NCBI RefSeq assembly: GCF_947077765.1
Contig: NZ_CAMTTF010000002.1
Coordinates: forward strand, 620,001 to 684,000
Direction: 5' to 3'
DNA length: 64,000 nucleotides
Source of the DNA: Salinibacter grassmerensis
GTDB lineage: Bacteria > Bacteroidota > Rhodothermia > Rhodothermales > Salinibacteraceae
The notes under the pieces were generated by a model. The model saw only the letters and a list, made by a program, of their open reading frames with translations, did not search any database and had not been told where the DNA came from. Of this stretch, positions 1-64,000 are shown piece after piece. Numbering within the stretch: position 1 is the first letter of the stretch; the number at the start of each line of letters is the position of its first letter. A program made the translations under genes and the position numbers.

Positions 1-1
1 C

Positions 2-835
2 CGCCATTGGCGCAACTACGAAAAGGCATACCTGTTGCTCGCGGGCCTCGCCACGCCGCTCGTGCTGTCGGTGCACTCGGTCGTGTCGTTTGACTTTGCG
101 GTGTCGGTCATCCCGGGATGGCACACGACGATCTTCCCCCCCTACTTCGTGGCCGGAGCCATCTTTTCCGGCTTCGCCATGGTGGTCACGCTCATGGTGA
201 TTACCCGGGAGATCTACGGCCTAAAGAACCTGATTACGATCGACCACCTGGAGAAGATGAACATCATCATCCTCCTGACCGGGTCGATCGTGGGCTTCGC
301 CTACATCACGGAGTTCTTCATGGCCTGGTACTCGGGGGTCGAGTACGAGCAGTACGCCTTCATTAACCGGGCCTTCGGGCCGTACGCCTGGGCGTACTGG
401 ATCATGATGACCTGCAACCTTGTCACCCCGCAGCTCTTCTGGTCGAAGCGGCTGCGGCGGTCCATCCCGGTCATGTTCGCCCTGTCGATCGTGGTGAACA
501 TCGGGATGTGGTTCGAGCGGTTCGTGATTACGATCACGTCGCTCCACCGCGACTTCCTGCCGAGCTCGTGGGGCTACTTCACGGCCACGTGGGTCGACAT
601 CGGCACGTTCGTGGGGTCGTTCGGGCTCTTCTTTACCCTCTTCCTGCTCTTCCTCCGGTTCGTGCCGATGGTGGCGATGGCGGAGGTGAAGGGCGTGATG
701 CCGGAGGCCAATCCGCACCACTACGACCACGGGGGCGACGGGCACGCCGAGGGGGATGGCGAGCCCTACATCAAGCCGGCAGAGCCGGCCCTGGCCGAGG
801 CGTACCGGAACGGCGAGGCCGACGCCTCCGGGTAG
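2..835 (+). CDS. actC: Alternative complex III membrane subunit ActC (5' end outside window)
   Basis: NrfD/PsrC-family integral membrane subunit of alternative complex III, which oxidises menaquinol and passes electrons on towards cytochrome c and the terminal oxidase. The frame is already open at base 2, so the gene starts upstream; 277 residues with the C terminus are visible. Several hydrophobic helices are present, with family-like stretches such as '[14 protein letters not shown]' and '[20 protein letters not shown]'. The protein ends in a soluble His/Asp/Glu-rich tail ([10 protein letters not shown]). actD follows after 59 bp and actE and actF come next, the standard act order, so the assignment is firm. 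Confidence 0.93.
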
Positions 836-894
836 ACGGGGCCGCCTCGACGTCCTCACTCATCGCTGCTTTCCACTGAGCACCGCGCGACATC

Positions 895-1500
895 ATGTCT
901 ACGCTGACCCAAGACCTGAAGGCTCAGGCCGGAATCTTTGAGAGTGATGCCGACCAGGTCCACGGCCTGCTCGCCGAGTTTCCGGACCCGGGCGCGCTGC
1001 TGCACGCCGCCGAGGCGGTTCGGGAGGAGGGATACCGCCACTTCGACACGCACAGCCCGTTTCCGATCCACGGAATGGATGAGGCGATGGGGCTGGGCAA
1101 CGCGACCAGCGTCGGCGTGCTCACGTTTTTTGGGGGGATTACAGGGTGCGTGGCTGCGTATCTCCTGCAGTGGTGGACGGCCGCGGTGGACTACCCGCTC
1201 AACATCAGCGGCAAGCCGTTCTTTGCCGTGGAGCCCTCGGTGCCCATCATGTTCGAGTTGACGATCCTATTCGCGGCGTTCGGAGCCGTGGCGGGCATGT
1301 TTGCGTTGAACGGGCTGCCGCGGCCCTACAATCCCTTGTTCTACTCCGATCGCTTCAAGGGGGCGACGGACGATCGGTTTTTCCTGCACATTGCGGCCAG
1401 CGACGATGAGTTCGACGTGGAGGACAGCGCCGCGATGCTTCAGGGACTCGGGGCGCGCCACCTTGAGCTCGTCAAAGATGACGGCACGGTCGATGCGTAG
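895..1500 (+). CDS. actD: Alternative complex III subunit ActD (DUF3341)
   Basis: 201-residue DUF3341 protein. The N terminus is soluble ('GIFESDADQVHGLL'). The His/Pro-rich stretch 'HFDTHSPFPIHGMDEAMGL' is the hallmark of ActD. Two transmembrane helices follow at about residues 66-85 and 118-140. The C-terminal soluble part ends 'LGARHLELVKDDG'. ActD anchors in the membrane beside ActC and ActF; its exact role in electron or proton transfer is not settled. It lies between actC and actE in one operon, and the ATG at 895 agrees with family length. Confidence 0.95.
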   Translation: MSTLTQDLKAQAGIFESDADQVHGLLAEFPDPGALLHAAEAVREEGYRHFDTHSPFPIHGMDEAMGLGNATSVGVLTFFGGITGCVAAYLLQWWTAAVDYPLNISGKPFFAVEPSVPIMFELTILFAAFGAVAGMFALNGLPRPYNPLFYSDRFKGATDDRFFLHIAASDDEFDVEDSAAMLQGLGARHLELVKDDGTVDA

Positions 1501-1553
1501 CGCCGCGTCGGCCCGTTCCGCCCGCACTCTCCTTCGATTTTCCCGCACCACCG

Positions 1554-2204
1554 ATGCGACGCCTGTTTGTTACCGGCTTGATGCTCGTCGCCCTGCTCTT
1601 GGCCGGGTGCCGGGGCACCCAGTCGGACAATCCGCCCTTCCACATGAACCTGGACATGGACTTCCAGCCCAAGTTCGGGCCGCAGGAGGCAAATCCATTC
1701 TTTGAGGACCGGGCTGCCATGCGGGCGCCGGTCTCGGGCACGGTGCCACGGGGCGAGCTCCGCGACAGCTCTGTCCTCTACAAGGGCCGCACGGCGGACG
1801 GCGACTACGTGGACCAGATCCCAATTGCCGTCAACCGGAAGGTCCTGGAGCGGGGACGAGAGCGGTATGAAATTCAATGCACGGTGTGTCACGGGAAAAC
1901 CGGAGACGGAAACGGGGTCATCATGCGGGGCGACTACGGGTACACCCCAGCCCCAAGCTATCACGTCGATCGACTTCGCGGGTCGCCGGACGGCTACCTC
2001 TACGACGTGATCGCGAACGGCGTGCGCAGCATGCCGGCCTACGGGCAGAAGGTGTCCGTGATGGACCGCTGGGCGATCGTTGCGTACATCCGCGCCCTCC
2101 AGCGCAGCCAAAGCGCCACCCCCGAGGACTTGCCGCCGGGTGAACGGGCCGCACTGGGCGTTCAGGACGAGAGCGGCCCGACGGCGCAGGCCAGCACGGA
2201 GTAG
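1554..2204 (+). CDS. actE: Alternative complex III mono-haem cytochrome c subunit ActE
   Basis: 216-residue lipoprotein cytochrome c. A type II signal peptide ends in LLLAGC with Cys19 as the lipidated residue. The single haem c site is C109-T-V-C112-H113, and 'RSMPAYG' downstream probably supplies the axial methionine. Known role: the periplasmic membrane-anchored haem subunit that hands electrons from the ActB/ActA core to the oxidase. It sits 53 bp after actD and 93 bp before actF. The ATG at 1554 gives a well-formed signal peptide. Confidence 0.93.
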   Translation: MRRLFVTGLMLVALLLAGCRGTQSDNPPFHMNLDMDFQPKFGPQEANPFFEDRAAMRAPVSGTVPRGELRDSSVLYKGRTADGDYVDQIPIAVNRKVLERGRERYEIQCTVCHGKTGDGNGVIMRGDYGYTPAPSYHVDRLRGSPDGYLYDVIANGVRSMPAYGQKVSVMDRWAIVAYIRALQRSQSATPEDLPPGERAALGVQDESGPTAQASTE

Positions 2205-2297
2205 CGCCGGGCCCTGCGGCCCCCGGCTTCGCTGCTCCGGATCTCCGAACCACCTTTTCGAAGGGCCCTTGCGGCTCCGAACTGACGTTTCAATGCC

Positions 2298-3560
2298 ATG
2301 CCCGACTCCATCAACCGCAGTTCCTTTTTACAGTGGCTGGTCGATCCGGTCCAGTCGACGAGCGACGTCGCGAAACAGACCTACCGGTTCGCCGGGGACC
2401 GGCGCGCCTGGATCGTGCCGATGGCGCTGGGGATCGCGCTCCTAACGATCAGCCTCCTGGGACTTTGGGAGAGTCCGGACGATTTCTTCTTCGCCTACCT
2501 GGTGGGGTGGTCGTTCCTCTTGACTACGGCCCTGGGCGGGCTCTTCTTCCTTGTGTTTAACCACCTCACGCGAGCGAACTGGAGCGTGGTCGTGAACCGC
2601 ATCAATGAGGCCCTGGTGTGGGCGTTTCCGTTGCTGTTCCTGCTGGGGCTGCCGTTGTTGTTTGGGATGCACGACCTGTACCACTGGACGCACGCCGAAC
2701 TCTACGACCCGAGCAGTCCCCAGTACGACGAGATCCTGGCGGGGAAGCGTGCATACCTGAACACGCCGTTCTGGTCGGCCCGAATGGTGGTATACTTTGC
2801 GGTGTGGACGTTCATTTCGTACCGCTTCTACACCCTCTCACTCCGCCAGGACGTGAGTGCGGATCCTGAGATTCCAGCGGCGCTGCGGAGCACCAGTGCC
2901 TGGGGACTTCCGCTCTTGGCCGTGACCACCGCCTTCGCGAGCTACGACATCTTGATGTCCACCGACCCCCATTGGTTTTCGACCATCTTCGGGGTCTACT
3001 TCTTCGCGGGGGGCGCCCTGGGGGCCGTCGCCGCGATCACGCTCGTCTCGCTCCTGCTCCAGCGGAGTAGCGGGGTGCTTCAAGGCGTCATCACGCCAGA
3101 GCACTACCACGACCTCGGCAAGTACCTCTTCGGCTTTGTCATCTTCTGGGCGTACATCGCGTTCAGTCAGTACATGCTGTACTGGTACGGAGGGATTCCG
3201 GAAGAGACGGTGTGGTTTCAGCATCGGCTGCAGGGGGGCTGGGCCTGGCACAGTGCCGCCCTCGTGATCTTTCATTTCCTGCTCCCGTTCCTGATCCTGC
3301 TCCCGCAGGCGACGAAACGGGCCGGGACGGTGATGGCCGTGCTGTCCGTGTGGCTGCTTGGCATGCACTGGTTTGATCTGCACTGGGTGGTGCTCCCGGT
3401 GCTTCGAGAGAGTGGGGGCTTTCACTGGCTCGACTTTACGTGCTGGTTGGGACTAACGGGAATCTTCGCCGGGGGGTTGATGTACCGCCTGGGTCGGCAT
3501 CCCCTGGTGCCCCAAAACCATCCGTCCCTGCGCGACTCACTTCAGTTCGAAAACATGTAG
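2298..3560 (+). CDS. actF: Alternative complex III membrane subunit ActF
   Basis: 420-residue polytopic protein with about ten predicted helices, homologous to ActC/NrfD-type subunits. Recognisable segments are 'HDLYHWTHAELYDP', 'FASYDILMSTDPHWFSTIFG' and 'FSQYMLYWYGGIPEET', all typical of ActF (quinol:cytochrome c oxidoreductase quinone-binding subunit 2). It closes the act part of the operon. A structured 133-bp spacer separates it from the next gene. Start ATG 2298 follows a short leader. Confidence 0.94.
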   Translation: MPDSINRSSFLQWLVDPVQSTSDVAKQTYRFAGDRRAWIVPMALGIALLTISLLGLWESPDDFFFAYLVGWSFLLTTALGGLFFLVFNHLTRANWSVVVNRINEALVWAFPLLFLLGLPLLFGMHDLYHWTHAELYDPSSPQYDEILAGKRAYLNTPFWSARMVVYFAVWTFISYRFYTLSLRQDVSADPEIPAALRSTSAWGLPLLAVTTAFASYDILMSTDPHWFSTIFGVYFFAGGALGAVAAITLVSLLLQRSSGVLQGVITPEHYHDLGKYLFGFVIFWAYIAFSQYMLYWYGGIPEETVWFQHRLQGGWAWHSAALVIFHFLLPFLILLPQATKRAGTVMAVLSVWLLGMHWFDLHWVVLPVLRESGGFHWLDFTCWLGLTGIFAGGLMYRLGRHPLVPQNHPSLRDSLQFENM

Positions 3561-3579
3561 TGGGCACGACTCGCCTCAA

Positions 3580-3652
3580 CAGGGGGAAGGCGGAACGAAC
3601 AGGCTTTTCCGGTGATTTCACCCGGTGTGGTGACCCTCTTCCGCCCCCCCTG
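3580..3652 (+). other. Inverted repeat between actF and the FN3-TM gene
   Basis: Arms around 3580-3595 and 3639-3652 (CAGGGGG...GCGGAA against TTCCGC...CCCCCTG) can fold into an imperfect long hairpin. A smaller GGTGA-TT-TCACC hairpin sits inside at 3611-3622. No U-tract follows, so this is not a classical terminator. It may be a processing or mRNA-stability element between the act and cox halves. Confidence 0.35.
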
Positions 3653-3693
3653 CGTTCAGAGGGACACACTGAAATCAACCTGATACGCAATAT

Positions 3694-4440
3694 ATGGCTT
3701 CTGACGACGCCCCTTCGCCATCGCCAATCACGCCTGTCGACGCCATTTCGGCGGACGGGAGTGAGGTGACGTTCGTCTGGTCTTCCGTTGAGGGAGTCGA
3801 GGCGTATCGCCTGCAAGTGGCCGAGACGGCGCGCTTTGACGCGCCGGTTGTAGACGCCGAAGTAGGAGATCAGACGGCAGTCACGGTGGGCAACCAACTG
3901 CCCACGGATGGGGGGACGTTCTTCTGGCGGGTGCTCGTCGAGAAAGAGGGCGACTGGGGACATCCGAGTCCCGTGGAGAGCTTCGTCGCAACCACGGAGG
4001 CGGAGGCCGAGCAGGGGCGTGCCGAGGCCTCGGATGAGGAGCCCGTGACGGAGCTTGCGCGCGCCGCTCGTGAGCAGAAGATCACCACCGAAACCTTCGA
4101 CTTTGAGGATCAGATCGAGAAGGAAAAAGAGCGCGGCGTCGCGTACGAAGGGGTCGCCGCGACCCAAATTATGGGCGTTTCGGCCTCCATCATCACCGTC
4201 ATCCTTATCGCCATCGCCATTCTCTTCGGCTGGTTCGGACAGGTGAGCCAGAGCGAGGAGCAGGCGGCCGCCGAGCGGATGCAGTACCGCGACATCAAGG
4301 AGGCGGAGATGGACGCCGCGCAAGAGCTGCAGCAGTACGAGGTTGTAGACGAGGAGGAAGGCACCTACCGGATTCCGATCGACCGCGCCATGGACCTCAT
4401 CGCGACGGAAGAGTACCAGAAGCGACAGCCTTCGGAATAG
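3694..4440 (+). CDS. Unassigned membrane protein with fibronectin-III-like domain, between actF and coxB
   Basis: 248 residues. Residues about 10-100 form a fibronectin-III-like domain ('VTFVWSSVEGVEAYRLQVAE' and 'FFWRVLVEKEGDW'), followed by a charged linker. One strongly hydrophobic helix follows at about 168-187, then an acidic coiled segment ending with 'TYRIPIDRAMDLIATEEY'. From memory, a tail of the 'RIPIDRAM' type also occurs in small proteins encoded beside cytochrome oxidase genes in other bacteria. Its position inside an act-cox operon suggests a structural or assembly partner of the complex III/oxidase supercomplex. That role is inference; I do not recognise a named family for the whole protein. 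Confidence 0.8.
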   Translation: MASDDAPSPSPITPVDAISADGSEVTFVWSSVEGVEAYRLQVAETARFDAPVVDAEVGDQTAVTVGNQLPTDGGTFFWRVLVEKEGDWGHPSPVESFVATTEAEAEQGRAEASDEEPVTELARAAREQKITTETFDFEDQIEKEKERGVAYEGVAATQIMGVSASIITVILIAIAILFGWFGQVSQSEEQAAAERMQYRDIKEAEMDAAQELQQYEVVDEEEGTYRIPIDRAMDLIATEEYQKRQPSE

Positions 4441-4512
4441 AAGAACTGGACAACGGCATGGGACTTGATGGTCACGTTCGTGTGGCCGTAGAGAGACTCA
4501 CCGATTGCTCCT

Positions 4513-4518
4513 TATAAT
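4513..4518 (+). promoter_or_regulatory. Candidate -10 element upstream of coxB
   Basis: A perfect TATAAT lies 39 bp before the coxB start in a GC-rich genome. No convincing TTGACA box is seen 16-18 bp upstream, so an internal cox promoter is possible but weakly supported. Confidence 0.3.
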
Positions 4519-4556
4519 GAGACAGCAATTCGTCTCCACCAACGATTGATCACGAC

Positions 4557-5504
4557 ATGGGTGATTTTTGGCTTCCCGAGGCGGCGTCCACCGCGGCGTC
4601 GTCCGTCGACAGTCTCTTCAACTTCGTAACCGTCGTCAGCACGGTTCTACTCGTAGGGGTTGTGGGGGCGATGCTCTGGTTCATGTACCGGTATCGCCGA
4701 CAGGATCCTGCCGAGCGTCCCAGTCCCGTCAAGGAGAGCAAGCTGCTCGAAATCTCCTGGATTGTGATTCCCACGATCCTCGTCCTACTCGTTTTCAACT
4801 GGGGGTTCAAGTCGTTCGTGGCGCAGAAGACGATCCCGGACAACGCGTACGAGGTTCAGGTTCAGGCCCGGTCCTGGGGATGGTCGTTCGAGTACCCAAA
4901 CGGCGTTACGACGGACACCCTGTACGTGCCGGCCGACGAGCCGGTGAAGACCACCATGAGCAGCCAGGACGTGATCCACAGCTTCTACGTCCCGGCGTTT
5001 CGGGTAAAGCAGGACGTGTTGCCCAACCGCTACACATCGGTGTGGTTTGAGGCAACCCAGAAGGGGACGTACGACCTGTTCTGCACCGAGTACTGTGGCC
5101 GAAACCACTCCGAGATGGACGCAGAGGTGAAGGTCGTCTCGCGCACCCGGTTTGACGAGTGGTTGGAAAGCGCCGAGATGCCGGACGACATTCCGTTGCC
5201 GAAGTTGGGTGAGAAGCTTTACACGCAGCAGGGCTGTCAGGGATGTCACAGCCTGGACGGCTCCGAGATGGTCGGGCCTTCCTGGAAGGGGCTCTACGGG
5301 AAGAAAGACCACCAAATGGCCGATGGGTCGATGGTAACGGCCGACGCGAATTACCTTCGGGAGTCCATCCTGCAGTCGGGGGCGAAGGTGGTGGAGGGAT
5401 ACCAGAATGTGATGCCCTCGTACGCCAATCTCTCGGAGCGTGAGCTATCCGGCCTTGTTGAGTTTATCAAGACGAAAAGCGACAAAGAACTATCCGAAGA
5501 GTAG
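4557..5504 (+). CDS. coxB: caa3-type cytochrome c oxidase subunit II with fused cytochrome c
   Basis: 315 residues. Two N-terminal helices (about 20-45 and 65-82) anchor a CuA domain. The copper ligands are His141 ('DVIHSFYVP') and the motif C176-T-E-Y-C180-G-R-N-H184-S-E-M187. A C-terminal cytochrome c domain carries C227-Q-G-C230-H231, which defines a caa3 enzyme. CuA receives electrons from cytochrome c and passes them to subunit I. First of four consecutive cox genes, so probably co-transcribed with act. Confidence 0.96.
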   Translation: MGDFWLPEAASTAASSVDSLFNFVTVVSTVLLVGVVGAMLWFMYRYRRQDPAERPSPVKESKLLEISWIVIPTILVLLVFNWGFKSFVAQKTIPDNAYEVQVQARSWGWSFEYPNGVTTDTLYVPADEPVKTTMSSQDVIHSFYVPAFRVKQDVLPNRYTSVWFEATQKGTYDLFCTEYCGRNHSEMDAEVKVVSRTRFDEWLESAEMPDDIPLPKLGEKLYTQQGCQGCHSLDGSEMVGPSWKGLYGKKDHQMADGSMVTADANYLRESILQSGAKVVEGYQNVMPSYANLSERELSGLVEFIKTKSDKELSEE

Positions 5505-5586
5505 CGGTGAGAGCCTGTTGGGGGACGTCGGGCCCCGATGATGCCTTCCTGCCGTGCACGCCTGTCACACACCAGATCGAGACGCT

Positions 5587-7332
5587 ATGAGCACGACCAC
5601 ACGAAACGCCCCGGTCGAACAGGGAGAGCCCCACGAGGAGGAGACCAACTACCTCAACCACGAGACGAGCATTTGGTCGTGGCTGTCGACCAAGGACCAC
5701 AAGCGCATTGGGGTTCTCTACTGCGTTTCCCTCGCCGTGGTCTTCCTTGCGGCAGGGGTGCTGGCGCTTCTCATGCGGGCCGAGCTATCGGGCCCCGATC
5801 AAACCCTGATGGCCAACGACACCTACAACCAGGTGTTTACGATGCACGGCATCCTGATGGTTTTCCTCTTCCTGGTGCCGTCTATCCCGGCGATTCTGGG
5901 CAACTTCGTGTTGCCCCTCCAAATTGGGGCGAAGGACGTGGCCTTCCCTCGGCTCAACCTCGCCTCCTGGTACGTCTATCTGGCTGGGGCGGCCCTCACG
6001 ATCACGGCCCTGCTGACGGGCGGGGTGGACACCGGATGGACGTTCTACACGCCGTACTCTTCATCCACGGGCGGCGGGGTGCTCTGGATGACGGCGGCCA
6101 TCTTCGTCGCCGGCTTCGCCAGCATCTTCACGGGGCTGAACTTCATCGTAACGATCCACAAGATGCGGGCGCCGGGCATGACATGGAACCGGCTGCCCCT
6201 CTTCGTCTGGGGAATGTACGCCACGAGCATCGTGCAGGTGCTCGCCACGCCCGTTATCGGCATCACGATGACGCTCCTCATTCTGGAGCAGACGCTTCAG
6301 ATCGGCATCTTTGACCCGGCGCTCGGGGGAGATCCGGTGCTGTTTCAGCACTTCTTCTGGTTCTACAGCCACCCGGCGGTCTACATCATGATTCTGCCGG
6401 CCTTCGGCATCCTGTCGGAGCTGATCGCGACTTTCTCCCGCTCGCGAATCTTTGGGTACCGGGCCATCGCCCTCTCGTCGGTCGCGATTGCGATGCTCGG
6501 CTTTCTGGTCTGGGGCCACCACATGTTCGTGAGCGGCCAGTCCGCCATCTCGTCCATCGTCTTCTCGCTCATCACCTACCTCATCGGGATTCCGTCCGGC
6601 ATCAAGGTCTTCAACTGGGTGGCCACCTTATACAAGGGCTCCATCTGGCTCCAGACCCCGATGCTGTACGCATTGGGCTTCCTGTTCATGTTCACGATCG
6701 GGGGCTTCACAGGAATCATGGTGGGCGTGCTCTCGGTGGACGTGCACCTGCACGATACCTACTACGTCGTGGGGCACTTCCACTACGTGATGATGGGCGG
6801 GTCCGTGGTCGCTCTCCTGGGAGGGATGCACTACTGGTGGCCGAAGATTACGGGCCGCATGTACAACGAGACGCTCGGCAAAATCGGGGCTGCCCTCGTC
6901 TTCATTGGGTTCAACCTCACCTTCTTCCCGCAGTTGGTGCTGGGCTCGCGCGGGATGCCCCGCCGCTACGCAAACTACGCGGACCGCTTCGCGGGGCTGC
7001 ACCAGCTCTCGACCTACGGGTCCTGGGTGCTGGGGGCGGGCCTCTTCCTGATCCTGGGGTACGCCCTCTGGTCGCTCGCGTACGGGGAGAAGGCCCCGGC
7101 CAACCCCTGGGGCGCGACCACGCTCGAGTGGACCAATACCGCGGCCGTCCCGATCCATCACAACTTTGAGCGGACCCCCCTCGTGACGCGAGGGCCGTAC
7201 GACTTCCACCTCGCCGATGAGGTGTTTGGGGGCGGGGACGGGAAGGCCCTCGGCAACGACGTGCCTCAGATTCCCGAACCGGCGCCCTCGGCCCCGTCCG
7301 AGAAAGACACCGCGGAATCGGCCAGTGCGTAG
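5587..7332 (+). CDS. coxA: caa3-type cytochrome c oxidase subunit I (type A2)
   Basis: 581-residue catalytic haem-copper subunit with 12 or more helices. The CuB/D-channel segment is Y260-S-H-P-A-V-Y266: the usual glutamate of GHPEVY is missing and a Tyr-Ser pair precedes the CuB histidine, the signature of A2-subfamily oxidases such as Rhodothermus caa3. '[13 protein letters not shown]' and '[18 protein letters not shown]' carry the haem and CuB histidines. I chose ATG 5587 rather than the upstream GTG at 5554, because the extension ([10 protein letters not shown]) looks non-coding. It ends in a soluble acidic tail. Confidence 0.96.
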
Positions 7333-7372
7333 GCAGCGGCTCCACTCCTTGTCTCACGAGATCTCCTGACCC

Positions 7373-8074
7373 ATGGCAACGGAAACAGCCCCGGCCCCTA
7401 CCGAGACGGAGGCCGAGCACGACGACCATCATCCGGATCACCTGGAGCATCACTTTGTCTCGTCGGAGCAGCAGTTCGACTCGGCGAAGCTTGGGATGTG
7501 GGTGTTTCTCATCACCGAGGTGCTTCTCTTCAGCGGCATGTTCGTCGCATACGCCGTCTTCCGACAGTGGAACCCGGAGGTGTTCGTGGCGGCCAGCGGG
7601 ACGCTGAACCAAATGATGGGGGCGCTCAACACCGTCGTGCTCCTAACTTCGTCCCTGACGGTCGCCCTGTCCATCCACGCCATCAAACAGGACAAGGTGA
7701 AACAGTGCATCTACTACCTACTGGGGACGCTCGGGCTGGCGGGCGGATTCATGGTGGTCAAGTACTTCGAGTACATGGCGAAGTTTGAGCATGGGGTCTT
7801 CCCCGGTGCGGCGTTCGACCCGCACGGGGCCCACTACGAACACCTGGCGGAGATGACCGCGGCGCCCCAATTCTTCAGTATCTATTTTGTCATGACGGGC
7901 ATCCACGGGGTGCACGTGATCGTCGGAATGCTCGTCATTGGCGTGCTTGCGGTCATGGCCTGGCGTGGCTCATTCAGTAGCGAGTGGTACACGCCCGTGG
8001 AACTCACGGGCCTCTACTGGCACCTCGTCGACATCGTCTGGATCTTTCTGTTCCCGCTGCTCTACCTCATCTAG
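7373..8074 (+). CDS. coxC: Cytochrome c oxidase subunit III
   Basis: 233 residues with an acidic, His-rich N terminus (HDDHHPDHLEHH) and five predicted helices, as in caa3-type subunit III. Conserved family stretches are 'KLGMWVFLITEVLLFSGMF', 'FSIYFVMTGIHGVHVIVGM' and the C-terminal 'GLYWHLVDIVWIFLFPLLY'. It stabilises subunit I and its proton uptake. It starts 40 bp after coxA and is followed by coxD. Confidence 0.95.
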   Translation: MATETAPAPTETEAEHDDHHPDHLEHHFVSSEQQFDSAKLGMWVFLITEVLLFSGMFVAYAVFRQWNPEVFVAASGTLNQMMGALNTVVLLTSSLTVALSIHAIKQDKVKQCIYYLLGTLGLAGGFMVVKYFEYMAKFEHGVFPGAAFDPHGAHYEHLAEMTAAPQFFSIYFVMTGIHGVHVIVGMLVIGVLAVMAWRGSFSSEWYTPVELTGLYWHLVDIVWIFLFPLLYLI

Positions 8075-8143
8075 AGGGGGCGATGCACGCCCGCGGTCGC
8101 CACGCTGATTCCATCGAGTTTTCCCGAAGCCTGTCTCGTATCC

Positions 8144-8593
8144 ATGGCGCACGACGGCCCACACATCGTTCCCAAGTCCATCCTGCTAAGGGTGTTTGGG
8201 GCGCTCATCGTCTTGACCGGCCTGACGGTAGGAGTTGCCTACGTCCCCCTTGGGCCCCTGACCGTTCCCGTGGCCCTCGGGCTTGCGGGGACGAAGGCCA
8301 CGCTCGTGGTGCTCTTCTTTATGCACCTGAAGTACGACAACCCGGTCAACGCCCTAACCTTTACCATCGGGACGATCTTCGTCGTCGTGTTCGTCACCAT
8401 CACGCTTCTGGATACGGCGTTCCGGGGCGACCTGGGGAACGTGACCGCCCAGACAGTGCAAGAGATCCAGGCCGAAGAAGAGCGCGCTCAGCAACGCCAG
8501 GACGCGATTCCATCGGACTCGCTGCGGATTGCCCCGTCGGACTATCCGGATCAGAACCGAGGGGCGAGCATGCAGTCCGACGGCGGCTCGTAG
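8144..8593 (+). CDS. coxD: Cytochrome c oxidase subunit IV (caa3 CtaF/CoxD-like)
   Basis: 149 residues with three hydrophobic helices. The pattern 'LAGTKATLVVLFFMHLKYD' is diagnostic of the small prokaryotic subunit IV. The C-terminal third is a hydrophilic, Gln/Glu-rich extension with no assigned function. It is last of the coxBACD set, 69 bp after coxC. Confidence 0.92.
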   Translation: MAHDGPHIVPKSILLRVFGALIVLTGLTVGVAYVPLGPLTVPVALGLAGTKATLVVLFFMHLKYDNPVNALTFTIGTIFVVVFVTITLLDTAFRGDLGNVTAQTVQEIQAEEERAQQRQDAIPSDSLRIAPSDYPDQNRGASMQSDGGS

Positions 8594-8748
8594 GTGCGGC
8601 ATCGCCCGTTCCAAGGCGAAACATGTGACACGAGGAACACGAACTTCTTCGGCCCACTGAGGTATCAGAAAGTGGTGACCCGAGAAAAGGGGATGATCCG
8701 CTGAGGCTTCGGTTTCGTTTTGATTACACGGGGCTGCCGCCGCTGCCC

Positions 8749-9048
8749 ATGGCTGTCTTGTTCGCTGGACTTGTTGGGGTCACGTTCTTTGCGCTGCTGG
8801 TGTGGGCCGGCACCATGGTGTACCGGCTTTACAACCCCGAACACCCTCGTCCCTTCGATGAGCATCCTGTCGTTCAGCGAGAGCGAGCCACCGCGGAGGG
8901 AAACCGTGTGTCGGTAGGAGTCCGTGAGATCCGAGCCGATCGCCGCCGGGCATGCCGGGACGGAGAGGACCACCGCGAGTACGTCTGGGGGCGATCAGAA
9001 GACATCCCAGATGCCTGGCGCGAAGATTTGTGGACCCGCCGCAATTGA
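8749..9048 (+). CDS. Small single-pass membrane protein after coxD
   Basis: 99 residues. One N-terminal helix ('LFAGLVGVTFFALLVWAG') is followed by 'YRLYNPEHPRPFDEHPV' and a basic/acidic soluble tail ending 'EDLWTRRN'. Codon use matches the neighbours. It starts 155 bp after coxD and ends 19 bp before the convergent nucleosidase gene. I do not recognise a family. Position and topology fit a small oxidase-associated subunit or assembly factor, but that is inference, and part of the tail could be fortuitous reading frame. Confidence 0.55.
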   Translation: MAVLFAGLVGVTFFALLVWAGTMVYRLYNPEHPRPFDEHPVVQRERATAEGNRVSVGVREIRADRRRACRDGEDHREYVWGRSEDIPDAWREDLWTRRN

Positions 9049-9067
9049 ACCAGTTGAGGTGGAAGCG

Positions 9068-9679
9068 CTACGATTCGGAAGAGTCGGCGTCCACGTGTCG
9101 CTGTAGGAACGCAGCCACGGCCCGGTGGGCATCCCGTCGATCCGCGGTCGAACCGGCCTCCTCGTCGGCCCGGCCGGTAATGCCCTTCGCAATGTGGCAC
9201 GAAGTCCCATGCTGGGCGGCCACGTACGCCACGGCGTATCCGGTTGCGTCTCGCATGTCCGCGATGCGCTCCCAGTAGCTCGGCTCGTCTGCGCCCTCGC
9301 GCACATGGTCCTGAGAGACGAGCGTGGCTTCGGTGTCCAGGTCGAAGGGGCATTCGAGCGGCATGCGAGGATAGTCCGGGGCCTCCAACTCCACGCGGTC
9401 GCCTTCCAGAACGAACGATGCGCCCACCACGGCTCCGACCTCGAGCTCGTCGGTGAGTGCGACGGCCCCGCCCGCATGCACGAGCGTGTCGACGTCGTGC
9501 TCGTGGAGAAGCCGCTCGGTTCCGAGGGTAGCTTTGATTTTGCCGGGGCCAACCACGGTAGCGACCAGCGACTCGGTTTGTAGATGCGTGCCTTCTTCCA
9601 GCCCCCCGAGCCGGTCTCCGGCGTACTGCTCAACGAAAGGAGTGGCCTCATTAGGTGTGGAAAATATAACTCCGAGCAT
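9068..9679 (-). CDS. Purine/MTA-SAH nucleosidase-like phosphorylase-superfamily protein
   Basis: 203 residues of the nucleoside phosphorylase/nucleosidase fold. The N terminus 'LGVIFSTPNEATPFVE' matches MTA/SAH nucleosidases. 'TLVHAGGAVAL' occupies the GSAGAL position, 'DMRDATGYAVAYVA' the substrate-binding DMEaaA position, and 'IAKGITGRADEE' the catalytic KgiSD region. Both the catalytic Asp and Glu positions deviate somewhat, so the exact substrate is uncertain. ATG at 9679 is chosen because upstream frame extension runs antisense through metF. It is divergent from metF, which fits a link to methyl-group recycling. Confidence 0.8.
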   Translation of the reverse strand: MLGVIFSTPNEATPFVEQYAGDRLGGLEEGTHLQTESLVATVVGPGKIKATLGTERLLHEHDVDTLVHAGGAVALTDELEVGAVVGASFVLEGDRVELEAPDYPRMPLECPFDLDTEATLVSQDHVREGADEPSYWERIADMRDATGYAVAYVAAQHGTSCHIAKGITGRADEEAGSTADRRDAHRAVAAFLQRHVDADSSES

Positions 9680-9712
9680 CGAACACCCCGGGTTTTTGAA
9701 GGTATGACGGAT

Positions 9713-9729
9713 GGTGTTTTGATAACACC
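9713..9729. promoter_or_regulatory. Inverted repeat GGTGTT-N5-AACACC between nucleosidase gene and metF
   Basis: Perfect 6-bp arms separated by TTGAT in the 93-bp divergent spacer. This is a plausible operator for either or both genes. No known methionine-repressor site matches it, so the call is structural only. Confidence 0.4.
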
Positions 9730-9746
9730 TGCTCATAAACAAACAA

Positions 9747-9769
9747 ATCCGTAAACGAATATCACGGAT
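9747..9769 (+). promoter_or_regulatory. Hairpin directly before the metF start codon
   Basis: ATCCGT (9747-9752) pairs with ACGGAT (9764-9769), leaving an 11-nt A-rich loop, three bases before the ATG at 9773. It covers the ribosome-binding region and could modulate initiation. It matches none of the SAM riboswitch consensuses I know. Confidence 0.35.
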
Positions 9770-9772
9770 CGC

Positions 9773-10732
9773 ATGAAGGTTACCGAGCATTTTGATCGCG
9801 CATCGGAGCCACCGATTTCCTACGAGATTATTCCTCCCAAGCGAGGTGGGTCGGCGGACCAAATTTTGGGGGTCGTGGAGGAGCTGATGCCCTACGACCC
9901 GCCGTTCATCGACGTCACCAGTCACTCGGCGGAGGTGGAGTACAAGCAGAAGGACGACGGAACCTGGACGCGTTGCGTGAAGCGGAAGCGGCCCGGAACG
10001 ATTGGCCTCTGTGCCGCAATCGAGGCGCGCTTCGATATCGATACCGTTCCGCACATCCTCTGCAAGGGGTTCACGCGGGAGGAGACGGAAGACGCCCTCA
10101 TTGAGCTCAACTACCTCGGCGTCGAAAATGTGCTGGCCATTCGGGGAGACGACAACGGCTACGAGAAGTCCATTTCCGACGACCGGTCGCGCAACGAGTA
10201 CGCGGTCGATCTCGTGCAGCAGGTCCAGGACATGAACGGGGGGACGTACCTGGAGGACCTCATGGACGCCGAGCCGACAGATTTCTGTGTGGGCGTGGGG
10301 GGCTATCCGGAATCCCACTTCGAAGCTCCGAACCTAGCCTGGGACATCATGCGGCTCAAGGAGCAGGTGGACGCCGGGGCCGACTACATCGTGACGCAGA
10401 TGTTCTTCGACAACGAGTACTTCTTCAATTTCGTCGACAAGTGCCGGGAGGTAGGAATCGAGGTGCCCATCGTGCCCGGACTGAAGATCCTGAAACGGAA
10501 GCGCCACCTGCGTCTCCTGCCAAAGTACTTCCACACAGAGATTCCGGAAGAGCTTGCCGCGGAGGTCGACGCGGCCGATCCCGATGACGTGGAACGGATA
10601 GGTGTCAACTGGGCGATCCGCCAGGCCCAAGAACTGATGGAGGCCGGGGTTCCCGGGATCCACTTCTACATTATGTCCAGTGCGGACACGGTCAAGAAGG
10701 TCGTGGAGCCCATGCACGAAGAGATGGCGTGA
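9773..10732 (+). CDS. metF: Methylenetetrahydrofolate reductase
   Basis: 319-residue flavoprotein reducing 5,10-methylene-THF to 5-methyl-THF for methionine synthesis. Family segments are 'ISYEIIPPKRGGSA', 'DVTSHSAEVEY', 'NVLAIRGDD', 'KEQVDAGADYIVTQMFFDN' and 'GVPGIHFYIMSS'. Length is right for the bacterial enzyme. It is encoded alone on the plus strand, divergent from the nucleosidase-like gene and convergent with hpf. Confidence 0.96.
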   Translation: MKVTEHFDRASEPPISYEIIPPKRGGSADQILGVVEELMPYDPPFIDVTSHSAEVEYKQKDDGTWTRCVKRKRPGTIGLCAAIEARFDIDTVPHILCKGFTREETEDALIELNYLGVENVLAIRGDDNGYEKSISDDRSRNEYAVDLVQQVQDMNGGTYLEDLMDAEPTDFCVGVGGYPESHFEAPNLAWDIMRLKEQVDAGADYIVTQMFFDNEYFFNFVDKCREVGIEVPIVPGLKILKRKRHLRLLPKYFHTEIPEELAAEVDAADPDDVERIGVNWAIRQAQELMEAGVPGIHFYIMSSADTVKKVVEPMHEEMA

Positions 10733-10760
10733 ACGAGTCCACGGGGGGCGAGGGCCCGGA

Positions 10761-10803
10761 AATAAAAAACGGGCTCAGCAGCCGGAGACCGGTGCCGAGC
10801 CCG
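10761..10803 (-). terminator. Intrinsic terminator of hpf
   Basis: ACGGGCTC (10769-10776) pairs with GAGCCCGT (10796-10803), with further CCGG pairing inside. On the minus strand the stem is followed by TTTTTTATTT. It lies 15 bp after the hpf stop codon and may also stop metF transcripts. Confidence 0.85.
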
Positions 10804-10817
10804 TCGGGGGAGTGCTC

Positions 10818-11138
10818 TTATCGGTGAGCGTCCTTGTCTTTACTGCGGAGCTTGGCCTTGTATTTTTCAAGCTGTCGGCGCAGGTGATCGACGCACAGGT
10901 TGATTGCCTCCTCGTGGCTGCTCGCCGCGTCCTCGGCCGAGAGACGCTTCTGATACACGTCGATGTTGATGGAGGCGGTCTTGTTTTCGGCGGGGGAGTT
11001 GTCCTTCCCAAGGATGACGTGCGCGCCGGTGATCCCGTCGTAGAACTGCTCCAGCTTGGCGGTGCGGTCCCGGGCGTACTCCCGGACGCGATCGCTCACG
11101 TCGACATGACGGGTCGTGACTTGGGTCTGAAAAGCCAT
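10818..11138 (-). CDS. hpf: Ribosome hibernation promoting factor (HPF/YfiA family)
   Basis: 106 residues, the short HPF type. The beta-alpha-beta core is visible in 'TTRHVDVSDRVREYARDRTA', 'HVILGKDNS' and 'INIDVYQKRLSAEDAASSHE'. 'AINLCVDHLRRQLEKYKAKL' forms the basic C-terminal helix. It binds the 30S decoding region in stationary phase. No long-HPF dimerisation domain is present. It is monocistronic with a clear terminator. Confidence 0.94.
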   Translation of the reverse strand: MAFQTQVTTRHVDVSDRVREYARDRTAKLEQFYDGITGAHVILGKDNSPAENKTASINIDVYQKRLSAEDAASSHEEAINLCVDHLRRQLEKYKAKLRSKDKDAHR

Positions 11139-11303
11139 AAGGCGGTCCCTCTGTTGTGAGTGAGTAGACGAGGCAGCTCCCCGCCGCTTCCCTCTGTGCC
11201 TGAGGGGACATTTTCACATTCTAGGACGCGGGAAATGGTTCCACGAGCACGATGGATGCTGGGTCACGAGACGCCCCCGAATGACGCCCCCCCACGGGCC
11301 CTA

Positions 11304-11789
11304 TCAGGAGGAGGGTGCCGACAGCACGGCATCCAGGTACTGGTCCTCCTTCTCGCGCATTTTGGCCTGTCCCGACGGCTGTGCGTCGTCGTACCCGATG
11401 AGGTGCAGAAGGCCGTGTACAACGTATCGGTAGGCCTCCCGCTCAAACGATGTGTCGAACTCATCGTGGCGCTCGGCCGCCGTGTCCAAATCCACGTACA
11501 CCTCTCCTTCAACCCCCTCTTCTGAGTCCTCGGAGGGAGCAGGTCCTTCTCGGAGTGAGAAGGAGAGCACGTCCGTATCGTAGTCGTGGTCGAGGTACGA
11601 CTGATTCAGGCGGCGAACCGTGTCGTGATCGGTGAGCACTAGGCTCAAGTGGGCCAGTGACGCTTCTTCCGCGTCCACCACATGACGGATCACGTGCCGG
11701 AGAAGCTCCGCGTCGAGTTCACGGGAGGGGTGGTCCTGCTCAATCGAAAGAGGTTCCGGGTATTCGGGGGGCACGGCGCCGGATGACAA
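11304..11789 (-). CDS. ybeY: Endoribonuclease YbeY (rRNA maturation factor)
   Basis: 161-residue UPF0054 metalloprotein that takes part in 16S rRNA 3' processing and ribosome quality control. The signature is 'YRYVVHGLLHLIGYDDAQPS'. The first two zinc histidines are present, but the third (YDH in Escherichia coli) is Asp here; related changes occur in Bacteroidota YbeY proteins. 'DTDVLSFSLREG' is the other conserved block. An acidic insertion (SEDSEEGVEGE) fits a halophile. It lies 24 bp downstream of the cold-shock gene. Confidence 0.92.
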   Translation of the reverse strand: MSSGAVPPEYPEPLSIEQDHPSRELDAELLRHVIRHVVDAEEASLAHLSLVLTDHDTVRRLNQSYLDHDYDTDVLSFSLREGPAPSEDSEEGVEGEVYVDLDTAAERHDEFDTSFEREAYRYVVHGLLHLIGYDDAQPSGQAKMREKEDQYLDAVLSAPSS

Positions 11790-11813
11790 GAATGGAGGGA
11801 ACGCGCGATGGGA

Positions 11814-12146
11814 TTACCACGACGAATCCGAAGAGGATTCGCTGCCGGACGGTGACGGGTCGACGGTGGCGGTAGGATCGACATCCGCGGGCGTGAGTTC
11901 CGGCTCGCTGTCGGCGTCCGCAGAAGAGGCCTCCTCGTCGTCCAGGGGGGATACCTCCAGGGCGTGAAGGCCCTTCGGGCCATCGTTCATCTCGAAGCGA
12001 ACGTGCTGGTCACTCTTTAGGGTTTTGAAATCGTCGTCCGACTGAATATTCGAGTAGTGGACAAAGACGTCCTCACCATCGCCGGGATGATGGATGAATC
12101 CGTACCCTTTGTTGGCGTCGAACCACTTGACCGTACTTGTCTTCAT
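11814..12146 (-). CDS. Cold-shock domain protein with acidic tail
   Basis: 110 residues. Residues 1-66 are a cold-shock domain with RNP1 'KGYGFI' and RNP2 'DVFVHYS', binding single-stranded RNA/DNA. Residues 67-110 are a low-complexity acidic Ser/Asp/Pro tail. Transcribed from a sigma70-like promoter about 220 bp upstream, giving a long leader, as is typical of cspA-type mRNAs. ybeY follows after 24 bp and may be read from the same promoter. Confidence 0.92.
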   Translation of the reverse strand: MKTSTVKWFDANKGYGFIHHPGDGEDVFVHYSNIQSDDDFKTLKSDQHVRFEMNDGPKGLHALEVSPLDDEEASSADADSEPELTPADVDPTATVDPSPSGSESSSDSSW

Positions 12147-12319
12147 AATATCGATTCAATCACAGTGACTGGATCGTCCTGAAAGATGCGTCCACGCGGG
12201 GGAAGAAGTTATCCGGAGAACTACCGGTGCACACGAGGTCCCCGGGCGGATATCTAAGGTGGTGTGAGATGAATCCCAGAAAGATCAGGAAACGGCCACA
12301 CGCAACATCACGCGCGTGG

Positions 12320-12343
12320 TACCTTGCGAAATGCAGCAAGGTA
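12320..12343 (-). promoter_or_regulatory. Leader hairpin of the cold-shock mRNA
   Basis: TACCTTGC pairs with GCAAGGTA (8 bp, 8-nt loop), about 20-40 nt downstream of the predicted transcription start. It is a candidate for temperature-dependent leader folding. Confidence 0.5.
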
Positions 12344-12368
12344 TGATGCGACGTGATAACTGCCGCTA

Positions 12369-12397
12369 AATATAGTTTGGGTCGGTCCCTCTGTCAA
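12369..12397 (-). promoter_or_regulatory. Sigma70-like promoter of the cold-shock gene
   Basis: On the minus strand TTGACA (12397-12392) is followed after exactly 17 bp by TATATT (12374-12369). It is the best consensus match I found in this window. The predicted start is near 12362, giving a leader of about 215 nt. Confidence 0.75.
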
Positions 12398-12569
12398 GGG
12401 AAAGAAAAATTCCGTGGACGTGCACAGCATCCACAGAAGATATTGCCTCTAGGCCTGTAGCCGAATCCGCCCCCCACGGACGGCTTCGATATCAGTGGTG
12501 GGGACAGCGCTAAGTGTCCGGTCCGTAGGGGGGCGGGGAAGAAGTAGAGACGCCGACGCCTCCCGGCGC

Positions 12570-15503
12570 CTACTCATTCGAGGGGGAGGAGGGCTGCTGA
12601 GGCGGGGTGCTCGGTGGAGCGCCTGGCATGGCAGGCATCTGGGACGGCTCTCGTGCCGAGTCGCTGGCGAGGCCGTACGCATCACGCACCCGAGCGGGGA
12701 CCTGAAACGACGCGTCGGCCAGCACCTGTTCGAGTTTCTGATCGAAGGACTGAACGGCATCGGCCTGGTTGGCCTTGAGGTATGAAGACCGAACCCGCCC
12801 CGCGTACTGGAGAGCCCGGCTGAACCGGCGGCGCGAGCTTGCCGACCGAAGTTGAGCGAGCACCATGGGCTCGGCGTCGGCCAGAAGGTCAGCCACCTTG
12901 TCGGTTCTGCCCAGGCTCTGATAGGCTTGGGCGGTAAAGAAGAGCGTCTGCATGTCGGCCGGAATCGTGGAAAATGGAACGGCCTCCGTGAAGTCCGTCA
13001 GAAGCCGTTCGGCGGTCTCCGAGTGGCCCTTCTGGCCCAACTGCTCGGCCGTGTGGGAGTAGTGCAGACGATATCCGTCGACCATCCGCCGTGCGTTCTC
13101 GTTGTAGTAGACGGTTGAGTCACTGAGGTTGGTGAACCGAAAGTTCGACATGCGCTCGTCGGTGAGTCCCGGAATGACCCGCCCGAGGGGCTTGTTGTGC
13201 CTGATAGGCAGCACGCGGTAGGACTGCCCTTCCAGCTGAAAGTAGTTGCTGAGGTTGAGCTGGCCGGAGCGGGCCACCGTCACGGCAAAGTGCAGGGGCC
13301 GGGTCCACCCGTTTTGCGCGTTGGTCCGCAGCATGTCGTAGGTGACCACGTCGGCGGTCTGCAGGATGCGCGTGTCCTGTCGGAACGGGCGTCCCTTCAA
13401 CTCCCACGTCATCGGGCTTTCGAGGCGCGAGGCGGCGGCCGAGTCGGGCAGGTAGGCGGAAAGTTCGGACTGGAGGGCGTCGGTGTCCACCGGTAGCTTC
13501 ATCTGTTTGGGCTTCCAGCGCTGGTAGCCCAACTGGTCGATCCGGTCCTCCGACAGAGAGATGGGCAGGGGCTCCGATTCGTAGGCGGCCTCGTTCTTGA
13601 GCTGGCGCACGTACCACTTCGTGTTCAGCAGCGACAGGTTCACCACCCGTACGTCCTTCCGCACCCCCTCGACGGTCTGCAGGTACCACAGCGGGTAGGT
13701 ATCGTTGTCGCCGTTGGTGAACAGAATGCCGTTCTCCTCGACGCTGGTCAGCATGTTGTGCGCGTAGTCGCGCGGCACGTAGTTCTCGGAGCGGTCGTGG
13801 TCCCCGTAGTTCTCCAGCGTCATCCAGCCGGGCACGGCCATAAAGATGAGGAGTCCGACCCCGAGGGCGGGCATCAGCCGGGCGACCCCTGAGAGCGAGT
13901 CGCGGACGGACTCGTAGGCCATCTGCATCAGCCCCCCCGCCCCAATCCCGATCCACAGGCTAAAGGCGAAGAAGCTTCCGACGTACGAGTAGTGCCGCTC
14001 ACGCGGCTGCATCGGCGTCTGGTTCAGGTAGATAATGATGCCGATGCCCGTAATAAAGAACAGCACGAAGACGCTAAAGGCCCGTCGCCAGTCGCGGCCG
14101 AAGTGGTAGAAGGCGCCGAACAGCCCCAGCAGGAGCGGCAGGGCGAAGTATACGTTCCGCGACTCTTTCTCACTCGGCGTCTCCAAAGATTGAGTGTTGG
14201 CGTGCTGGTCGAGCCCAGGAATGCCTGTGATCCAGGGAGCGCCCTGCACGTCGCTCGCGCGCCCCGAGAAGTTCCAGAGGAAGTACCGGACGTACATGTA
14301 TCCCACCTGGTAATCGAGGAAGAACTCCAGGTCGGAGTCGTAGCGCTCGTAGACGTTCCAGTGTTTGGGGTCTACGGAGTGGCGCCGGGGAAAGAGCGTC
14401 GATTCGCCGTCGCGTCGGCTGACTTGGCCGCTTTCGTCGTCGAACGTCACGCCCTGCAGAAGCGGCGTGTTGCCGTACTGCTCCCGCTCCAGGTAGGAGA
14501 TGAACTTCTCGATGGTGTCCGGGTCGTTCATGTCGATCGGCGGATCAGTCGCGCTCCGCACGAAGACGAGTGCGTACGACGCGTAGCCGATGAAGATAAC
14601 CGTGACGCACATGAAGGCCAGGTTCGCCAGGGGCATCCGCCGCCGGTGGGTCGTGTATACGCCGTAGGCGAAGATGAGGGCCAGCACAGTCGCCGTGAGG
14701 AACGGCGCCCCGACGGAGGCGAAAAGGCTGGGCAGTCCCACGATCAGGCCCGGGTAGACGGCGAAGAACAGGACGGAAGCGACAGCCCCAGCCCCTACGA
14801 TGCGGAGCCAGCGCTGGCGGGAGGTCCAGTGCTCGCGGTCAAACTCCGTAAAGAAGACGATGAAGGCGACGAAGAAGAACGCCAGCAGGCTCAAGAGATG
14901 GACCCCGGTGGCCATGCCGAAGAGGAAGGCGATAACGACGAGGTAGCGGTTGGCGTTGAGCTGGAATGGCTGTCGGCTGCCGCCGCGCCGCGCCTCCTCG
15001 GCGCGGGCCGCGCCGCTCCACCGCAGTACGAGCCACACGACCAGCGCGGTGAAGAACGTAGAGAGGGCGTAGACCTCGGCGATCCCCGCGTTGAACCAGA
15101 AGGAGTCGCTCACCGAAAAGGCCACGGCCCCGACGACCCCGCTGGCGAGGGAGATGGCGTAGGGGCCGGTGTCCAGCTCGCTCCGGTCGCCCTGCCATCG
15201 CCGCACGAGGCGGACGATGACAAGGTGCGCGAGCAGGACCGTCCCGGCGCTGGCCAGAACCGAGAGCAGGTTGACCGCCAAGGCGACCGTTTCCTGCGAC
15301 GGGGCCAGCATGGAGAAAAGCCGGCCCAGCAGCAGATAAAACGGCGCTCCCGGCGGGTGCATCACCTGAAGGGTGTAGACACTCGCGATGCGCTCCCCGG
15401 GGTCCCAAAACGAGACAGTTGGCGCAACGGTCGCCACGTACAGGCCGAGCGCCCAGAGAAAGACGAGCCCGGCAGTAAGACGGTCGATCCTCTTCCGATT
15501 CAT
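12570..15503 (-). CDS. DUF2723 multi-pass membrane protein (glycosyltransferase-C-like)
   Basis: 977 residues. The N-terminal half has about twelve helices starting with 'LTAGLVFLWALGLYVATVAP'. The conserved DUF2723 block includes 'FWDPGERIASVYTLQVMHPP' and 'PGAPFYLLLGRLF'. This is a Bacteroidota-enriched family distantly related to protein O-mannosyltransferases. 'NGDNDTYPLWYLQTVEGVR' begins the periplasmic part. The C-terminal 250 residues are helical and TPR-like and end in a Pro/Ser-rich tail. A sugar-transfer role in the envelope is plausible but unproven. Confidence 0.88.
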   Translation of the reverse strand: MNRKRIDRLTAGLVFLWALGLYVATVAPTVSFWDPGERIASVYTLQVMHPPGAPFYLLLGRLFSMLAPSQETVALAVNLLSVLASAGTVLLAHLVIVRLVRRWQGDRSELDTGPYAISLASGVVGAVAFSVSDSFWFNAGIAEVYALSTFFTALVVWLVLRWSGAARAEEARRGGSRQPFQLNANRYLVVIAFLFGMATGVHLLSLLAFFFVAFIVFFTEFDREHWTSRQRWLRIVGAGAVASVLFFAVYPGLIVGLPSLFASVGAPFLTATVLALIFAYGVYTTHRRRMPLANLAFMCVTVIFIGYASYALVFVRSATDPPIDMNDPDTIEKFISYLEREQYGNTPLLQGVTFDDESGQVSRRDGESTLFPRRHSVDPKHWNVYERYDSDLEFFLDYQVGYMYVRYFLWNFSGRASDVQGAPWITGIPGLDQHANTQSLETPSEKESRNVYFALPLLLGLFGAFYHFGRDWRRAFSVFVLFFITGIGIIIYLNQTPMQPRERHYSYVGSFFAFSLWIGIGAGGLMQMAYESVRDSLSGVARLMPALGVGLLIFMAVPGWMTLENYGDHDRSENYVPRDYAHNMLTSVEENGILFTNGDNDTYPLWYLQTVEGVRKDVRVVNLSLLNTKWYVRQLKNEAAYESEPLPISLSEDRIDQLGYQRWKPKQMKLPVDTDALQSELSAYLPDSAAASRLESPMTWELKGRPFRQDTRILQTADVVTYDMLRTNAQNGWTRPLHFAVTVARSGQLNLSNYFQLEGQSYRVLPIRHNKPLGRVIPGLTDERMSNFRFTNLSDSTVYYNENARRMVDGYRLHYSHTAEQLGQKGHSETAERLLTDFTEAVPFSTIPADMQTLFFTAQAYQSLGRTDKVADLLADAEPMVLAQLRSASSRRRFSRALQYAGRVRSSYLKANQADAVQSFDQKLEQVLADASFQVPARVRDAYGLASDSAREPSQMPAMPGAPPSTPPQQPSSPSNE

Positions 15504-15577
15504 CCTAACGGGAAGGCATTGGTGTCGAGAAACGCGAGAATATTGAGAAGCGGGGGAGAGGGACCCACGGCCGAGCG

Positions 15578-16219
15578 CTACCAGTCCGCGCTCGTCGCGT
15601 CGAGGAGTCGTTGAACAGTCTCCATCTCCATTTCGCCGTAGTTCATGGCGAAGGCGAGCTCCCCATTGCTATGGAAAATCCAGGTAGAGGGGATCCAGGT
15701 GACGGGAAGCCCAAGAAAAGAGTATCGACGGTTGGCCTCCTCATCGCTGGGGCCGAGGTCTGGCTGGGTGACCTCGACGACCCGACCCGGAAGGTTGTAG
15801 TCGTTCAACGTCGCGGTTCCGCTCTTGTCGTCGTTCCACACAGTGACGAACGTGAACGTGACGTTCGGGTTGTCGGCGACGAGGCCGGCCCAGCCGTTGC
15901 CCAGCTCGTTCCGGGAGTTGGAACACCAGGGGGCCCAGAAGTGGACCACGTGGAGGCCGTCCTTTTCAATACGATCCTGCACGAAAGACTCCGCCTCCGT
16001 CGCGGGAGACACCGACACGGCGGGGCGTGGCTCGGTGACGGCGGCCCGCGTGGTCGGCATGGCGGACGAGTCGGTACGCCCGTTTGTGGACGCGGTAGAC
16101 GAGGACGAGCTAGCCATTTCCAGTTGGCCGACTGTACACTCCTCCGACTCCTCCTGGGCATGGGCGGGGGCGACCGCCACGAGGGCAAGACTCAGGAGAA
16201 CGAGGACAGACGATCTCAC
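15578..16219 (-). CDS. Exported thioredoxin-fold (TlpA-like) protein lacking the CxxC pair
   Basis: 213 residues from the GTG at 16219, which gives a clean signal peptide (SSVLVLLSLALVAVAPAHAQ). After a Ser/Thr-rich linker, a thioredoxin fold is seen in 'LHVVHFWAPWCSNSRNELG', 'VTFTFVTVWNDD' and 'LPVTWIPSTWIFHSNGEL'. Only the first active-site Cys is present; the second position is Ser, so dithiol oxidoreductase activity is unlikely. It may act as a thiol-binding or scaffold protein. It lies 74 bp upstream of the DUF2723 gene on the same strand. Confidence 0.82.
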   Translation of the reverse strand: MRSSVLVLLSLALVAVAPAHAQEESEECTVGQLEMASSSSSTASTNGRTDSSAMPTTRAAVTEPRPAVSVSPATEAESFVQDRIEKDGLHVVHFWAPWCSNSRNELGNGWAGLVADNPNVTFTFVTVWNDDKSGTATLNDYNLPGRVVEVTQPDLGPSDEEANRRYSFLGLPVTWIPSTWIFHSNGELAFAMNYGEMEMETVQRLLDATSADW

Positions 16220-16311
16220 GGGAGAATCAAAACCGGTACATGAGGGTGTCGAGAACGGAGAGCGGGGCCTCGGGGAGACGTCCGGGACAGGTGATTGGGT
16301 GGTTAACGGAA

Positions 16312-16980
16312 TCAGGACGCCCCGTCGACGACAACAACGCACTCGCCCCGCACTTTCTTATACTCTGCAAAATACGACCGCACTTCTTCGAGCGTTCCTC
16401 GTTCGACTTCTTCGTATTTTTTTGTGAGCTCCCGGCCCACGGCGGCCATGCGATCGCCCCCAAAGTACTCGGTGAGATCCCTGAGGGTGCGCAGCAGCCG
16501 GTGGGGCGACTCGTAGAGGACTATGGTGCGCGGCTCGTCGGACAGCGTTTTCAGGCGGGTCTGGCGCCCCTGCTTCTTGGGCAGGAAGCCCTCAAAGACA
16601 AAGCGGTGGCTGGGAAGGGCGCTGGCGGTGAGCGCCGGGACGAGGGCCGTGGGGCCGGGGAGGGCCTGCACCTCGATGTCCTCCTCCCAGCAGGCGCGGG
16701 CAATGTAGAAGCCCGGGTCCGAGATGCCCGGCGAGCCGGCGTCGCTGATGAGGGCGACGTCGTGCCCGACACGCATGCGAGCAAGCAGCTCGGGCGTCTT
16801 GTCGCGCTCGTTGTGTTCGTGGTAACTCGTGGTGGGGGTGTCCACGTCGTGGTGGTCCAGAAGGTGGCCGGAGGTCCGGGTGTCCTCACAGGCAATCAGG
16901 TCCACCGCCCGAAGCACCTGGAGGGCACGCAACGTGATGTCGTCCAGGTTTCCGATTGGGGTGGGCACCAGGTAGAGCAT
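16312..16980 (-). CDS. rsmI: 16S rRNA (cytidine(1402)-2'-O)-methyltransferase
   Basis: 222-residue tetrapyrrole-methylase-fold enzyme. The N terminus 'MLYLVPTPIGNLDDITLRAL' and the signature 'ALISDAGSPGISDPGF' identify RsmI. 'CEDTRTSGHLL' and 'IVLYESPHRLLRTL' are also diagnostic. It methylates C1402 in the decoding centre. ATG at 16980 is fixed by the conserved N terminus. It is shorter than proteobacterial RsmI at the C terminus, which is common in this phylum. Confidence 0.95.
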   Translation of the reverse strand: MLYLVPTPIGNLDDITLRALQVLRAVDLIACEDTRTSGHLLDHHDVDTPTTSYHEHNERDKTPELLARMRVGHDVALISDAGSPGISDPGFYIARACWEEDIEVQALPGPTALVPALTASALPSHRFVFEGFLPKKQGRQTRLKTLSDEPRTIVLYESPHRLLRTLRDLTEYFGGDRMAAVGRELTKKYEEVERGTLEEVRSYFAEYKKVRGECVVVVDGAS

Positions 16981-17027
16981 GGGCGGGGGGAGTGGGGATG
17001 AGAGAGAGCACCGCGTCGCGAGAGGGC

Positions 17028-18461
17028 CTACGACCGCAGCGAGCGCAGCCAGTCCCACAGGCGCCGGCGCAGCGGCGGGGTGGCACCGAGGTCGAGGACG
17101 ACGTACAGGATCAGCCAGAGGCCCGCGCCGGACATGAGGACATTGGCGATCCACATGCCCAGCCACGGCGGGAAGAAGCCCCGCTCGGCCAGCTTCTCGC
17201 CCTGCACGAGCGTGATCCAGTAAAACATAAAGATCCCGAGCGCGACGGCCCCAATCGTGGCGAGCCCGCCCCGACGCAGCGCAAGGCCCAGCGGCGCCCC
17301 CACAACCATGAAGATGAGACAGGCCAGGGCGATCGAGAACTTTTTGTAGAACTCGACCTGGTAGCTCCGAATGCGCTGGGTCTGCCACTTCGTGTCCCGC
17401 CGGATGTTCTGAATGGCGGACTGCGCAGACCGTGCGCTCTGAACCGCCGGCGACACCACCGAGCGACGCAGGTCGGTGTCGAGGTCGGCGAGGGCCAGAT
17501 AGGACGCCGAATGTGATGGGGCAACGGGGGGCGGGGCTGACGTGTCCGCGGCGGCCGAATCAGAGATTGACGGGGATAGTTCGCCCTGCGTCCGCTCGTA
17601 GAGGGTCTGGTACCTCGAGTCTCGCTTCCCCTTCAGGGAATCGAGCGTTTCGAGCAGCTGTGGGGTGCGCATGGTGCGGGTGGAGCGGGAAACCTTCCCC
17701 GATTCCGACCGCCGGAAGACGGCATTCGAGAGGGTAAACTGGATGCGGTGGCGGTCAAACGTGAGGCGCTCGTACCGCTCCGAGCGGTTGTTCGCATCTG
17801 CGGGCAGGGGCCGGTGCATCTCCCCGTCCCGTAGAGTGAGGGTGAGGCGCGCCCCCCCGTCCTCCGACTCAATGACGCCCCGTTCGGCCTTGATGACTGC
17901 CTGTTGGTCCCGTCCCTGGGTGTAGTCGTAGATGGTCACGTCAATCAGTTCGTTGGTGCCCGGCGGACGGTCCTGAACCAGAATGCTGTAGTCCTCCATG
18001 TCCTCGTAGAAGATGCCCGGCCGGAGCTCAAAGCCGGGGCGCTTGCCCCGGATGTCGCTCCAGAGCTGACGAGCCCGGTGGTTGGCCTCCGGCAGCATGA
18101 CGTTGTTGAAATAGAGCATGCCCCCCATGAGGAGGGCGGCCACCACGAGCGTCGGCCACACGATCTGGCCGAAAGAGATGCCGGTGCTCTTGATGACAGT
18201 ATAGTACTGCGACTCGGCCAGCTCCCCAAATGCCATCAGTGCGGCCAGCAGCACCGACATCGGCACCGCCAGCACCACCATGTACGCCAGGTTGTAAGCA
18301 ATCAACTCAATAATTACGAGGGGTGGAATCCCCTTTCCCGCAATCTCGGGCAGCCACCGAATCAAAAACTGCATCAGCAGCAGAAACATGAGCGTGCCGA
18401 GCCACCCGAAGAAGGGGCCCGGCAGCCGACGCAGTATGATCCAGTGAAGGCGGCGCAGCAT
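17028..18461 (-). CDS. LptF/LptG-family lipopolysaccharide export permease
   Basis: 477 residues of the YjgP/YjgQ family. Helices lie at about 12-32, 50-75 and 90-112, then a large periplasmic beta-jellyroll ('RGVIESEDGGARLTLTLRDG'), a Ser/Ala linker and three C-terminal helices ('ALACLIFMVVGAPLGLAL'). With LptB it would extract lipopolysaccharide for transport to the outer membrane. LptF and LptG cannot be told apart here. ATG at 18461 (MLRRLHW) is preferred over an upstream start at 18518 whose extension is Arg-rich and overlaps the divergent gene's leader. Confidence 0.9.
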   Translation of the reverse strand: MLRRLHWIILRRLPGPFFGWLGTLMFLLLMQFLIRWLPEIAGKGIPPLVIIELIAYNLAYMVVLAVPMSVLLAALMAFGELAESQYYTVIKSTGISFGQIVWPTLVVAALLMGGMLYFNNVMLPEANHRARQLWSDIRGKRPGFELRPGIFYEDMEDYSILVQDRPPGTNELIDVTIYDYTQGRDQQAVIKAERGVIESEDGGARLTLTLRDGEMHRPLPADANNRSERYERLTFDRHRIQFTLSNAVFRRSESGKVSRSTRTMRTPQLLETLDSLKGKRDSRYQTLYERTQGELSPSISDSAAADTSAPPPVAPSHSASYLALADLDTDLRRSVVSPAVQSARSAQSAIQNIRRDTKWQTQRIRSYQVEFYKKFSIALACLIFMVVGAPLGLALRRGGLATIGAVALGIFMFYWITLVQGEKLAERGFFPPWLGMWIANVLMSGAGLWLILYVVLDLGATPPLRRRLWDWLRSLRS

Positions 18462-18636
18462 GCAGATGTACCGTCGTGGAAGTCCTCGTCTAGAGAAGCG
18501 TACAAACGCCCGGCGCAAATTGCATGTTCGGGGGTGGCCCTCGATGGGTCTTGGCTGGAAGCCGTTGGATCTTCAGGGGGCGGTAGGAATTGAGGACACT
18601 TGCTCAGTTTTCCTCCAACATCTCCCCGCAATCCGG

Positions 18637-19287
18637 ATGCAGGTCGAGCCGTTTACGTTTAGCTCCTTTATGACGAACGCCTATCTCTGCCACGATCAAG
18701 GAGAGGCGGTGCTCGTCGACGCGAGCTGTGAGACCGAGGCCGAATGCGACCAGGTGATGACCCTCATCGAAGAACAGGGCCTTGACGTGCGGCACTTGCT
18801 CCTCACCCATGCGCATGTGGACCACATCTTCGGGTGCACGTTCTTTGAGGAGAAATTCGGGCAGCGCTTCAAGGCGCACGAGGCCGCGGTGCCGTTCATC
18901 GAGCGGGCGGAGGAGCAGGCTACGGCGTTCGGGGTGGAGGTCGAGCCGCCGTCCGTGCCCACGACTCACCTCGCGGATGGGGACACCATCTCGTTCGGCG
19001 ACGCCACCCTTGAGGTCCTACACACGCCGGGCCATTCCCCCGACTCGATCTCCTTTATCCACGGTCCGAGTCGACAGGCCCTTACGGGCGACGTCCTGTT
19101 CCAAAACTCGATCGGCCGCACCCAGGGCCTTCCGGAAACGTCCCGCGCGCAGCTTCTAAACTCAATCACCGAGAAGCTGCTCCCCCTCGGCGACGATGTC
19201 ACGATCTACCCTGGTCACGGCCCCTCGACGACCATCGGCCAGGAGCGTGCGCAGAATCCCTTCGTGCAGGAAGCCCTCCGGGCATAG
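18637..19287 (+). CDS. MBL-fold metallo-hydrolase (glyoxalase II-like, YcbL type)
   Basis: 216-residue metallo-beta-lactamase-fold protein. Metal site 'LLTHAHVDHIFG' (HxHxDH), then 'HTPGHSPDSISF' and 'LTGDVLFQNSIGRT', and the C-terminal 'TIYPGHGPSTTIGQERAQNP'. This pattern fits small YcbL/glyoxalase II-like hydrolases acting on thioesters. ATG 18637 (MQVEPF) is chosen because the upstream 177 bp lack family similarity. It neighbours bshA, a low-molecular-weight thiol gene, which may be functional or chance. Confidence 0.9.
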   Translation: MQVEPFTFSSFMTNAYLCHDQGEAVLVDASCETEAECDQVMTLIEEQGLDVRHLLLTHAHVDHIFGCTFFEEKFGQRFKAHEAAVPFIERAEEQATAFGVEVEPPSVPTTHLADGDTISFGDATLEVLHTPGHSPDSISFIHGPSRQALTGDVLFQNSIGRTQGLPETSRAQLLNSITEKLLPLGDDVTIYPGHGPSTTIGQERAQNPFVQEALRA

Positions 19288-19297
19288 TCGACGTGAT

Positions 19298-20446
19298 TTA
19301 GGCGCCGGTGTGAACGGTGCCCGACCGGACGTGCTCGTAGTAGTCCTCGTACAGCGGCACTACGTGGTCAATATCGAAGGTCTCGACCGCTCGCGTCCGC
19401 GCCGCCGCGGCCATCTCGGCGTGCTGGTCCTCGTCGTGGAGGAGCGTCCGGGTGTGTTCGGTGAACGCGTCGACGTCATCGAGCGGGCAGAGGAACCCGG
19501 TCTCGCCGTGCACAATCAGCTCCGGCAGCCCGCCGACGTCGCTCGCCACGACGGGCACCTCGCAGGCCATCGCCTCCAGGGCGGCCAGGCCGAAGGTCTC
19601 CGAGCCGCTCGGCATCAGGAAGACATCGGCAATCGACAAAATCTCTTCGATCGGGTCCTGCTTGCCGAGGAAGCGGATGTCGTCGTAGACCCCGAGCTCC
19701 CGCGCCTTGCGCTCCGTGGGCACGCGGTCCGGTCCGTCGCCTACCAGCAGCAGCTTCACGTTTGACGTCCCGTTCTGTAAGCGGTGGAAAACCTCAACCA
19801 CCTGGTCGGTGTTTTTGACGGGTCGGAAATTGGAGACGTGCACAATCACCTTCTCCCCATTGGGACAGAGCGCCTGCTTGAAGTGCTCCTTGTCTTGACG
19901 CACGAAGCGGTCGGTGTCGATGAAGTTGGGGATCACCTCGATGTCCTGTGAGACCTCGAAGTGGTCGTAGGTCTCCTGGCGAAGGTAGTCGGAGACAGCG
20001 GTCACCCCGTCGGACTCGTTGATCGACCACGTGACGACCGGGGCAAACGAGGGGTCCCGTCCGATGAGTGTGATGTCGGTGCCGTGGAGGGTGGTAACGA
20101 TGGGGAGGTCCAGGTCCTCCGAGTCCAAAATCTGCTGGGCCATCACGGCGCTCGACGCGTGGGGCAGTGCGTAGTGGACGTGCAGGAGGTCCAGCCCCAC
20201 GTGCTTGGCAATGTCCACCATCTTGCTGGTGAGCGAGAGGGTGTACGGGGGATAGTCGAAGAGCGGGTAGCTCTGGACATTTACCTCGTGGAAGAAGATG
20301 TTGCCGGCCACGTGAGAGAGCCGGAAGGGAAGATCCGAGGCGATAAAGTGGATTTCGTGGTCCCGCTCGGCGAGGCCCTTGCCGAGTTCGGTGGCCACGA
20401 CCCCACTACCGCCGTAGGTGGGATAGCAAGTGATGCCAATTTTCAT
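19298..20446 (-). CDS. bshA: N-acetyl-alpha-D-glucosaminyl L-malate synthase
   Basis: 382-residue GT4 glycosyltransferase catalysing the first step of bacillithiol synthesis (UDP-GlcNAc + L-malate). The N terminus '[20 protein letters not shown]' and the stretch '[19 protein letters not shown]' are specific for BshA within GT4. '[18 protein letters not shown]' carries the nucleotide-sugar Glu motif. It ends 10 bp from the convergent MBL gene. It implies bacillithiol is the cell's main low-molecular thiol. Confidence 0.95.
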
Positions 20447-20814
20447 GGGAGGCTACAGCGGAGGCTTTCTCGACAAAAAGGTGGGAGGAAGCGTCGGGGC
20501 TTCAGCAAATCAGTGGTCCCTACTCGCTCTCCGGAGGGAGGTTGCAGGTCCCGCGGCCCACAGTCCTTTCTGCGGCAAATCGTAACAGCACGGGACCTCC
20601 GCGGCCTGCACCCGCAGGGCTTGGTTGGGGAAAAAGCCCTCGGTCGTGTCCTCAAGCATGGATAGACGGATCGGCCGAGACGGGTGGGAACTCTGCGTCG
20701 GGGGCGTTACTTTCTGAACCCGAGGCGCGTCCTTCCTGGTAGAGGATCAGAGGCCCGATGCCGATGGTCCACGGCACATACACACATTTCCTGTTGGACA
20801 GACCGATTCTTTTT
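20447..20814. other. 368-bp divergent intergenic region with competing inverted repeats
   Basis: Between bshA and the barrel-protein gene. AGGTCCCG (20546-20553) can pair with CGGGACCT (20591-20598). Alternatively GCAGG..CCGCGG (20544-20556) can pair with CCGCGGCCTGC (20599-20609). A further AGGGCTT/AAGCCCT hairpin lies near 20616-20640. No gene or known RNA family was recognised. Confidence 0.45.
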
Positions 20815-21453
20815 ATGCACACCTCCACGAAACAGACCGCGTACTCTGCCTTCTTCGCCCTCTTTCTACTCGGGCTCGTCGTCACGCCGGCGCAGGCTCA
20901 GTTGGGCGTATCAGGCGGGCTCAACTTCGAGTCGGCGGGCGACATCGAAACGAGCAGGACTGGCAATGCCACCCTCGATAACTCGACCGGATACCACGTC
21001 GGTCTGGTCTACGAATTGGGGCTCGGAGCCGCCACGATCCGCCCCGGCTTCTTTTACCGACGGGTGGGCACCTTCGAGTTTTCCGGCGATGTGCTGCAGG
21101 GAGAGACCCAATTTGACGTATCGTCCTGGCAGGTGCCGGTGGATGTTCGATTTACGGTACTGCCCACGCCGCTCGTCAAACCATACGTTCTGGCGGGGCC
21201 AATGGCCACCTTTCCACGAGGGGAGGGCGACTTCGGCGACGCGACGGAGGACATCTCGTATTCCCTCAACGTAGGAATCGGCGCGAACATTTCGATTCCG
21301 ACCGTCTCCCTGAAGATTCAGCCCGAGCTGCGGTACGAGTTCGGAGCGAGCAAATTCATCAAAGACGACTTTGAAATTGGGGGCACCTCGTTTCAGCCTC
21401 AGGACAGCCCGAGTTTCAGTGCGTTCGGGCTACGCGTGAACGTGATCTTCTAG
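20815..21453 (+). CDS. Outer-membrane beta-barrel protein (OmpX/PorT-like)
   Basis: 212 residues. A signal peptide (helix 'YSAFFALFLLGLVVTPAQAQ') is followed by alternating amphipathic strands: 'GYHVGLVYELGLGAATIRPG', 'FSGDVLQGETQFDVSSWQVP', 'RFTVLPTPLVKPYVLAGPM'. The protein ends with an aromatic 'FGLRVNVIF', as expected for BamA recognition. It resembles small outer-membrane-protein beta-barrel domains of Bacteroidota. ATG 20815 is chosen over 20758 because it begins directly at the signal peptide. Confidence 0.88.
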   Translation: MHTSTKQTAYSAFFALFLLGLVVTPAQAQLGVSGGLNFESAGDIETSRTGNATLDNSTGYHVGLVYELGLGAATIRPGFFYRRVGTFEFSGDVLQGETQFDVSSWQVPVDVRFTVLPTPLVKPYVLAGPMATFPRGEGDFGDATEDISYSLNVGIGANISIPTVSLKIQPELRYEFGASKFIKDDFEIGGTSFQPQDSPSFSAFGLRVNVIF

Positions 21454-21488
21454 GCTGAAACCGGAAGCTCACAGTAGAGATGCTTTCT

Positions 21489-21520
21489 GGCCCGCTGCCC
21501 GTATTACAGGGCAGTGGGCC
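21489..21520. terminator. Bidirectional hairpin between convergent genes
   Basis: GGCCCGCTGCCC (21489-21500) pairs with GGGCAGTGGGCC (21509-21520), 12 bp with one G-U. It separates the barrel-protein and hydrolase genes. U-tracts are poor, so efficiency is uncertain. Confidence 0.6.
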
Positions 21521-21547
21521 AAGCTATACAGGAGTCGTCCGCGGATC

Positions 21548-22276
21548 CTACGAGATTTGCTTAAAGAACCGGAAGCGCCGTTCGTCGACTGCGTACCGGC
21601 TGCGCTCCGGCGCCACGAATCCCCCTCGCTCCGCCCAGTAGGGCGCCGCTCGTCCCCGCATCGACCGCTCGCTGTAGAAGTGCCGCGTCTCGATCGAAAA
21701 CGGGCGGTAGGCCGGCGCTGCTTGCCGCACGTAGCGTGCCACCCACAGGGCCTGGCGCCACCGCGGGAGCGGGGCCTCCGGCTGGAGCCGCCGGTAGAGG
21801 GCCCGCTTCGAGGAGCCGGGGTTGAAGGCGCTAAACTGGTAGGGGTCCAGCACGACCGCCCGGTAGGTGCGGCGGCCCCGGTAGGCGGTTTCCACGCGGT
21901 TGCGCACCACCCAGGCGACCAGTTCCTGCTCGTGGGGCAGCTTCGTCTCCGAGTAGATGGCCCGGGCGAGCCACAGGGTTGACTCTTCGAGGTTGGCCGG
22001 GGTGGGGAGCAGCGCGGACGATTCTTCCTGGGGCGAGTCGGCCTCCGACCGTGGGGCTGGCCCCGAGGCATGTGGCGTGGAGGGGGCGTATGCGGCGGAA
22101 AGCTGCTGGAGTGAGGGGGCCTCGCCGCCGCTGTCCCCCGCAGGGCTCGTCTCAGAGACCGATGCGTGCTGAGAAGCGTCGAGGCCGAGTTCGGGTCCAG
22201 AGTTCGGGGACACCGACCCCGCCGAAAAGACAAGAGTGCCAACGGATGCGCAAAGAAGAATCGTACGTTTGCTCAT
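21548..22276 (-). CDS. SleB-like cell wall hydrolase, exported
   Basis: 242 residues. The signal-like N terminus 'TILLCASVGTLVFSAGS' is followed by a Ser/Pro/Ala-rich linker to about residue 105. The hydrolase_2/SleB domain starts with 'LWLARAIYSETKLPHEQELV', in which the Glu is the predicted catalytic residue. It continues with 'VAWVVRNRVETAYRG' and 'YRAVVLDPYQFSAFNPGSS'. It probably cleaves peptidoglycan as a lytic enzyme. ATG 22276 gives the signal peptide; the upstream extension is Arg-rich. Confidence 0.85.
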   Translation of the reverse strand: MSKRTILLCASVGTLVFSAGSVSPNSGPELGLDASQHASVSETSPAGDSGGEAPSLQQLSAAYAPSTPHASGPAPRSEADSPQEESSALLPTPANLEESTLWLARAIYSETKLPHEQELVAWVVRNRVETAYRGRRTYRAVVLDPYQFSAFNPGSSKRALYRRLQPEAPLPRWRQALWVARYVRQAAPAYRPFSIETRHFYSERSMRGRAAPYWAERGGFVAPERSRYAVDERRFRFFKQIS

Positions 22277-22510
22277 ATACCGGTGTATGCTATTCGAAGG
22301 CCATCGGAGGCAGCGTTCGGGCCGGGAGGCCCTGCGACGCTCCAGGAAATGTATGCGACGAAGGTGCATTTTCGTACGATCATTTCGTCGCTCCGCAGTG
22401 AAAAACCATGGGGGGTCGATATAGGTTTCCGGTAGGCTATCTCCGTAACTTCCTGGAAAAGCAAATACTTATGACGGTAATTTTCTTCTTCATGCCCGGT
22501 TGTTTGTGTG

Positions 22511-22539
22511 TTGACAGTTCGTTCTTTTTCGCTTAATCT
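22511..22539 (+). promoter_or_regulatory. Sigma70-like promoter of pdxB
   Basis: TTGACA (22511-22516) and TAATCT (22534-22539) are spaced by 17 bp in an AT-rich patch. The predicted start near 22546 leaves a leader of about 78 nt. Confidence 0.55.
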
Positions 22540-22559
22540 GCCCTCGGCGTGTTCTTAAC

Positions 22560-22571
22560 AAAAGCGCTTTT
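22560..22571. promoter_or_regulatory. Palindrome AAAAGCGCTTTT in the pdxB leader
   Basis: Perfect 12-bp palindrome about 14 bp downstream of the predicted transcription start, a position suited to a repressor operator. The cognate regulator is unknown. Confidence 0.4.
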
Positions 22572-22623
22572 CGTGGGCGTGTCCTCTACAATGTACTCGT
22601 GAACTTACTTTGTTCTTGCACCT

Positions 22624-23802
22624 GTGACCAGCCTGCAAATTCTTGCGGACGCCAATATTCCTCGTGTCGAAGACGCCTTCGAGCAATTCGGGACAGTGCG
22701 CCGGATGCCCGGCCGAGAGATGACGACATCGGACGTTGCGGCCGCGGACGTGCTCCTCGTACGGAGCGTAACGCCCGTCGGGCCGGAGCTGCTGAGGGGG
22801 ACGACCCTGCAGTTTGTCGGGTCGGCGACCATTGGGACGGATCACATCGACCGGGCGTACCTGCGGGCGCAGGGCATTCCGTTCGCGCATGCCCCAGGCT
22901 CAAACGCCGACTCGGTTGCCGATTACGTAGTGGCGGCGGTGCTTGGGCTGGCCCGTCGCCGTGGCGTTCCGTTGGGAGAGCGAACGGTCGGCATCGTAGG
23001 GTGCGGCAACATCGGCGGTCGTCTCGCCCGTCGCCTCCCGGCGCTGGGGATGGACGTTCTCCGAAACGATCCGCCCCGGGCCCGGGCCGCCGAGGCCGAC
23101 GGAGAGGCCCATTCATTCGTGCCCCTCGACACAGTGCTCGGGGCGGCCGACGTCGTGACGCTGCACGTTCCGCTGAAGGAGTCGGGGCCTGATCCGACCC
23201 ATCACCTAGTGGATGCGGCGTTCTTGGATCGGCTCGGCGACAGGGCGTGGCTCCTGAACACCTCGCGCGGCGCGGTCGTGGACGGGGAGGCGCTGCTCGC
23301 GGCCCGGAGGCAAGGAGCAGTGGGGGCGGCGGTGCTGGACGTGTGGGAGAATGAACCCTCGCCCGCCCCGGCGCTCATCGAAGCCGCGGACCTGGCGACG
23401 CCCCACATTGCGGGGTATGCCTACGACGGAAAGGTGCGGGGCACGGAGATGCTGTACGAGGCGCTCTGCGAGGCACTGGGGGCGGAGGCGATGTGGACGG
23501 GAACGGATGCCATTCGTCCCGCCTCGGCGGACGCGCTGCGATGCCGGGCCCCGGATCCCCGGCTGTCCGCCGTGGAGTGGCGCTTCGAGCTCGCGCGGCA
23601 GGCGTACGACCCCGCGGTCGACGACGCGTCCCTCCGAGATCTGGTCGAATTGGGACCGGACGCACGGGGCGAGGCGTTCGCGCAGCTCCGGGCTGACTAC
23701 CGCCAGCGGCGTGAGATGCAACAGCACACGGTGCCGGCGACGGCCGTTCCCGCCGAGCACAAGCGGGCCGTCATGGAGGGACTGGCGATGCAACTCGACT
23801 GA
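22624..23802 (+). CDS. pdxB: Erythronate-4-phosphate dehydrogenase
   Basis: 392-residue D-isomer 2-hydroxyacid dehydrogenase of the DXP-dependent pyridoxal phosphate pathway. The N terminus 'ILADANIPRVEDAF' is PdxB-specific. Other features are the NAD site 'VGIVGCGNIGGRLARRL', catalytic Arg in 'NTSRGAVVDGE', Glu in 'DVWENEP' and His in 'ATPHIAGYAYDGKVRG'. A C-terminal PdxB dimerisation domain is present. It starts with GTG. pdxJ lies 970 bp downstream on the other strand. Confidence 0.94.
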   Translation: MTSLQILADANIPRVEDAFEQFGTVRRMPGREMTTSDVAAADVLLVRSVTPVGPELLRGTTLQFVGSATIGTDHIDRAYLRAQGIPFAHAPGSNADSVADYVVAAVLGLARRRGVPLGERTVGIVGCGNIGGRLARRLPALGMDVLRNDPPRARAAEADGEAHSFVPLDTVLGAADVVTLHVPLKESGPDPTHHLVDAAFLDRLGDRAWLLNTSRGAVVDGEALLAARRQGAVGAAVLDVWENEPSPAPALIEAADLATPHIAGYAYDGKVRGTEMLYEALCEALGAEAMWTGTDAIRPASADALRCRAPDPRLSAVEWRFELARQAYDPAVDDASLRDLVELGPDARGEAFAQLRADYRQRREMQQHTVPATAVPAEHKRAVMEGLAMQLD

Positions 23803-23814
23803 GTCCGTTCGGCG

Positions 23815-24729
23815 CTACGCCCGGTAGCCGTAGGAGCGGAGGACGTTCTTCCGGTCGCGCCAGTTCTCCTGCACCTTCACGTGCAGATTCAGGTACACAG
23901 AGCTCTTGACGAACGCCTCAATGTCCTCTCGGGCCGTCATTCCCACCTTCTTGAGGGCCTTGCCCCCCTCGCCGATCAGGATGCCCTTGTGCGACTCCTC
24001 CATGACGACGATCTCGGCGTCGATGTAGTCCTTCGTTCCCTCGGGCCGTTCCTCGTAGGCCACGACGTTGACCTGCACAGAGTAGGGAATTTCCTGGTGG
24101 TAGTGCTTGTACACCTTCTCCCGAATCATCTCGGCGACGAAGAAGCGCTCCGGGTGCTCGCTGATCCGATCCTTTGGGTAGAAGGGCGGGCCCTCCGGCA
24201 GGGTGTCGAGCACGAGGTGAAGGAGGGTCTGAAGGTTGAAGCCTTCCTTGGCCGAGGTCGGCACCACCTCGTCGAAGGCCCGGAGGTCCTCGTAGGACTC
24301 CACGAGGGGGAGGGTCTCCTGCTTCGGAATCAGGTCCATCTTGGTGAGGACCAGAAACGCCGGCGTATCGCCAATTTTCTTTAGGCTCTGGGTGTCCGGC
24401 TCGTCCTGAGTGGCCTCGTGGAGGAAGAGCAGAAGGTCGGCGTCCCGAATGGCCCCCTGCACCTGCCCCATCATGGTCTCGTGCAGGGCGTAGCGCGGCT
24501 CGATGATGCCCGGCGTGTCCAGAAAGATGGCCTGGTGCTCCGGCCCCGAGTGAATGCCAAGGACGCGGTTGCGGGTGGTCTGCGGCTTTTTGGTGACGAT
24601 CGACAGCTTTTCGCCGAGTAGGGCATTCATCAACGTACTCTTGCCCACGTTGGGCTTGCCCACGATGGCGACGTAGCCGCTGGTGTGGTCGTCGGAGATG
24701 TCGTCGAAGAGGGGCTCGGAGTGCTCCAT
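23815..24729 (-). CDS. era: GTPase Era
   Basis: 304 residues. G1 'GKPNVGKST', G3 'DTPG' and G4 'TKMD' define the GTPase. The C-terminal KH domain has 'KGILIGEGGKALKKVG'. It assists 30S assembly by binding the 3' end of 16S rRNA. ATG 24729 (MEHSEP) is preferred to an upstream start at 24756. It ends 12 bp from the convergent pdxB stop and follows pdxJ by 39 bp on the same strand. Confidence 0.96.
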   Translation of the reverse strand: MEHSEPLFDDISDDHTSGYVAIVGKPNVGKSTLMNALLGEKLSIVTKKPQTTRNRVLGIHSGPEHQAIFLDTPGIIEPRYALHETMMGQVQGAIRDADLLLFLHEATQDEPDTQSLKKIGDTPAFLVLTKMDLIPKQETLPLVESYEDLRAFDEVVPTSAKEGFNLQTLLHLVLDTLPEGPPFYPKDRISEHPERFFVAEMIREKVYKHYHQEIPYSVQVNVVAYEERPEGTKDYIDAEIVVMEESHKGILIGEGGKALKKVGMTAREDIEAFVKSSVYLNLHVKVQENWRDRKNVLRSYGYRA

Positions 24730-24768
24730 AAAGAAAAGGGTAGAAGAGGTGATCAAGAACAGGGGCTC

Positions 24769-25500
24769 CTACGGCTGGGCGTTCGCTACAGTCGTACGCA
24801 TGTCGCGAACGGCCCGGTCCATGCCCACGAGAATTGCACGGGCCATCACGGCAAAGCCGATTGAAACCTCGGCGACATGGGGGACCGTCTCTCGGAAGAG
24901 AGAAAAGTTTTTGTAGTTCAGTCCATGTCCGGCGTGCACCCGGAGGCCCGCCTCGTGGGCTTCTTCGGCGGCCGCGGCCAACCGCTCGGCCTCCTCGCGC
25001 TGGGCGGCTTCCGTAGAGGCCTCGGCAAAGTCGCCGGTGTGGAGCTCGACGCAGTTGGCGCCCACCGCGGCGGCGGCGTCGAGTTGGGCCGGGGCCGGGT
25101 CGACGAAGAGGCTCACCTGGTCCACGCCGGCGTCGTAGAGGCGGTCCGTGACGGCGTCGAGGCGGGAGCGGTTCGCCGTGACGTCGAGCCCGCCCTCCGT
25201 AGTGATCTCTTCCCGCCGCTCGGGCACTAGCGTGGCCAGGTCCGGCACCACGTCGCAGCAGATGGAGACCACCTCTTCCTCAGTGGACAGCTCGAAGTCG
25301 AGTTTGCCGTTCACTGTCTCGGCGAAGAGCCGCACGTCTCGCTCTGTAATGTGACGACGGTCCTCACGAAGGTGAAAGACAATTCCATCCGCCCCGGCCT
25401 GCTCACAGCGCGCGGCGGCGTGCACAGGATCGGGGAAGGTCTCCTCGCGGGCGTTGCGGAGGGTGCCAACGTGGTCAACGTTAATGAGCAGGTTTGTCAC
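24769..25500 (-). CDS. pdxJ: Pyridoxine 5'-phosphate synthase
   Basis: 243-residue TIM-barrel enzyme condensing 1-deoxyxylulose 5-phosphate with 3-amino-2-oxopropyl phosphate. The N terminus 'LLINVDHVGTLRNARE' and segments 'DGIVFHLREDRRHI', 'VSLFVDPAPAQLDAA', 'VELHTGDFAE' and 'HAGHGLNYKN' are typical. With pdxB nearby it indicates DXP-dependent vitamin B6 synthesis. Probably co-transcribed with era. Confidence 0.96.
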   Translation of the reverse strand: MTNLLINVDHVGTLRNAREETFPDPVHAAARCEQAGADGIVFHLREDRRHITERDVRLFAETVNGKLDFELSTEEEVVSICCDVVPDLATLVPERREEITTEGGLDVTANRSRLDAVTDRLYDAGVDQVSLFVDPAPAQLDAAAAVGANCVELHTGDFAEASTEAAQREEAERLAAAAEEAHEAGLRVHAGHGLNYKNFSLFRETVPHVAEVSIGFAVMARAILVGMDRAVRDMRTTVANAQP

Positions 25501-25717
25501 GCGGGAAATACGGCTGATTTGAGGGTCGGGAGTTCGTTCGCTCTAACATCGGGGGAGGTCCTCTTGTTTTTTGAAGGGCGTGCAGGGAATTGCATTTCGC
25601 AGAGGAGCCCCCTATTTTCGGATCTGTCATCACATTTCTGCCTTGCCGTGCTCCTCACTTCGCGCGGGGCGGAAAACTCACCCGGTCATTTTTTGCCAAC
25701 ACGAACGAACGGCTCTC

Positions 25718-26179
25718 ATGGCTACGAGCAGCGGAACGATCCAGACTGCCATTCAGGCCCTCCTGGTGGTTGTAATTGTCGGGCTTGCCTATTTCTTGTA
25801 CCAGTCGGTCACCGAGCCCTACGAGCGCATCGAGCGGGAGCAGCGACTGACAGAGCAGACCCGCCAGCGCATGACGAACGTTCGAACGGCGCTCGTCGAC
25901 TACGAGCGAGACAGCGCATCGTACCCGGACTCGCTGAATATTTTGCTCCAGCACGTTCGCGGGGATTCGATCCTCTCGACCCGACAGGACAGCGTGTTCG
26001 GACGCTCAGTCTCCCTCGATTCCCTGTTGTTCTCTCCCCGAACCGGCAACCGGTTCCAGTACGCCGTGAGCGACACTGGACGGGTTGAAACCTACCTGCT
26101 CGAAGACCCGGACACCGACGATCAGATTGGCACCCTGACCGGCGATCCCACGCAGGCGAACGCAGCCAGCTGGGAGTAG
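25718..26179 (+). CDS. Pseudopilin-like single-pass protein of unknown function
   Basis: 153 residues. An N-terminal helix ('IQALLVVVIVGLAYFLYQSV') is followed by a heptad-rich segment. A C-terminal region reads like type II secretion pseudopilins: 'NVRTALVDYERDSASYPDSL' and 'SPRTGNRFQYAVSDTG'. No prepilin peptidase cleavage motif precedes the helix. It lies 84 bp before a PilM/DUF3822-like gene, so the two may work together. Function is not known. Confidence 0.72.
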   Translation: MATSSGTIQTAIQALLVVVIVGLAYFLYQSVTEPYERIEREQRLTEQTRQRMTNVRTALVDYERDSASYPDSLNILLQHVRGDSILSTRQDSVFGRSVSLDSLLFSPRTGNRFQYAVSDTGRVETYLLEDPDTDDQIGTLTGDPTQANAASWE

Positions 26180-26263
26180 GCCCGTGGTTGGCAGGCCCAT
26201 GGAACGCGGCAGACCAAGGCCCTGACGATGCAGGGCGCGCAATGTAGGCAGGAGTGAAAAACT

Positions 26264-27199
26264 ATGCAGTCGATCTCGGCCGCGGTTCACATTCAGGGTC
26301 CGACGGTGCGGTACGCGGAAGTAGAACGAGACGGCTCGGACGTGGATCTCCGGCGGTTTGGGGAAGAGACCTTCGAGGTGGACATTGCGCGCGTCCTGTG
26401 GGGAGACACAAGCCCTGCGCCCCTCGACACGATTACGACCGCCCTGTCCCGCATTTTTGACGACACCGACGCATCGGACGTGGGACTGGTGCTCCATCCG
26501 GTGGATGCGTACAGCGTTCTCATGCCCCTCCCCGGAGGACTTTCGGCGGAGGAGCGCGACCGACGTGTGGCGTATCAGGCGGCCCTGGTTACGAACACCC
26601 GGTCGCCCGGAGCGCTCCATACCGTGTCGAAATCCGTGCGCACGACCGTGGAGGATGGCGAGACGGTCGAGTGGGTGCACGTTTTGGCCGTGCCCGAGCA
26701 GGTGGAGGCGCGCATGGAGGCCCTGTTCGCCGAGGTGTCCGGAGTGGACACGACAGGGCGCATCCTCAGCGCGGAGGCGGCGGCCCATCTAATGGGACTG
26801 TCGGAGGAGGGGGGGGCGCTGGCAACGGCGGCAGACGACGAGACGTATCAGCTCGGGATTGGGCAGTACGCAGGGCACACCGAATATGCCCTGACGCGGA
26901 ACGGTAGTTGGCACCATGCCCACGCGGCCGAGAACGCCCCGACGGCCGAAGACCAAGTCTATTACGCCGTAGGAATGCTCAACCGGATTGGGATGGTGCC
27001 GGACGCGCTCGACGCTCTCGTCGTGTATGGGTCGGAGGTAGACGCCGTGGCCGGCGGTCCGTTCGAATCGGTATTCGAGAGCGCCCCTACTCTTCTCGAC
27101 CCATTCGGGCGGCTGCACCGCATCTGGGAGCCGGATGCGGAGCAGCCCGGAGAGTACGTGCCATGCATCGGCGGGGCCCTGGCTCTGTCTGCGGAGTGA
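26264..27199 (+). CDS. PilM/DUF3822-like actin-fold protein
   Basis: 311 residues, no signal peptide or helix. The spacing of 'GIGQYAGHTEYALTRNGSW', 'VYYAVGMLNRIGMVPDALD' and 'LVVYGSEVDA', and the closing 'YVPCIGGALAL', fit the FtsA/PilM-type ATPase fold of DUF3822 proteins. A DUF3822 gene beside rsmD and coaD is, from memory, a recurring arrangement in Bacteroidota, which supports the call. The nucleotide-binding motifs are degenerate. Function unknown. Confidence 0.68.
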   Translation: MQSISAAVHIQGPTVRYAEVERDGSDVDLRRFGEETFEVDIARVLWGDTSPAPLDTITTALSRIFDDTDASDVGLVLHPVDAYSVLMPLPGGLSAEERDRRVAYQAALVTNTRSPGALHTVSKSVRTTVEDGETVEWVHVLAVPEQVEARMEALFAEVSGVDTTGRILSAEAAAHLMGLSEEGGALATAADDETYQLGIGQYAGHTEYALTRNGSWHHAHAAENAPTAEDQVYYAVGMLNRIGMVPDALDALVVYGSEVDAVAGGPFESVFESAPTLLDPFGRLHRIWEPDAEQPGEYVPCIGGALALSAE

Positions 27200-27341
27200 A
27201 AGGGACACGAGGAAAGAGGCACGTCCCCGTGCGACACCCCCATTGGGGATCTCTACCCCCGACAGGCGTTTATCACTTTCGAGGCTCGTCGGCTGTAGGG
27301 CCTCGTCGCAGCATCTGCTCATTTGGCAACCCTGATCCACT

Positions 27342-27950
27342 ATGAAACTCATTGCCGGCCGGTTTGGCGGCCACGGCCTCAAAACGCCCTCTGGCCACGA
27401 GACACGCCCCTCCACGGCCCGGACGCGTGAGGCCCTGTTCGGGCTCATCGACGCCCGCATTTACCTTGAGGGCGCAGAGGTGCTTGACCTCTTTTCCGGC
27501 ACGGGCGCACTCGGCCTGGAGGCCATCAGCCGAGGGGCGGAGCTCGTGACGTTCGTAGAGCAGAAACGCGAGGTCATCAACTACGCCCGAGAAAACGCCG
27601 AAAAGATTGGGGTGGAGGACAAATGTATCTTCATACAGGGGGACGCCGTGGAGTACCTGCGGACCTACCAGGGGCCGGCGCTCGACCTTATCATGGCGGA
27701 TCCGCCCTACAAGCTGGACACCATGCAGGAGATGCCCGACCTGGCGGTGCCCCACCTCGACACCGATGGCGTTTTCACGCTCGAACACAGCTCGCACGAC
27801 TGGTTCGATGAGCACCCCCGGCTGATGACGAGTCGGTCCTACGGGCGCACCATCGTGAGTCTATTTCGCCCCCCGCTTCCGCCCGAGGCAACGGACGACG
27901 TGACGAGCGACGCAGAGTCGGCCACGGAGTCCTCCCCGAAGACGTCTTAA
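27342..27950 (+). CDS. rsmD: 16S rRNA (guanine(966)-N(2))-methyltransferase
   Basis: 202 residues. 'RPSTARTREALFGLID' is the RsmD N-terminal signature. 'VLDLFSGTGALGLEAISRGA' binds S-adenosylmethionine and 'IMADPPYKLD' is the N-methyltransferase catalytic motif. It modifies G966 of 16S rRNA. An acidic Asp/Glu/Ser tail of about 25 residues is extra. coaD follows after 36 bp. Confidence 0.95.
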   Translation: MKLIAGRFGGHGLKTPSGHETRPSTARTREALFGLIDARIYLEGAEVLDLFSGTGALGLEAISRGAELVTFVEQKREVINYARENAEKIGVEDKCIFIQGDAVEYLRTYQGPALDLIMADPPYKLDTMQEMPDLAVPHLDTDGVFTLEHSSHDWFDEHPRLMTSRSYGRTIVSLFRPPLPPEATDDVTSDAESATESSPKTS

Positions 27951-27986
27951 CCTGCTGCGCGCTTAGCTTGGACCCCTCGCCCCTGC

Positions 27987-28481
27987 ATGGACCAGAATTT
28001 TGCCCTGTATCCCGGCACGTTCGATCCCTTCACGTTCGGCCACCGGGACGTTTTGGAGCGGGCCCTCCGCGTCTTCGACCGTGTGGAAGTGACCGTGGGC
28101 GTCAACCTCGAAAAAGAGACCCTCTTTTCGACCCAGGAGCGCACGACACTCGTGCGTCGATGCACCGAAGACCTGGACGGCGTGGAGGTGCAGGCCCACC
28201 AGGGGCTCATCGTGGATCGCGCGCAGGAGGTCGGCGCGGCGGCCCTGGTGCGAGGGCTCCGTCAGGTGAGTGACTTCGACGCGGAGTTCCGCATGGCCTT
28301 TGCCAACCGGAAGCTGGCCCCGGAGCTGGAGACCGTGTTCTTCATGACCTCCGAGGAGTACGCCCTCATCAGTTCCTCGATGGTGCGGGATGCTCATCGA
28401 TGGGACGGGGACGTCTCGAAGTTCGTGCCGCCTCCGGTCGTGGAGGCGCTGGAGCAGAAGGGCGTGCCGGCCCGGTCGTAA
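27987..28481 (+). CDS. coaD: Pantetheine-phosphate adenylyltransferase
   Basis: 164 residues. Nucleotidyltransferase motifs 'YPGTFDPFTFGHRDVLERAL' and 'ISSSMVRD', and 'GLRQVSDFDAEFRMAFANRK', are characteristic. It catalyses the fourth step of coenzyme A synthesis. It lies directly after rsmD, a widespread pairing. Confidence 0.96.
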   Translation: MDQNFALYPGTFDPFTFGHRDVLERALRVFDRVEVTVGVNLEKETLFSTQERTTLVRRCTEDLDGVEVQAHQGLIVDRAQEVGAAALVRGLRQVSDFDAEFRMAFANRKLAPELETVFFMTSEEYALISSSMVRDAHRWDGDVSKFVPPPVVEALEQKGVPARS

Positions 28482-28642
28482 CAGCGCCTGGCCCGCGTAT
28501 TGAGGCAAATGGTTCTCCTCAACGTCTCCCGCGTTGTTGGGCAGTCTGGACCGTGCACGGCCGGACGCGAGGCCTTTTGATTCGCCGCCGCGTCCTGTAT
28601 CTTCACCGACACACATATCCCTCACTTACCCTTACGTGACGA

Positions 28643-29017
28643 ATGGACACGCCGGACGACCTTTACTACACAGACGATCACGAATGGCTGCGCGTCGAGA
28701 ACGGCACGGCCACCGTGGGCATCACAGACTTTGCACAGAGCGAACTCGGCGACATTGTTTTTGTCGAGCTAGAGCCGGAGGGGACGGAGCTTGGGCAGGA
28801 CGACATCTTCGGGACTGTTGAGGCGGTCAAGACGGTGTCGGAGCTGTACATGCCCGCGGGGGGCACCATCACGGCGATCAACGAGGAGCTTGAGCTCGCG
28901 CCGGAGGTCGTAAACGAAGATCCGTACGGGGACGGATGGATGATTGAGATTGAACTCGCAGCGCCCGACGAGGCGGAGGAGCTGATGGGGGCTGACGCGT
29001 ACGCGGAGGTCACGTGA
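28643..29017 (+). CDS. gcvH: Glycine cleavage system H protein
   Basis: 124-residue lipoyl carrier. '[20 protein letters not shown]'-type N-terminal block and the lipoylation site '[14 protein letters not shown]' (Lys attachment) are present, followed by '[18 protein letters not shown]'. It shuttles the aminomethyl group between P, T and L proteins. No other gcv genes lie in the window. guaA follows 115 bp later. Confidence 0.95.
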
Positions 29018-29132
29018 TCTCCCTTGCGCACGCTCCGTGCGCGCCGCTCGCGGGTCTGTCGAGAACAGGACCGCACGAAACGACTGGTTGCCATTGCACT
29101 CTGACATTCGCCCCTTCCCACCCCCCGTGTCG

Positions 29133-30713
29133 ATGCACGACAGGATCGTTGTTCTGGACTTTGGTTCGCAGTACACGCAACTCATCGCGCGTCGGGTGCG
29201 TGAGACCGGAGTGTACTCGGAGATTCGCCCCTGCACCGTTGGGGCGGACGAAATCGACGCCCTGAACCCGAATGGCGTCATCCTCTCTGGGGGGCCCTGT
29301 TCGGTCTACGACGAGGAAGGGCCGACACTCGACCCGGCCCTGCTCAACCTGGAGCGGCCCGATGGCACTCCGGTGCCGCTGCTGGGCATCTGCTACGGCC
29401 TGCAGGCGATGGCACACCAGTTTGGGGGCGAGGTGGCGCGGGCCGACCGGCGCGAGTTTGGGCGGGCGCAGCTGCAGGTGCCCCCGGACGGGCAGGAGAA
29501 ATCGCTTCTCTTCGAAGGCGTGCCGAGCGGCTCCACCGTCTGGATGAGCCACAGCGACCACCTGACGGACCTCCCCAGTGGCTACGAGGTGATTGCCCGG
29601 ACCGACAATGCCCCGGTGGCCGCTGTGCGTGACACAGACGGGCCCTATTACGGCGTGCAGTTTCACCCGGAGGTAGTGCACACGGACTACGGCCGCCAGA
29701 TTCTGGAGAACTTTGCGCACGAGATTTGCGAGTGCAGTGGGGACTGGACGCCTGCCTCGTTCGTGGAGGAGCAGACCGAAGAGATCCGGGCTCGAGTGGG
29801 CGACCGCCACGTCATCTTGGGCCTGTCCGGGGGCGTCGACTCGTCCGTCGCCGCAGCCCTTCTGCAGCGGGCCCTGGGCGATCAGCTCCACTGCATCTTC
29901 GTCAACAACGGCCTCCTGCGGAAGGGGGAGTGGGACCAGGTTCAAGATACGTTCCGGGGCCACTTCGAGATGGACCTGCGCACCACCGACGCTACGGACC
30001 GCTTTCTGGATCGGCTCGACGGGGTAACGGACCCGGAGGAGAAGCGGACCATCGTCGGCAATACGTTCATCGAGGTCTTCGAGGAGCAGACCGAGGCCAT
30101 TGCTGCTGACCTGGGACACCGACCCACCTACCTCGCCCAGGGCACGCTCTACCCCGATCTGATTGAGAGCGTCTCATTCAAGGGGCCCTCCGTCACCATC
30201 AAGACCCACCACAACGTCGGTGGGCTGCCCGACGAGCTCGACTTCGATCTCATCGAACCCTTCCGGGAGCTGTTCAAAGACGAGGTGCGCGAGATCGGGC
30301 GTCTGCTGGACGTGCCGGACCCCATTGTGGGGCGCCATCCCTTCCCCGGGCCCGGCCTCGCCATCCGCATTCTCGGACAGATCACGCGGGAGCGGCTGGC
30401 CCTGCTGCGAGAGGCCGACGCCATTTTCATTGAGGAGCTGCGCGCCAACGACCTCTACGATGAGGTGTGGCAGGCATTCGCGGTCCTTCTTCCGGTGCAG
30501 GCGGTGGGCGTGATGGGGGACGAGCGCACCTACGAAAACGTGTGCGCCCTGCGCGCCGTGACCAGCGTGGACGGCATGACAGCCGACTGGGCGCATCTCC
30601 CCCACGACTTTCTCGGGCACGTCTCGAACCGCATCGTCAACGAAGTGCCCGGCATCAACCGGATTGTCTACGACGTGAGCTCCAAGCCGCCGGCAACCAT
30701 CGAGTGGGAATAA
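29133..30713 (+). CDS. guaA: GMP synthase (glutamine-hydrolysing)
   Basis: 526 residues. Class I glutamine amidotransferase with nucleophile Cys87 in '[15 protein letters not shown]' and '[13 protein letters not shown]'. ATP-pyrophosphatase loop '[11 protein letters not shown]'. C-terminal dimerisation domain with '[14 protein letters not shown]' and the terminal 'PPATIEWE'. It converts XMP to GMP. ATG 29133 (MHDRIVV) matches the conserved start; the upstream reading frame is not conserved sequence. Confidence 0.97.
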
Positions 30714-30796
30714 TAATGCTGCGAGGGAATGCTGCGTTGGGATGGGGAAGAGACAAGTTTCTTGGCGTCAATTCTTCAACATCGTCTCCCGTCTCC

Positions 30797-32491
30797 ATGG
30801 TGACTCACCGCTTCAGGCCGGCCTGTGTGCTTGGGCTCCTTCTGCTTCTGAGTGTCGGGGCGTCGGCGACGCCGGGCCATGCTCAGGAGGCGGTGGCCGT
30901 TCCCGAAGTTGAGAATGCGGAGCTGCTGTTTGAGGAAGGAGTTGCGGCATTTGAGCGGGGCGAGTACAAGACGGCGCACGAGCGCTTTCGGTTGGTGAGC
31001 GAGTACGAGCTCAACCGAAAAACGACGGCCGCTCTGCTCATGGACGGCAAGGCCCTCGTTCAACTGCGCCGCTACCGGGACGCCATCGACCGGCTTGAGG
31101 CTCTTCTCAACCAATATCCGGAGACGACGTACCGGGACGAGGCAGAGCGGCTCCTTGAGCGGGCCCGGAGCCGGCTCCGAGAAGAGACGCAGGCCCCGGA
31201 TACGCTCCGCGTCGGCGTGACGCTTCCGATGGGGGCCGCGGAGGTGTCCCTGTCCCAGGCCCTGTTCAACGGTGTTCGGCTGGCGGTCGACGAGCACAAT
31301 GGCTTACGACGGCGGTTCATCCGTCCGCCCGGTCTGCGGACGGAGGCCGACACCTTTGAGGTCTACGACACGGCCCGCCGTGCGGGAGACAGCCTCGCGG
31401 CCGCGGACGGAGAAACCACCGTGGCTGCGCCGGCCGACACCGTTCGCGTCGACTCGCTGCGGGTCGTCGCGGAGCAGGTCGAGCGCCCGGACTGGGTCGC
31501 GAAGATGCACTTCCGTCGGACAGGCCCCCGGCCCAAGGCTGCACGGGCGGCGGTCGACTCACTCGTGCGCCTCGACGATGTGGACGTGATTCTTGGGCCC
31601 ATCCGGAGCCGCGTGGCGCGGCCGGCGGGCGAGCGGGCCGAGGCTGCCCGCGTGCCTCTGGTGGCCCCGATGGCTACCGATGAGAGTGTGTCTGAAGGGA
31701 AGAACTACGTCTTCCAGGCCAATCCCACGATCCCGGACCGTGGGCGGGTCATGGCGCGGACCGCAAAAAATGGGCTCCTCATTGACCGCGTCGGGGTCAT
31801 CTACGAGGAGGGCAATGGCCTGAGCGCGCGCATGGCCGAGGGCTTTCGGGCGGAGGCCCGCCGGCAGGACCTGACGGTGCCCCTGAGCATTCCGCTGCAG
31901 GGGGCACGGGACTGGTCGCAGCTGCCGACCCTCCTCGAAGACTCGACCCTCATCGAGACCGACTCCCTTCGCGCCCGGCGAGATTCGGCCGCCACCGATT
32001 CGCTGCTGGCCGAGACGGAGGCGCTTTATCTCCCCGTGTCGGGCCGTGGCACTGCGGGCAAGATTCAGGGGGCCCTCACGGGCCTTCGGCAAATTCTCCC
32101 CGGGAAGCGGGTGCTCGGCAACGCCGAGTGGCACGACCTTCCCTTCAAGGAGTCGGCCAGCACGGCCACCGCCACGTACACGAACGGCTTCTACGTGCAG
32201 ACGGATCGGCCGGCCGTGCAACGGTTCGTCCGCCGATACCGCCTGCTTACGGGCAGCCCCCCGGACGAACTTTCCACCAACGGCCGCCGCCTAGCCTACG
32301 TGGGCTACGACGTGGCCCGCTTTCTGCTGACCACCCTCTCGCCGTCCGGCACAGGGCCCACGCCCCGGGCGCTCCGCACCGCTCCGACGTATGAGGGCCT
32401 TGGAATGAACATCGGCTTTCAGGGAGAAAATGGGAATCAGGCGCTGTTTATCCATCGCTACCGCGACCAACGGACGGAGCTTCTCCGGTAG
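30797..32491 (+). CDS. Exported TPR plus periplasmic ligand-binding (LivK/LppC-like) protein
   Basis: 564 residues from ATG 30797, which gives a signal peptide ('VLGLLLLLSVGASATPGHAQ'). Residues about 35-125 carry TPR-like repeats ('FEEGVAAFERGEYKTAHERF', 'LEALLNQYPETTYRDEAERL'). The remainder is a type I periplasmic-binding fold ('LRVGVTLPMGAAEVSLSQAL', 'VDVILGPIRSRVA', 'VPLVAPMATDESV'), with a Ser/Asp-rich insertion. The layout recalls LppC/LpoA-type penicillin-binding-protein activators. bamD follows 168 bp downstream, so an envelope-assembly role is inferred. Confidence 0.8.
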   Translation: MVTHRFRPACVLGLLLLLSVGASATPGHAQEAVAVPEVENAELLFEEGVAAFERGEYKTAHERFRLVSEYELNRKTTAALLMDGKALVQLRRYRDAIDRLEALLNQYPETTYRDEAERLLERARSRLREETQAPDTLRVGVTLPMGAAEVSLSQALFNGVRLAVDEHNGLRRRFIRPPGLRTEADTFEVYDTARRAGDSLAAADGETTVAAPADTVRVDSLRVVAEQVERPDWVAKMHFRRTGPRPKAARAAVDSLVRLDDVDVILGPIRSRVARPAGERAEAARVPLVAPMATDESVSEGKNYVFQANPTIPDRGRVMARTAKNGLLIDRVGVIYEEGNGLSARMAEGFRAEARRQDLTVPLSIPLQGARDWSQLPTLLEDSTLIETDSLRARRDSAATDSLLAETEALYLPVSGRGTAGKIQGALTGLRQILPGKRVLGNAEWHDLPFKESASTATATYTNGFYVQTDRPAVQRFVRRYRLLTGSPPDELSTNGRRLAYVGYDVARFLLTTLSPSGTGPTPRALRTAPTYEGLGMNIGFQGENGNQALFIHRYRDQRTELLR

Positions 32492-32659
32492 AGACAAAGA
32501 CCCTGCGGAGGAGGGGCGATCCATCTGGGCTTAAAGCTGCGGAGAGGAACAGACCCTCCCCCCTGTCGTTTCGGCCCGCGTTATCGCTTCCGCCCCAACT
32601 GTCACACCGAAAGCAGGGGCGGCCCTCTCGTCGACTGCCTTCATCGTAGTGGTCCCTTC

Positions 32660-33514
32660 ATGCGTACGTCGGCTCTCGTTCCTGTTCTGCTGTTTGCGCT
32701 TCTCGGGGCCCTCGTCGGATGCTCGGGAGGCACCGAGCTTACCTACAGTGGGCCGGAAGAAGCGTACAAGAAGGGGGTTGCCGAGATGGAGGAAGGCGAT
32801 CATCAGCAGGCCATTCGCTTCTTTCGGGCCGTGTTTGAATACGGGCGGGGGAACGAGTGGGCCCCCGATGCGCGCTTCAAGCTCGCCATGGCGCAGCGCG
32901 GGCTGAACAAGCATCTGGTGGCCGCGAACGAATTCCAGCGCTTCACGCAGCTCTACCGCAACGACGATCTCCTTCCTCGGGCCGAGTTTGAACGCGCCAA
33001 CTCGTACTACCTCCGGTCGCCCTCGTACCGTCTCGACCAGTCGGACTCGGAGGAGGCCATCTCTCTCTTTCGTCTTTTCATTGACCGGCACCCGAACCAC
33101 GAACTCGTGCCGAAGGCCGAAGAGAAAATCAATGAGCTCCGCGCGAAACTTGCACGGAAGAAGTACGAGGCGGGCCAGCTCTACGAGCAGCGCGACATGT
33201 GGCAGGCCGCCACGACAGTCTACGAACGTGCCTTTGATCAGTACCCAGACACACGCTGGGCCGACAACGCGCTTCTTGGTGCAGTACGGACGTACGTTCG
33301 GTACGCGGACCGAAGCGTGGAGAGCAAGCAGGCCGAGCGCTACCAGAAAGCGATCGAGAATTACAACCGGCTCACGCAACTCTTCCCCGAGAGCACTCTT
33401 CTTGGGCGGGCGGAGAACCTGTACAGCGAGGCCCGAGAAAAGCTCGATCGCGTGCAGGCCCGAGAGGGTGAGCAGTCGCTGGCGCAGGAGGATGCGTCGG
33501 GCGGCTCCAACTGA
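32660..33514 (+). CDS. bamD: Outer membrane assembly lipoprotein BamD
   Basis: 284 residues. Lipobox ends at Cys21 ('LLGALVGCSGG'). TPR units are seen in 'AYKKGVAEMEEGDHQQAIRF', 'LPRAEFERANSYYLRSP' and 'AEEKINELRAKLARKKYEAG'. This is the BamD/ComL pattern with five TPRs. It works with BamA to insert beta-barrel proteins. The C-terminal tail is Gln/Glu-rich. nadD follows after 29 bp. Confidence 0.93.
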   Translation: MRTSALVPVLLFALLGALVGCSGGTELTYSGPEEAYKKGVAEMEEGDHQQAIRFFRAVFEYGRGNEWAPDARFKLAMAQRGLNKHLVAANEFQRFTQLYRNDDLLPRAEFERANSYYLRSPSYRLDQSDSEEAISLFRLFIDRHPNHELVPKAEEKINELRAKLARKKYEAGQLYEQRDMWQAATTVYERAFDQYPDTRWADNALLGAVRTYVRYADRSVESKQAERYQKAIENYNRLTQLFPESTLLGRAENLYSEAREKLDRVQAREGEQSLAQEDASGGSN

Positions 33515-33543
33515 CGAAGGGACTCTGTAGGCCCACCGTGCCC

Positions 33544-34131
33544 ATGAATGTTGGTCTTTTTGGAGGGTCCTTCAACCCGCCCCACGTCGCCCATCTCATC
33601 GTCGCGGAGGTCGTCCGCGACCAGTTCGGGCTCGACGAGGTGTGGTGGATTCCCAACGCTACTCCGCCCCACAAGCCGGACGACGAGTTGGTGGCCGTGC
33701 AGCACCGGCTGGCGATGACCGAGCGCATGGTGGCGGACAACCCGGCCTTTCGCGTGTGCGGAATTGAGGTGGAACGGGAAGGCGTGTCGTACACGGTCGA
33801 GACGCTCCGTGTCTTGCAGGACCAGCATCCCGATACGGACTTTGCCCTCATCCTCGGCAGTGACAGCCTCGACCACTTTGCCGACTGGCACCGGCCCGAC
33901 GAGATCGCTGAGCGCGTGCCGTTTATCGTGTACAAACGCCCCGGGGCCATCGAGTCGGTCGCCGATCCCCGCTTCGCGAACGATGTCCGGTACGCGGCTG
34001 CGCCCGTCCTGGAAATCTCGGGGACCGAGGTCCGCGCCCGGCGCCGGGCCGGCCGCTCCATCCGGTACCTCGTGCCGGAGGGGGTGCGCTCCTACATCGA
34101 CACCCACGACCTCTACCGCGTACGAGACTGA
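33544..34131 (+). CDS. nadD: Nicotinate-nucleotide adenylyltransferase
   Basis: 195 residues. 'NVGLFGGSFNPPHVAHLIVA' carries the (H/T)xGH-type nucleotidyltransferase motif. 'WWIPNATPPHK', 'LILGSDSLDHFADWH' and 'EISGTEVRARRRAG' complete the signature. It makes nicotinate adenine dinucleotide in NAD synthesis. ATG 33544 matches the usual start; a GTG two codons upstream (33538) is possible. Confidence 0.94.
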   Translation: MNVGLFGGSFNPPHVAHLIVAEVVRDQFGLDEVWWIPNATPPHKPDDELVAVQHRLAMTERMVADNPAFRVCGIEVEREGVSYTVETLRVLQDQHPDTDFALILGSDSLDHFADWHRPDEIAERVPFIVYKRPGAIESVADPRFANDVRYAAAPVLEISGTEVRARRRAGRSIRYLVPEGVRSYIDTHDLYRVRD

Positions 34132-34269
34132 CGAGCGGATGGCACGCGTCCAGGGTCGTTGCGTCGGCGCCTGAACTTTGCGTTGTCCGACATCGTTTTT
34201 AGATCCCGACACGAGCTTGGCCTGAACGCCAGCCCCAAATGCCGTCACGCTTTCTGAACTGACACCCCA

Positions 34270-34872
34270 ATGCCCATGGCGCTTACCGAATCGACGATGA
34301 TGGAACTGGGCCACCCGGCCCCCGACTTTTCACTGCCCGCGGCCAATCCCGAGGTGGACGACCGGGGCGACGCACAGCGTTCGCTCGCGGACTACGACGA
34401 GGCCGAGGCACTCGTTGTCGTCTTCATGTGCAACCACTGCCCGTACGTGCAGCACATCGAGGGTGCCCTCCTCGACGCGGCGCGGGAGTATCAGGACGAG
34501 GGCGTACAGTTTGTGGGCATTTGTTCGAACGATCCGGAGCGCTATCCGGACGACTCGTTCGACAACATGGCCGAGCGGGCTCGGGAGAAGGACTACCCGT
34601 TCCCGTACCTGCAGGACGAGACGCAGGAGGTGGCCACGGCCTACAAGGCGGCCTGCACCCCAGACATCTACGTCTTCGACGACGACCGCACGCTCGCCTA
34701 CCGCGGGCGCTTCGACGACACGCGTCCCGACGGGGACGAGGCACACGGGGACGACCTGCGCCAGGCCCTCGACGAGCTTCTCGCCGACGGCACTGTGACG
34801 ATGGAGCAGGCCCCCTCCATGGGATGCAACATCAAGTGGAAGCCCGATGCGACCCCGGCCCACGCGGCGTAG
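34270..34872 (+). CDS. Thioredoxin-fold AhpC/TSA-like redox protein
   Basis: 200 residues. The fold begins 'ELGHPAPDFSLPAANPEVDD' and has the active-site segment 'VVFMCNHCPYVQHIEGALLD' (CxxC). 'GICSNDPERYPDDSFDNM' and 'AACTPDIYVFDDDRTLAYRG' follow. This pattern is the widespread thioredoxin-family protein related to alkyl hydroperoxide reductases. No signal peptide, so cytoplasmic. The substrate is unknown. Confidence 0.9.
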   Translation: MPMALTESTMMELGHPAPDFSLPAANPEVDDRGDAQRSLADYDEAEALVVVFMCNHCPYVQHIEGALLDAAREYQDEGVQFVGICSNDPERYPDDSFDNMAERAREKDYPFPYLQDETQEVATAYKAACTPDIYVFDDDRTLAYRGRFDDTRPDGDEAHGDDLRQALDELLADGTVTMEQAPSMGCNIKWKPDATPAHAA

Positions 34873-34946
34873 GAGACCGGGCGCCAGGACGCGAGGCCGA
34901 CCACGGGGGACGAGGCGGCCTCTCGCACCCCCAGTGTCATTTCTGG

Positions 34947-35165
34947 ATGGTCATGTTTAGTGGACGCGCATTTCGGACCTGGACACACGTCGTTGCCGGG
35001 GCCTGCGGCATCGCTGCCCTCTTCCTAGGCGTGATGGTGATGGCCGAAGAGGTGATTGGCGATAGGGCGCGGGTCACGCGGGCGGCCCTCGTGATGAGTG
35101 CAGCGGCATTCCTCGGGTACATCGGGGTCGCCTGGCTCATCCGCCGCGACGAGGCCCACCCGTGA
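34947..35165 (+). CDS. Small two-helix membrane protein
   Basis: 72 residues with two hydrophobic helices ('VVAGACGIAALFLGVMVMAE' and 'ALVMSAAAFLGYIGVAWLI') and short charged ends. Codon use is normal. No family recognised. It begins 74 bp after the thioredoxin-like gene; ATG at 34947 or 34953. It could be a real small integral protein or a chance frame. Confidence 0.5.
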   Translation: MVMFSGRAFRTWTHVVAGACGIAALFLGVMVMAEEVIGDRARVTRAALVMSAAAFLGYIGVAWLIRRDEAHP

Positions 35166-35327
35166 GAGTGCTTGCACAGGACGTCCTCCAGGAGAGCGAG
35201 AATCATGAGTGGAGTCCGTTTCGTTGGAGTGTATATCCGGACCTGATTCCATCTCTCCTAGATCTGGGAGCGCTTCCGGTTTATAAGAGCACGGTTCTGA
35301 GCCTTCATCTACACGCATTCAACCCCT

Positions 35328-35335
35328 GAGGTGAT
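35328..35335 (+). promoter_or_regulatory. Strong Shine-Dalgarno sequence for phhA
   Basis: GAGGTGAT lies a few bases before ATG 35339 and complements the 3' end of 16S rRNA almost perfectly. Most other starts in this window lack such a site, so translation of this gene is probably set high. Confidence 0.6.
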
Positions 35336-35338
35336 ATC

Positions 35339-36175
35339 ATGAGCAGCGACGCCGTCGAGAGTACCCCGGAGGAGGAGCGATCAGCCTTCGAAACGGCCCA
35401 GGAAGGGCAGGAGGACGTTGATCCGCGCACCATTCCGCAGACGCTGGAGGAGCCGCCCCCCGTGGGGGACGAGATCGAGTACCCGGGCTATCCAGAAGAG
35501 GACCACGAGACATGGCAAATTCTCGTGGAGCGTCAGATGGAGCAGCTCCCGGGCCGTGCCTGCGAGGCGTACATGCGGGGGCAGGACGTGCTGGGGCTGG
35601 AGGGAGACCGGATTCCGGATCTGGCGGACCTGAGTCGACGCCTCAACGAGGAGACCGGATGGGAGGTGGCCAATGTGCCGGGCCTGATCCACGAGAAGAA
35701 CTTCTTCTCGCTGCTGTCGCAGCGCAAGTTTCCCTCCACGAACTACGTCCGTGGGCGGGAGGAGCTCGACTACACCCCGGCCCCGGACTGCTTCCACGAC
35801 ATCTTCGGGCACATGCCGATGCTCACACAGCCGGAGTTTGCTGACTTCTACCAGCTGTACGGCCAGGCAGCCCAGAACGCGGAGGGGGCCGACCGTCCCC
35901 GCCTGGAGCGATTTCACTGGTTCACAGTGGAGTTCGGGTTGATCCAGGAGCAGGGCGAGAAGCGAATCTTTGGGGCGGGCATCGTGTCCTCCAACGAGGA
36001 GGTGACGCATGCCCTCTCTGATGAGGTGACCCTTCATCCGTTCGATCCCGAGCACATCGTCGAAAAAGACGACTACGAAGTGTATAACCTGCAGGATGAG
36101 CTCTTCGTCCTCGACTCCTTCGAGCAGCTCGTGGACGGCTTCCGCGACTGGACGTCGAAGAACGGATTGCTGTAG
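35339..36175 (+). CDS. phhA: Phenylalanine 4-monooxygenase (pterin-dependent)
   Basis: 278-residue aromatic amino acid hydroxylase. The iron ligands are His153 and His158 in 'CFHDIFGHMPML' and Glu198 in 'TVEFGLIQEQG'. 'WEVANVPGLIHEKNFFSLLS' and 'RKFPSTNYVR' are conserved pterin and substrate regions. The N terminus is acidic. It converts phenylalanine to tyrosine. It is monocistronic with a GC-rich hairpin downstream. Confidence 0.95.
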   Translation: MSSDAVESTPEEERSAFETAQEGQEDVDPRTIPQTLEEPPPVGDEIEYPGYPEEDHETWQILVERQMEQLPGRACEAYMRGQDVLGLEGDRIPDLADLSRRLNEETGWEVANVPGLIHEKNFFSLLSQRKFPSTNYVRGREELDYTPAPDCFHDIFGHMPMLTQPEFADFYQLYGQAAQNAEGADRPRLERFHWFTVEFGLIQEQGEKRIFGAGIVSSNEEVTHALSDEVTLHPFDPEHIVEKDDYEVYNLQDELFVLDSFEQLVDGFRDWTSKNGLL

Positions 36176-36211
36176 GCGTCTCGTCCCACGCCCATTTGAA
36201 AGGCCAGTGCT

Positions 36212-36247
36212 GCGCCCCGTCCCGCCGGACCCCCGGCGGCGGGGCGC
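36212..36247 (+). terminator. GC-rich hairpin after phhA
   Basis: GCGCCCCG...CCGCCGG pairs with CCGGCGG...CGGGGCGC, a near-perfect 36-bp dyad ending 95 bp before the acylphosphatase start. No long U-tract, so it may be a weak intrinsic or stabilising structure. Confidence 0.55.
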
Positions 36248-36341
36248 TTCCGTATGGATGCCGGGTCCCATGGAAAACATCCGTGGGGCCGTCGGTTGAA
36301 AACCCGTATTGAGCTTTCAAATTAGCCTCTCATGGGTTCTC

Positions 36342-36629
36342 ATGGAGACAGAGACGGAGAAGCGGGTATCCGCGCGAATTACGGGGCGCGTGCAGGGCGT
36401 CGGATTTCGCAACTTTACGCAGCGGCGGGCCCGGCGGCTGGGGGTCACCGGCTGGGTGCGCAACGAGCCCGACGGGTCGGTCCGGTTGGAGGCGGAGGGG
36501 CCCACCGATGCGCTCGAGTCGCTCGTCGAAGCTGTTCACCAGGGCCCGCGCATGGCGCGCGTCCAGGAGGTCGACGCGGACTGGTCCGACGCCGACGATG
36601 AGTTCGAGGTCTTTCAGGTACGTCGCTGA
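36342..36629 (+). CDS. Acylphosphatase
   Basis: 95 residues. 'RVSARITGRVQGVGFRNFTQ' has the catalytic Arg of the phosphate loop, and 'GVTGWVRNEPDGSVRLEAEG' has the catalytic Asn. It hydrolyses acyl phosphates. ATG 36342 (METETEK) is preferred to 36309. prmC begins 39 bp later. Confidence 0.93.
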   Translation: METETEKRVSARITGRVQGVGFRNFTQRRARRLGVTGWVRNEPDGSVRLEAEGPTDALESLVEAVHQGPRMARVQEVDADWSDADDEFEVFQVRR

Positions 36630-36668
36630 GGCCGGAGAACGACCACGAATCCACTAGGAGAGATCGCC

Positions 36669-37580
36669 ATGGGGCATTCATCAGGGCACGACGAGGAGAC
36701 CGCTGGGGCGTCCCCGACGCAACTTGAACTGATCGACCACGCGGCCCAGCGTCTGGGGACGGCGGACCGCTCGGCCCCGCGACGAACGGCAGAGTGGCTG
36801 CTGACAGAGCTGCTGGACTGCGATCGAGCACATCTGTACGCCCATCCAGACCGGGCGGTCGCCTCGTCGGTGGCGCAGCAGTTCCGTGAGATGGTGGAGC
36901 GCCGCGTGCAGGGGGAGCCCCTGCAGCACATCCTCGGGTACGCTTCTTTTTACGGGCTGCGGCTGCGGGTGTCCCCGGACGTGATGGTGCCGCGCCCCGA
37001 GACCGAGGCGGTCGTGGACCGGGCATTGGCCTGTATCGAACACGTCTCGACACCCTGGGTGCTCGACGTCGGCACAGGGAGTGGATGCATTGCCCTTGCC
37101 CTCAAGCACGAACGGCCCGATGCGGCGGTGCAGGCCTGTGACGTCAGCACGGACGCTCTCGCCGTGGCCCGGGCGAATGCTCAAGACCTAGACCTCGACG
37201 TTCAGTTTCTTGAGGGTGATCTACGTACGGAGGCCCCGGACGCGACGCCACGAGGTGTGGACCTTCTGGTCTCCAATCCGCCCTACATTCCCGACGCGGA
37301 GGCCGAGTCTCTACCGCCCGTCGTGCGGGAGTACGACCCCGACCGTTCGCTCTTTGCCGGTCGCGATCCGCTTCGTTTTTACCGCGATCTCGTTGATTGG
37401 GCCCGGGAGTGCTGTGCGTCGGGGGCCTCATTCGTCCTAGAGGTGCATGCCGAGTACGCCGCCGAGGTGGCGGAATTGTTCGGGGGGGAAGGGATCGTGG
37501 AGGCGGTCCACACCGAAGAGGACCTGAGCGGGCGGCCGCGGGTCGTGTGGGGGCGAATCGAGCGGGCAGAGGCTAGTTGA
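36669..37580 (+). CDS. prmC: Peptide chain release factor N5-glutamine methyltransferase
   Basis: 303 residues. The N-terminal helical domain ends '[20 protein letters not shown]'. SAM site is '[20 protein letters not shown]' and the catalytic motif is '[15 protein letters not shown]'. It methylates the GGQ glutamine of RF1/RF2. Its last 8 bases overlap the 3' end of the convergent histone-deacetylase-family gene. Confidence 0.95.
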
Positions 37581-38496
37581 CGGCGGAGGAGCGTGGCGTC
37601 TCGAAGACGCGGGCGGCCTCCTGGTACATGATGGCGTGGAGGTCGGCGGTGGTCTCGGGGGTGTCGGCGTATCCTCCCGAGAGGAGGAGTGCCACCGGAT
37701 GATTGTGGGCCTGAATCTGCTCCAGCACGTACCGATCGCGAGCGTGAAGGCCCGCGCGGGTGAGGGAGAGACGCCCAAACCGGTCGTCCGTCGCCACGTC
37801 AATCCCCCCGAGGTAGAACACGAGGTCCGGCTGCACCGCGTCTAGGGTCTGGGGAAGGTACGATTCCAGCGTGTCGAGGTACGACTGGTCGCCGGTCGCA
37901 TCCTCAAGGGGGACGTCGAGGGAGGAGGGGGGCTTCTCGAACGGGTAGTTCTTCCCCCCGTGCATCGAAAAGGTAAAGACCGACTCGTCGTCCGCGAAGA
38001 CGGCCGCGTTGGCGTTGCCCTGGTGCACGTCGAGGTCTATGATCAGGACGCGCTGAACCCAGCATGCCGCCTGCAGCACGCGGACGGCGATGGCCACGTC
38101 GTTGAGCACGCAGAAGCCCTCGCCGTGGCCGGGGAAGGCGTGGTGGGTGCCGCCCGCAAGGTTGGCGGCGACGCCGTCTGTGAGCGCCATGAGGGCCGCG
38201 TTAATAGTGCCCTGCACGGCCAGCCGGGACCGGTAAACGAGGCGCTCCGACCAGGGAAGCCCCATGCGCCGCTCGGCATGGTCGGACAGGCTGCCCTCGG
38301 CAAGCTGCGTCAGGTAGTCGGAGGTGTGAACGCGTCGCAGGTCCGTCCAGTCGGCCTGCCGGGGGGTGACCACGTCGGTCGGGTGGATGAGCTCCTCGTC
38401 CAGAAGCCGCTGGTGGAGGGCCGGGAACTTGGCCATCGGAAACGGATGCCCCTCGGGGAGGGGGACGTAATAGCCGTCACAGTAGCTGACGCGCAT
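37573..38496 (-). CDS. Histone deacetylase-family zinc hydrolase
   Basis: 307 residues of the arginase/deacetylase superfamily. '[19 protein letters not shown]' holds the charge-relay histidines. '[15 protein letters not shown]' gives zinc-binding Asp and His, and '[17 protein letters not shown]' the third ligand Asp. It resembles class IV-like bacterial deacetylases; the substrate (acetylpolyamine, lysine or other) is unknown. ATG 38496 (MRVSYCD) is chosen, since the upstream extension is unrelated hydrophobic sequence. Confidence 0.92.
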
Positions 38497-38817
38497 CGAG
38501 CTCAGAAGCCTGCGGCTTGATAGAGGAGTGGCGTATAGGAAGAACGATGCGCTGTACGCAAATGCGCGAAGCCAAGGTCCGAACTGTGCTCGGAGAAAAA
38601 TGAAAAGCAGGGCACATAAAAAACGCCAGGAAGGCCGTCTGGCCCTCCTGGCGCCGTAATGCTCGTCTTTTCGTTTCGCTAGCAACCCTAGAAGTCGCGG
38701 AACTCTAGGAGCTGTTTCAGAGACCGTTCCTCGCTCCCGAACACTGTATGTTTTCTATGAGGTGGTCAGTCAGATGCGAGACGAAAAGTGTTGCGTGTAA
38801 AGAGCCCTAGTGAGTCT
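38497..38817. other. 321-bp intergenic region downstream of the small lipoprotein gene
   Basis: It contains the terminator at 38617-38653 and, between it and the lipoprotein stop, about 160 bp of lower-GC sequence with a CCTAGA/TCTAGG hairpin near 38690-38712 (a long 3' UTR or small RNA). No protein gene is apparent. Confidence 0.5.
38617..38653 (-). terminator. Strong intrinsic terminator, minus strand
   Basis: CGCCAGGA-A-GGCC / GGCC-C-TCCTGGCG with a GTCT loop, followed on the minus strand by TTTTTTATG. It terminates the transcript of the small lipoprotein gene about 165 bp upstream of it. Confidence 0.85.
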
Positions 38818-39036
38818 TTAATCATTCGGATTGGTGTTGTGCGGCTCCGGAGGATTGGTCGTCCCCCCATCTTCATGCATTGTGTTGTGATCCTGTCCCT
38901 GTCGGACCTCAACTGGTTCCTCCTCAGATACCTGGGGGCCGCTTACGGTGTTGGTGCACCCACCGAGAAGAAAAGCCCCGGCGAAAGCAAAGGTAGCAAG
39001 GTATGATGTGACGGTCGTGTAGAGCGAGCGCTTCAT
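38818..39036 (-). CDS. Small lipoprotein of unknown function
   Basis: 72 residues. A lipoprotein signal ends in 'FAFAGAFLLGGC'. The mature part is a short, disordered, acidic chain rich in Glu, Asn and Pro ('EEEPVEVRQGQDHNTMHEDG'). Base composition is lower in GC than the neighbours. No family recognised. It is divergent from the propeller kinase gene and has its own terminator. Confidence 0.7.
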   Translation of the reverse strand: MKRSLYTTVTSYLATFAFAGAFLLGGCTNTVSGPQVSEEEPVEVRQGQDHNTMHEDGGTTNPPEPHNTNPND

Positions 39037-39139
39037 GACTACAGGGTGTGTTGGCATGATTTTAGCGACGAAGATTCATCGTTTACATTATACACCTCTT
39101 GGGTAAATTGCAACCATATTGCAGCCAATTTCGGTAACT

Positions 39140-42100
39140 ATGGATCATCTATACGTAAAATGTTCCGGAGTGACCGTTCTCCTTGTAAGTCTTCTACTTG
39201 GGTCCTGTGCCGCGAGTGGCCAGCCGGCTTCTCCTCTAAAGCTCTCCTTATCGCAGGAGCGGCCGCCCGTTCAAGATTCGGTGTCGCAGGACGCCCCTTC
39301 CGAGCGTGGACTCCCGTTTCCGAGTCAACTCCATTCCCCACTCGACCGCTCCACCCAAACCTGGAGCATTGCCCAAGACAGGCGGGACCTCATCTATGTC
39401 GCCAGTAACCATGGGGTCCTCCAGTACGATGGTGAAGAGTGGGACCGGATACCTACGACCCCTGCGACCTCTGAAACTCCCACTCGCTCCGTAGCCGCCG
39501 ACAGTCTGGTCTATGTCGGTACCCGAGGAGACTTTGGGTATCTCCGGCCCGATTCAATAGGGACTCTGAAGTACAAATCCCTTCTGCACCACGTCCCTAC
39601 AGAGAAGCGGGATTTCGCGGACGTATGGAATACACACGTTATCGGTAAGGATGCGTATTTTCAGTCTGGGGAATACCTTTTCCGATGGGATGGAGAGGGA
39701 ATCACTTCATGGAGAGCGAAAGGAAAATTCCACACGTCTTTCGTAGTGAATCAGACGCTGTACGTGAAAGATGTGAATCAAGGCTTATTTCGCCTCAAAG
39801 GTGACTCTCTTCGGATGGCTCAAGGTGGTGAGGCATTGGACGAAACACCGATATACATGATGGATGCTCGTCCCGACGGAAGCTTGATTCTCGCGACACA
39901 GAACCGCGGTCTTCTCGTCCAGGATGACGAATCGTTTCGGTCTCTTACGCCGGAACTGACATCCTTTCTGAGTCAGAACGATCTCTACCACGGGACGTCT
40001 CTTTCGGGAGGTCGCTATGCACTAGCGACGATCAGGGCCGGGGTGGTGATCGTCAACTCGAACGGGGAGGTGGTGCGCGTCCTGGACGACTCGTCCGGAC
40101 TCCCCGTCAATGTTGTAAATCACGTATTTGCGGGCCGGGAGGGACAGCTCTGGATGGCCCTCAATAATGGCCAGGTGCTTCAGTCCAACCTGAATGCCCC
40201 GCTTACTATCCATGATGAGCAGACGTCCCTGGGTGGGGGCATCCGAGAGATTCACAAGCACGAGGACACCACCTACGTGTCCACGACGACTGGCCTCCAC
40301 GTTCTCAAGCCGACTGAGAGCCAATCGCCAGGAGAACGGAGTGCCCGGTTTGAATCCTGGGGGGGCGACCTCCCGGTTGTGAAAGATATGGAAACAGTCC
40401 AGAGAGACCTTCTTGCAGCCACCAAGGAAGTTGGACTGTACCACCTGGAGGGCCGCTCGAAGCGACAGATTGGGAGTTGGGAGCGAACCTGGGGTCTCAC
40501 CGAAGCTTCAGAAGGAGATTTCCTGTATGCGGCTACAACCGATGGGGTGAAAGGAGTCGCCCGCCGGAATGGCCGGTGGTCGGCTTCATCGATTTCCGGT
40601 CTCGACAAGGAAGTTCGAAGTGTTGCTTCAATGGGGGATGGTATTCTCTGGGTTTCAACGTTCGATGATATGGTCATTCGTGTCTCTCTTTCTCCCGACC
40701 GCCAAAGCATAACCGATACGACGAGTTACGGCACCGAAGCAGGGCTACCGGAAGGATACAAGGGGGTACATCTTATCGACTCAACCCTGACTATTGCGTC
40801 CTCGAAGGGTCTCTATCAGGTTGAAAGCTCGTCCTCGCGGCCCGGGAGGCGCACATTCACCCGTCAGGACTCTCTTCTTCCCGAGGTCGACGGGAAAAGC
40901 CCGATGGTAAAGTCCTTCTACTACAAAAAGGATCGGCTGTGGCTCGTCCTTGGGAATCGAGTCTTTGTTGGTGAAGTCCAGGGCCAGAGTGTCACCAACT
41001 GGGATGAGATTGCTCCACTTCACTTCCCGAAGTCAGAATCCACCTCTCTTTTCGTAGACGACGCCGGCACGCTCTGGCTCGGTGACCAACTGCGCCTCTT
41101 CCGCTACGCAGCACAGGCAGAGGATGTCTCGGATTCCTCGAGCCCAGGCTTTGCGCCGCTGGTCCGGCAGCTCACCGCCCCGAAGGACAATCGTGTCCTG
41201 TATGGAGGCACGCCCCACCGCGAGTACACCGGGGCCCCGCTTCCGGTCCGGTACGGCGAGGACCTCAGGGTGCGGGTCGCCTCCCCGCAGTACAGCACCA
41301 CGACCCCTCCGGAATACCGCTACAGGCTTCTGGGCCGAGACGGAGAGTGGAGCGACTGGTCCTCTACCCCGACCCGGCGCTTCAATGATTTTTGGGAGGG
41401 GACGTATCGCCTCCAGGTGCAGGCCCGCAACGAGCGCGGGCAACTGAGTAGCATCACGTCTTTCCCCCTCGAAATCGCGTCTCCCTGGTACCGGTCGATC
41501 TGGGCCTATCTGGCGTACGGCCTCGGATTCCTCGGGCTGGCCTACAGCGCTCGGCGGTTCTATATCGTCAAGGAAGAAAAGCGCCAGGCCCGCCGCCGGG
41601 TCCAGAAGTTGGAGCGAGAGCGCGTTGTCGCAGGGCGGCTCAAAAAGGCCAACGACCGGCTGCGGGAGGCCAATCGCCTTAAGGAAGACTTCCTTGCCAC
41701 CACTTCGCATGAGCTGCGCACGCCGCTCACCAATATCCTCGGTTCCCTGGAGGTCCTCCGGGGCATGATGGAGGGCGAGGAGACCGAGTTCCTGGACATG
41801 ATTGAGGAGAACGGGCAGCGGCTCAAGCGAACCCTGAATGCCCTTCTCGACCTGTCGATGCTGCGCTCCGGGGAGGAGGACGTGGAGCTCACGCCGACGC
41901 CGCTCGGCGAGTGCACAGAGCGTGTGGCGTCGGACCTCCGGGCGGACGCGGAAGAGAAGGGCCTCTCGTTCCGTGTCAACCTCTCGGATGCGTCCACGTG
42001 GGCCGAGCTCGACGAGCAGTACCTGGAACAGATCCTCCGGAACCTGATCAAGAACGCCATCAAGTACACCGAGGAAGGAGCCGTGGCGGTGTCGACGGGC

Positions 42101-42373
42101 ACCGTCGATGATCGCGTCTACGTGGAGGTGGAAGACACAGGCATCGGCATTGACGAGGAGTTCTTGCCGGACCTCTTTGACGAGTTCAAACAGGAGTCAC
42201 GGGGGCGCTCGCGCACGTATGAAGGGAACGGCCTCGGCCTCGCCATCTCGGCGCGCTTGGCGGACCAGATGGACGGCACCATCCGGGTCGAGACAGAAAA
42301 AAACAAGGGCAGCCGGTTCCGGGTGGAGTTTCCGCGCTCGTCGGAACCGGTGGATGCCAGGGGGGAAGAGTGA
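39140..42373 (+). CDS. Membrane sensor histidine kinase with periplasmic beta-propeller and Y_Y_Y domain
   Basis: 1077 residues. The secretion signal has a lipobox-like LLGSC at Cys23. About 650 residues of two-component-regulator propeller repeats follow ('YVASNHGVLQYDGEEW'), then a Y_Y_Y domain at about 718-778 ('YRYRLLGRDGEWSDWSS'). One helix lies at about 788-806, then a coiled coil. HisKA has phospho-acceptor His857 ('TTSHELRTPLTN'). HATPase motifs are 'NLIKNAIKYT', 'DTGIGID' and 'GNGLGLAIS'. No receiver or DNA-binding domain follows, unlike Bacteroides hybrid systems. The 5' half is clearly poorer in GC than the kinase half. Ligand unknown. Confidence 0.92.
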   Translation: MDHLYVKCSGVTVLLVSLLLGSCAASGQPASPLKLSLSQERPPVQDSVSQDAPSERGLPFPSQLHSPLDRSTQTWSIAQDRRDLIYVASNHGVLQYDGEEWDRIPTTPATSETPTRSVAADSLVYVGTRGDFGYLRPDSIGTLKYKSLLHHVPTEKRDFADVWNTHVIGKDAYFQSGEYLFRWDGEGITSWRAKGKFHTSFVVNQTLYVKDVNQGLFRLKGDSLRMAQGGEALDETPIYMMDARPDGSLILATQNRGLLVQDDESFRSLTPELTSFLSQNDLYHGTSLSGGRYALATIRAGVVIVNSNGEVVRVLDDSSGLPVNVVNHVFAGREGQLWMALNNGQVLQSNLNAPLTIHDEQTSLGGGIREIHKHEDTTYVSTTTGLHVLKPTESQSPGERSARFESWGGDLPVVKDMETVQRDLLAATKEVGLYHLEGRSKRQIGSWERTWGLTEASEGDFLYAATTDGVKGVARRNGRWSASSISGLDKEVRSVASMGDGILWVSTFDDMVIRVSLSPDRQSITDTTSYGTEAGLPEGYKGVHLIDSTLTIASSKGLYQVESSSSRPGRRTFTRQDSLLPEVDGKSPMVKSFYYKKDRLWLVLGNRVFVGEVQGQSVTNWDEIAPLHFPKSESTSLFVDDAGTLWLGDQLRLFRYAAQAEDVSDSSSPGFAPLVRQLTAPKDNRVLYGGTPHREYTGAPLPVRYGEDLRVRVASPQYSTTTPPEYRYRLLGRDGEWSDWSSTPTRRFNDFWEGTYRLQVQARNERGQLSSITSFPLEIASPWYRSIWAYLAYGLGFLGLAYSARRFYIVKEEKRQARRRVQKLERERVVAGRLKKANDRLREANRLKEDFLATTSHELRTPLTNILGSLEVLRGMMEGEETEFLDMIEENGQRLKRTLNALLDLSMLRSGEEDVELTPTPLGECTERVASDLRADAEEKGLSFRVNLSDASTWAELDEQYLEQILRNLIKNAIKYTEEGAVAVSTGTVDDRVYVEVEDTGIGIDEEFLPDLFDEFKQESRGRSRTYEGNGLGLAISARLADQMDGTIRVETEKNKGSRFRVEFPRSSEPVDARGEE

Positions 42374-42575
42374 GGGGCAGGATGGACCACACCCCGCGGA
42401 GCAACGCGGGCCGTCGGTGCCGATGGGCGCTCCAGAAATCGTCGCAGTCGCTTTACACGTCTAGGCGGCATTGAGGCCGAATGCATGGGGCTCTGGGCGA
42501 CTCAGGAGAAACAATTTTGTGCACTTAGGGTGGACTTCTAAACCTATATTATCTCACTCTCTGCATCCACCCCCA

Positions 42576-44120
<1,545 letters not shown>

Positions 44121-44130
44121 CGATCTTGGA

Positions 44131-44165
44131 GCGCCCTTCTCCAGAAGGGCGTGTTCTTGTCCTGT
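44131..44165 (+). terminator. Intrinsic terminator after htrA
   Basis: GCGCCCTTCT pairs with AGAAGGGCGT (44131-44152) and is followed by GTTCTTGTCCTG. It lies 10 bp after the htrA stop, so aroC probably has its own promoter. Confidence 0.75.
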
Positions 44166-44200
44166 CCCCTATTTCTATTCCGATGTTCAACGACCACAGT

Positions 44201-45415
44201 ATGCTCCGATACCTGACCGCCGGTGAGTCGCACGGCGAGGCCATTATTGGCGTCCTCGAAGGCGCTCCGGCCCAGTTGCCGCTTACGCCCGACGATATCA
44301 ACGAGCACCTCGCCCGGCGCTGGCTCGGCTACGGGCGTGGGGGGCGGTCGAAAATTGAGAACGATAAGGTGTACATCTATTCGGGTGTGCGCTTTGGCGA
44401 GACGCTCGGAAGTCCCATCTCCTTCCGCATCGACAACGGGGCCTATGAGAAGGACAAGGCCGGCTGGCCCGAGAAAATGGCGATCGAGGGCGAGCCGCCG
44501 GAGGACATGGAGAAGGTGACGATGCCCCGTCCCGGCCACGCCGACTTGGCGGGCAAGCAAAAGTACGAGCACGATGACATGCGACCTGTAATCGACCGGT
44601 CGAGCGCCCGCGAGACGGCCATGCGGGTGGCCTGCTGCTCGGTGGCGCGGCGCCTGCTGAACGAGTTTGGCATTGAGGTGGGCAGCCACGTGGTGCGCAT
44701 CGGGGATGTAGGGTTCGACGAGCCCGAAGAATGGGCCGATCGGCGCAATGCGCTTGTCGAAGAGGGCGGCGGGGCAAGTGCCCTCTACGAGACGGCCGAC
44801 GAGAGCGCCACGCGAATGATCGACGACGACATGACGGAGCGCTGCGTGGAGCACATCGACCAGACGAAGAAGGATCGCGATTCACTCGGGGGGGTCTACG
44901 AGGTGGTCGTCACGGGCGTGCCGCCCGGCCTCGGGTCGTACGTGCACTGGGACCGCCGGCTCGACGGCCAGCTCGTGCAGGCCATCTGCTCGATTCAGGC
45001 CCAGAAGGCCGCCGAGGTTGGCGACGGCTTCTTCAACGCCCACCGTCCCGGCTCGCAGGTGCACGACCCCATCGAGCCCCGAGAGAACGGCGACCAGGCC
45101 TATCCGCGCCGCACTAATCACGCGGGCGGTACCGAGGGGGGCACGACGACTGGCATGCCACTCGTCGTGCGGGGCTACATGAAGCCGATTCCTACCCTCA
45201 TCAAGCCGCTCGACTCGGTTGACACGGCGACGGGCGAGCCCGAGCCCACCCGTTACGAGCGGAGCGACATCACGAGCGTGCCGGCCGCGTCCACCGTGGC
45301 CGAGGCCACCGTGGCCTACACCGTTGCCAACGCGTTCCTCCGGAAGTACGGGGGCGACTCCGTGCCCGCCATTCGGCGCCACGTTGAGGCCGACCGCGAA
45401 GCCCCAAACGAATAG
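44201..45415 (+). CDS. aroC: Chorismate synthase
   Basis: 404 residues. 'LRYLTAGESHGEAIIGVLEG', 'RPGHADLAGKQKY', 'DRSSARETAMRVA' and 'HAGGTEGGTTTGMPLVVRG' are the family signatures. It makes chorismate from EPSP with reduced FMN, the last shared step to aromatic amino acids. ATG 44201 matches the usual start (an ATG at 44183 is also possible). An upstream frame extension to 44126 runs through the htrA terminator and is rejected. Confidence 0.96.
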   Translation: MLRYLTAGESHGEAIIGVLEGAPAQLPLTPDDINEHLARRWLGYGRGGRSKIENDKVYIYSGVRFGETLGSPISFRIDNGAYEKDKAGWPEKMAIEGEPPEDMEKVTMPRPGHADLAGKQKYEHDDMRPVIDRSSARETAMRVACCSVARRLLNEFGIEVGSHVVRIGDVGFDEPEEWADRRNALVEEGGGASALYETADESATRMIDDDMTERCVEHIDQTKKDRDSLGGVYEVVVTGVPPGLGSYVHWDRRLDGQLVQAICSIQAQKAAEVGDGFFNAHRPGSQVHDPIEPRENGDQAYPRRTNHAGGTEGGTTTGMPLVVRGYMKPIPTLIKPLDSVDTATGEPEPTRYERSDITSVPAASTVAEATVAYTVANAFLRKYGGDSVPAIRRHVEADREAPNE

Positions 45416-45523
45416 CACGGTGCCCTGAACGGCCCGTCTGCGCTGGCGAGGCCGAACACCGAATCACATGAGTGAGTAGAGGATATTCCACCAAAATGTC
45501 GACACTTTGAGATAAGGTCGCCC

Positions 45524-48352
45524 ATGCCTCCTGATTCTCTGTCCGACGTGGAGAAGTGCTCCACAGGCCCCCTTGTTGAGCGACCCGACGCGCTGAAAGA
45601 ATTCGTGGAAGCCACGCCGGCCCCGGTCGCCATGCTCGATGACGACTGGCGCATCATCACGCACAGCCGGGCGTGGTTGGAGGTTTTTCAGAACGAGGGA
45701 GACGAAACCCGCAACCCTATTGCCCTCGACCGAATTGAGACCAGCGGCCACGCAGCGCCCGCCCGCGAGGCCCTCCCTGCCCCGACGGATCAGCGGACGT
45801 TCTTCGAGGTGTTTGCCGACCCCGATGACGAGTGGCGGTCTGCGTTTTTGCGCAGCCTTGAGGAGAAGAGCAGCCAGCGTGGCCACGAACAACGGCTCTC
45901 CCAGCCAGACGGGCCCACGTACCGGATGGACTGGGAGGTGCGACCATGGCAGACCAAGAACGGCTCGGAGCGGGGCGTACTCCTCTCCGTTATTGATCGG
46001 ACGGAGGAGCGGCACGCCAAGGGCCTGCGGCGCCAGGTGGATCACCGCTTCGACAAGCTCGTCGGCACGATCAGTGAGGGGGTGCTCCTCATGGACGACA
46101 ACGGGGTGTTTCGGGACGGAAACGAGGCCGCCCAGAACATTCTTGGCCGGCCCCTTGACGAAATCATCGGCAGCCGGTTCGACGACGACATCTGGAACGG
46201 GCTGCGGGAGGACGGCAGCCCGCTCCCCAACGTCGAGTTTCCGTTCTGGCGGGCCTACGTCGAGCGGGAGCCGGTGCAGGAGGAGGTGATGGGCGTGTAT
46301 CCCCCCGACGCGCCACCGCGATGGATCCGGGTGAACGCCCAGCCGCTGTTCCGAAGCGGCCAGGAGGCCCCGTACGCCGTGCTCGTCTCGTTCGACGACA
46401 TCACCGACGAACGGCTCAAGGAAGAGGCGCTGCAAACTTCTCGCGACCTCCTGTCGAGCGTCCTCAGCAGCTCGCTTGACGGGATCATTGTCTTCTCGGC
46501 GATCCGGAACGCGGGCGACACCATCGCCGACTTCGAATGTGTGCTGGTCAACCCTCAGGCGGAGAAGCTCTTCGAGAGCACGGCCGAGGACATTGTCGGC
46601 ATGCGACTGCGAGAAGACATGCCCCAGCAGGAAGACAAGGGGCTGTTCGACGCGTACCGCGAGGTCGTCGAGACCGGCGAGCCGGCCGAGATGGAAGTCC
46701 ACTACGACGCCGATGGGCAGGATGTCTGGTTTCAGGTGATGGCCGTCAAGGTGGAAAACGGTGTGGCCGTCACCTACCGCGACATCACCGACCGGAAGGA
46801 GGCCGAACGCCAAATCCGCGAGCAGGCCCAACTTCTCGACAAGGCCCGCGACGCAATCCTGGCCCACGACCTAGACGGCCGGATCGTCTACTGGAACAAA
46901 AGTGCCGAGCGCCTCACCGGCTGGTCGAAGGACGAGGTTCTGGGCGCGCACGCCCACGACTGCCTCTATGCCCCCAACGAGGAGGACAAGCTTCAGCAGT
47001 GCCACGAGACGATGATGGCGGAGGGGGAATGGACCGGGGAGCTCCACATGCGCACGGACGACGACGAGGAGCGCATCGTCGAGAGCCGATGGTCGCTTGT
47101 GCGCGACAACACCGGAGAGCCGAAGCACGTGCTCGTCATCAACACCGACATCACTGAGCGGAAGCGTCTGGAGTCGCAGTTCCTGCGGTCCCAGCGCATG
47201 GAGAGCCTCGGGCGGCTCGTGGGCGGGATTGCGCACGACCTGGGCAACCTGCTGGTGCCCATTACCCTCGGGGTGAAGGTGCTCAAACGCCGCGTGGGCG
47301 ACACCGACGACAAGGTAGACCAGACGCTCTCGATGATTCAGAAGAGCGCTGATCGCGGCTCCGATATGGTCGAGCAGGTGCTGGCCTTTGCTCGCGGCGT
47401 GGAGGGGGAGCGGGTGGCCCTCCAGCCGGAATTGATTGTGGAGGAGGTGGAGGAAATGACGGAGGAGACCTTCCCGGAGGACGTGGAGGTGCGTACCCGA
47501 ACGGACGCAGACCTGTGCCCGGTCGTGGGAGACGCGACGCAGATCCAGCAGGTGCTCATGAACCTGTGCGTCAATGCGCGGGACGCCATGCCCGACGGCG
47601 GTACGCTCACCGTTGACGCCCGCAACATCGACTTCACCGAGCGAGAGGCCCGTCGCAACATCGAGGCGGAACCGGGCGACTACGTTCGCATTGCGGTGCA
47701 CGACACCGGCACTGGCATGCCCGACGACGTGGCCGACAAGATCTTCGAGCCCTTCTTCACGACGAAGGAGGAGGGCGAGGGCACCGGGCTGGGGCTGTCC
47801 ACGGCCTACAGCATCATCCAGAGTCACGACGGGTTCATGGACGTGGAGAGTGAAGAGGGAGAGGGCACGACCTTCTGGATTTATCTGCCCGCCGCCGACG
47901 AGGATGTGACCGTAGAGACCGCGTCTACGACCAATGGGGAGGCGGAGCACGAGCGTCCATCGTTCGACGGGGAGGGAACGCAGGTGCTGGTGGTGGACGA
48001 CGAGGAGTTCGTGCTGGAGTCGGCGCAGCAGACGCTGGAGGTGGCCGGGTACGAGGTCCAGACGGCCCTCGACGCGGCGGCGGCCCTACGGGTCATGCAG
48101 AAAGAGGCCATCGACCTCGTCATCACTGATCTCCGCATGCCGGAGATGAGCGGACTGGATCTGATTCGGCGGCTCCAGGAGCAGCACCCGGACTTGCCGA
48201 TCGTGGCCGCCAGCGGGGTGGCCGACGGGCGTACCGAAGAGGCCCTTGAGGCCGGGGCGCAGACCTTCCTCGCCAAGCCTTTCACCGCGGAGAAGCTCGA
48301 AGCAGCCCTGCAGGAGGCCCTCCAGACCTCCGAGGAAGCCGCGGCGCGATAG
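45524..48352 (+). CDS. Soluble PAS-domain hybrid histidine kinase with C-terminal receiver
   Basis: 942 residues, no transmembrane helix. Four PAS-like domains occupy about 20-555 ('DGIIVFSAIRNAGDTIADFE', 'ILAHDLDGRIVYWNKSAERL'). HisKA has His571 in 'VGGIAHDLGNLLVPITL'. HATPase motifs are 'NLCVNARDAMPDGG', 'DTGTGMPD' and 'GTGLGLSTAYSI'. The receiver domain at about 825-940 carries phospho-acceptor Asp869 ('LVITDLRMPEMSGLDL'). Cytoplasmic sensing of redox, light or a small ligand is likely. Partner unknown. Confidence 0.93.
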   Translation: MPPDSLSDVEKCSTGPLVERPDALKEFVEATPAPVAMLDDDWRIITHSRAWLEVFQNEGDETRNPIALDRIETSGHAAPAREALPAPTDQRTFFEVFADPDDEWRSAFLRSLEEKSSQRGHEQRLSQPDGPTYRMDWEVRPWQTKNGSERGVLLSVIDRTEERHAKGLRRQVDHRFDKLVGTISEGVLLMDDNGVFRDGNEAAQNILGRPLDEIIGSRFDDDIWNGLREDGSPLPNVEFPFWRAYVEREPVQEEVMGVYPPDAPPRWIRVNAQPLFRSGQEAPYAVLVSFDDITDERLKEEALQTSRDLLSSVLSSSLDGIIVFSAIRNAGDTIADFECVLVNPQAEKLFESTAEDIVGMRLREDMPQQEDKGLFDAYREVVETGEPAEMEVHYDADGQDVWFQVMAVKVENGVAVTYRDITDRKEAERQIREQAQLLDKARDAILAHDLDGRIVYWNKSAERLTGWSKDEVLGAHAHDCLYAPNEEDKLQQCHETMMAEGEWTGELHMRTDDDEERIVESRWSLVRDNTGEPKHVLVINTDITERKRLESQFLRSQRMESLGRLVGGIAHDLGNLLVPITLGVKVLKRRVGDTDDKVDQTLSMIQKSADRGSDMVEQVLAFARGVEGERVALQPELIVEEVEEMTEETFPEDVEVRTRTDADLCPVVGDATQIQQVLMNLCVNARDAMPDGGTLTVDARNIDFTEREARRNIEAEPGDYVRIAVHDTGTGMPDDVADKIFEPFFTTKEEGEGTGLGLSTAYSIIQSHDGFMDVESEEGEGTTFWIYLPAADEDVTVETASTTNGEAEHERPSFDGEGTQVLVVDDEEFVLESAQQTLEVAGYEVQTALDAAAALRVMQKEAIDLVITDLRMPEMSGLDLIRRLQEQHPDLPIVAASGVADGRTEEALEAGAQTFLAKPFTAEKLEAALQEALQTSEEAAAR

Positions 48353-48598
48353 GAATAGCGTCCGGGCACCAACCTGATGAGGAGGGAACGACTACGATTC
48401 GAACCTTCTGGTCGACCGACGCAGGACTGGGGGAACGCCAAGGAAAGAGCACAGAGGACGTGGTGCAGACCTCCCGACTCCCCAACACCATCTCAACGGG
48501 CGCACAGTGCTCGAGAACACCGACCGTCCCTCGATTCTATCCACCAGGAGCGCTTCCGCTGAGGGGGGGCGTCCGGAAATCCTGAACAGGGCGTCTAG

Positions 48599-49402
48599 AT
48601 GATCCCAAGTCACCCATCCACTGGTTTTGCCTCGGGGCTGCGGCGTGCCCTGAAGAAGGGCATTGTCACCAGTATCCTCGTGGTGGGGGGACTCCTGCTC
48701 TTGTGTGCCCGAGGCTGGGCACAGCCTGCCTCCTGCACCGCGGCGATCGACAACGCGACCGTCGTCATCCCGGATACCGTATCGGTCGTAGGGGAAGGGG
48801 CCCCCTTCTTCCGCCCCGACTCCGTTGCCGTCCTCACGCCGGCCGACACGTGTGTTGGGGCCGCGCGGTGGCGAAAAGCGGGGCGCACGACGATGGCCGT
48901 GGCGGGACGCGGGCCCTTCGAAGAGGCCGGGTTGAGTGACGAGGGGGCGTTTCGCTTCCGTCTCTATGGCGCGCAGGGGGAGCAGCACCGAGACGGAACG
49001 GCAACGTTCGTGGCCTGCAGGCGGGTCGCGGAGGGGCTCAGGGCCTTTTGCCGCGACGACGGACGCTACCAGGACGATGCGATTTACATTTTGCGCACGC
49101 TGCGCCTTGTGCCCCCATCTCCGAATGAGGGGGCCCGCGTGCAAACCCTTCGGCTTCGGGCCCCGGCGCCGAATCCCGTACGGGGCCCGGTGCGCATCCG
49201 CTTCGCGACGCCCGAGCGACAAACGGCCAGCCTGAGGCTATACGACATGCTGGGGCGGGTCGTCCGCACCTTCGGAGGCGGAAGGGTGAAGGGCCGTCAG
49301 GAGGTGCGCGCCGACCTCTCGGGGCTGGCCAGCGGCGCCTACTTCTTGCGGCTGCGGTCCGAGGGGGACACCCGGACTCGTCGGATTACCGTCGTGCGGT
49401 AA
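48599..49402 (+). CDS. Exported protein with T9SS-like C-terminal sorting domain
   Basis: 267 residues. The signal helix 'IVTSILVVGGLLLLCARGWA' is followed by a Cys-containing domain of unknown function. A C-terminal region of about 75 residues reads 'PAPNPVRGPVRIRFATPE', 'LRLYDMLGRVVRTF' and 'GLASGAYFLRLRSEGDTRTR'. That pattern is the Por secretion system type A sorting domain of Bacteroidota. It suggests surface display or release, if a type 9 system is present elsewhere. Confidence 0.8.
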   Translation: MIPSHPSTGFASGLRRALKKGIVTSILVVGGLLLLCARGWAQPASCTAAIDNATVVIPDTVSVVGEGAPFFRPDSVAVLTPADTCVGAARWRKAGRTTMAVAGRGPFEEAGLSDEGAFRFRLYGAQGEQHRDGTATFVACRRVAEGLRAFCRDDGRYQDDAIYILRTLRLVPPSPNEGARVQTLRLRAPAPNPVRGPVRIRFATPERQTASLRLYDMLGRVVRTFGGGRVKGRQEVRADLSGLASGAYFLRLRSEGDTRTRRITVVR

Positions 49403-49608
49403 TCGCATGTCTGTCTTCGTCGTGCCGGGCCCTGGGCGCCCTCATCGACGCCCGCTGACGCCGTCGCTGGGCCGCGTGGACCGCCCGGAGCGCCGACATC
49501 TGCACGAAAACCCACACGTAACCAAACTGTGGTGATGGGGAGCGAACCCCCGTCGCCAGAGGACCGTTTTGCTCTCCCGTTTTTCTATTGCTCCGTCGAT
49601 CCAAACGC

Positions 49609-51219
49609 ATGAGTTGGCTCACCCGCCTTGCCCACCGCGACGACGCCACCCTGAACACACGCACCGAGCCGGCCCCGGCCGGCCCCGACGCGCCCCACGC
49701 CGTTGTCGTCGGCGCCGGGATGGGCGGACTTGCCTCTGCCGTCCGGCTGCGGGCGCGCGGCTTTCGCGTGACGCTCCTCGACCGCCTCGACCAACCTGGT
49801 GGTCGGGCGCGCGTGTTCGAACAAGACGGCTTCACGTTCGACGCCGGGCCCACCGTCATCACCGCGCCGTTTCTGTTCGAGGAGCTCTGGTCCCTCTGCG
49901 GACGTGACCTCGAGGACGACGTGGAGCTCGTGCCCGTCGACCCCTTCTACCGCATTCGCTTCAACGACGGGACGGCTTTCAACTACACGGGCGACACGGA
50001 GGAAATGGTGGAGGAAATTCGCCGCTTCGCGCCGGAGGACGTGGACGGATACCGTCGCTTCCTGGAAAAGAGCGAAGAAATCTTTGAGGTTGGCTTCGAG
50101 GAACTCGGGCATGTGCCGTTCGACAACATCTCGGACATGCTCCGCATCGTGCCGGCGATGATGAAGTTGCAGAGCCACCGCACGGTGCACAGCCTCGTCT
50201 CCAAGTACATCTCTCATCCCAAGATCCGGAAGGTGCTGTCCTTCCACCCGCTGCTGGTGGGCGGGAATCCGTTCAGCACGACGTCCATCTACACGCTTAT
50301 TGCTCATCTGGAGCGCAAGTGGGGCGTGTGGTACGCCATGGGAGGCACCGGCTCGCTCGTGCAGGGCCTGTCGGATCTCCTCGCGGACCTCGACGTCACG
50401 CAGCGCTATGGTGCGGAGGTCGATCAGATCCTCGTGGAGAACGAGACGGCGAGTGGGGTGCGCCTCTCCTCGGGCGAGGAAATTCCCGCCGACCTCGTGG
50501 TGTCCAACGCCGACGTGGGCTGGACCTACCGTCATCTCGTGGCGTCCGAGCACCGCGACACGTGGACGGACAGCAAGGTGGAAGACATGGACTACTCCAT
50601 GAGCCTGTTCGTCTGGTACTTCGGGACAGACCGCACCTACGAGGATGTAGAGCACCACTCCATCCTGCTGGGGCCGCGGTACAAGGGCCTGCTCGACGAT
50701 ATCTTCGACCACAAGGAGTTGGCCGACGACTTTAGTCTCTACCTGCACCGCCCCACGAAGACAGATCCGTCGATGGCGCCCGACGGCCACGACGCGTTCT
50801 ATGTCCTTTCGCCGGTGCCGCACCTGGAAAGCGGGGTGGACTGGCGCCAGCAGGCCGAGCCCTACCGGCAGGCCGTGGAGGAGTACCTGGCCGACACGGT
50901 GCTGCCGGACCTTGGGGACCATCTCGTCACGAGTCGCATGCTCACGCCCCGTGAGTTTAAGACGGACTACAAGTCGCTCAAGGGCGCGGCGTTTAGCATG
51001 GAGCCGAAACTCACGCAGAGTGCCTGGTTCCGGCCCCACAACCAAAGCGAAGACGTGGAGCACCTCTACTTCGCCGGGGCTGGTACCCATCCTGGGGCCG
51101 GCCTGCCGGGTGTGCTCTCATCGGCCCGTGTGCTGGATACGATCGTGCCGGATCCCGACGCGTTCGACGTGTCCGTCCCGCAGAACGGAGCTGGAGCACG
51201 CGCGGAGGCGGTCGCGTAA
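49609..51219 (+). CDS. crtI: Phytoene desaturase (CrtI family)
   Basis: 536 residues. The FAD-binding motif 'AVVVGAGMGGLASAVRLRAR' and the CrtI N-terminal block 'GGRARVFEQDGFTFDAGPTV' are present. 'KVLSFHPLLVGGNPFSTTS' and the C-terminal 'YFAGAGTHPGAGLPGVLSSA' complete the signature. It desaturates phytoene towards lycopene, in this lineage presumably for salinixanthin-type carotenoids. ATG 49609 is chosen over 49588. The J-domain gene follows after 9 bp. Confidence 0.94.
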   Translation: MSWLTRLAHRDDATLNTRTEPAPAGPDAPHAVVVGAGMGGLASAVRLRARGFRVTLLDRLDQPGGRARVFEQDGFTFDAGPTVITAPFLFEELWSLCGRDLEDDVELVPVDPFYRIRFNDGTAFNYTGDTEEMVEEIRRFAPEDVDGYRRFLEKSEEIFEVGFEELGHVPFDNISDMLRIVPAMMKLQSHRTVHSLVSKYISHPKIRKVLSFHPLLVGGNPFSTTSIYTLIAHLERKWGVWYAMGGTGSLVQGLSDLLADLDVTQRYGAEVDQILVENETASGVRLSSGEEIPADLVVSNADVGWTYRHLVASEHRDTWTDSKVEDMDYSMSLFVWYFGTDRTYEDVEHHSILLGPRYKGLLDDIFDHKELADDFSLYLHRPTKTDPSMAPDGHDAFYVLSPVPHLESGVDWRQQAEPYRQAVEEYLADTVLPDLGDHLVTSRMLTPREFKTDYKSLKGAAFSMEPKLTQSAWFRPHNQSEDVEHLYFAGAGTHPGAGLPGVLSSARVLDTIVPDPDAFDVSVPQNGAGARAEAVA

Positions 51220-51228
51220 CAGGGTCCC

Positions 51229-51999
51229 ATGTCCCGCTCCGACGACGCATCGCCGCCCGACTACTACGCGCGGCTTGGCGTGCAGCCCTCGGCCTCGGCC
51301 GACGAGATACGTGCAGCCTACCGCGAAAAGGCGCACGAAACGCATCCGGACCACAACCCAGATGACCCGAAGGCCGCCGAGCGGTTTCAGACGGTCAGAG
51401 AGGCGTACCAAGTGTTGCGCGATCCGGATCGCCGCGAATCCTACGATCGCGCCCGAAGGTCCCCGCAGGTGCCGGAAGTGCTCCGGATCACCCAGCAGGC
51501 CCCGGCGGGCTGTGGCGGGTACCTCTGGCGGGTCTTCGCGGGCCTCGCCGCGGTCGGCGTCTTCTTCGTGCTCGAAGCCCTGGGCGTATGGGCGGCCGAC
51601 GTATGGACCCTCTCGCTGGCCGTGGGGGGCGGGGCGCTCGTGGCGGGCCTCATTACGGCCCTCGTCGCACGCCGCTTTCCGGACGAGGCCACGGACGTCT
51701 CGTTTCGCCTCGATGCCCAGCATCTTCAGATGCGGGCCGACGGACGGACCGTACTCCGCGTGGGATGGGACCGCGTAGACCGGGTGGAAGTCCGGGACGG
51801 GGGACAGATGGTGATGCGGGTGGCCCCGGCGGCCGCACAGGGGTTGCGCCCGGTGCCGCCGGTCCTGATGGCCGTCGACGACCGTAGCGACGGCGCGCTG
51901 CTTCGATTTGATCTTTCGGAGACCGACGTCCCACAGCACGTCCTTGCCTCATTTCTTCGGGCCACCGACCCGATTCCGGCGTCGCCGGCGGACAAATAG
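51229..51999 (+). CDS. Membrane-anchored J-domain protein
   Basis: 256 residues. An N-terminal J-domain carries the Hsp70-stimulating HPD at 39-41 ('YREKAHETHPDHNPDD'). Two helices lie at about 97-138 ('VFAGLAAVGVFFVLEALGVW'). A cytosolic domain of about 115 residues follows ('VSFRLDAQHLQMRADGRTV'), similar to small PH-like or DUF modules. There are no Gly/Phe or zinc domains. Probably recruits DnaK to the membrane. It is 9 bp downstream of crtI; whether this co-transcription is functional is unknown. Confidence 0.85.
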   Translation: MSRSDDASPPDYYARLGVQPSASADEIRAAYREKAHETHPDHNPDDPKAAERFQTVREAYQVLRDPDRRESYDRARRSPQVPEVLRITQQAPAGCGGYLWRVFAGLAAVGVFFVLEALGVWAADVWTLSLAVGGGALVAGLITALVARRFPDEATDVSFRLDAQHLQMRADGRTVLRVGWDRVDRVEVRDGGQMVMRVAPAAAQGLRPVPPVLMAVDDRSDGALLRFDLSETDVPQHVLASFLRATDPIPASPADK

Positions 52000-52109
52000 A
52001 CTGGTTCTGAGAGCGCCCGGGGCGCGCCGGGGGTGGACAAACTCAGAGGCAGCCCGTATCCTTCGGGTAGATCTCGTCGTGCTCCGTTCCATCGTCGCCG
52101 CCCGGTCCG

Positions 52110-52502
52110 ATGGCGCATCCGTCCGTTCCGTCCGACAAAACGAAAGGCCAAATCGAGGCCGCGGTTACCGAGGCCATCACGCAGTTTGAGCGGGACTATT
52201 TAGGCCGGGGGCCGAAGCAGGCGAAATCCTTTGTCGTCGAGAACCTGGTCATCGTCAAGCTGCAGGGCATTCTGAGCCCGGCGGAGCGCCAGTTGAGTCA
52301 CGAGAACGGAGGGGTGGAGCTCATCAAGAAGATGCGCACGCGACTGATTGAGAGCTCCAGCGAGGATCTATCCGACCTCGTGGCGGACGAGACGGGGATC
52401 GACGTCGTCAGCATGCACACCGACATCAGCGCCCGGACCGGCGAGCGCGTCTTTGTCTTTAGCCTCGACGCGGACCTGGAAACCGCCCTGCAAAACCGAT
52501 AA
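52110..52502 (+). CDS. mpsC: MpsC/DUF2294 protein
   Basis: 130 residues matching DUF2294 (MpsC): 'TEAITQFERDYLGRGPKQAK', 'VIVKLQGILSPAERQLSH', 'DVVSMHTDISARTGERVFVF'. MpsC is the small third component of the MpsABC system, whose A and B parts are the DabB- and DabA-type bicarbonate-uptake pair encoded immediately downstream. Its biochemical function is not known. A structured RNA region separates it from dabB. Confidence 0.82.
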   Translation: MAHPSVPSDKTKGQIEAAVTEAITQFERDYLGRGPKQAKSFVVENLVIVKLQGILSPAERQLSHENGGVELIKKMRTRLIESSSEDLSDLVADETGIDVVSMHTDISARTGERVFVFSLDADLETALQNR

Positions 52503-52569
52503 GAACCCCCCGTAAAGTTTCGGTGAGAGTGGGGAGGAGCCCTTGTTCCGTTCACAGACGGGGCATATG

Positions 52570-52648
52570 TTTGCGTTTGGCTGATGAAACGGAGCGCCCA
52601 TGGGGCGGGCCGGCTCTTCAGCCTCCTTATTCTGCTCCGGCACGCAAG
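52570..52648 (+). ncRNA. Candidate cis-regulatory RNA upstream of dabBA
   Basis: P1: TTTGCGT (52570-52576) with ACGCAAG (52642-52648). P2: CGGAGC (52590-52595) with GCTCCG (52634-52639). Inside P2 are two hairpins, GCCC-ATG-GGGC (52596-52606) and GGCT-CTTC-AGCC (52612-52623), giving a three-way junction. It is followed by an intrinsic terminator, the usual layout of a riboswitch or attenuator. It matches no riboswitch consensus known to me. Confidence 0.45.
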
Positions 52649-52688
52649 CCGCGCACACGCTCGACCCGGGCGGGTGCAACGACTGTAG

Positions 52689-52732
52689 GCCGACATTCAG
52701 CGCTCTGGTAGCGCTGCGTGTCGGTCTTTTTT
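52689..52732 (+). terminator. Intrinsic terminator in the dab leader
   Basis: GCCGACA pairs with TGTCGGT (52689-52695 with 52719-52725). AGCGCT pairs with AGCGCT (52699-52704 with 52710-52715) around a 5-nt loop. A TTTTTTG tract follows. It lies 78 bp before the dabB start, so it either ends the mpsC transcript or attenuates dabBA. Confidence 0.85.
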
Positions 52733-52809
52733 GTTTGTGGGGCGCCTTCGGGCCCAGGTGCACGGAGCAGTCGCCAAACGACATTGTGCGCATTGACCCT
52801 CGACACTGG

Positions 52810-54249
52810 ATGTCCCGATCCACCTCCTCGGCTCTGCCGCTCGTGTGTACGCGTCTCGCGTGGGGCCTCTTTGCCCTCAGCCTTAGCCTGCTCGTCTGGG
52901 CCCCGGATCCGGAGTGGGCCGGTGACGCCTTCCTACGGGCCGATGGCCTCACCCGAGTGATGGCGCTCGTGACGACGTTTGTGAGTGGCATCGTGCACAG
53001 CTTTTCGCGCCGGTACATGGCGGGGGCGAAGCGCCTGGACGCCTTCTATATCCGCCTCTTCGGGCTCACGCTGATCGTGCTGGTGTTGACGGCGGCCAAC
53101 CACCTCGTTTTGTTTGCGGGGGCGTGGGCGGCGATGGGCTGGGTGCTGGCCGATCTGATTGGACACGTCCGGGGCTGGCCGCAGGCGCGGGCGGCCTCGC
53201 GGTACGCCCGGCAGCATTTCCTCGGGGGCAGCGCCCTGCTGGCGGGCGCGCTCGGGCTGCTGGGGGGGAGCGCGGGAGCGTGGACCATTAGCGGCGTACT
53301 GGCGGCCACGGGGACGCTCCCGACGCTCGTCGTGGCGGGGGCTGCCGGCCTGCTGCTCCTCGCCGCGATGGTGCAGTCGGCCCTGGTGCCGTTTCACCGG
53401 TGGCTGCTCTCGTCGATGACGGCCCCGACTCCGGTCTCCGGGTTCATGCACGCGGGCCTCGTGAACGCGGGTGGGGTGCTCCTTGCGCGGTTTGCGCCCG
53501 TCGTGTTCGAGCTGCCCGCCGTGATGTGGGCCATCGTTCTTGTGGGGGGCGTCAGTGCGCTGCTGGGGCAGGCCTGGATGCTCGTGCAGACCGACGTGAA
53601 GCGGCAACTAGGCTCCTCTACGGTGGCCCAGATGGGGTTCATGGTGCTGCAGTGCGGGCTGGGCTTCGTGCCCGCCGCCATTGCCCACCTGATCCTGCAC
53701 GGGTTCTACAAGGCCTATCTCTTCCTCGCGGCCGGGTCGGCGGTGGAGCACACCACGCCGGAGCGCCCCGAGGCCCCGAGCACGGGGGTGACTGGGGGGC
53801 TCGTCACGGCGGCCACGGCAGTCGGAGGGGGCGCCCTGTTTGCCGTGCTTACGGGCAAGTCGCTGACTGCCCTCAACAGTGGGACCGTGCTCGTGCTCTT
53901 CGTGGTGCTGGCGGTTCTGCACGCCACCCGCACGCTCGTGCGGCGCACATCGCTCCCCCGATCTGTGCGCACCTGGCTCATCCCAGTCGTCCTGTTGCCC
54001 ACCCTGGTGCTGTATGCTGGTGTCTACAAGGGTGTGGGGGCGCTCTTTTCGGACGTGCCCTCGGCCGTAACCCCCACCGGCCTCACGCCGCTGCACGGAG
54101 CGCTCCTGGCGGTCTTCGGGGTGGCTTACATCGCCATGGAGCGCGGGTGGCACCGGGCCAGCACGCGCCTCTACGTGACGCTTCGCAATACGGCCCAGCC
54201 CCTCTCGACTACGCTTCTCAACAACCGCGACCAGTACAATGCCCATTGA
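52810..54249 (+). CDS. dabB: DabB/MpsA: NuoL-type cation-translocating subunit of inorganic carbon transporter
   Basis: 479-residue polytopic protein of the proton-conducting transporter family. The signature 'LVPFHRWLLSSMTAPTPVSG' continues 'FMHAGLVNAGGVLLARFAPV', with 'LLGQAWMLVQTDVKRQLGSS' and 'AHLILHGFYKAYLFLAAGSA' downstream. It is paired with the DUF2309 protein, not with Nuo genes, so it is the energy-coupling half of the DabAB (MpsAB) bicarbonate/CO2 uptake system. ATG 52810 is chosen because the upstream frame runs through the leader RNA. The last 11 bases overlap dabA, implying translational coupling. Confidence 0.92.
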   Translation: MSRSTSSALPLVCTRLAWGLFALSLSLLVWAPDPEWAGDAFLRADGLTRVMALVTTFVSGIVHSFSRRYMAGAKRLDAFYIRLFGLTLIVLVLTAANHLVLFAGAWAAMGWVLADLIGHVRGWPQARAASRYARQHFLGGSALLAGALGLLGGSAGAWTISGVLAATGTLPTLVVAGAAGLLLLAAMVQSALVPFHRWLLSSMTAPTPVSGFMHAGLVNAGGVLLARFAPVVFELPAVMWAIVLVGGVSALLGQAWMLVQTDVKRQLGSSTVAQMGFMVLQCGLGFVPAAIAHLILHGFYKAYLFLAAGSAVEHTTPERPEAPSTGVTGGLVTAATAVGGGALFAVLTGKSLTALNSGTVLVLFVVLAVLHATRTLVRRTSLPRSVRTWLIPVVLLPTLVLYAGVYKGVGALFSDVPSAVTPTGLTPLHGALLAVFGVAYIAMERGWHRASTRLYVTLRNTAQPLSTTLLNNRDQYNAH

Positions 54250-56728
54250 CCGATCGGTGGTGCGGGCCCGCATCGAGAACGCCGCCGAATACGTGGGGCC
54301 GCTCTGGCCCCTGAAGACCTTCAACGCGGCCAATCCGCTCCTGGGCTTTGAGGACCAGCCGTTCGACCGGGCGGTCCAGAAGGCCGGGCAGCTCTTCGGG
54401 GGGCGGGGCTACCCGGGCCCGAAGGCGTTTCGTCAGGCGTGGGAGAACGGCGAGATTGACGCCGACGTGTTGACACGCCACCTCGCCGAGCATGGCATCA
54501 CGGAGCGCCCCGAGGTCCTGTTGGACAGGATGGACGCCGACGCTGAGAACCGCGATGTGGCGCCTGCCGACCAGCCGCTCGACCGCGTGCTGACGAAGTG
54601 GCTCGCGGCCTTTCTGGATCAGGGGCAGGCCGCCTGGTCCATGCCGAACCGGGAGGACGGCTTCTACGCAGCATGGCGGACGGTGGCCCCCTACGACGGG
54701 AACATCCCCGGCGTCGACCGCCCCTCGGACCTGCCCGGCACCGTGGTCGAGGCGTTCGAGTCGGTCCTGGAGAGCTACCCGGAGGCGCGCTGGGAGCCGA
54801 TTTTCGTGCACCACCTGACGGCACTGCCGGGGTGGACGGGCTTCATCAAGTGGCGGTCGCGGCGTGCCGACACGGCGTGGCAGGCCGCCCACCCCATCAC
54901 ACTTGCCGAGTACCTGGCGGTGCGCCTTGCCCTCGCTGACCGGATGGGGGCGGCCATCGCGCCGGACCGGACCGACGAGCTGCCGACGAACGGCACCGAC
55001 CGGCCCGTCCTGCCCCGCATCTGGCTGCGGGCCTGGGAGGAGAGCTACCGCACACGCCTGCTGGACGACCTGCGGCAGACGCAACAGACGCAGTCGTCGG
55101 CGTCGGACGCGGGGCGCCCGGACGCCCAGCTGGTGTTCTGCATCGACACGCGGTCGGAGGTCATCCGGCGCCACATCGAGCAGCAGGGCTCGTACGAGAC
55201 CCATGGCTACGCGGGCTTCTTCGGGGTCCCCATGCAGCATCAGCCCTACGGCACGGAGGAGCGGGTGAAGTCCTGCCCGCCGATCGTGGACCCGAAGCAC
55301 CGGATTGTGGAGCGGCCCGCCGAGCAGCATCGAGGCCAGGCCGACCGGTACGACTGGTGGACCCGATTGGGGAAGGCGGGGACCACGCTCCTGAAGACGC
55401 TCAAGAAAAACGTCGCGGCAGTGTTTGGCTTCGTAGAGGGGAGTGGGGGCGTCTTCGGGGCGGCAATGGCGGCGCGGACCCTTGCCCCGTCTGGGCTGTC
55501 CCGCCTGGCCCAATCCCTGAACGACTGGCTGCCGGGCCCGGAGTCGTTCTGCGAGCCGACCGTGGACCGAACCTCTGTCATCGACGCGGACACGGAGGAC
55601 GGCCTGCCCGTGGGACTCTCCGACGAGGCGAAGGTGCTCTACGCCGAGGCCGCCTTCCGCCTCATGGGCTGGACGGACACCTTTGCGCCGGTCGTCGTGT
55701 TCACCGGGCACGGCAGCCAAACCCCCAACAACCCGTACAAGGCCAGCCTCGACTGCGGGGCATGCGCCGGCAATCCGGGCGGGCCCAACGCCCGCGTGCT
55801 GGCCGCAATCTGCAACGAGGACGCCGTGCAGGAGGCCCTGCGGGAGCGCGGCATCGACATTCCGGACGACACTGTTTTTCTCGCCGGACAGCACAACACG
55901 ACGACCGACGAGATTGCCCTTTTCGTGGACGCGGACGATCCGCCCGTCGCCCCCGAGGTGCTCGATCGCCTGCGGGGCGACCTGCGCGCGGCCCAGGCCG
56001 ACGCGGCCACCGAGCGGGTCCGCACCCTGAACACGACCGTCGACGAGGGGCGCCCGGCGGCGGCCGTGCGGGAGACGGAGCGCCGAGCGGCCGACTGGGC
56101 AGAAACGCGGCCGGAGTGGGGGCTGGCCGGCAACGCCGCCTTCATCGTGGGCCCCCGCGAGCTGACCCGCGGGATCGACCTCGACGGGCGGTGCTTCCTG
56201 CACTCCTACGACTGGGCGACGGACGACGACGGCACGGCCCTGGAGAACATCATGACCGGCCCGCTGGTGGTGGGGGAGTGGATTAACACGCAGTACTACT
56301 TTTCCACGATTGACAACGCCGCCTACGGCAGTGGGTCGAAGGTGACCCAGAACGTGGTGGGCAAGTTGGGCGTGGTGCAGGGCAATGGGGGAGACCTCAT
56401 GAGCGGCCTGCCCCTGCAATCGTTAAAGGCCGACGACGAGCATGTCTACCACCGGCCGCTCCGCCTCATGGCCCTCATCCAGGCGCCCACGGACCGCGTC
56501 GAGGCCATCCTCGACCGCCACGCCGCCCTGGCCCACCTCTTCGACCACGAGTGGATGCACCTCACGGTCATGGACCCGGAGCAGGACGACGCGTTCGTGC
56601 GCTACCAGCCCGGTGGGGAATGGCACGTACAACCCGCCCCCGACGCGTCAACAGTAACGAAGGCGCCGGCATCCGCCGGGGGGCGTCCTGAGGCGAGAGG
56701 ACCCACATCGCACCCTGAGTCGAATTGA
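54239..56728 (+). CDS. dabA: DabA/MpsB (DUF2309): carbonic-anhydrase-like inorganic carbon transporter subunit
   Basis: 829 residues. The predicted beta-carbonic-anhydrase-like zinc site is formed by Cys301 and Asp303 ('LVFCIDTRSEVIRRHIEQQG') and His491 and Cys506 ('FTGHGSQTPNNPYKASLDCG'). The Cys-Asp (2) and His-Cys (15) spacings equal those known from Halothiobacillus DabA. 'GFFGVPMQHQPYG' and 'NVVGKLGVVQGNGGDLMSGL' are family blocks. With DabB it would concentrate bicarbonate in the cytosol. Confidence 0.95.
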   Translation: MPIDRSVVRARIENAAEYVGPLWPLKTFNAANPLLGFEDQPFDRAVQKAGQLFGGRGYPGPKAFRQAWENGEIDADVLTRHLAEHGITERPEVLLDRMDADAENRDVAPADQPLDRVLTKWLAAFLDQGQAAWSMPNREDGFYAAWRTVAPYDGNIPGVDRPSDLPGTVVEAFESVLESYPEARWEPIFVHHLTALPGWTGFIKWRSRRADTAWQAAHPITLAEYLAVRLALADRMGAAIAPDRTDELPTNGTDRPVLPRIWLRAWEESYRTRLLDDLRQTQQTQSSASDAGRPDAQLVFCIDTRSEVIRRHIEQQGSYETHGYAGFFGVPMQHQPYGTEERVKSCPPIVDPKHRIVERPAEQHRGQADRYDWWTRLGKAGTTLLKTLKKNVAAVFGFVEGSGGVFGAAMAARTLAPSGLSRLAQSLNDWLPGPESFCEPTVDRTSVIDADTEDGLPVGLSDEAKVLYAEAAFRLMGWTDTFAPVVVFTGHGSQTPNNPYKASLDCGACAGNPGGPNARVLAAICNEDAVQEALRERGIDIPDDTVFLAGQHNTTTDEIALFVDADDPPVAPEVLDRLRGDLRAAQADAATERVRTLNTTVDEGRPAAAVRETERRAADWAETRPEWGLAGNAAFIVGPRELTRGIDLDGRCFLHSYDWATDDDGTALENIMTGPLVVGEWINTQYYFSTIDNAAYGSGSKVTQNVVGKLGVVQGNGGDLMSGLPLQSLKADDEHVYHRPLRLMALIQAPTDRVEAILDRHAALAHLFDHEWMHLTVMDPEQDDAFVRYQPGGEWHVQPAPDASTVTKAPASAGGRPEARGPTSHPESN

Positions 56729-56742
56729 GACCGTACATTTCC

Positions 56743-57099
56743 ATGAGCGACGACACGAACCACGAGGACACGCAGCACACGCTGCACCCGCTCAAAAAAA
56801 TCGAGATCATCGTGCGGGGCGAGAAAGAGCCCTTCGTGAAAGACCTCCTCGATGAGTCGACGGTGAGCGGGTACACGATCCACCACAACGTGACCGGTCG
56901 CGGCGAGCACGGCTTCCACGAAGGCCGCCTGCTCTTCAACGACCGGGACGGCCTGGTCATGTTCTTTGCCGTCGGCCAGGAGGAGGCCATCCAGACCATC
57001 GTGGACGGCCTCACGCCCCTCTTCGAGAAGAGCTCGGGCGTGATGTTCGTCTCCGATACCCAGGTCGTCCGGCTCGATAAATTCCAGCAGGAGGACTGA
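56743..57099 (+). CDS. PII-like regulatory protein of the dab operon
   Basis: 118 residues with the beta-alpha-beta pattern of PII-like (CPII) proteins: 'PLKKIEIIVRGEKEPFVKDL', 'GYTIHHNVTGRGEHGFHEGR', 'LFNDRDGLVMFFAVGQEEAI' and 'GVMFVSDTQVVRLDKFQ'. PII-like proteins are known partners of bicarbonate transporters and sense adenine nucleotides or bicarbonate. It starts 14 bp after dabA, strongly suggesting control of DabAB. A CGTGTCC-N5-GGACACG hairpin (57101-57119) ends the operon. Confidence 0.82.
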   Translation: MSDDTNHEDTQHTLHPLKKIEIIVRGEKEPFVKDLLDESTVSGYTIHHNVTGRGEHGFHEGRLLFNDRDGLVMFFAVGQEEAIQTIVDGLTPLFEKSSGVMFVSDTQVVRLDKFQQED

Positions 57100-57100
57100 G

Positions 57101-57119
57101 CGTGTCCGGACTGGACACG
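57101..57119 (+). terminator. Hairpin at the end of the dab operon
   Basis: CGTGTCC-GGACT-GGACACG, a perfect 7-bp stem directly after the PII-like stop codon. An AACTTTT tract lies about 10 nt downstream, so it is a weak terminator candidate. Confidence 0.5.
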
Positions 57120-57184
57120 GGAGGGACAACTTTTGACCGATCTTCGCTCGCCGCCCCTTGATGCAGGGCGACCTATGGGGTACT

Positions 57185-57222
57185 CTTTCCTTGTAATTTA
57201 GAACTGTTATAAATTAGGAAAG
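57185..57222. promoter_or_regulatory. AT-rich dyad upstream of the Tp34/P19-like gene
   Basis: CTTTCC-TTG-TAATTTA (57185-57200) mirrors TAAATTA-GGAAAG (57210-57222) around a 9-nt centre, with a 3-nt bulge. It is unusually AT-rich for this genome and lies 60-98 bp before the start of an iron-binding-type protein. A metalloregulator (Fur or DtxR class) operator is inferred. Confidence 0.5.
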
Positions 57223-57282
57223 CTCCTCGCCGGCGGTTTGCCGGACGCATTGAGTCCATGCCACCAACCTGTTCGTTCCGCC

Positions 57283-57840
57283 ATGACGTCCCTTCGTGTT
57301 CTGCTGTCGCTCGTTGTTGTTGGTCTCCTGATGCAGGCATCCCCCGCCCAGGCCCAGGAGCAGGTCTTTGGTGAGGAGGTGCTTGGTCCCGGGGTGAAGA
57401 TCACCTTCCTTGTCGCGCCGGCCGGGGACGTGGAGCCGGCGGCCCAAAACCTGTCGGAGTCGCGCTCGGACCTGCACCTGGAGGTGCTGTCGGGCTGGAC
57501 CGAGGAGGCGAGCGAGGAGGTGGGGGCGCCTGCGGGCGGCTTTGTGCCGTACCTCCGCCTCTTCGCGACCGTCACGAACGAGGAAACAGGAGAGGTCAAG
57601 AAGTCAACGCTCGTGCCTCACGTCAACCAGACGGACAACTTCCACTATGCCCGCAACATTGCGCTCCCCGGCGCCCCCGACGACCCCTACACGGTGGTCT
57701 TTGAGGTGCACCCTCCGCAGGCGCTTGAGCTGGCCACCCACAGCGACTGGCGCACAGCCTACGGCAACCAGCTCTTCGCGCCCGCCACGGTAACGTACAA
57801 CAATCTCCAACTCGGAGAGATTGCGCGGGCAACGCGATAG
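57283..57840 (+). CDS. Exported iron-binding-like protein (Tp34/P19 family)
   Basis: 185 residues. The signal peptide ends 'QASPAQAQ'. The core 'SDLHLEVLSGWTEEASE', 'GFVPYLRLFATVTNEETG', 'PHVNQTDNFHYARNIAL' and 'YTVVFEVHPPQALELATHSD' matches the Tp34/P19 periplasmic iron/copper-binding family (VPYLxV and HY motifs). Members usually work with an FTR1-type permease; none is seen in this window. The operator-like dyad upstream suggests metal control. Confidence 0.75.
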   Translation: MTSLRVLLSLVVVGLLMQASPAQAQEQVFGEEVLGPGVKITFLVAPAGDVEPAAQNLSESRSDLHLEVLSGWTEEASEEVGAPAGGFVPYLRLFATVTNEETGEVKKSTLVPHVNQTDNFHYARNIALPGAPDDPYTVVFEVHPPQALELATHSDWRTAYGNQLFAPATVTYNNLQLGEIARATR

Positions 57841-57927
57841 GTCGGTGGGCGTTCGAAAAAAGTGATGCATTGAGAGAAACCCGCCGTCCCTCTGCGCCCA
57901 CGCACAGCCCCACGCCGTAGACGAGAG

Positions 57928-58731
57928 ATGCCGAACCCGCCCCGCCTCGCCCTCGAAACGAGCCTCTACGCCGACGACCTGGCGGCCGCCGAGCAGTTCT
58001 ACGGCGATGTGCTGGGGCTGGACGTGATGCTCCGCACGGAGGGCAATCACATCACCTTCCGGTGCGGCCCGGGCGTGGTCCACGTCTTTGACCCGGCCGC
58101 CAGCCGGACCCAAGACTCGCTGCCGGCCCACGGCGCCGAGGGCCCTGTGCACGTCGCCTTCGGCGTGCCGACCGACCAGTTGGCCACGTGGCGACGCCAC
58201 TTCAACCGGCACGACGTAGCGGTGGAGGACACGACGCAGTGGGGCGACGGGCAGCGGTCCATCTACGTCCGCGACCCGGCCGAAAACAGTGTGGAGCTGG
58301 TGAGCAGCACGCTCTGGAGCACCACCGCCCGGGCGGAGCGCTTGCGACGGGTCCGGCCCGTGCTCGACCTCGATACCGCCGAGTCGCGGCCGGTCGAGCA
58401 GTTCCAGAATGAGACGCTACGCCCCATCCTGAAGCTGCTGAACCCGACCATCCTGCGCCTCGTCGCCGAGCGGCTGGCGCGCTACGGCGTCGGCTTCGGG
58501 GCGATGGACCAGGTTGACCAGCGCGACCGCCTCCGCAACCTGATGAAGGAGGACGGCCGCCTCAAGCGGACTCTTCTGGGCATGGTGGTGGGGCACCTCA
58601 CACAGGACGAACTGGAAACCTACCTCGCGCACAAGGACGAGGTCCGCCGGCGCACCGTGCCAATGCTCCTGGCCCGTGCACAGGATCAGATCGACACGAT
58701 TGTCAAGTTAATTGAGGAGATTTCAGCGTAG
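57928..58731 (+). CDS. Fusion of VOC (glyoxalase-fold) domain and helical domain
   Basis: 267 residues. Residues 1-130 are a VOC fold: 'ALETSLYADDLAAAEQFYGD', 'LGLDVMLRTEGN', 'VHVAFGVPTDQLATWRRHF' and 'SIYVRDPAENSVELVSSTLW'. Residues 145-267 are all-helical ('RPILKLLNPTILRLVAERLA', 'RTLLGMVVGHLTQDELETYL'). From memory, similar helical stretches occur as stand-alone proteins labelled glyoxalase in Flavobacteriia, so this looks like a fusion. Substrate unknown. Confidence 0.8.
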   Translation: MPNPPRLALETSLYADDLAAAEQFYGDVLGLDVMLRTEGNHITFRCGPGVVHVFDPAASRTQDSLPAHGAEGPVHVAFGVPTDQLATWRRHFNRHDVAVEDTTQWGDGQRSIYVRDPAENSVELVSSTLWSTTARAERLRRVRPVLDLDTAESRPVEQFQNETLRPILKLLNPTILRLVAERLARYGVGFGAMDQVDQRDRLRNLMKEDGRLKRTLLGMVVGHLTQDELETYLAHKDEVRRRTVPMLLARAQDQIDTIVKLIEEISA

Positions 58732-58794
58732 CGTGCAGCCTGTGTACCTCCGAGAGCACTGCTAGGGAGAGATCGCTAAGATCCGCATTCCAAC

Positions 58795-59373
58795 ATGGAT
58801 AGCGATCAAGAGTGCCTCCACTGGCGCCGCGTGGGGGAGTTCGGGATTGGGGGCACCGCCGTCGTTGCTCTTGTCCTTAGCTTGTTGGGGCGCACCCTGT
58901 GGGGAGCGGGGGGAAGTCTTATGTTCTGGACGGGAGACATCCACGGCCCACTCAATTCCCAATGCCTCGCCGACCCGTTTACGCTCGTCCACTTCACACA
59001 CGGCCTCGTGCTTTTCTTAAGCCTCTCGTGGGCAGCCCAGAAGAGATCGCCCACGACGCGCTTCGGTGCGGCTTATGCCCTCGAAGCGATTTGGGAAATC
59101 GCCGAGAACACCACGTTCGCGATCGAGGCGTTCCGCCGGCAGGGGATGCAGCAGGGCTATTATGGCGATAGCATCCTCAACGCCGTGGGAGACCTTGTCA
59201 CCGCTGGAATCGGGGTAGGAGTGGCGACGATACTGGCGGCCCGTACTTCGTGGAAGGTAGTCGTGGGGCTCATCGCCATGCTGGAGGTGTTGGCGTGGCT
59301 CTGGATTCGGGAGGGAGTGTTCTTGATTCTAGGCCGGCTGCTCTTGACCGTCGGAAAACGGGTGGGCGGATAA
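58795..59373 (+). CDS. DUF2585 membrane protein
   Basis: 192 residues with about four helices. Family motifs are 'FWTGDIHGPLNSQCLADPFT', 'LVHFTHGLVLF', 'YALEAIWEIAENTTF' and 'GYYGDSILNAVGDLVTAGIG'. These match the UPF0314/DUF2585 family of unknown function. It lies alone between the VOC fusion and the convergent YceI gene. Confidence 0.85.
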   Translation: MDSDQECLHWRRVGEFGIGGTAVVALVLSLLGRTLWGAGGSLMFWTGDIHGPLNSQCLADPFTLVHFTHGLVLFLSLSWAAQKRSPTTRFGAAYALEAIWEIAENTTFAIEAFRRQGMQQGYYGDSILNAVGDLVTAGIGVGVATILAARTSWKVVVGLIAMLEVLAWLWIREGVFLILGRLLLTVGKRVGG

Positions 59374-59411
59374 CACGCCATCCTCCGGAAATGAATGCCC
59401 CGAGAGGCTTT

Positions 59412-60032
59412 TTACCGCGCGGAGAGTGTGTCCGGCGCGATGGAACCGGCAAGTTGGGCGTCGATGCGAATCGTGTCGCCGACGGTAAAGCCCATGAAGC
59501 CGGGCCGCTCGACGTCGAACCGGGACAGGGAGACGTCAAACTCAGCCCGGGCCCGCACCGTGTCGCCGGTCACCTCCACCGACACTGTGTCGCTCAGCGG
59601 ATGGGTGCGGCCGTGAAAGGTGAGCTCCCCCGAAACGGACCACCCGCCCCGATAGCCTGAGGCGCCGCGGCCCCAGGTCACCGGCGAGAAGTCCGTGCCC
59701 CGAAAGGTGACGAACGGGTACTCGTCCGCCTCGGTGACGTCGCGCATGCCGCTGTCCCGCCGGCCGTTGCCACTGTCGAAGGTGGCTACGGGGATGCGGA
59801 TAACGGCGCGGCTGCTGTCGGGACGGCTGGGCCGCAGGATGAACTCCCCTCCGACGCTTCGGCTCGTGCCCCGCCAGCTGTGCAGGGGGGCCGTGCCGGT
59901 GTAGTGAACGACGCTCGCGGTCGAGTCGACGCTCGCGGCGACCTGCTGGGCGTGGGCCGGGGTGTCGTTCGGGCAGACCAGGAGGCCGGCCAGCATTGAG
60001 AGCACAACAGGGACGCGCATTGTGGAGGGCAT
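59412..60032 (-). CDS. YceI-family exported protein
   Basis: 206 residues. The signal peptide 'VVLSMLAGLLVCPNDTPAHA' is followed by a lipocalin-like YceI fold: 'VVHYTGTAPLHSWRGTSRSV', 'IRIPVATFDSGNGRRDSGMR', 'EYPFVTFRGTDFSPVT' and 'GELTFHGRTHPLSDTVSV'. The family binds isoprenoid chains. ATG 60032 or 60020 are both possible. It is divergent from the repeat protein gene. Confidence 0.88.
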   Translation of the reverse strand: MPSTMRVPVVLSMLAGLLVCPNDTPAHAQQVAASVDSTASVVHYTGTAPLHSWRGTSRSVGGEFILRPSRPDSSRAVIRIPVATFDSGNGRRDSGMRDVTEADEYPFVTFRGTDFSPVTWGRGASGYRGGWSVSGELTFHGRTHPLSDTVSVEVTGDTVRARAEFDVSLSRFDVERPGFMGFTVGDTIRIDAQLAGSIAPDTLSAR

Positions 60033-60454
60033 GGTTACGGAAGACCTATGGGGATAGTCTGGAGATCCATTCACGAGGGGGGCTAGGAGCCGGTCCAGAA
60101 AAATGAAGGATGCAGGAAGGCATAACTCGGTTTTTACCTCGGCGGCCGGCCGCCATGCCCATCCAATGAGCGCGCTTCTTGTGTTGAACGATGCGCTCGG
60201 CGCCGCTGCAACAGAGGAGAGTGTTGGCGGGAGAGATGGGGGAAGTGGTCAATTCAGAACCCATCGCCACCCATGAAGTGTACTCCCATGCTGACCTGGG
60301 TCTTTTCTCAGCCTGGTGGCCCACACAGCAGGGGAACGTACTTCAAGAGTTTCCCATGTGCAGAACGCGTCTTGGTTGCCTTCCATAAAAATCGAACGAC
60401 ATCGGTAGCCCCCGATGCTGTGCATGCAACTCTTCTACGACCCGTCTCAATTCT
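60033..60454. other. 422-bp divergent intergenic region
   Basis: Between the YceI gene and the tandem-module protein. No clear promoter pair, RNA family or gene was recognised; short frames here look non-coding. Confidence 0.5.
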
Positions 60455-61258
60455 ATGAGCGACGAGACTCACCGAAACGCCGACAACTACGAGACTGTCT
60501 TCCGGACCGTCAGTGGGCTTGATGGCAAGAGCATGATCCACGAACATGAAATTCAGAAGGTCACCTCCTCAAAGGTCTACGTGCATCAGAAGCCCCAAAG
60601 TGGGGATGTGATGGGATTTTATAAGACCCGGCAAGGGGGGAGGTACGTACTGAATCGCCGAGAACTGGAGGAGGACGGGCGGTACCGTACGGAGTACGGA
60701 GCCACGCAGACCTCCTTTTACCTGGAACGCTCGGACGTGCAGGAGGAGGTCGAAACGCCCGGCCCGGAGAAGAGCGAAGAGAAGGATGAGGAAGAAGAGC
60801 GCCGCTCGTCGGAGCCGGAGCTGCGCCCCGTCCCCGTAGACACGCTGGAGGGCACGGCCGTGGACTATTTCGAACAGATTGCCTCGGACCTCAACAACCG
60901 CTATGACGGGGAGCTGTCCCACAGGCTCCTTTTCGAAACGTCGCTACGGCAGTCGCTGATGGATTTCCATATGCACGGCAAGGACAGCCCCCTCATGCAA
61001 CAACTCGACTCCATCTCGATGGCCAGGAACGCCGCACCGGCGGATCCGGACCTGCGGTCGCTCCCAGTGGACCGGATGCATGCCGATCTGGTCCGGTACC
61101 TGAACAAGGCCATCGCTGCTCTGGATGCCCGTTACGAGAAAGGATTCCCGAAGCGACGCCTCATCGAGGTGGCGCTCCGGCAGGTGTTCACCGACTTGCG
61201 GATGTATCAGCAGGAATCCGTTATGATTCGGTGGCTCGACGCGCTTCTGTTGGAGTAA
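60455..61258 (+). CDS. Unrecognised protein with a duplicated 65-residue module
   Basis: 267 residues, no signal or helix. Residues 1-95 form a beta-rich N-terminal part ('GFYKTRQGGRYVLNRREL', 'TQTSFYLERSDV'). Residues 96-120 are a Glu-rich linker. Two tandem copies of a helical module follow at 123-187 and 200-264, aligned as 'LRPVPVDTLEGTAVDYFEQI' with 'LRSLPVDRMHADLVRYLNKA', and 'LRQSLMDFHMHGKDSPLMQQ' with 'LRQVFTDLRMYQQESVMIRW'. I recognise no family. Codon use is normal, so it is a real gene. Confidence 0.82.
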   Translation: MSDETHRNADNYETVFRTVSGLDGKSMIHEHEIQKVTSSKVYVHQKPQSGDVMGFYKTRQGGRYVLNRRELEEDGRYRTEYGATQTSFYLERSDVQEEVETPGPEKSEEKDEEEERRSSEPELRPVPVDTLEGTAVDYFEQIASDLNNRYDGELSHRLLFETSLRQSLMDFHMHGKDSPLMQQLDSISMARNAAPADPDLRSLPVDRMHADLVRYLNKAIAALDARYEKGFPKRRLIEVALRQVFTDLRMYQQESVMIRWLDALLLE

Positions 61259-61366
61259 GGGCCCCTTACCGGCTGGAGGAGGCATCCGTGCTAGACCACG
61301 GCGCCTTCCGTTTCGGATGAGGGAATGTCCGAACGCCCCGGCCCGATCGTGCAGAATTGACCCTCC

Positions 61367-61849
61367 ATGGTGTCCTCCGTACTTGACCTCCTCCCCCGCC
61401 TCCGTCCCCGAGCCGGCCAATTTCCCGAAGAAGCGCGGTCACAAGTACAGGGGCACCGCCTGTTGAGCCTGCTCGGCGCGGGCCTCGTGATGGGCTTCGC
61501 CTCGCTCTACGCCGTCGCCTCGCCCAGCGCCGTCGATCTGCTGTGGGCGCGCGTGGGGATTGCCGGGGTATGCTTGCACTCTTCGCCCTGTCGTATCGCT
61601 CCGTCCGCGTCCGGGACGCCTACGATGCCGTGCGTGTGAGACGTGGTGTACGTCATCGCGGAATGGTTTGCTGTTATTGCCGCGCTCAACCAATTTTCTG
61701 GGGAGCACGCCGTGGGGCTATTGCTCGTTTACGCAGTGCTGACCGGGACCGTCGACGTGGAGACAGAGCCGGAAGCGGGGACGTGCGTGACGGTGGTCCT
61801 TCCGAGAACGGAGACAGCGAACGGAACGCCTTCGTCGGAGAGGGGGTAG
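61367..61849 (+). pseudogene. Decayed membrane sensor histidine kinase
   Basis: The first frame gives an N terminus with helices ('LLSLLGAGLVMGFASLYAVA'). Reading must shift at about 61566-61570 to continue 'MLALFALSYRSVRVRDAYDA', then shift back after the TGA at 61637 for 'YVIAEWFAVIAALNQFSGEH'. It ends abruptly in 'VDVETEPEAGTCVTVVLPRT', the last strand of a kinase HATPase domain. The catalytic core between is missing. Two frameshifts and a large deletion show a dead gene. Confidence 0.72.
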
Positions 61850-61982
61850 CCCGGGTCTGAGGATCATCCCAGGCACACGTCTGTGGATTTTCTCCGGAGC
61901 TGGGCACGTTCGCATCTGGAATACTGGCGCCGCAGTGTCCGTTCCGGCGTGTCGCGTGCTTCTGAACCCCCAGGGTCCCGCC

Positions 61983-62300
61983 GTGGACATCCCGCCTCCC
62001 GAACGCGTCTCGCTCGACGTCAAGATGCAGCGGCTCAACATCGAGTGGGCCGACGGGCACGCCTCCGTCTTCCCGCTCGATGGGCTGCGCCAGGCCTGTC
62101 CGTGTGCCGAGTGCGAGGGGCAGAAGGTGGAGCGGATTCCCAAGCCGGGCTTCTTTCAGATTTTCCGCCAGACCAACCGATGGAAGCACGTCGACATTGA
62201 GAAGGCGGGAAGCGTGGGGCTGCGGATCACCTGGGACGACGGCCACAGCGGCGGCATCTACCGGTGGGACCGGCTCCGCGAACTGCAGCCGGCGGAGTGA
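61983..62300 (+). CDS. DUF971 protein
   Basis: 105 residues from GTG 61983 (an alternative GTG at 61935 adds 16 residues). 'LNIEWADGHASVFPLDGLRQ', 'ACPCAECEGQ' and 'GLRITWDDGHSGGIYRWDRL' match DUF971, the N-terminal domain found in gamma-butyrobetaine hydroxylase and stand-alone in many bacteria. The Cys pair may bind metal or a cluster. Stand-alone forms have been linked to iron-sulphur handling, a tentative association here. Confidence 0.85.
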   Translation: MDIPPPERVSLDVKMQRLNIEWADGHASVFPLDGLRQACPCAECEGQKVERIPKPGFFQIFRQTNRWKHVDIEKAGSVGLRITWDDGHSGGIYRWDRLRELQPAE

Positions 62301-62312
62301 TGCGGGCGTGCT

Positions 62313-63671
62313 TCACCCCAGCACGCCGAAGCCGAAGCGGGCGAACGGCCAGAGATAGTACACGAGAGCCCCGACGACCAGTGCCGGGATGGTCGTGTAG
62401 ATGGTCGCGATGAGCGCCGCCTTCATGTCGATGGCCATGAGCGGAAACAGTGCGTCTCCGTCTTGGCTGATGGCGTTGGCCGCCAGTGCGGAAAACGGAA
62501 TCACCTCCTCCACGGCGTAGAGCTGGGCAAAAATGATCTGAGGGGTGCAGCCGGGCACGAGCCCGAGGGCCGCCCCCGCCGCCGGCGCGAACACGCCGGC
62601 CGTCGTGGACAGGGCCTTGAGGTCGAGGGCAAAGATGCCCATGGTGTATTCGTAGAGGAGATAGCCCGCGAGCACCCACACCGTGACCATGGACGTCTCC
62701 ATGGCGGCGTGCTGGAACGTCTCGTACGCGCTCCCGAAGCGGCTGCGGATGCGGCCGCCCCCCGCGTCGTCCATGTAGTGCCGACCGACGAAGTAAAGGT
62801 AGAACGAGAGCACCGTGCCCGTGACCCCGGCGACGGTGAAAAGCCCGAAGAAGGTCGGGGCGACCTCGACGGCCACCTCCGGGGCCCCCCGGACCAGGTA
62901 CATCACGCCCGCTACGAGCCCCGCGAGTGCTACCCCCCACCAGAGTAGATGCACGGCGTGGCTGATGGTGGTCAGTACGCCGGCCGACCCATCTGCAGTA
63001 GGAGCGGTGTCGGATGCCGGGGCGTTGGACGGGGAGGGGCAGGAGGTATCTGTGCCGGCGGGAGAGGCCCCGACGGTAGAGGAAGTGCCGTCGAGGCGGC
63101 CCGGACCGGACGAGGCAATCGCCGCCGACGAGTTGGTGTCACCGGGGCGGGTCTCCTGCGAGGGGGCGGTCGCTACGCTGCGCCCGCCAGCGGCCACGCT
63201 GGAGGTAGCGACGTCCCCCGGGCGCAGCGCAGCCGCAACGTGCTCGACGGCCTCGTCGATGCGGCGGACGCCCAGTCCCCAGTGGTCGATGGCGTACCCG
63301 AACGCCACGCTCGCAGTGAAGGCCAACCCGTAGGCGTAGACCCCCGCCCCGGGCGCAATGGCGAGAATCACGAAGGCCGAGTCCCCGGCGGTGGCGCCGA
63401 GGGTCGCCACGACGGACCCGAAGCTGATGGTGCCGCGGATGTAGAGCGGCATCGCTACGATGGCCCCCCCACAGCCTGGGGTCAGGCCCAGCAGCGCCCC
63501 GGCGATGGGCTGCATGCGCCGATGATTTCGGAGAAAGGTGACGATGCGGCCGCTGGTCCGGTACTGAAGGTAGCTGAACAACAGCACGGTAACCGCGACG
63601 AACGCGCTCACCTGCACAAATCCGTCCCGAATCGAGACGATCAGGATGTCGAGGGCGTCTGAGGGGGCCAT
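62313..63671 (-). CDS. Putative 10TM metal (manganese) exporter, ArsP_2 family
   Basis: 452 residues from ATG 63671 (another ATG at 63755 adds 28 residues but places the operator just before the start). Two homologous halves carry matching motifs: 'GALLGLTPGCGGAIVAMPLY' and 'GAALGLVPGCTPQIIFAQLY'. They are joined by a Ser/Thr/Ala-rich disordered linker (about residues 155-235). This is the PF11449-type putative manganese transporter/heavy-metal exporter. An MntR/DtxR-type gene and palindrome upstream support manganese control. Confidence 0.82.
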   Translation of the reverse strand: MAPSDALDILIVSIRDGFVQVSAFVAVTVLLFSYLQYRTSGRIVTFLRNHRRMQPIAGALLGLTPGCGGAIVAMPLYIRGTISFGSVVATLGATAGDSAFVILAIAPGAGVYAYGLAFTASVAFGYAIDHWGLGVRRIDEAVEHVAAALRPGDVATSSVAAGGRSVATAPSQETRPGDTNSSAAIASSGPGRLDGTSSTVGASPAGTDTSCPSPSNAPASDTAPTADGSAGVLTTISHAVHLLWWGVALAGLVAGVMYLVRGAPEVAVEVAPTFFGLFTVAGVTGTVLSFYLYFVGRHYMDDAGGGRIRSRFGSAYETFQHAAMETSMVTVWVLAGYLLYEYTMGIFALDLKALSTTAGVFAPAAGAALGLVPGCTPQIIFAQLYAVEEVIPFSALAANAISQDGDALFPLMAIDMKAALIATIYTTIPALVVGALVYYLWPFARFGFGVLG

Positions 63672-63760
63672 GAGGCGGTCGGAGGCAAATGGGTCGGCGG
63701 CACACACCGCGGTTCGTGTGCGAGTGAGTCGGCTCCGAGTTGTCGGAGACAACATGATTA

Positions 63761-63776
63761 TTTAGCCGTGGCTAAA
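63761..63776. promoter_or_regulatory. Metalloregulator operator palindrome TTTAGCC-GT-GGCTAAA
   Basis: Perfect 7-bp arms with a 2-bp centre, 90 bp upstream of the exporter start and just downstream of the regulator gene. The sequence resembles DtxR/MntR/IdeR-class boxes (TTTAG...CTAAA). Confidence 0.7.
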
Positions 63777-63861
63777 TCGTTCCGCGTGTCCTTCGGCAGG
63801 CGCCGAGGTCGCCGTCGCGCCGCGGCTGGCCCCCGCTCACGTGAGGGTCCATTACGGTGAT

Positions 63862-64000
63862 CTACGCCTCCACCACGACCTTCTGCGCGACCGGCCGGCC
63901 AATGAGCTGTTCGGCCCCGTCGACCGCCACGACGAGCAGGCCGTCGAGCGGGCGTACGTCGGTGACCTCGACGGTGGCGCCGGGGAGGAGGCCGCGCTGT
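63862..64000 (-). CDS. C terminus of DtxR/MntR-family metal-dependent regulator (partial)
   Basis: 45 codons before the stop are in the window; the rest lies beyond base 64000. The visible part, 'RGLLPGATVEVTDVRPLDG', 'LLVVAVDGAEQLIGRP' and 'AQKVVVEA', has the SH3-like FeoA-domain pattern that closes DtxR/MntR/IdeR regulators. It is encoded just upstream of, and on the same strand as, the 10TM exporter, with the palindrome between them. It could instead be a stand-alone FeoA-like protein. Confidence 0.65.
   Translation of the reverse strand, partial: QRGLLPGATVEVTDVRPLDGLLVVAVDGAEQLIGRPVAQKVVVEA

Follow-up and report, generated by a model that had tools for sequence, protein, structure and literature searches.

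The window analysed here, a stretch of 64,000 nucleotides from the genome of Salinibacter grassmerensis, carries the gene pair dabBA for inorganic-carbon uptake, and between these genes and the preceding mpsC lies an intergenic region; the following elements, all on the plus strand, can be recognized in it and around it.

52110 to 52502, plus strand: mpsC (DUF2294, PF10057; Pfam E-value 5.7e-34), directly 5' of the leader
52512 to 52527, plus strand: conserved box GTAAAGTTTCGGTGAG (consensus approximately GTGAACTTTCGGTAAG), identified in the intergenic sequences of relatives, 5' of the -35 hexamer
52543 to 52548, plus strand: putative -35 hexamer TTGTTC, its TTG keeping a constant distance to P0 across nearly all 20 relatives scanned
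52566 to 52571, plus strand: putative -10 hexamer TATGTT after a spacer of 17, conserved in position and sequence
52579 to 52623, plus strand: P0 hairpin with a symmetric AG/AG-type internal loop, 6 of 13 pairs changed on both sides, observed in Rhodothermales only
52638 to 52692, plus strand: rod, the predicted antiterminator, with P1 (52638-52641/52689-52692) and P3 (52653-52656/52674-52677 and 52658-52663/52667-52672)
52648 to 52651, plus strand: GCCG, predicted to pair with the P1 5' arm (52638-52641) instead when the terminator is formed, from the minimum free energy (MFE) fold of the full leader
52687 to 52732, plus strand: intrinsic terminator, stem 52687-52727 and U-tract to 52732, present in all aligned relatives
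52809 to 54249, plus strand: dabB (Proton_antipo_M, Pfam), the proposed first gene under leader control
54239 to 56728, plus strand: dabA (Pfam PF10070, E-value 9e-268)
56725 to 57099, plus strand: P-II-like regulator gene (Pfam PF00543), overlapping the end of dabA

The promoter (52543-52571) directly follows mpsC and was overlooked in an earlier note on this DNA. In nearly all of 20 genomes a TTG-N20-TAnnnT promoter stands at fixed spacing, from about 35 to 6 nt 5' of P0, and since this spacing is constant, the start of P0 should approximate the start of the RNA, which we infer from sequence to lie at about 52578. Most relatives have the conserved box behind the mpsC stop codon, some 20 nt 5' of the -35 hexamer; it may be an operator or an UP element.

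The leader is larger than the earlier note described. That note proposed a three-way junction at 52570-52648, of which the long hairpin at 52579-52623, making up most of the fold, is retained and the junction itself is not: the closing helix at 52571-52576 overlaps the -10 hexamer, precedes the likely start at 52578 and is not conserved in relatives, and the 3' bases ACGCAAG (52642-52648) belong to the conserved rod at 52638-52692, which had gone unseen. The strong intrinsic terminator that the note described is borne out by a folding z-score of -4.9, none of 200 shuffled sequences being as good, and the 238-nt leader as a whole also folds better than shuffled sequences (z -2.95). As described, dabB begins shortly downstream, its ATG at 52809 lying 76 nt past the U-tract, and no good promoter intervenes: the best promoter-like match in this interval of the window agrees at 7 of 12 positions, and a separate promoter scan found none there. 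The distance from the U-tract to the start codon shrinks to 35–38 nt in three relatives (G013, G015 and G026), a gap that leaves little room for an additional promoter.

The closing stem P1 of the rod (CGGC/GCCG) shares its 3' side with the base of the terminator 5' arm, and because P1 occupies that base, rod and terminator are mutually exclusive. A hairpin at 52638-52651 was considered as the sole partner of the P1 5' arm and set aside; it corresponds to the alternative pairing of the terminator state, whereas comparison across lineages favours the rod. For transcripts of the window leader, the predicted MFE fold is the rod at most lengths from 52692 to 52718, after which the terminator takes over; for the full leader, energies calculated for the RNA alone, ignoring proteins, salt and kinetics, are -78.5 kcal/mol with the terminator and -69.2 kcal/mol with the rod, placing the terminator ahead by 9.3 kcal/mol. 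The same behaviour is predicted across the collection, where the rod is closed in all 48 leaders cut before the terminator 3' arm (shuffled cores close it in 27%) and 43 of the 48 refold into the terminator at full length, with a median gap of 3.7 kcal/mol; the five that do not refold have a gap of 0, probably because the script clipped the T-run prematurely. Mutually exclusive antiterminator and terminator structures, the hallmark of a transcription attenuator, are thus predicted throughout, and according to these models a few kcal/mol of stabilization of the rod by an effector would abolish termination.

Covariation in relatives, which the earlier note had named beforehand as one test of its proposal, is present; its other test concerned a promoter between terminator and dabB, where, as stated above, no good candidate occurs. 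Across lineages, 9 of the 12 rod pairs show changes on both sides, 91% of the rod cells in the alignment are paired compared with 76% in shuffles and at most 40% when the pairing is slid, and cells with changes on both sides number 114 against 30 in the shuffles. For P0 and P3 together within Rhodothermales, both-sided changes affect 9 of 21 pairs, and 95% of cells are paired, a share that falls to 88% in shuffles and to 42% or less when the pairing is slid. Within this order P1 hardly varies, its covariation coming from the other lineages. The element thus shows the conserved, covarying leader structure that is characteristic of riboswitches. Ribosome-dependent attenuation via a leader peptide is hardly credible: an ATG-started frame does cross the window leader, but relatives do not conserve its ATG at 52600, and the rods, about 50 nt long, contain no conserved reading frame.

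Within Rhodothermales, 60 related genomes were searched at the DNA level and 18 contained a match, every one downstream of mpsC. A model (R1) built from 16 well-aligning sequences places the element in at least 20 of 114 genomes of the order, with one real copy each, among them three genomes absent from its training (G015, G021 and G033); the genome searches score only part of the first-look candidates, so that the counts given here are lower bounds. Among the candidates scored over 296 genomes of the phylum, nothing credible was found outside the order; two matches with E < 0.01, in G263 and G066, look spurious. In the order the element is always located 3' of mpsC, and the genes it heads are dabBA, icd or terB-icd. 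Salinibacter and several related genera have dabB as the next gene; in four genomes (G013, G015, G026 and G033) this position is taken by icd, encoding NADP-isocitrate dehydrogenase. In the first three of these, dabA follows further down on the same strand, giving a cluster of mpsC, RNA, icd and, at a distance, dabA; G033 has the RNA and icd and lacks dabA. In G047 a TerB-like gene stands between the RNA (52.5 bits) and icd, and in G281 a diverged copy precedes a beta-carbonic anhydrase gene.

Outside the phylum, a search for MpsC relatives with one genome per species yielded 80 loci, many of which contain a leader and terminator of the same layout, either after mpsC or before a dabB-dabA-mpsC operon. 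When about 34 such sequences were folded one at a time, they arrived at a common rod: GGY, 2 nt, AC, 3 nt, a helix, an internal loop, a helix and a loop, returning to GU-AA-RCC, in which the RCC is the base of the terminator. The genes that follow, as identified by Pfam, encode SbtA (PF05982), DabB, beta-carbonic anhydrase, a hexapeptide (gamma-type) protein, GTP-dependent PEPCK, monomeric isocitrate dehydrogenase, OadB (OAD_beta), HMGL-like and DUF4914 proteins, and MpsC itself. A metabolic theme shared by the downstream genes, as expected of a riboswitch, can be recognized in CO2 and bicarbonate; greA and the HMGL-like and DUF4914 genes have no obvious place in it. DUF4914 (PF16260) is a large protein encoded after leader-like sequences in Omnitrophota and Spirochaetes (L114 and L125), and is possibly a CO2-related enzyme. 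The scope of Rhodothermota that the earlier note set for its comparison is therefore too narrow, since many lineages have similar leaders in front of dabB, sbtA and the genes for carbonic anhydrase and CO2-releasing enzymes.

A second model (R2; 16 sequences, seeded from mpsC loci) was run on both strands of 597 kb of MpsC loci and gave 36 matches, each of them on the strand that encodes mpsC. In whole genomes it detected at least 23 of 101 members of one family and at least 4 of 99 of another order, as well as a second copy heading a separate dabB operon in G466. Its match in L174 is false and corresponds to a CRISPR array with the repeat GTTTCAATGCCTCGTAGGTAGATTATAAAC. Candidates based on the pattern alone and lacking model support (L103, L115, L120, L125, L151, L153 and others) are suggestive only. 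A third, Bacilli-dominated model (R3) matched at least 39 of 348 genomes of the class. These genome-wide searches recovered 52 Bacilli loci, and all of the copies stand before dabB (35), sbtA (16) or a ybcF-like gene (1); 32 of the 52 have no mpsC immediately upstream. Tandem pairs of leaders before a single gene were observed in three places (L094 5399-5569; G908:C2:1382977-1383108; G783:C96:7632-7764). In Bacillus solitudinis (L097, positions 5395 and 6213) a stretch comprising the mpsC end and the RNA is repeated and the sbtA frame ends in an MpsC fragment, which looks like a local duplication.

Between phyla the models give weak signals: none of the Rhodothermales leaders is matched significantly by R3, and only in the Rhodothermales intermediate G281 does the best hit fall at the correct place (12.9 bits, E 0.49); in the other direction, R1 has a weak match at the correct place in L095 (E 0.66). 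Layout, position and associated genes, rather than a significant model score, lead us to regard the window copy as probably a homologue of the Bacilli family; by architecture, position and gene context, the leaders of the different phyla probably constitute one family.

Two further explanations can be weighed against this distribution. If the RNA were the product of a stand-alone small RNA gene, the identity of the downstream gene would be incidental, which would agree with the element having its own promoter and terminator in Rhodothermales and with the variation of the downstream gene between genera. Such a gene is improbable, given that all 52 Bacilli matches precede dabB, sbtA or a ybcF-like gene, that in several genomes terminator and start codon lie too close together to accommodate another promoter, and that the mutual exclusion of rod and terminator is conserved. 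It is more improbable still that the terminator merely ends mpsC transcription and that dabBA has a promoter of its own: the terminator does sit after mpsC both here and in loci of the sbtA type, but the 32 Bacilli copies lacking an upstream mpsC, the absence of a good promoter 3' of the terminator in the window and the conservation of a covarying rod, needless for a plain terminator, all speak against it.

Taken together, covariation, gene context and the lack of a matching Rfam class support the earlier note's proposal of a new riboswitch or attenuator controlling dabBA, and we consider that the leader probably belongs to a new RNA class and acts in cis as a transcription attenuator, adjusting (on this reading, raising) the supply of inorganic carbon, an assessment that pertains to the attenuator and not to its effector. 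According to the proposed mechanism, transcription would begin at about 52578 and the rod (52638-52692) would fold first, its closing stem holding the base of the terminator 5' arm. While the rod stays closed, the terminator would be kept off its U-tract, allowing read-through into dabBA and the P-II gene; unaided, the terminator would prevail by several kcal/mol and transcription would end at about 52732. An effector that stabilizes the rod under inorganic-carbon shortage would accordingly switch the operon on. The direction of control would follow from the modelled folds: since read-through goes with a closed rod, a shortage is what the effector would be expected to report. The supply theme derives from the genes themselves, which function in uptake (dabBA, sbtA), as carbonic anhydrase and in CO2 release (two unrelated isocitrate dehydrogenases, PEPCK and OadB after the leaders), and the signal presumably reflects CO2 or bicarbonate status. 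The product of the P-II-like gene (56725-57099) could act on the pump at the protein level.

As to the effector, a directly bound small molecule, which would make the leader a riboswitch, is a candidate with about an even prospect of being correct and is slightly favoured over MpsC. That the rod is, more specifically, an aptamer for inorganic carbon (bicarbonate or CO2) or for a metabolite reporting its shortage, serving carbon-supply genes in many phyla, is a tentative suggestion. Protein-dependent antitermination, in which a protein, most likely MpsC (DUF2294), would bind the rod and keep the antiterminator closed in the manner of BglG or LicT, is conceivable, if somewhat doubtful. MpsC is the constant neighbour while the downstream genes vary; in two groups of Bacilli genomes, 27 of the 29 RNA copies share their locus with DUF2294, as do most loci of a second Bacilli set; the RNA precedes mpsC genes themselves as well; a rod overlapping the terminator 5' arm is generally known as the layout of BglG/LicT-like systems; and in Staphylococcus aureus the activity of mpsAB is independent of MpsC, the deletion of which causes no growth defect (PMC6689103). 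Against this, G515 retains the RNA before dabBA, yet no DUF2294 was found in its genome, three other genomes (G507, G994 and G848) lack DUF2294 in the locus, and many genomes encoding DUF2294 gave no RNA match. The structure model of MpsC (pLDDT 92) has no clear match to an RNA-binding fold, which carries little weight either way, the TRAPP-like, FtsK and permuted-S6 entries of the fold search all having Z < 7 and being uninformative. No BglG-type antiterminator gene was found by Pfam among eight neighbouring window proteins, and no MpsC relatives were found in viral contigs. The loci L199 (G515) and L202 (G587) are very similar, with G515 lacking mpsC and keeping the RNA, dabB and dabA, so that this pair is a natural test of the need for MpsC. 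We also observe that mpsC lies beside dabBA or sbtA in many lineages (window 52110-52502; L131, L139 and other Bacilli loci); the S. aureus study states that mpsC is not collocated with mpsAB outside staphylococci (PMC6689103).

How heterotrophic bacteria sense a shortage of CO2 or bicarbonate is poorly known, and dabBA/mpsAB, sbtA and carbonic anhydrase support their growth in air. A common leader on supply genes and genes for CO2-releasing enzymes would define an inorganic-carbon regulon, the sensor of which would be directly testable in Bacillus. Should the effector be a small molecule, the leader would represent a new riboswitch class; if MpsC binds the rod instead, it would be a regulator and not a part of the transporter.

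Comparison with known RNAs is consistent with a new class. At the gathering score, Rfam gave no match in the window and none in 144 kb of relatives (sixteen loci scanned), which agrees with the earlier note; at a permissive threshold, only chance-level matches appeared, one of them (bglG-cis-reg) similar in layout. In the openly accessible literature searched we found no paper on DUF2294 or on a bicarbonate/CO2 riboswitch. In the BglG/SacY/LicT systems, the ribonucleic antiterminator (RAT) is a rod-like hairpin with internal loops, and the 5' arm of the intrinsic terminator forms part of it. The antiterminator hairpin described here overlaps the terminator 5' arm likewise, but the rod is longer, its sequence is different and the neighbouring protein is MpsC; with the Rfam bglG-cis-reg model, a Bacilli copy scores 18.9 bits against a cut-off of 80 and the window gives no match to the RAT sequence. 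Isocitrate dehydrogenase genes of Proteobacteria also have orphan leaders, the riboswitch candidates icd and icd-II; these are reported to form three-stem junctions, with icd-II working at the ribosome site (PMC8632094), and the present leader has no Rfam match. The S. aureus mpsABC genes are the same as those studied here (dabB = mpsA, dabA = mpsB, mpsC), although a leader RNA was not reported there; mpsA expression was lower in 5% CO2, significantly so in one of three strains (PMC6689103). In Bacillus subtilis, ndhF-ybcC (dabBA) is seven-fold up in the absence of c-di-AMP (PMC7857571). The present RNA, a candidate riboswitch that fits no Rfam class, shares with terminator-type riboswitches a conserved structured leader, predicted antiterminator and terminator folds that exclude each other, and a metabolically coherent set of genes.
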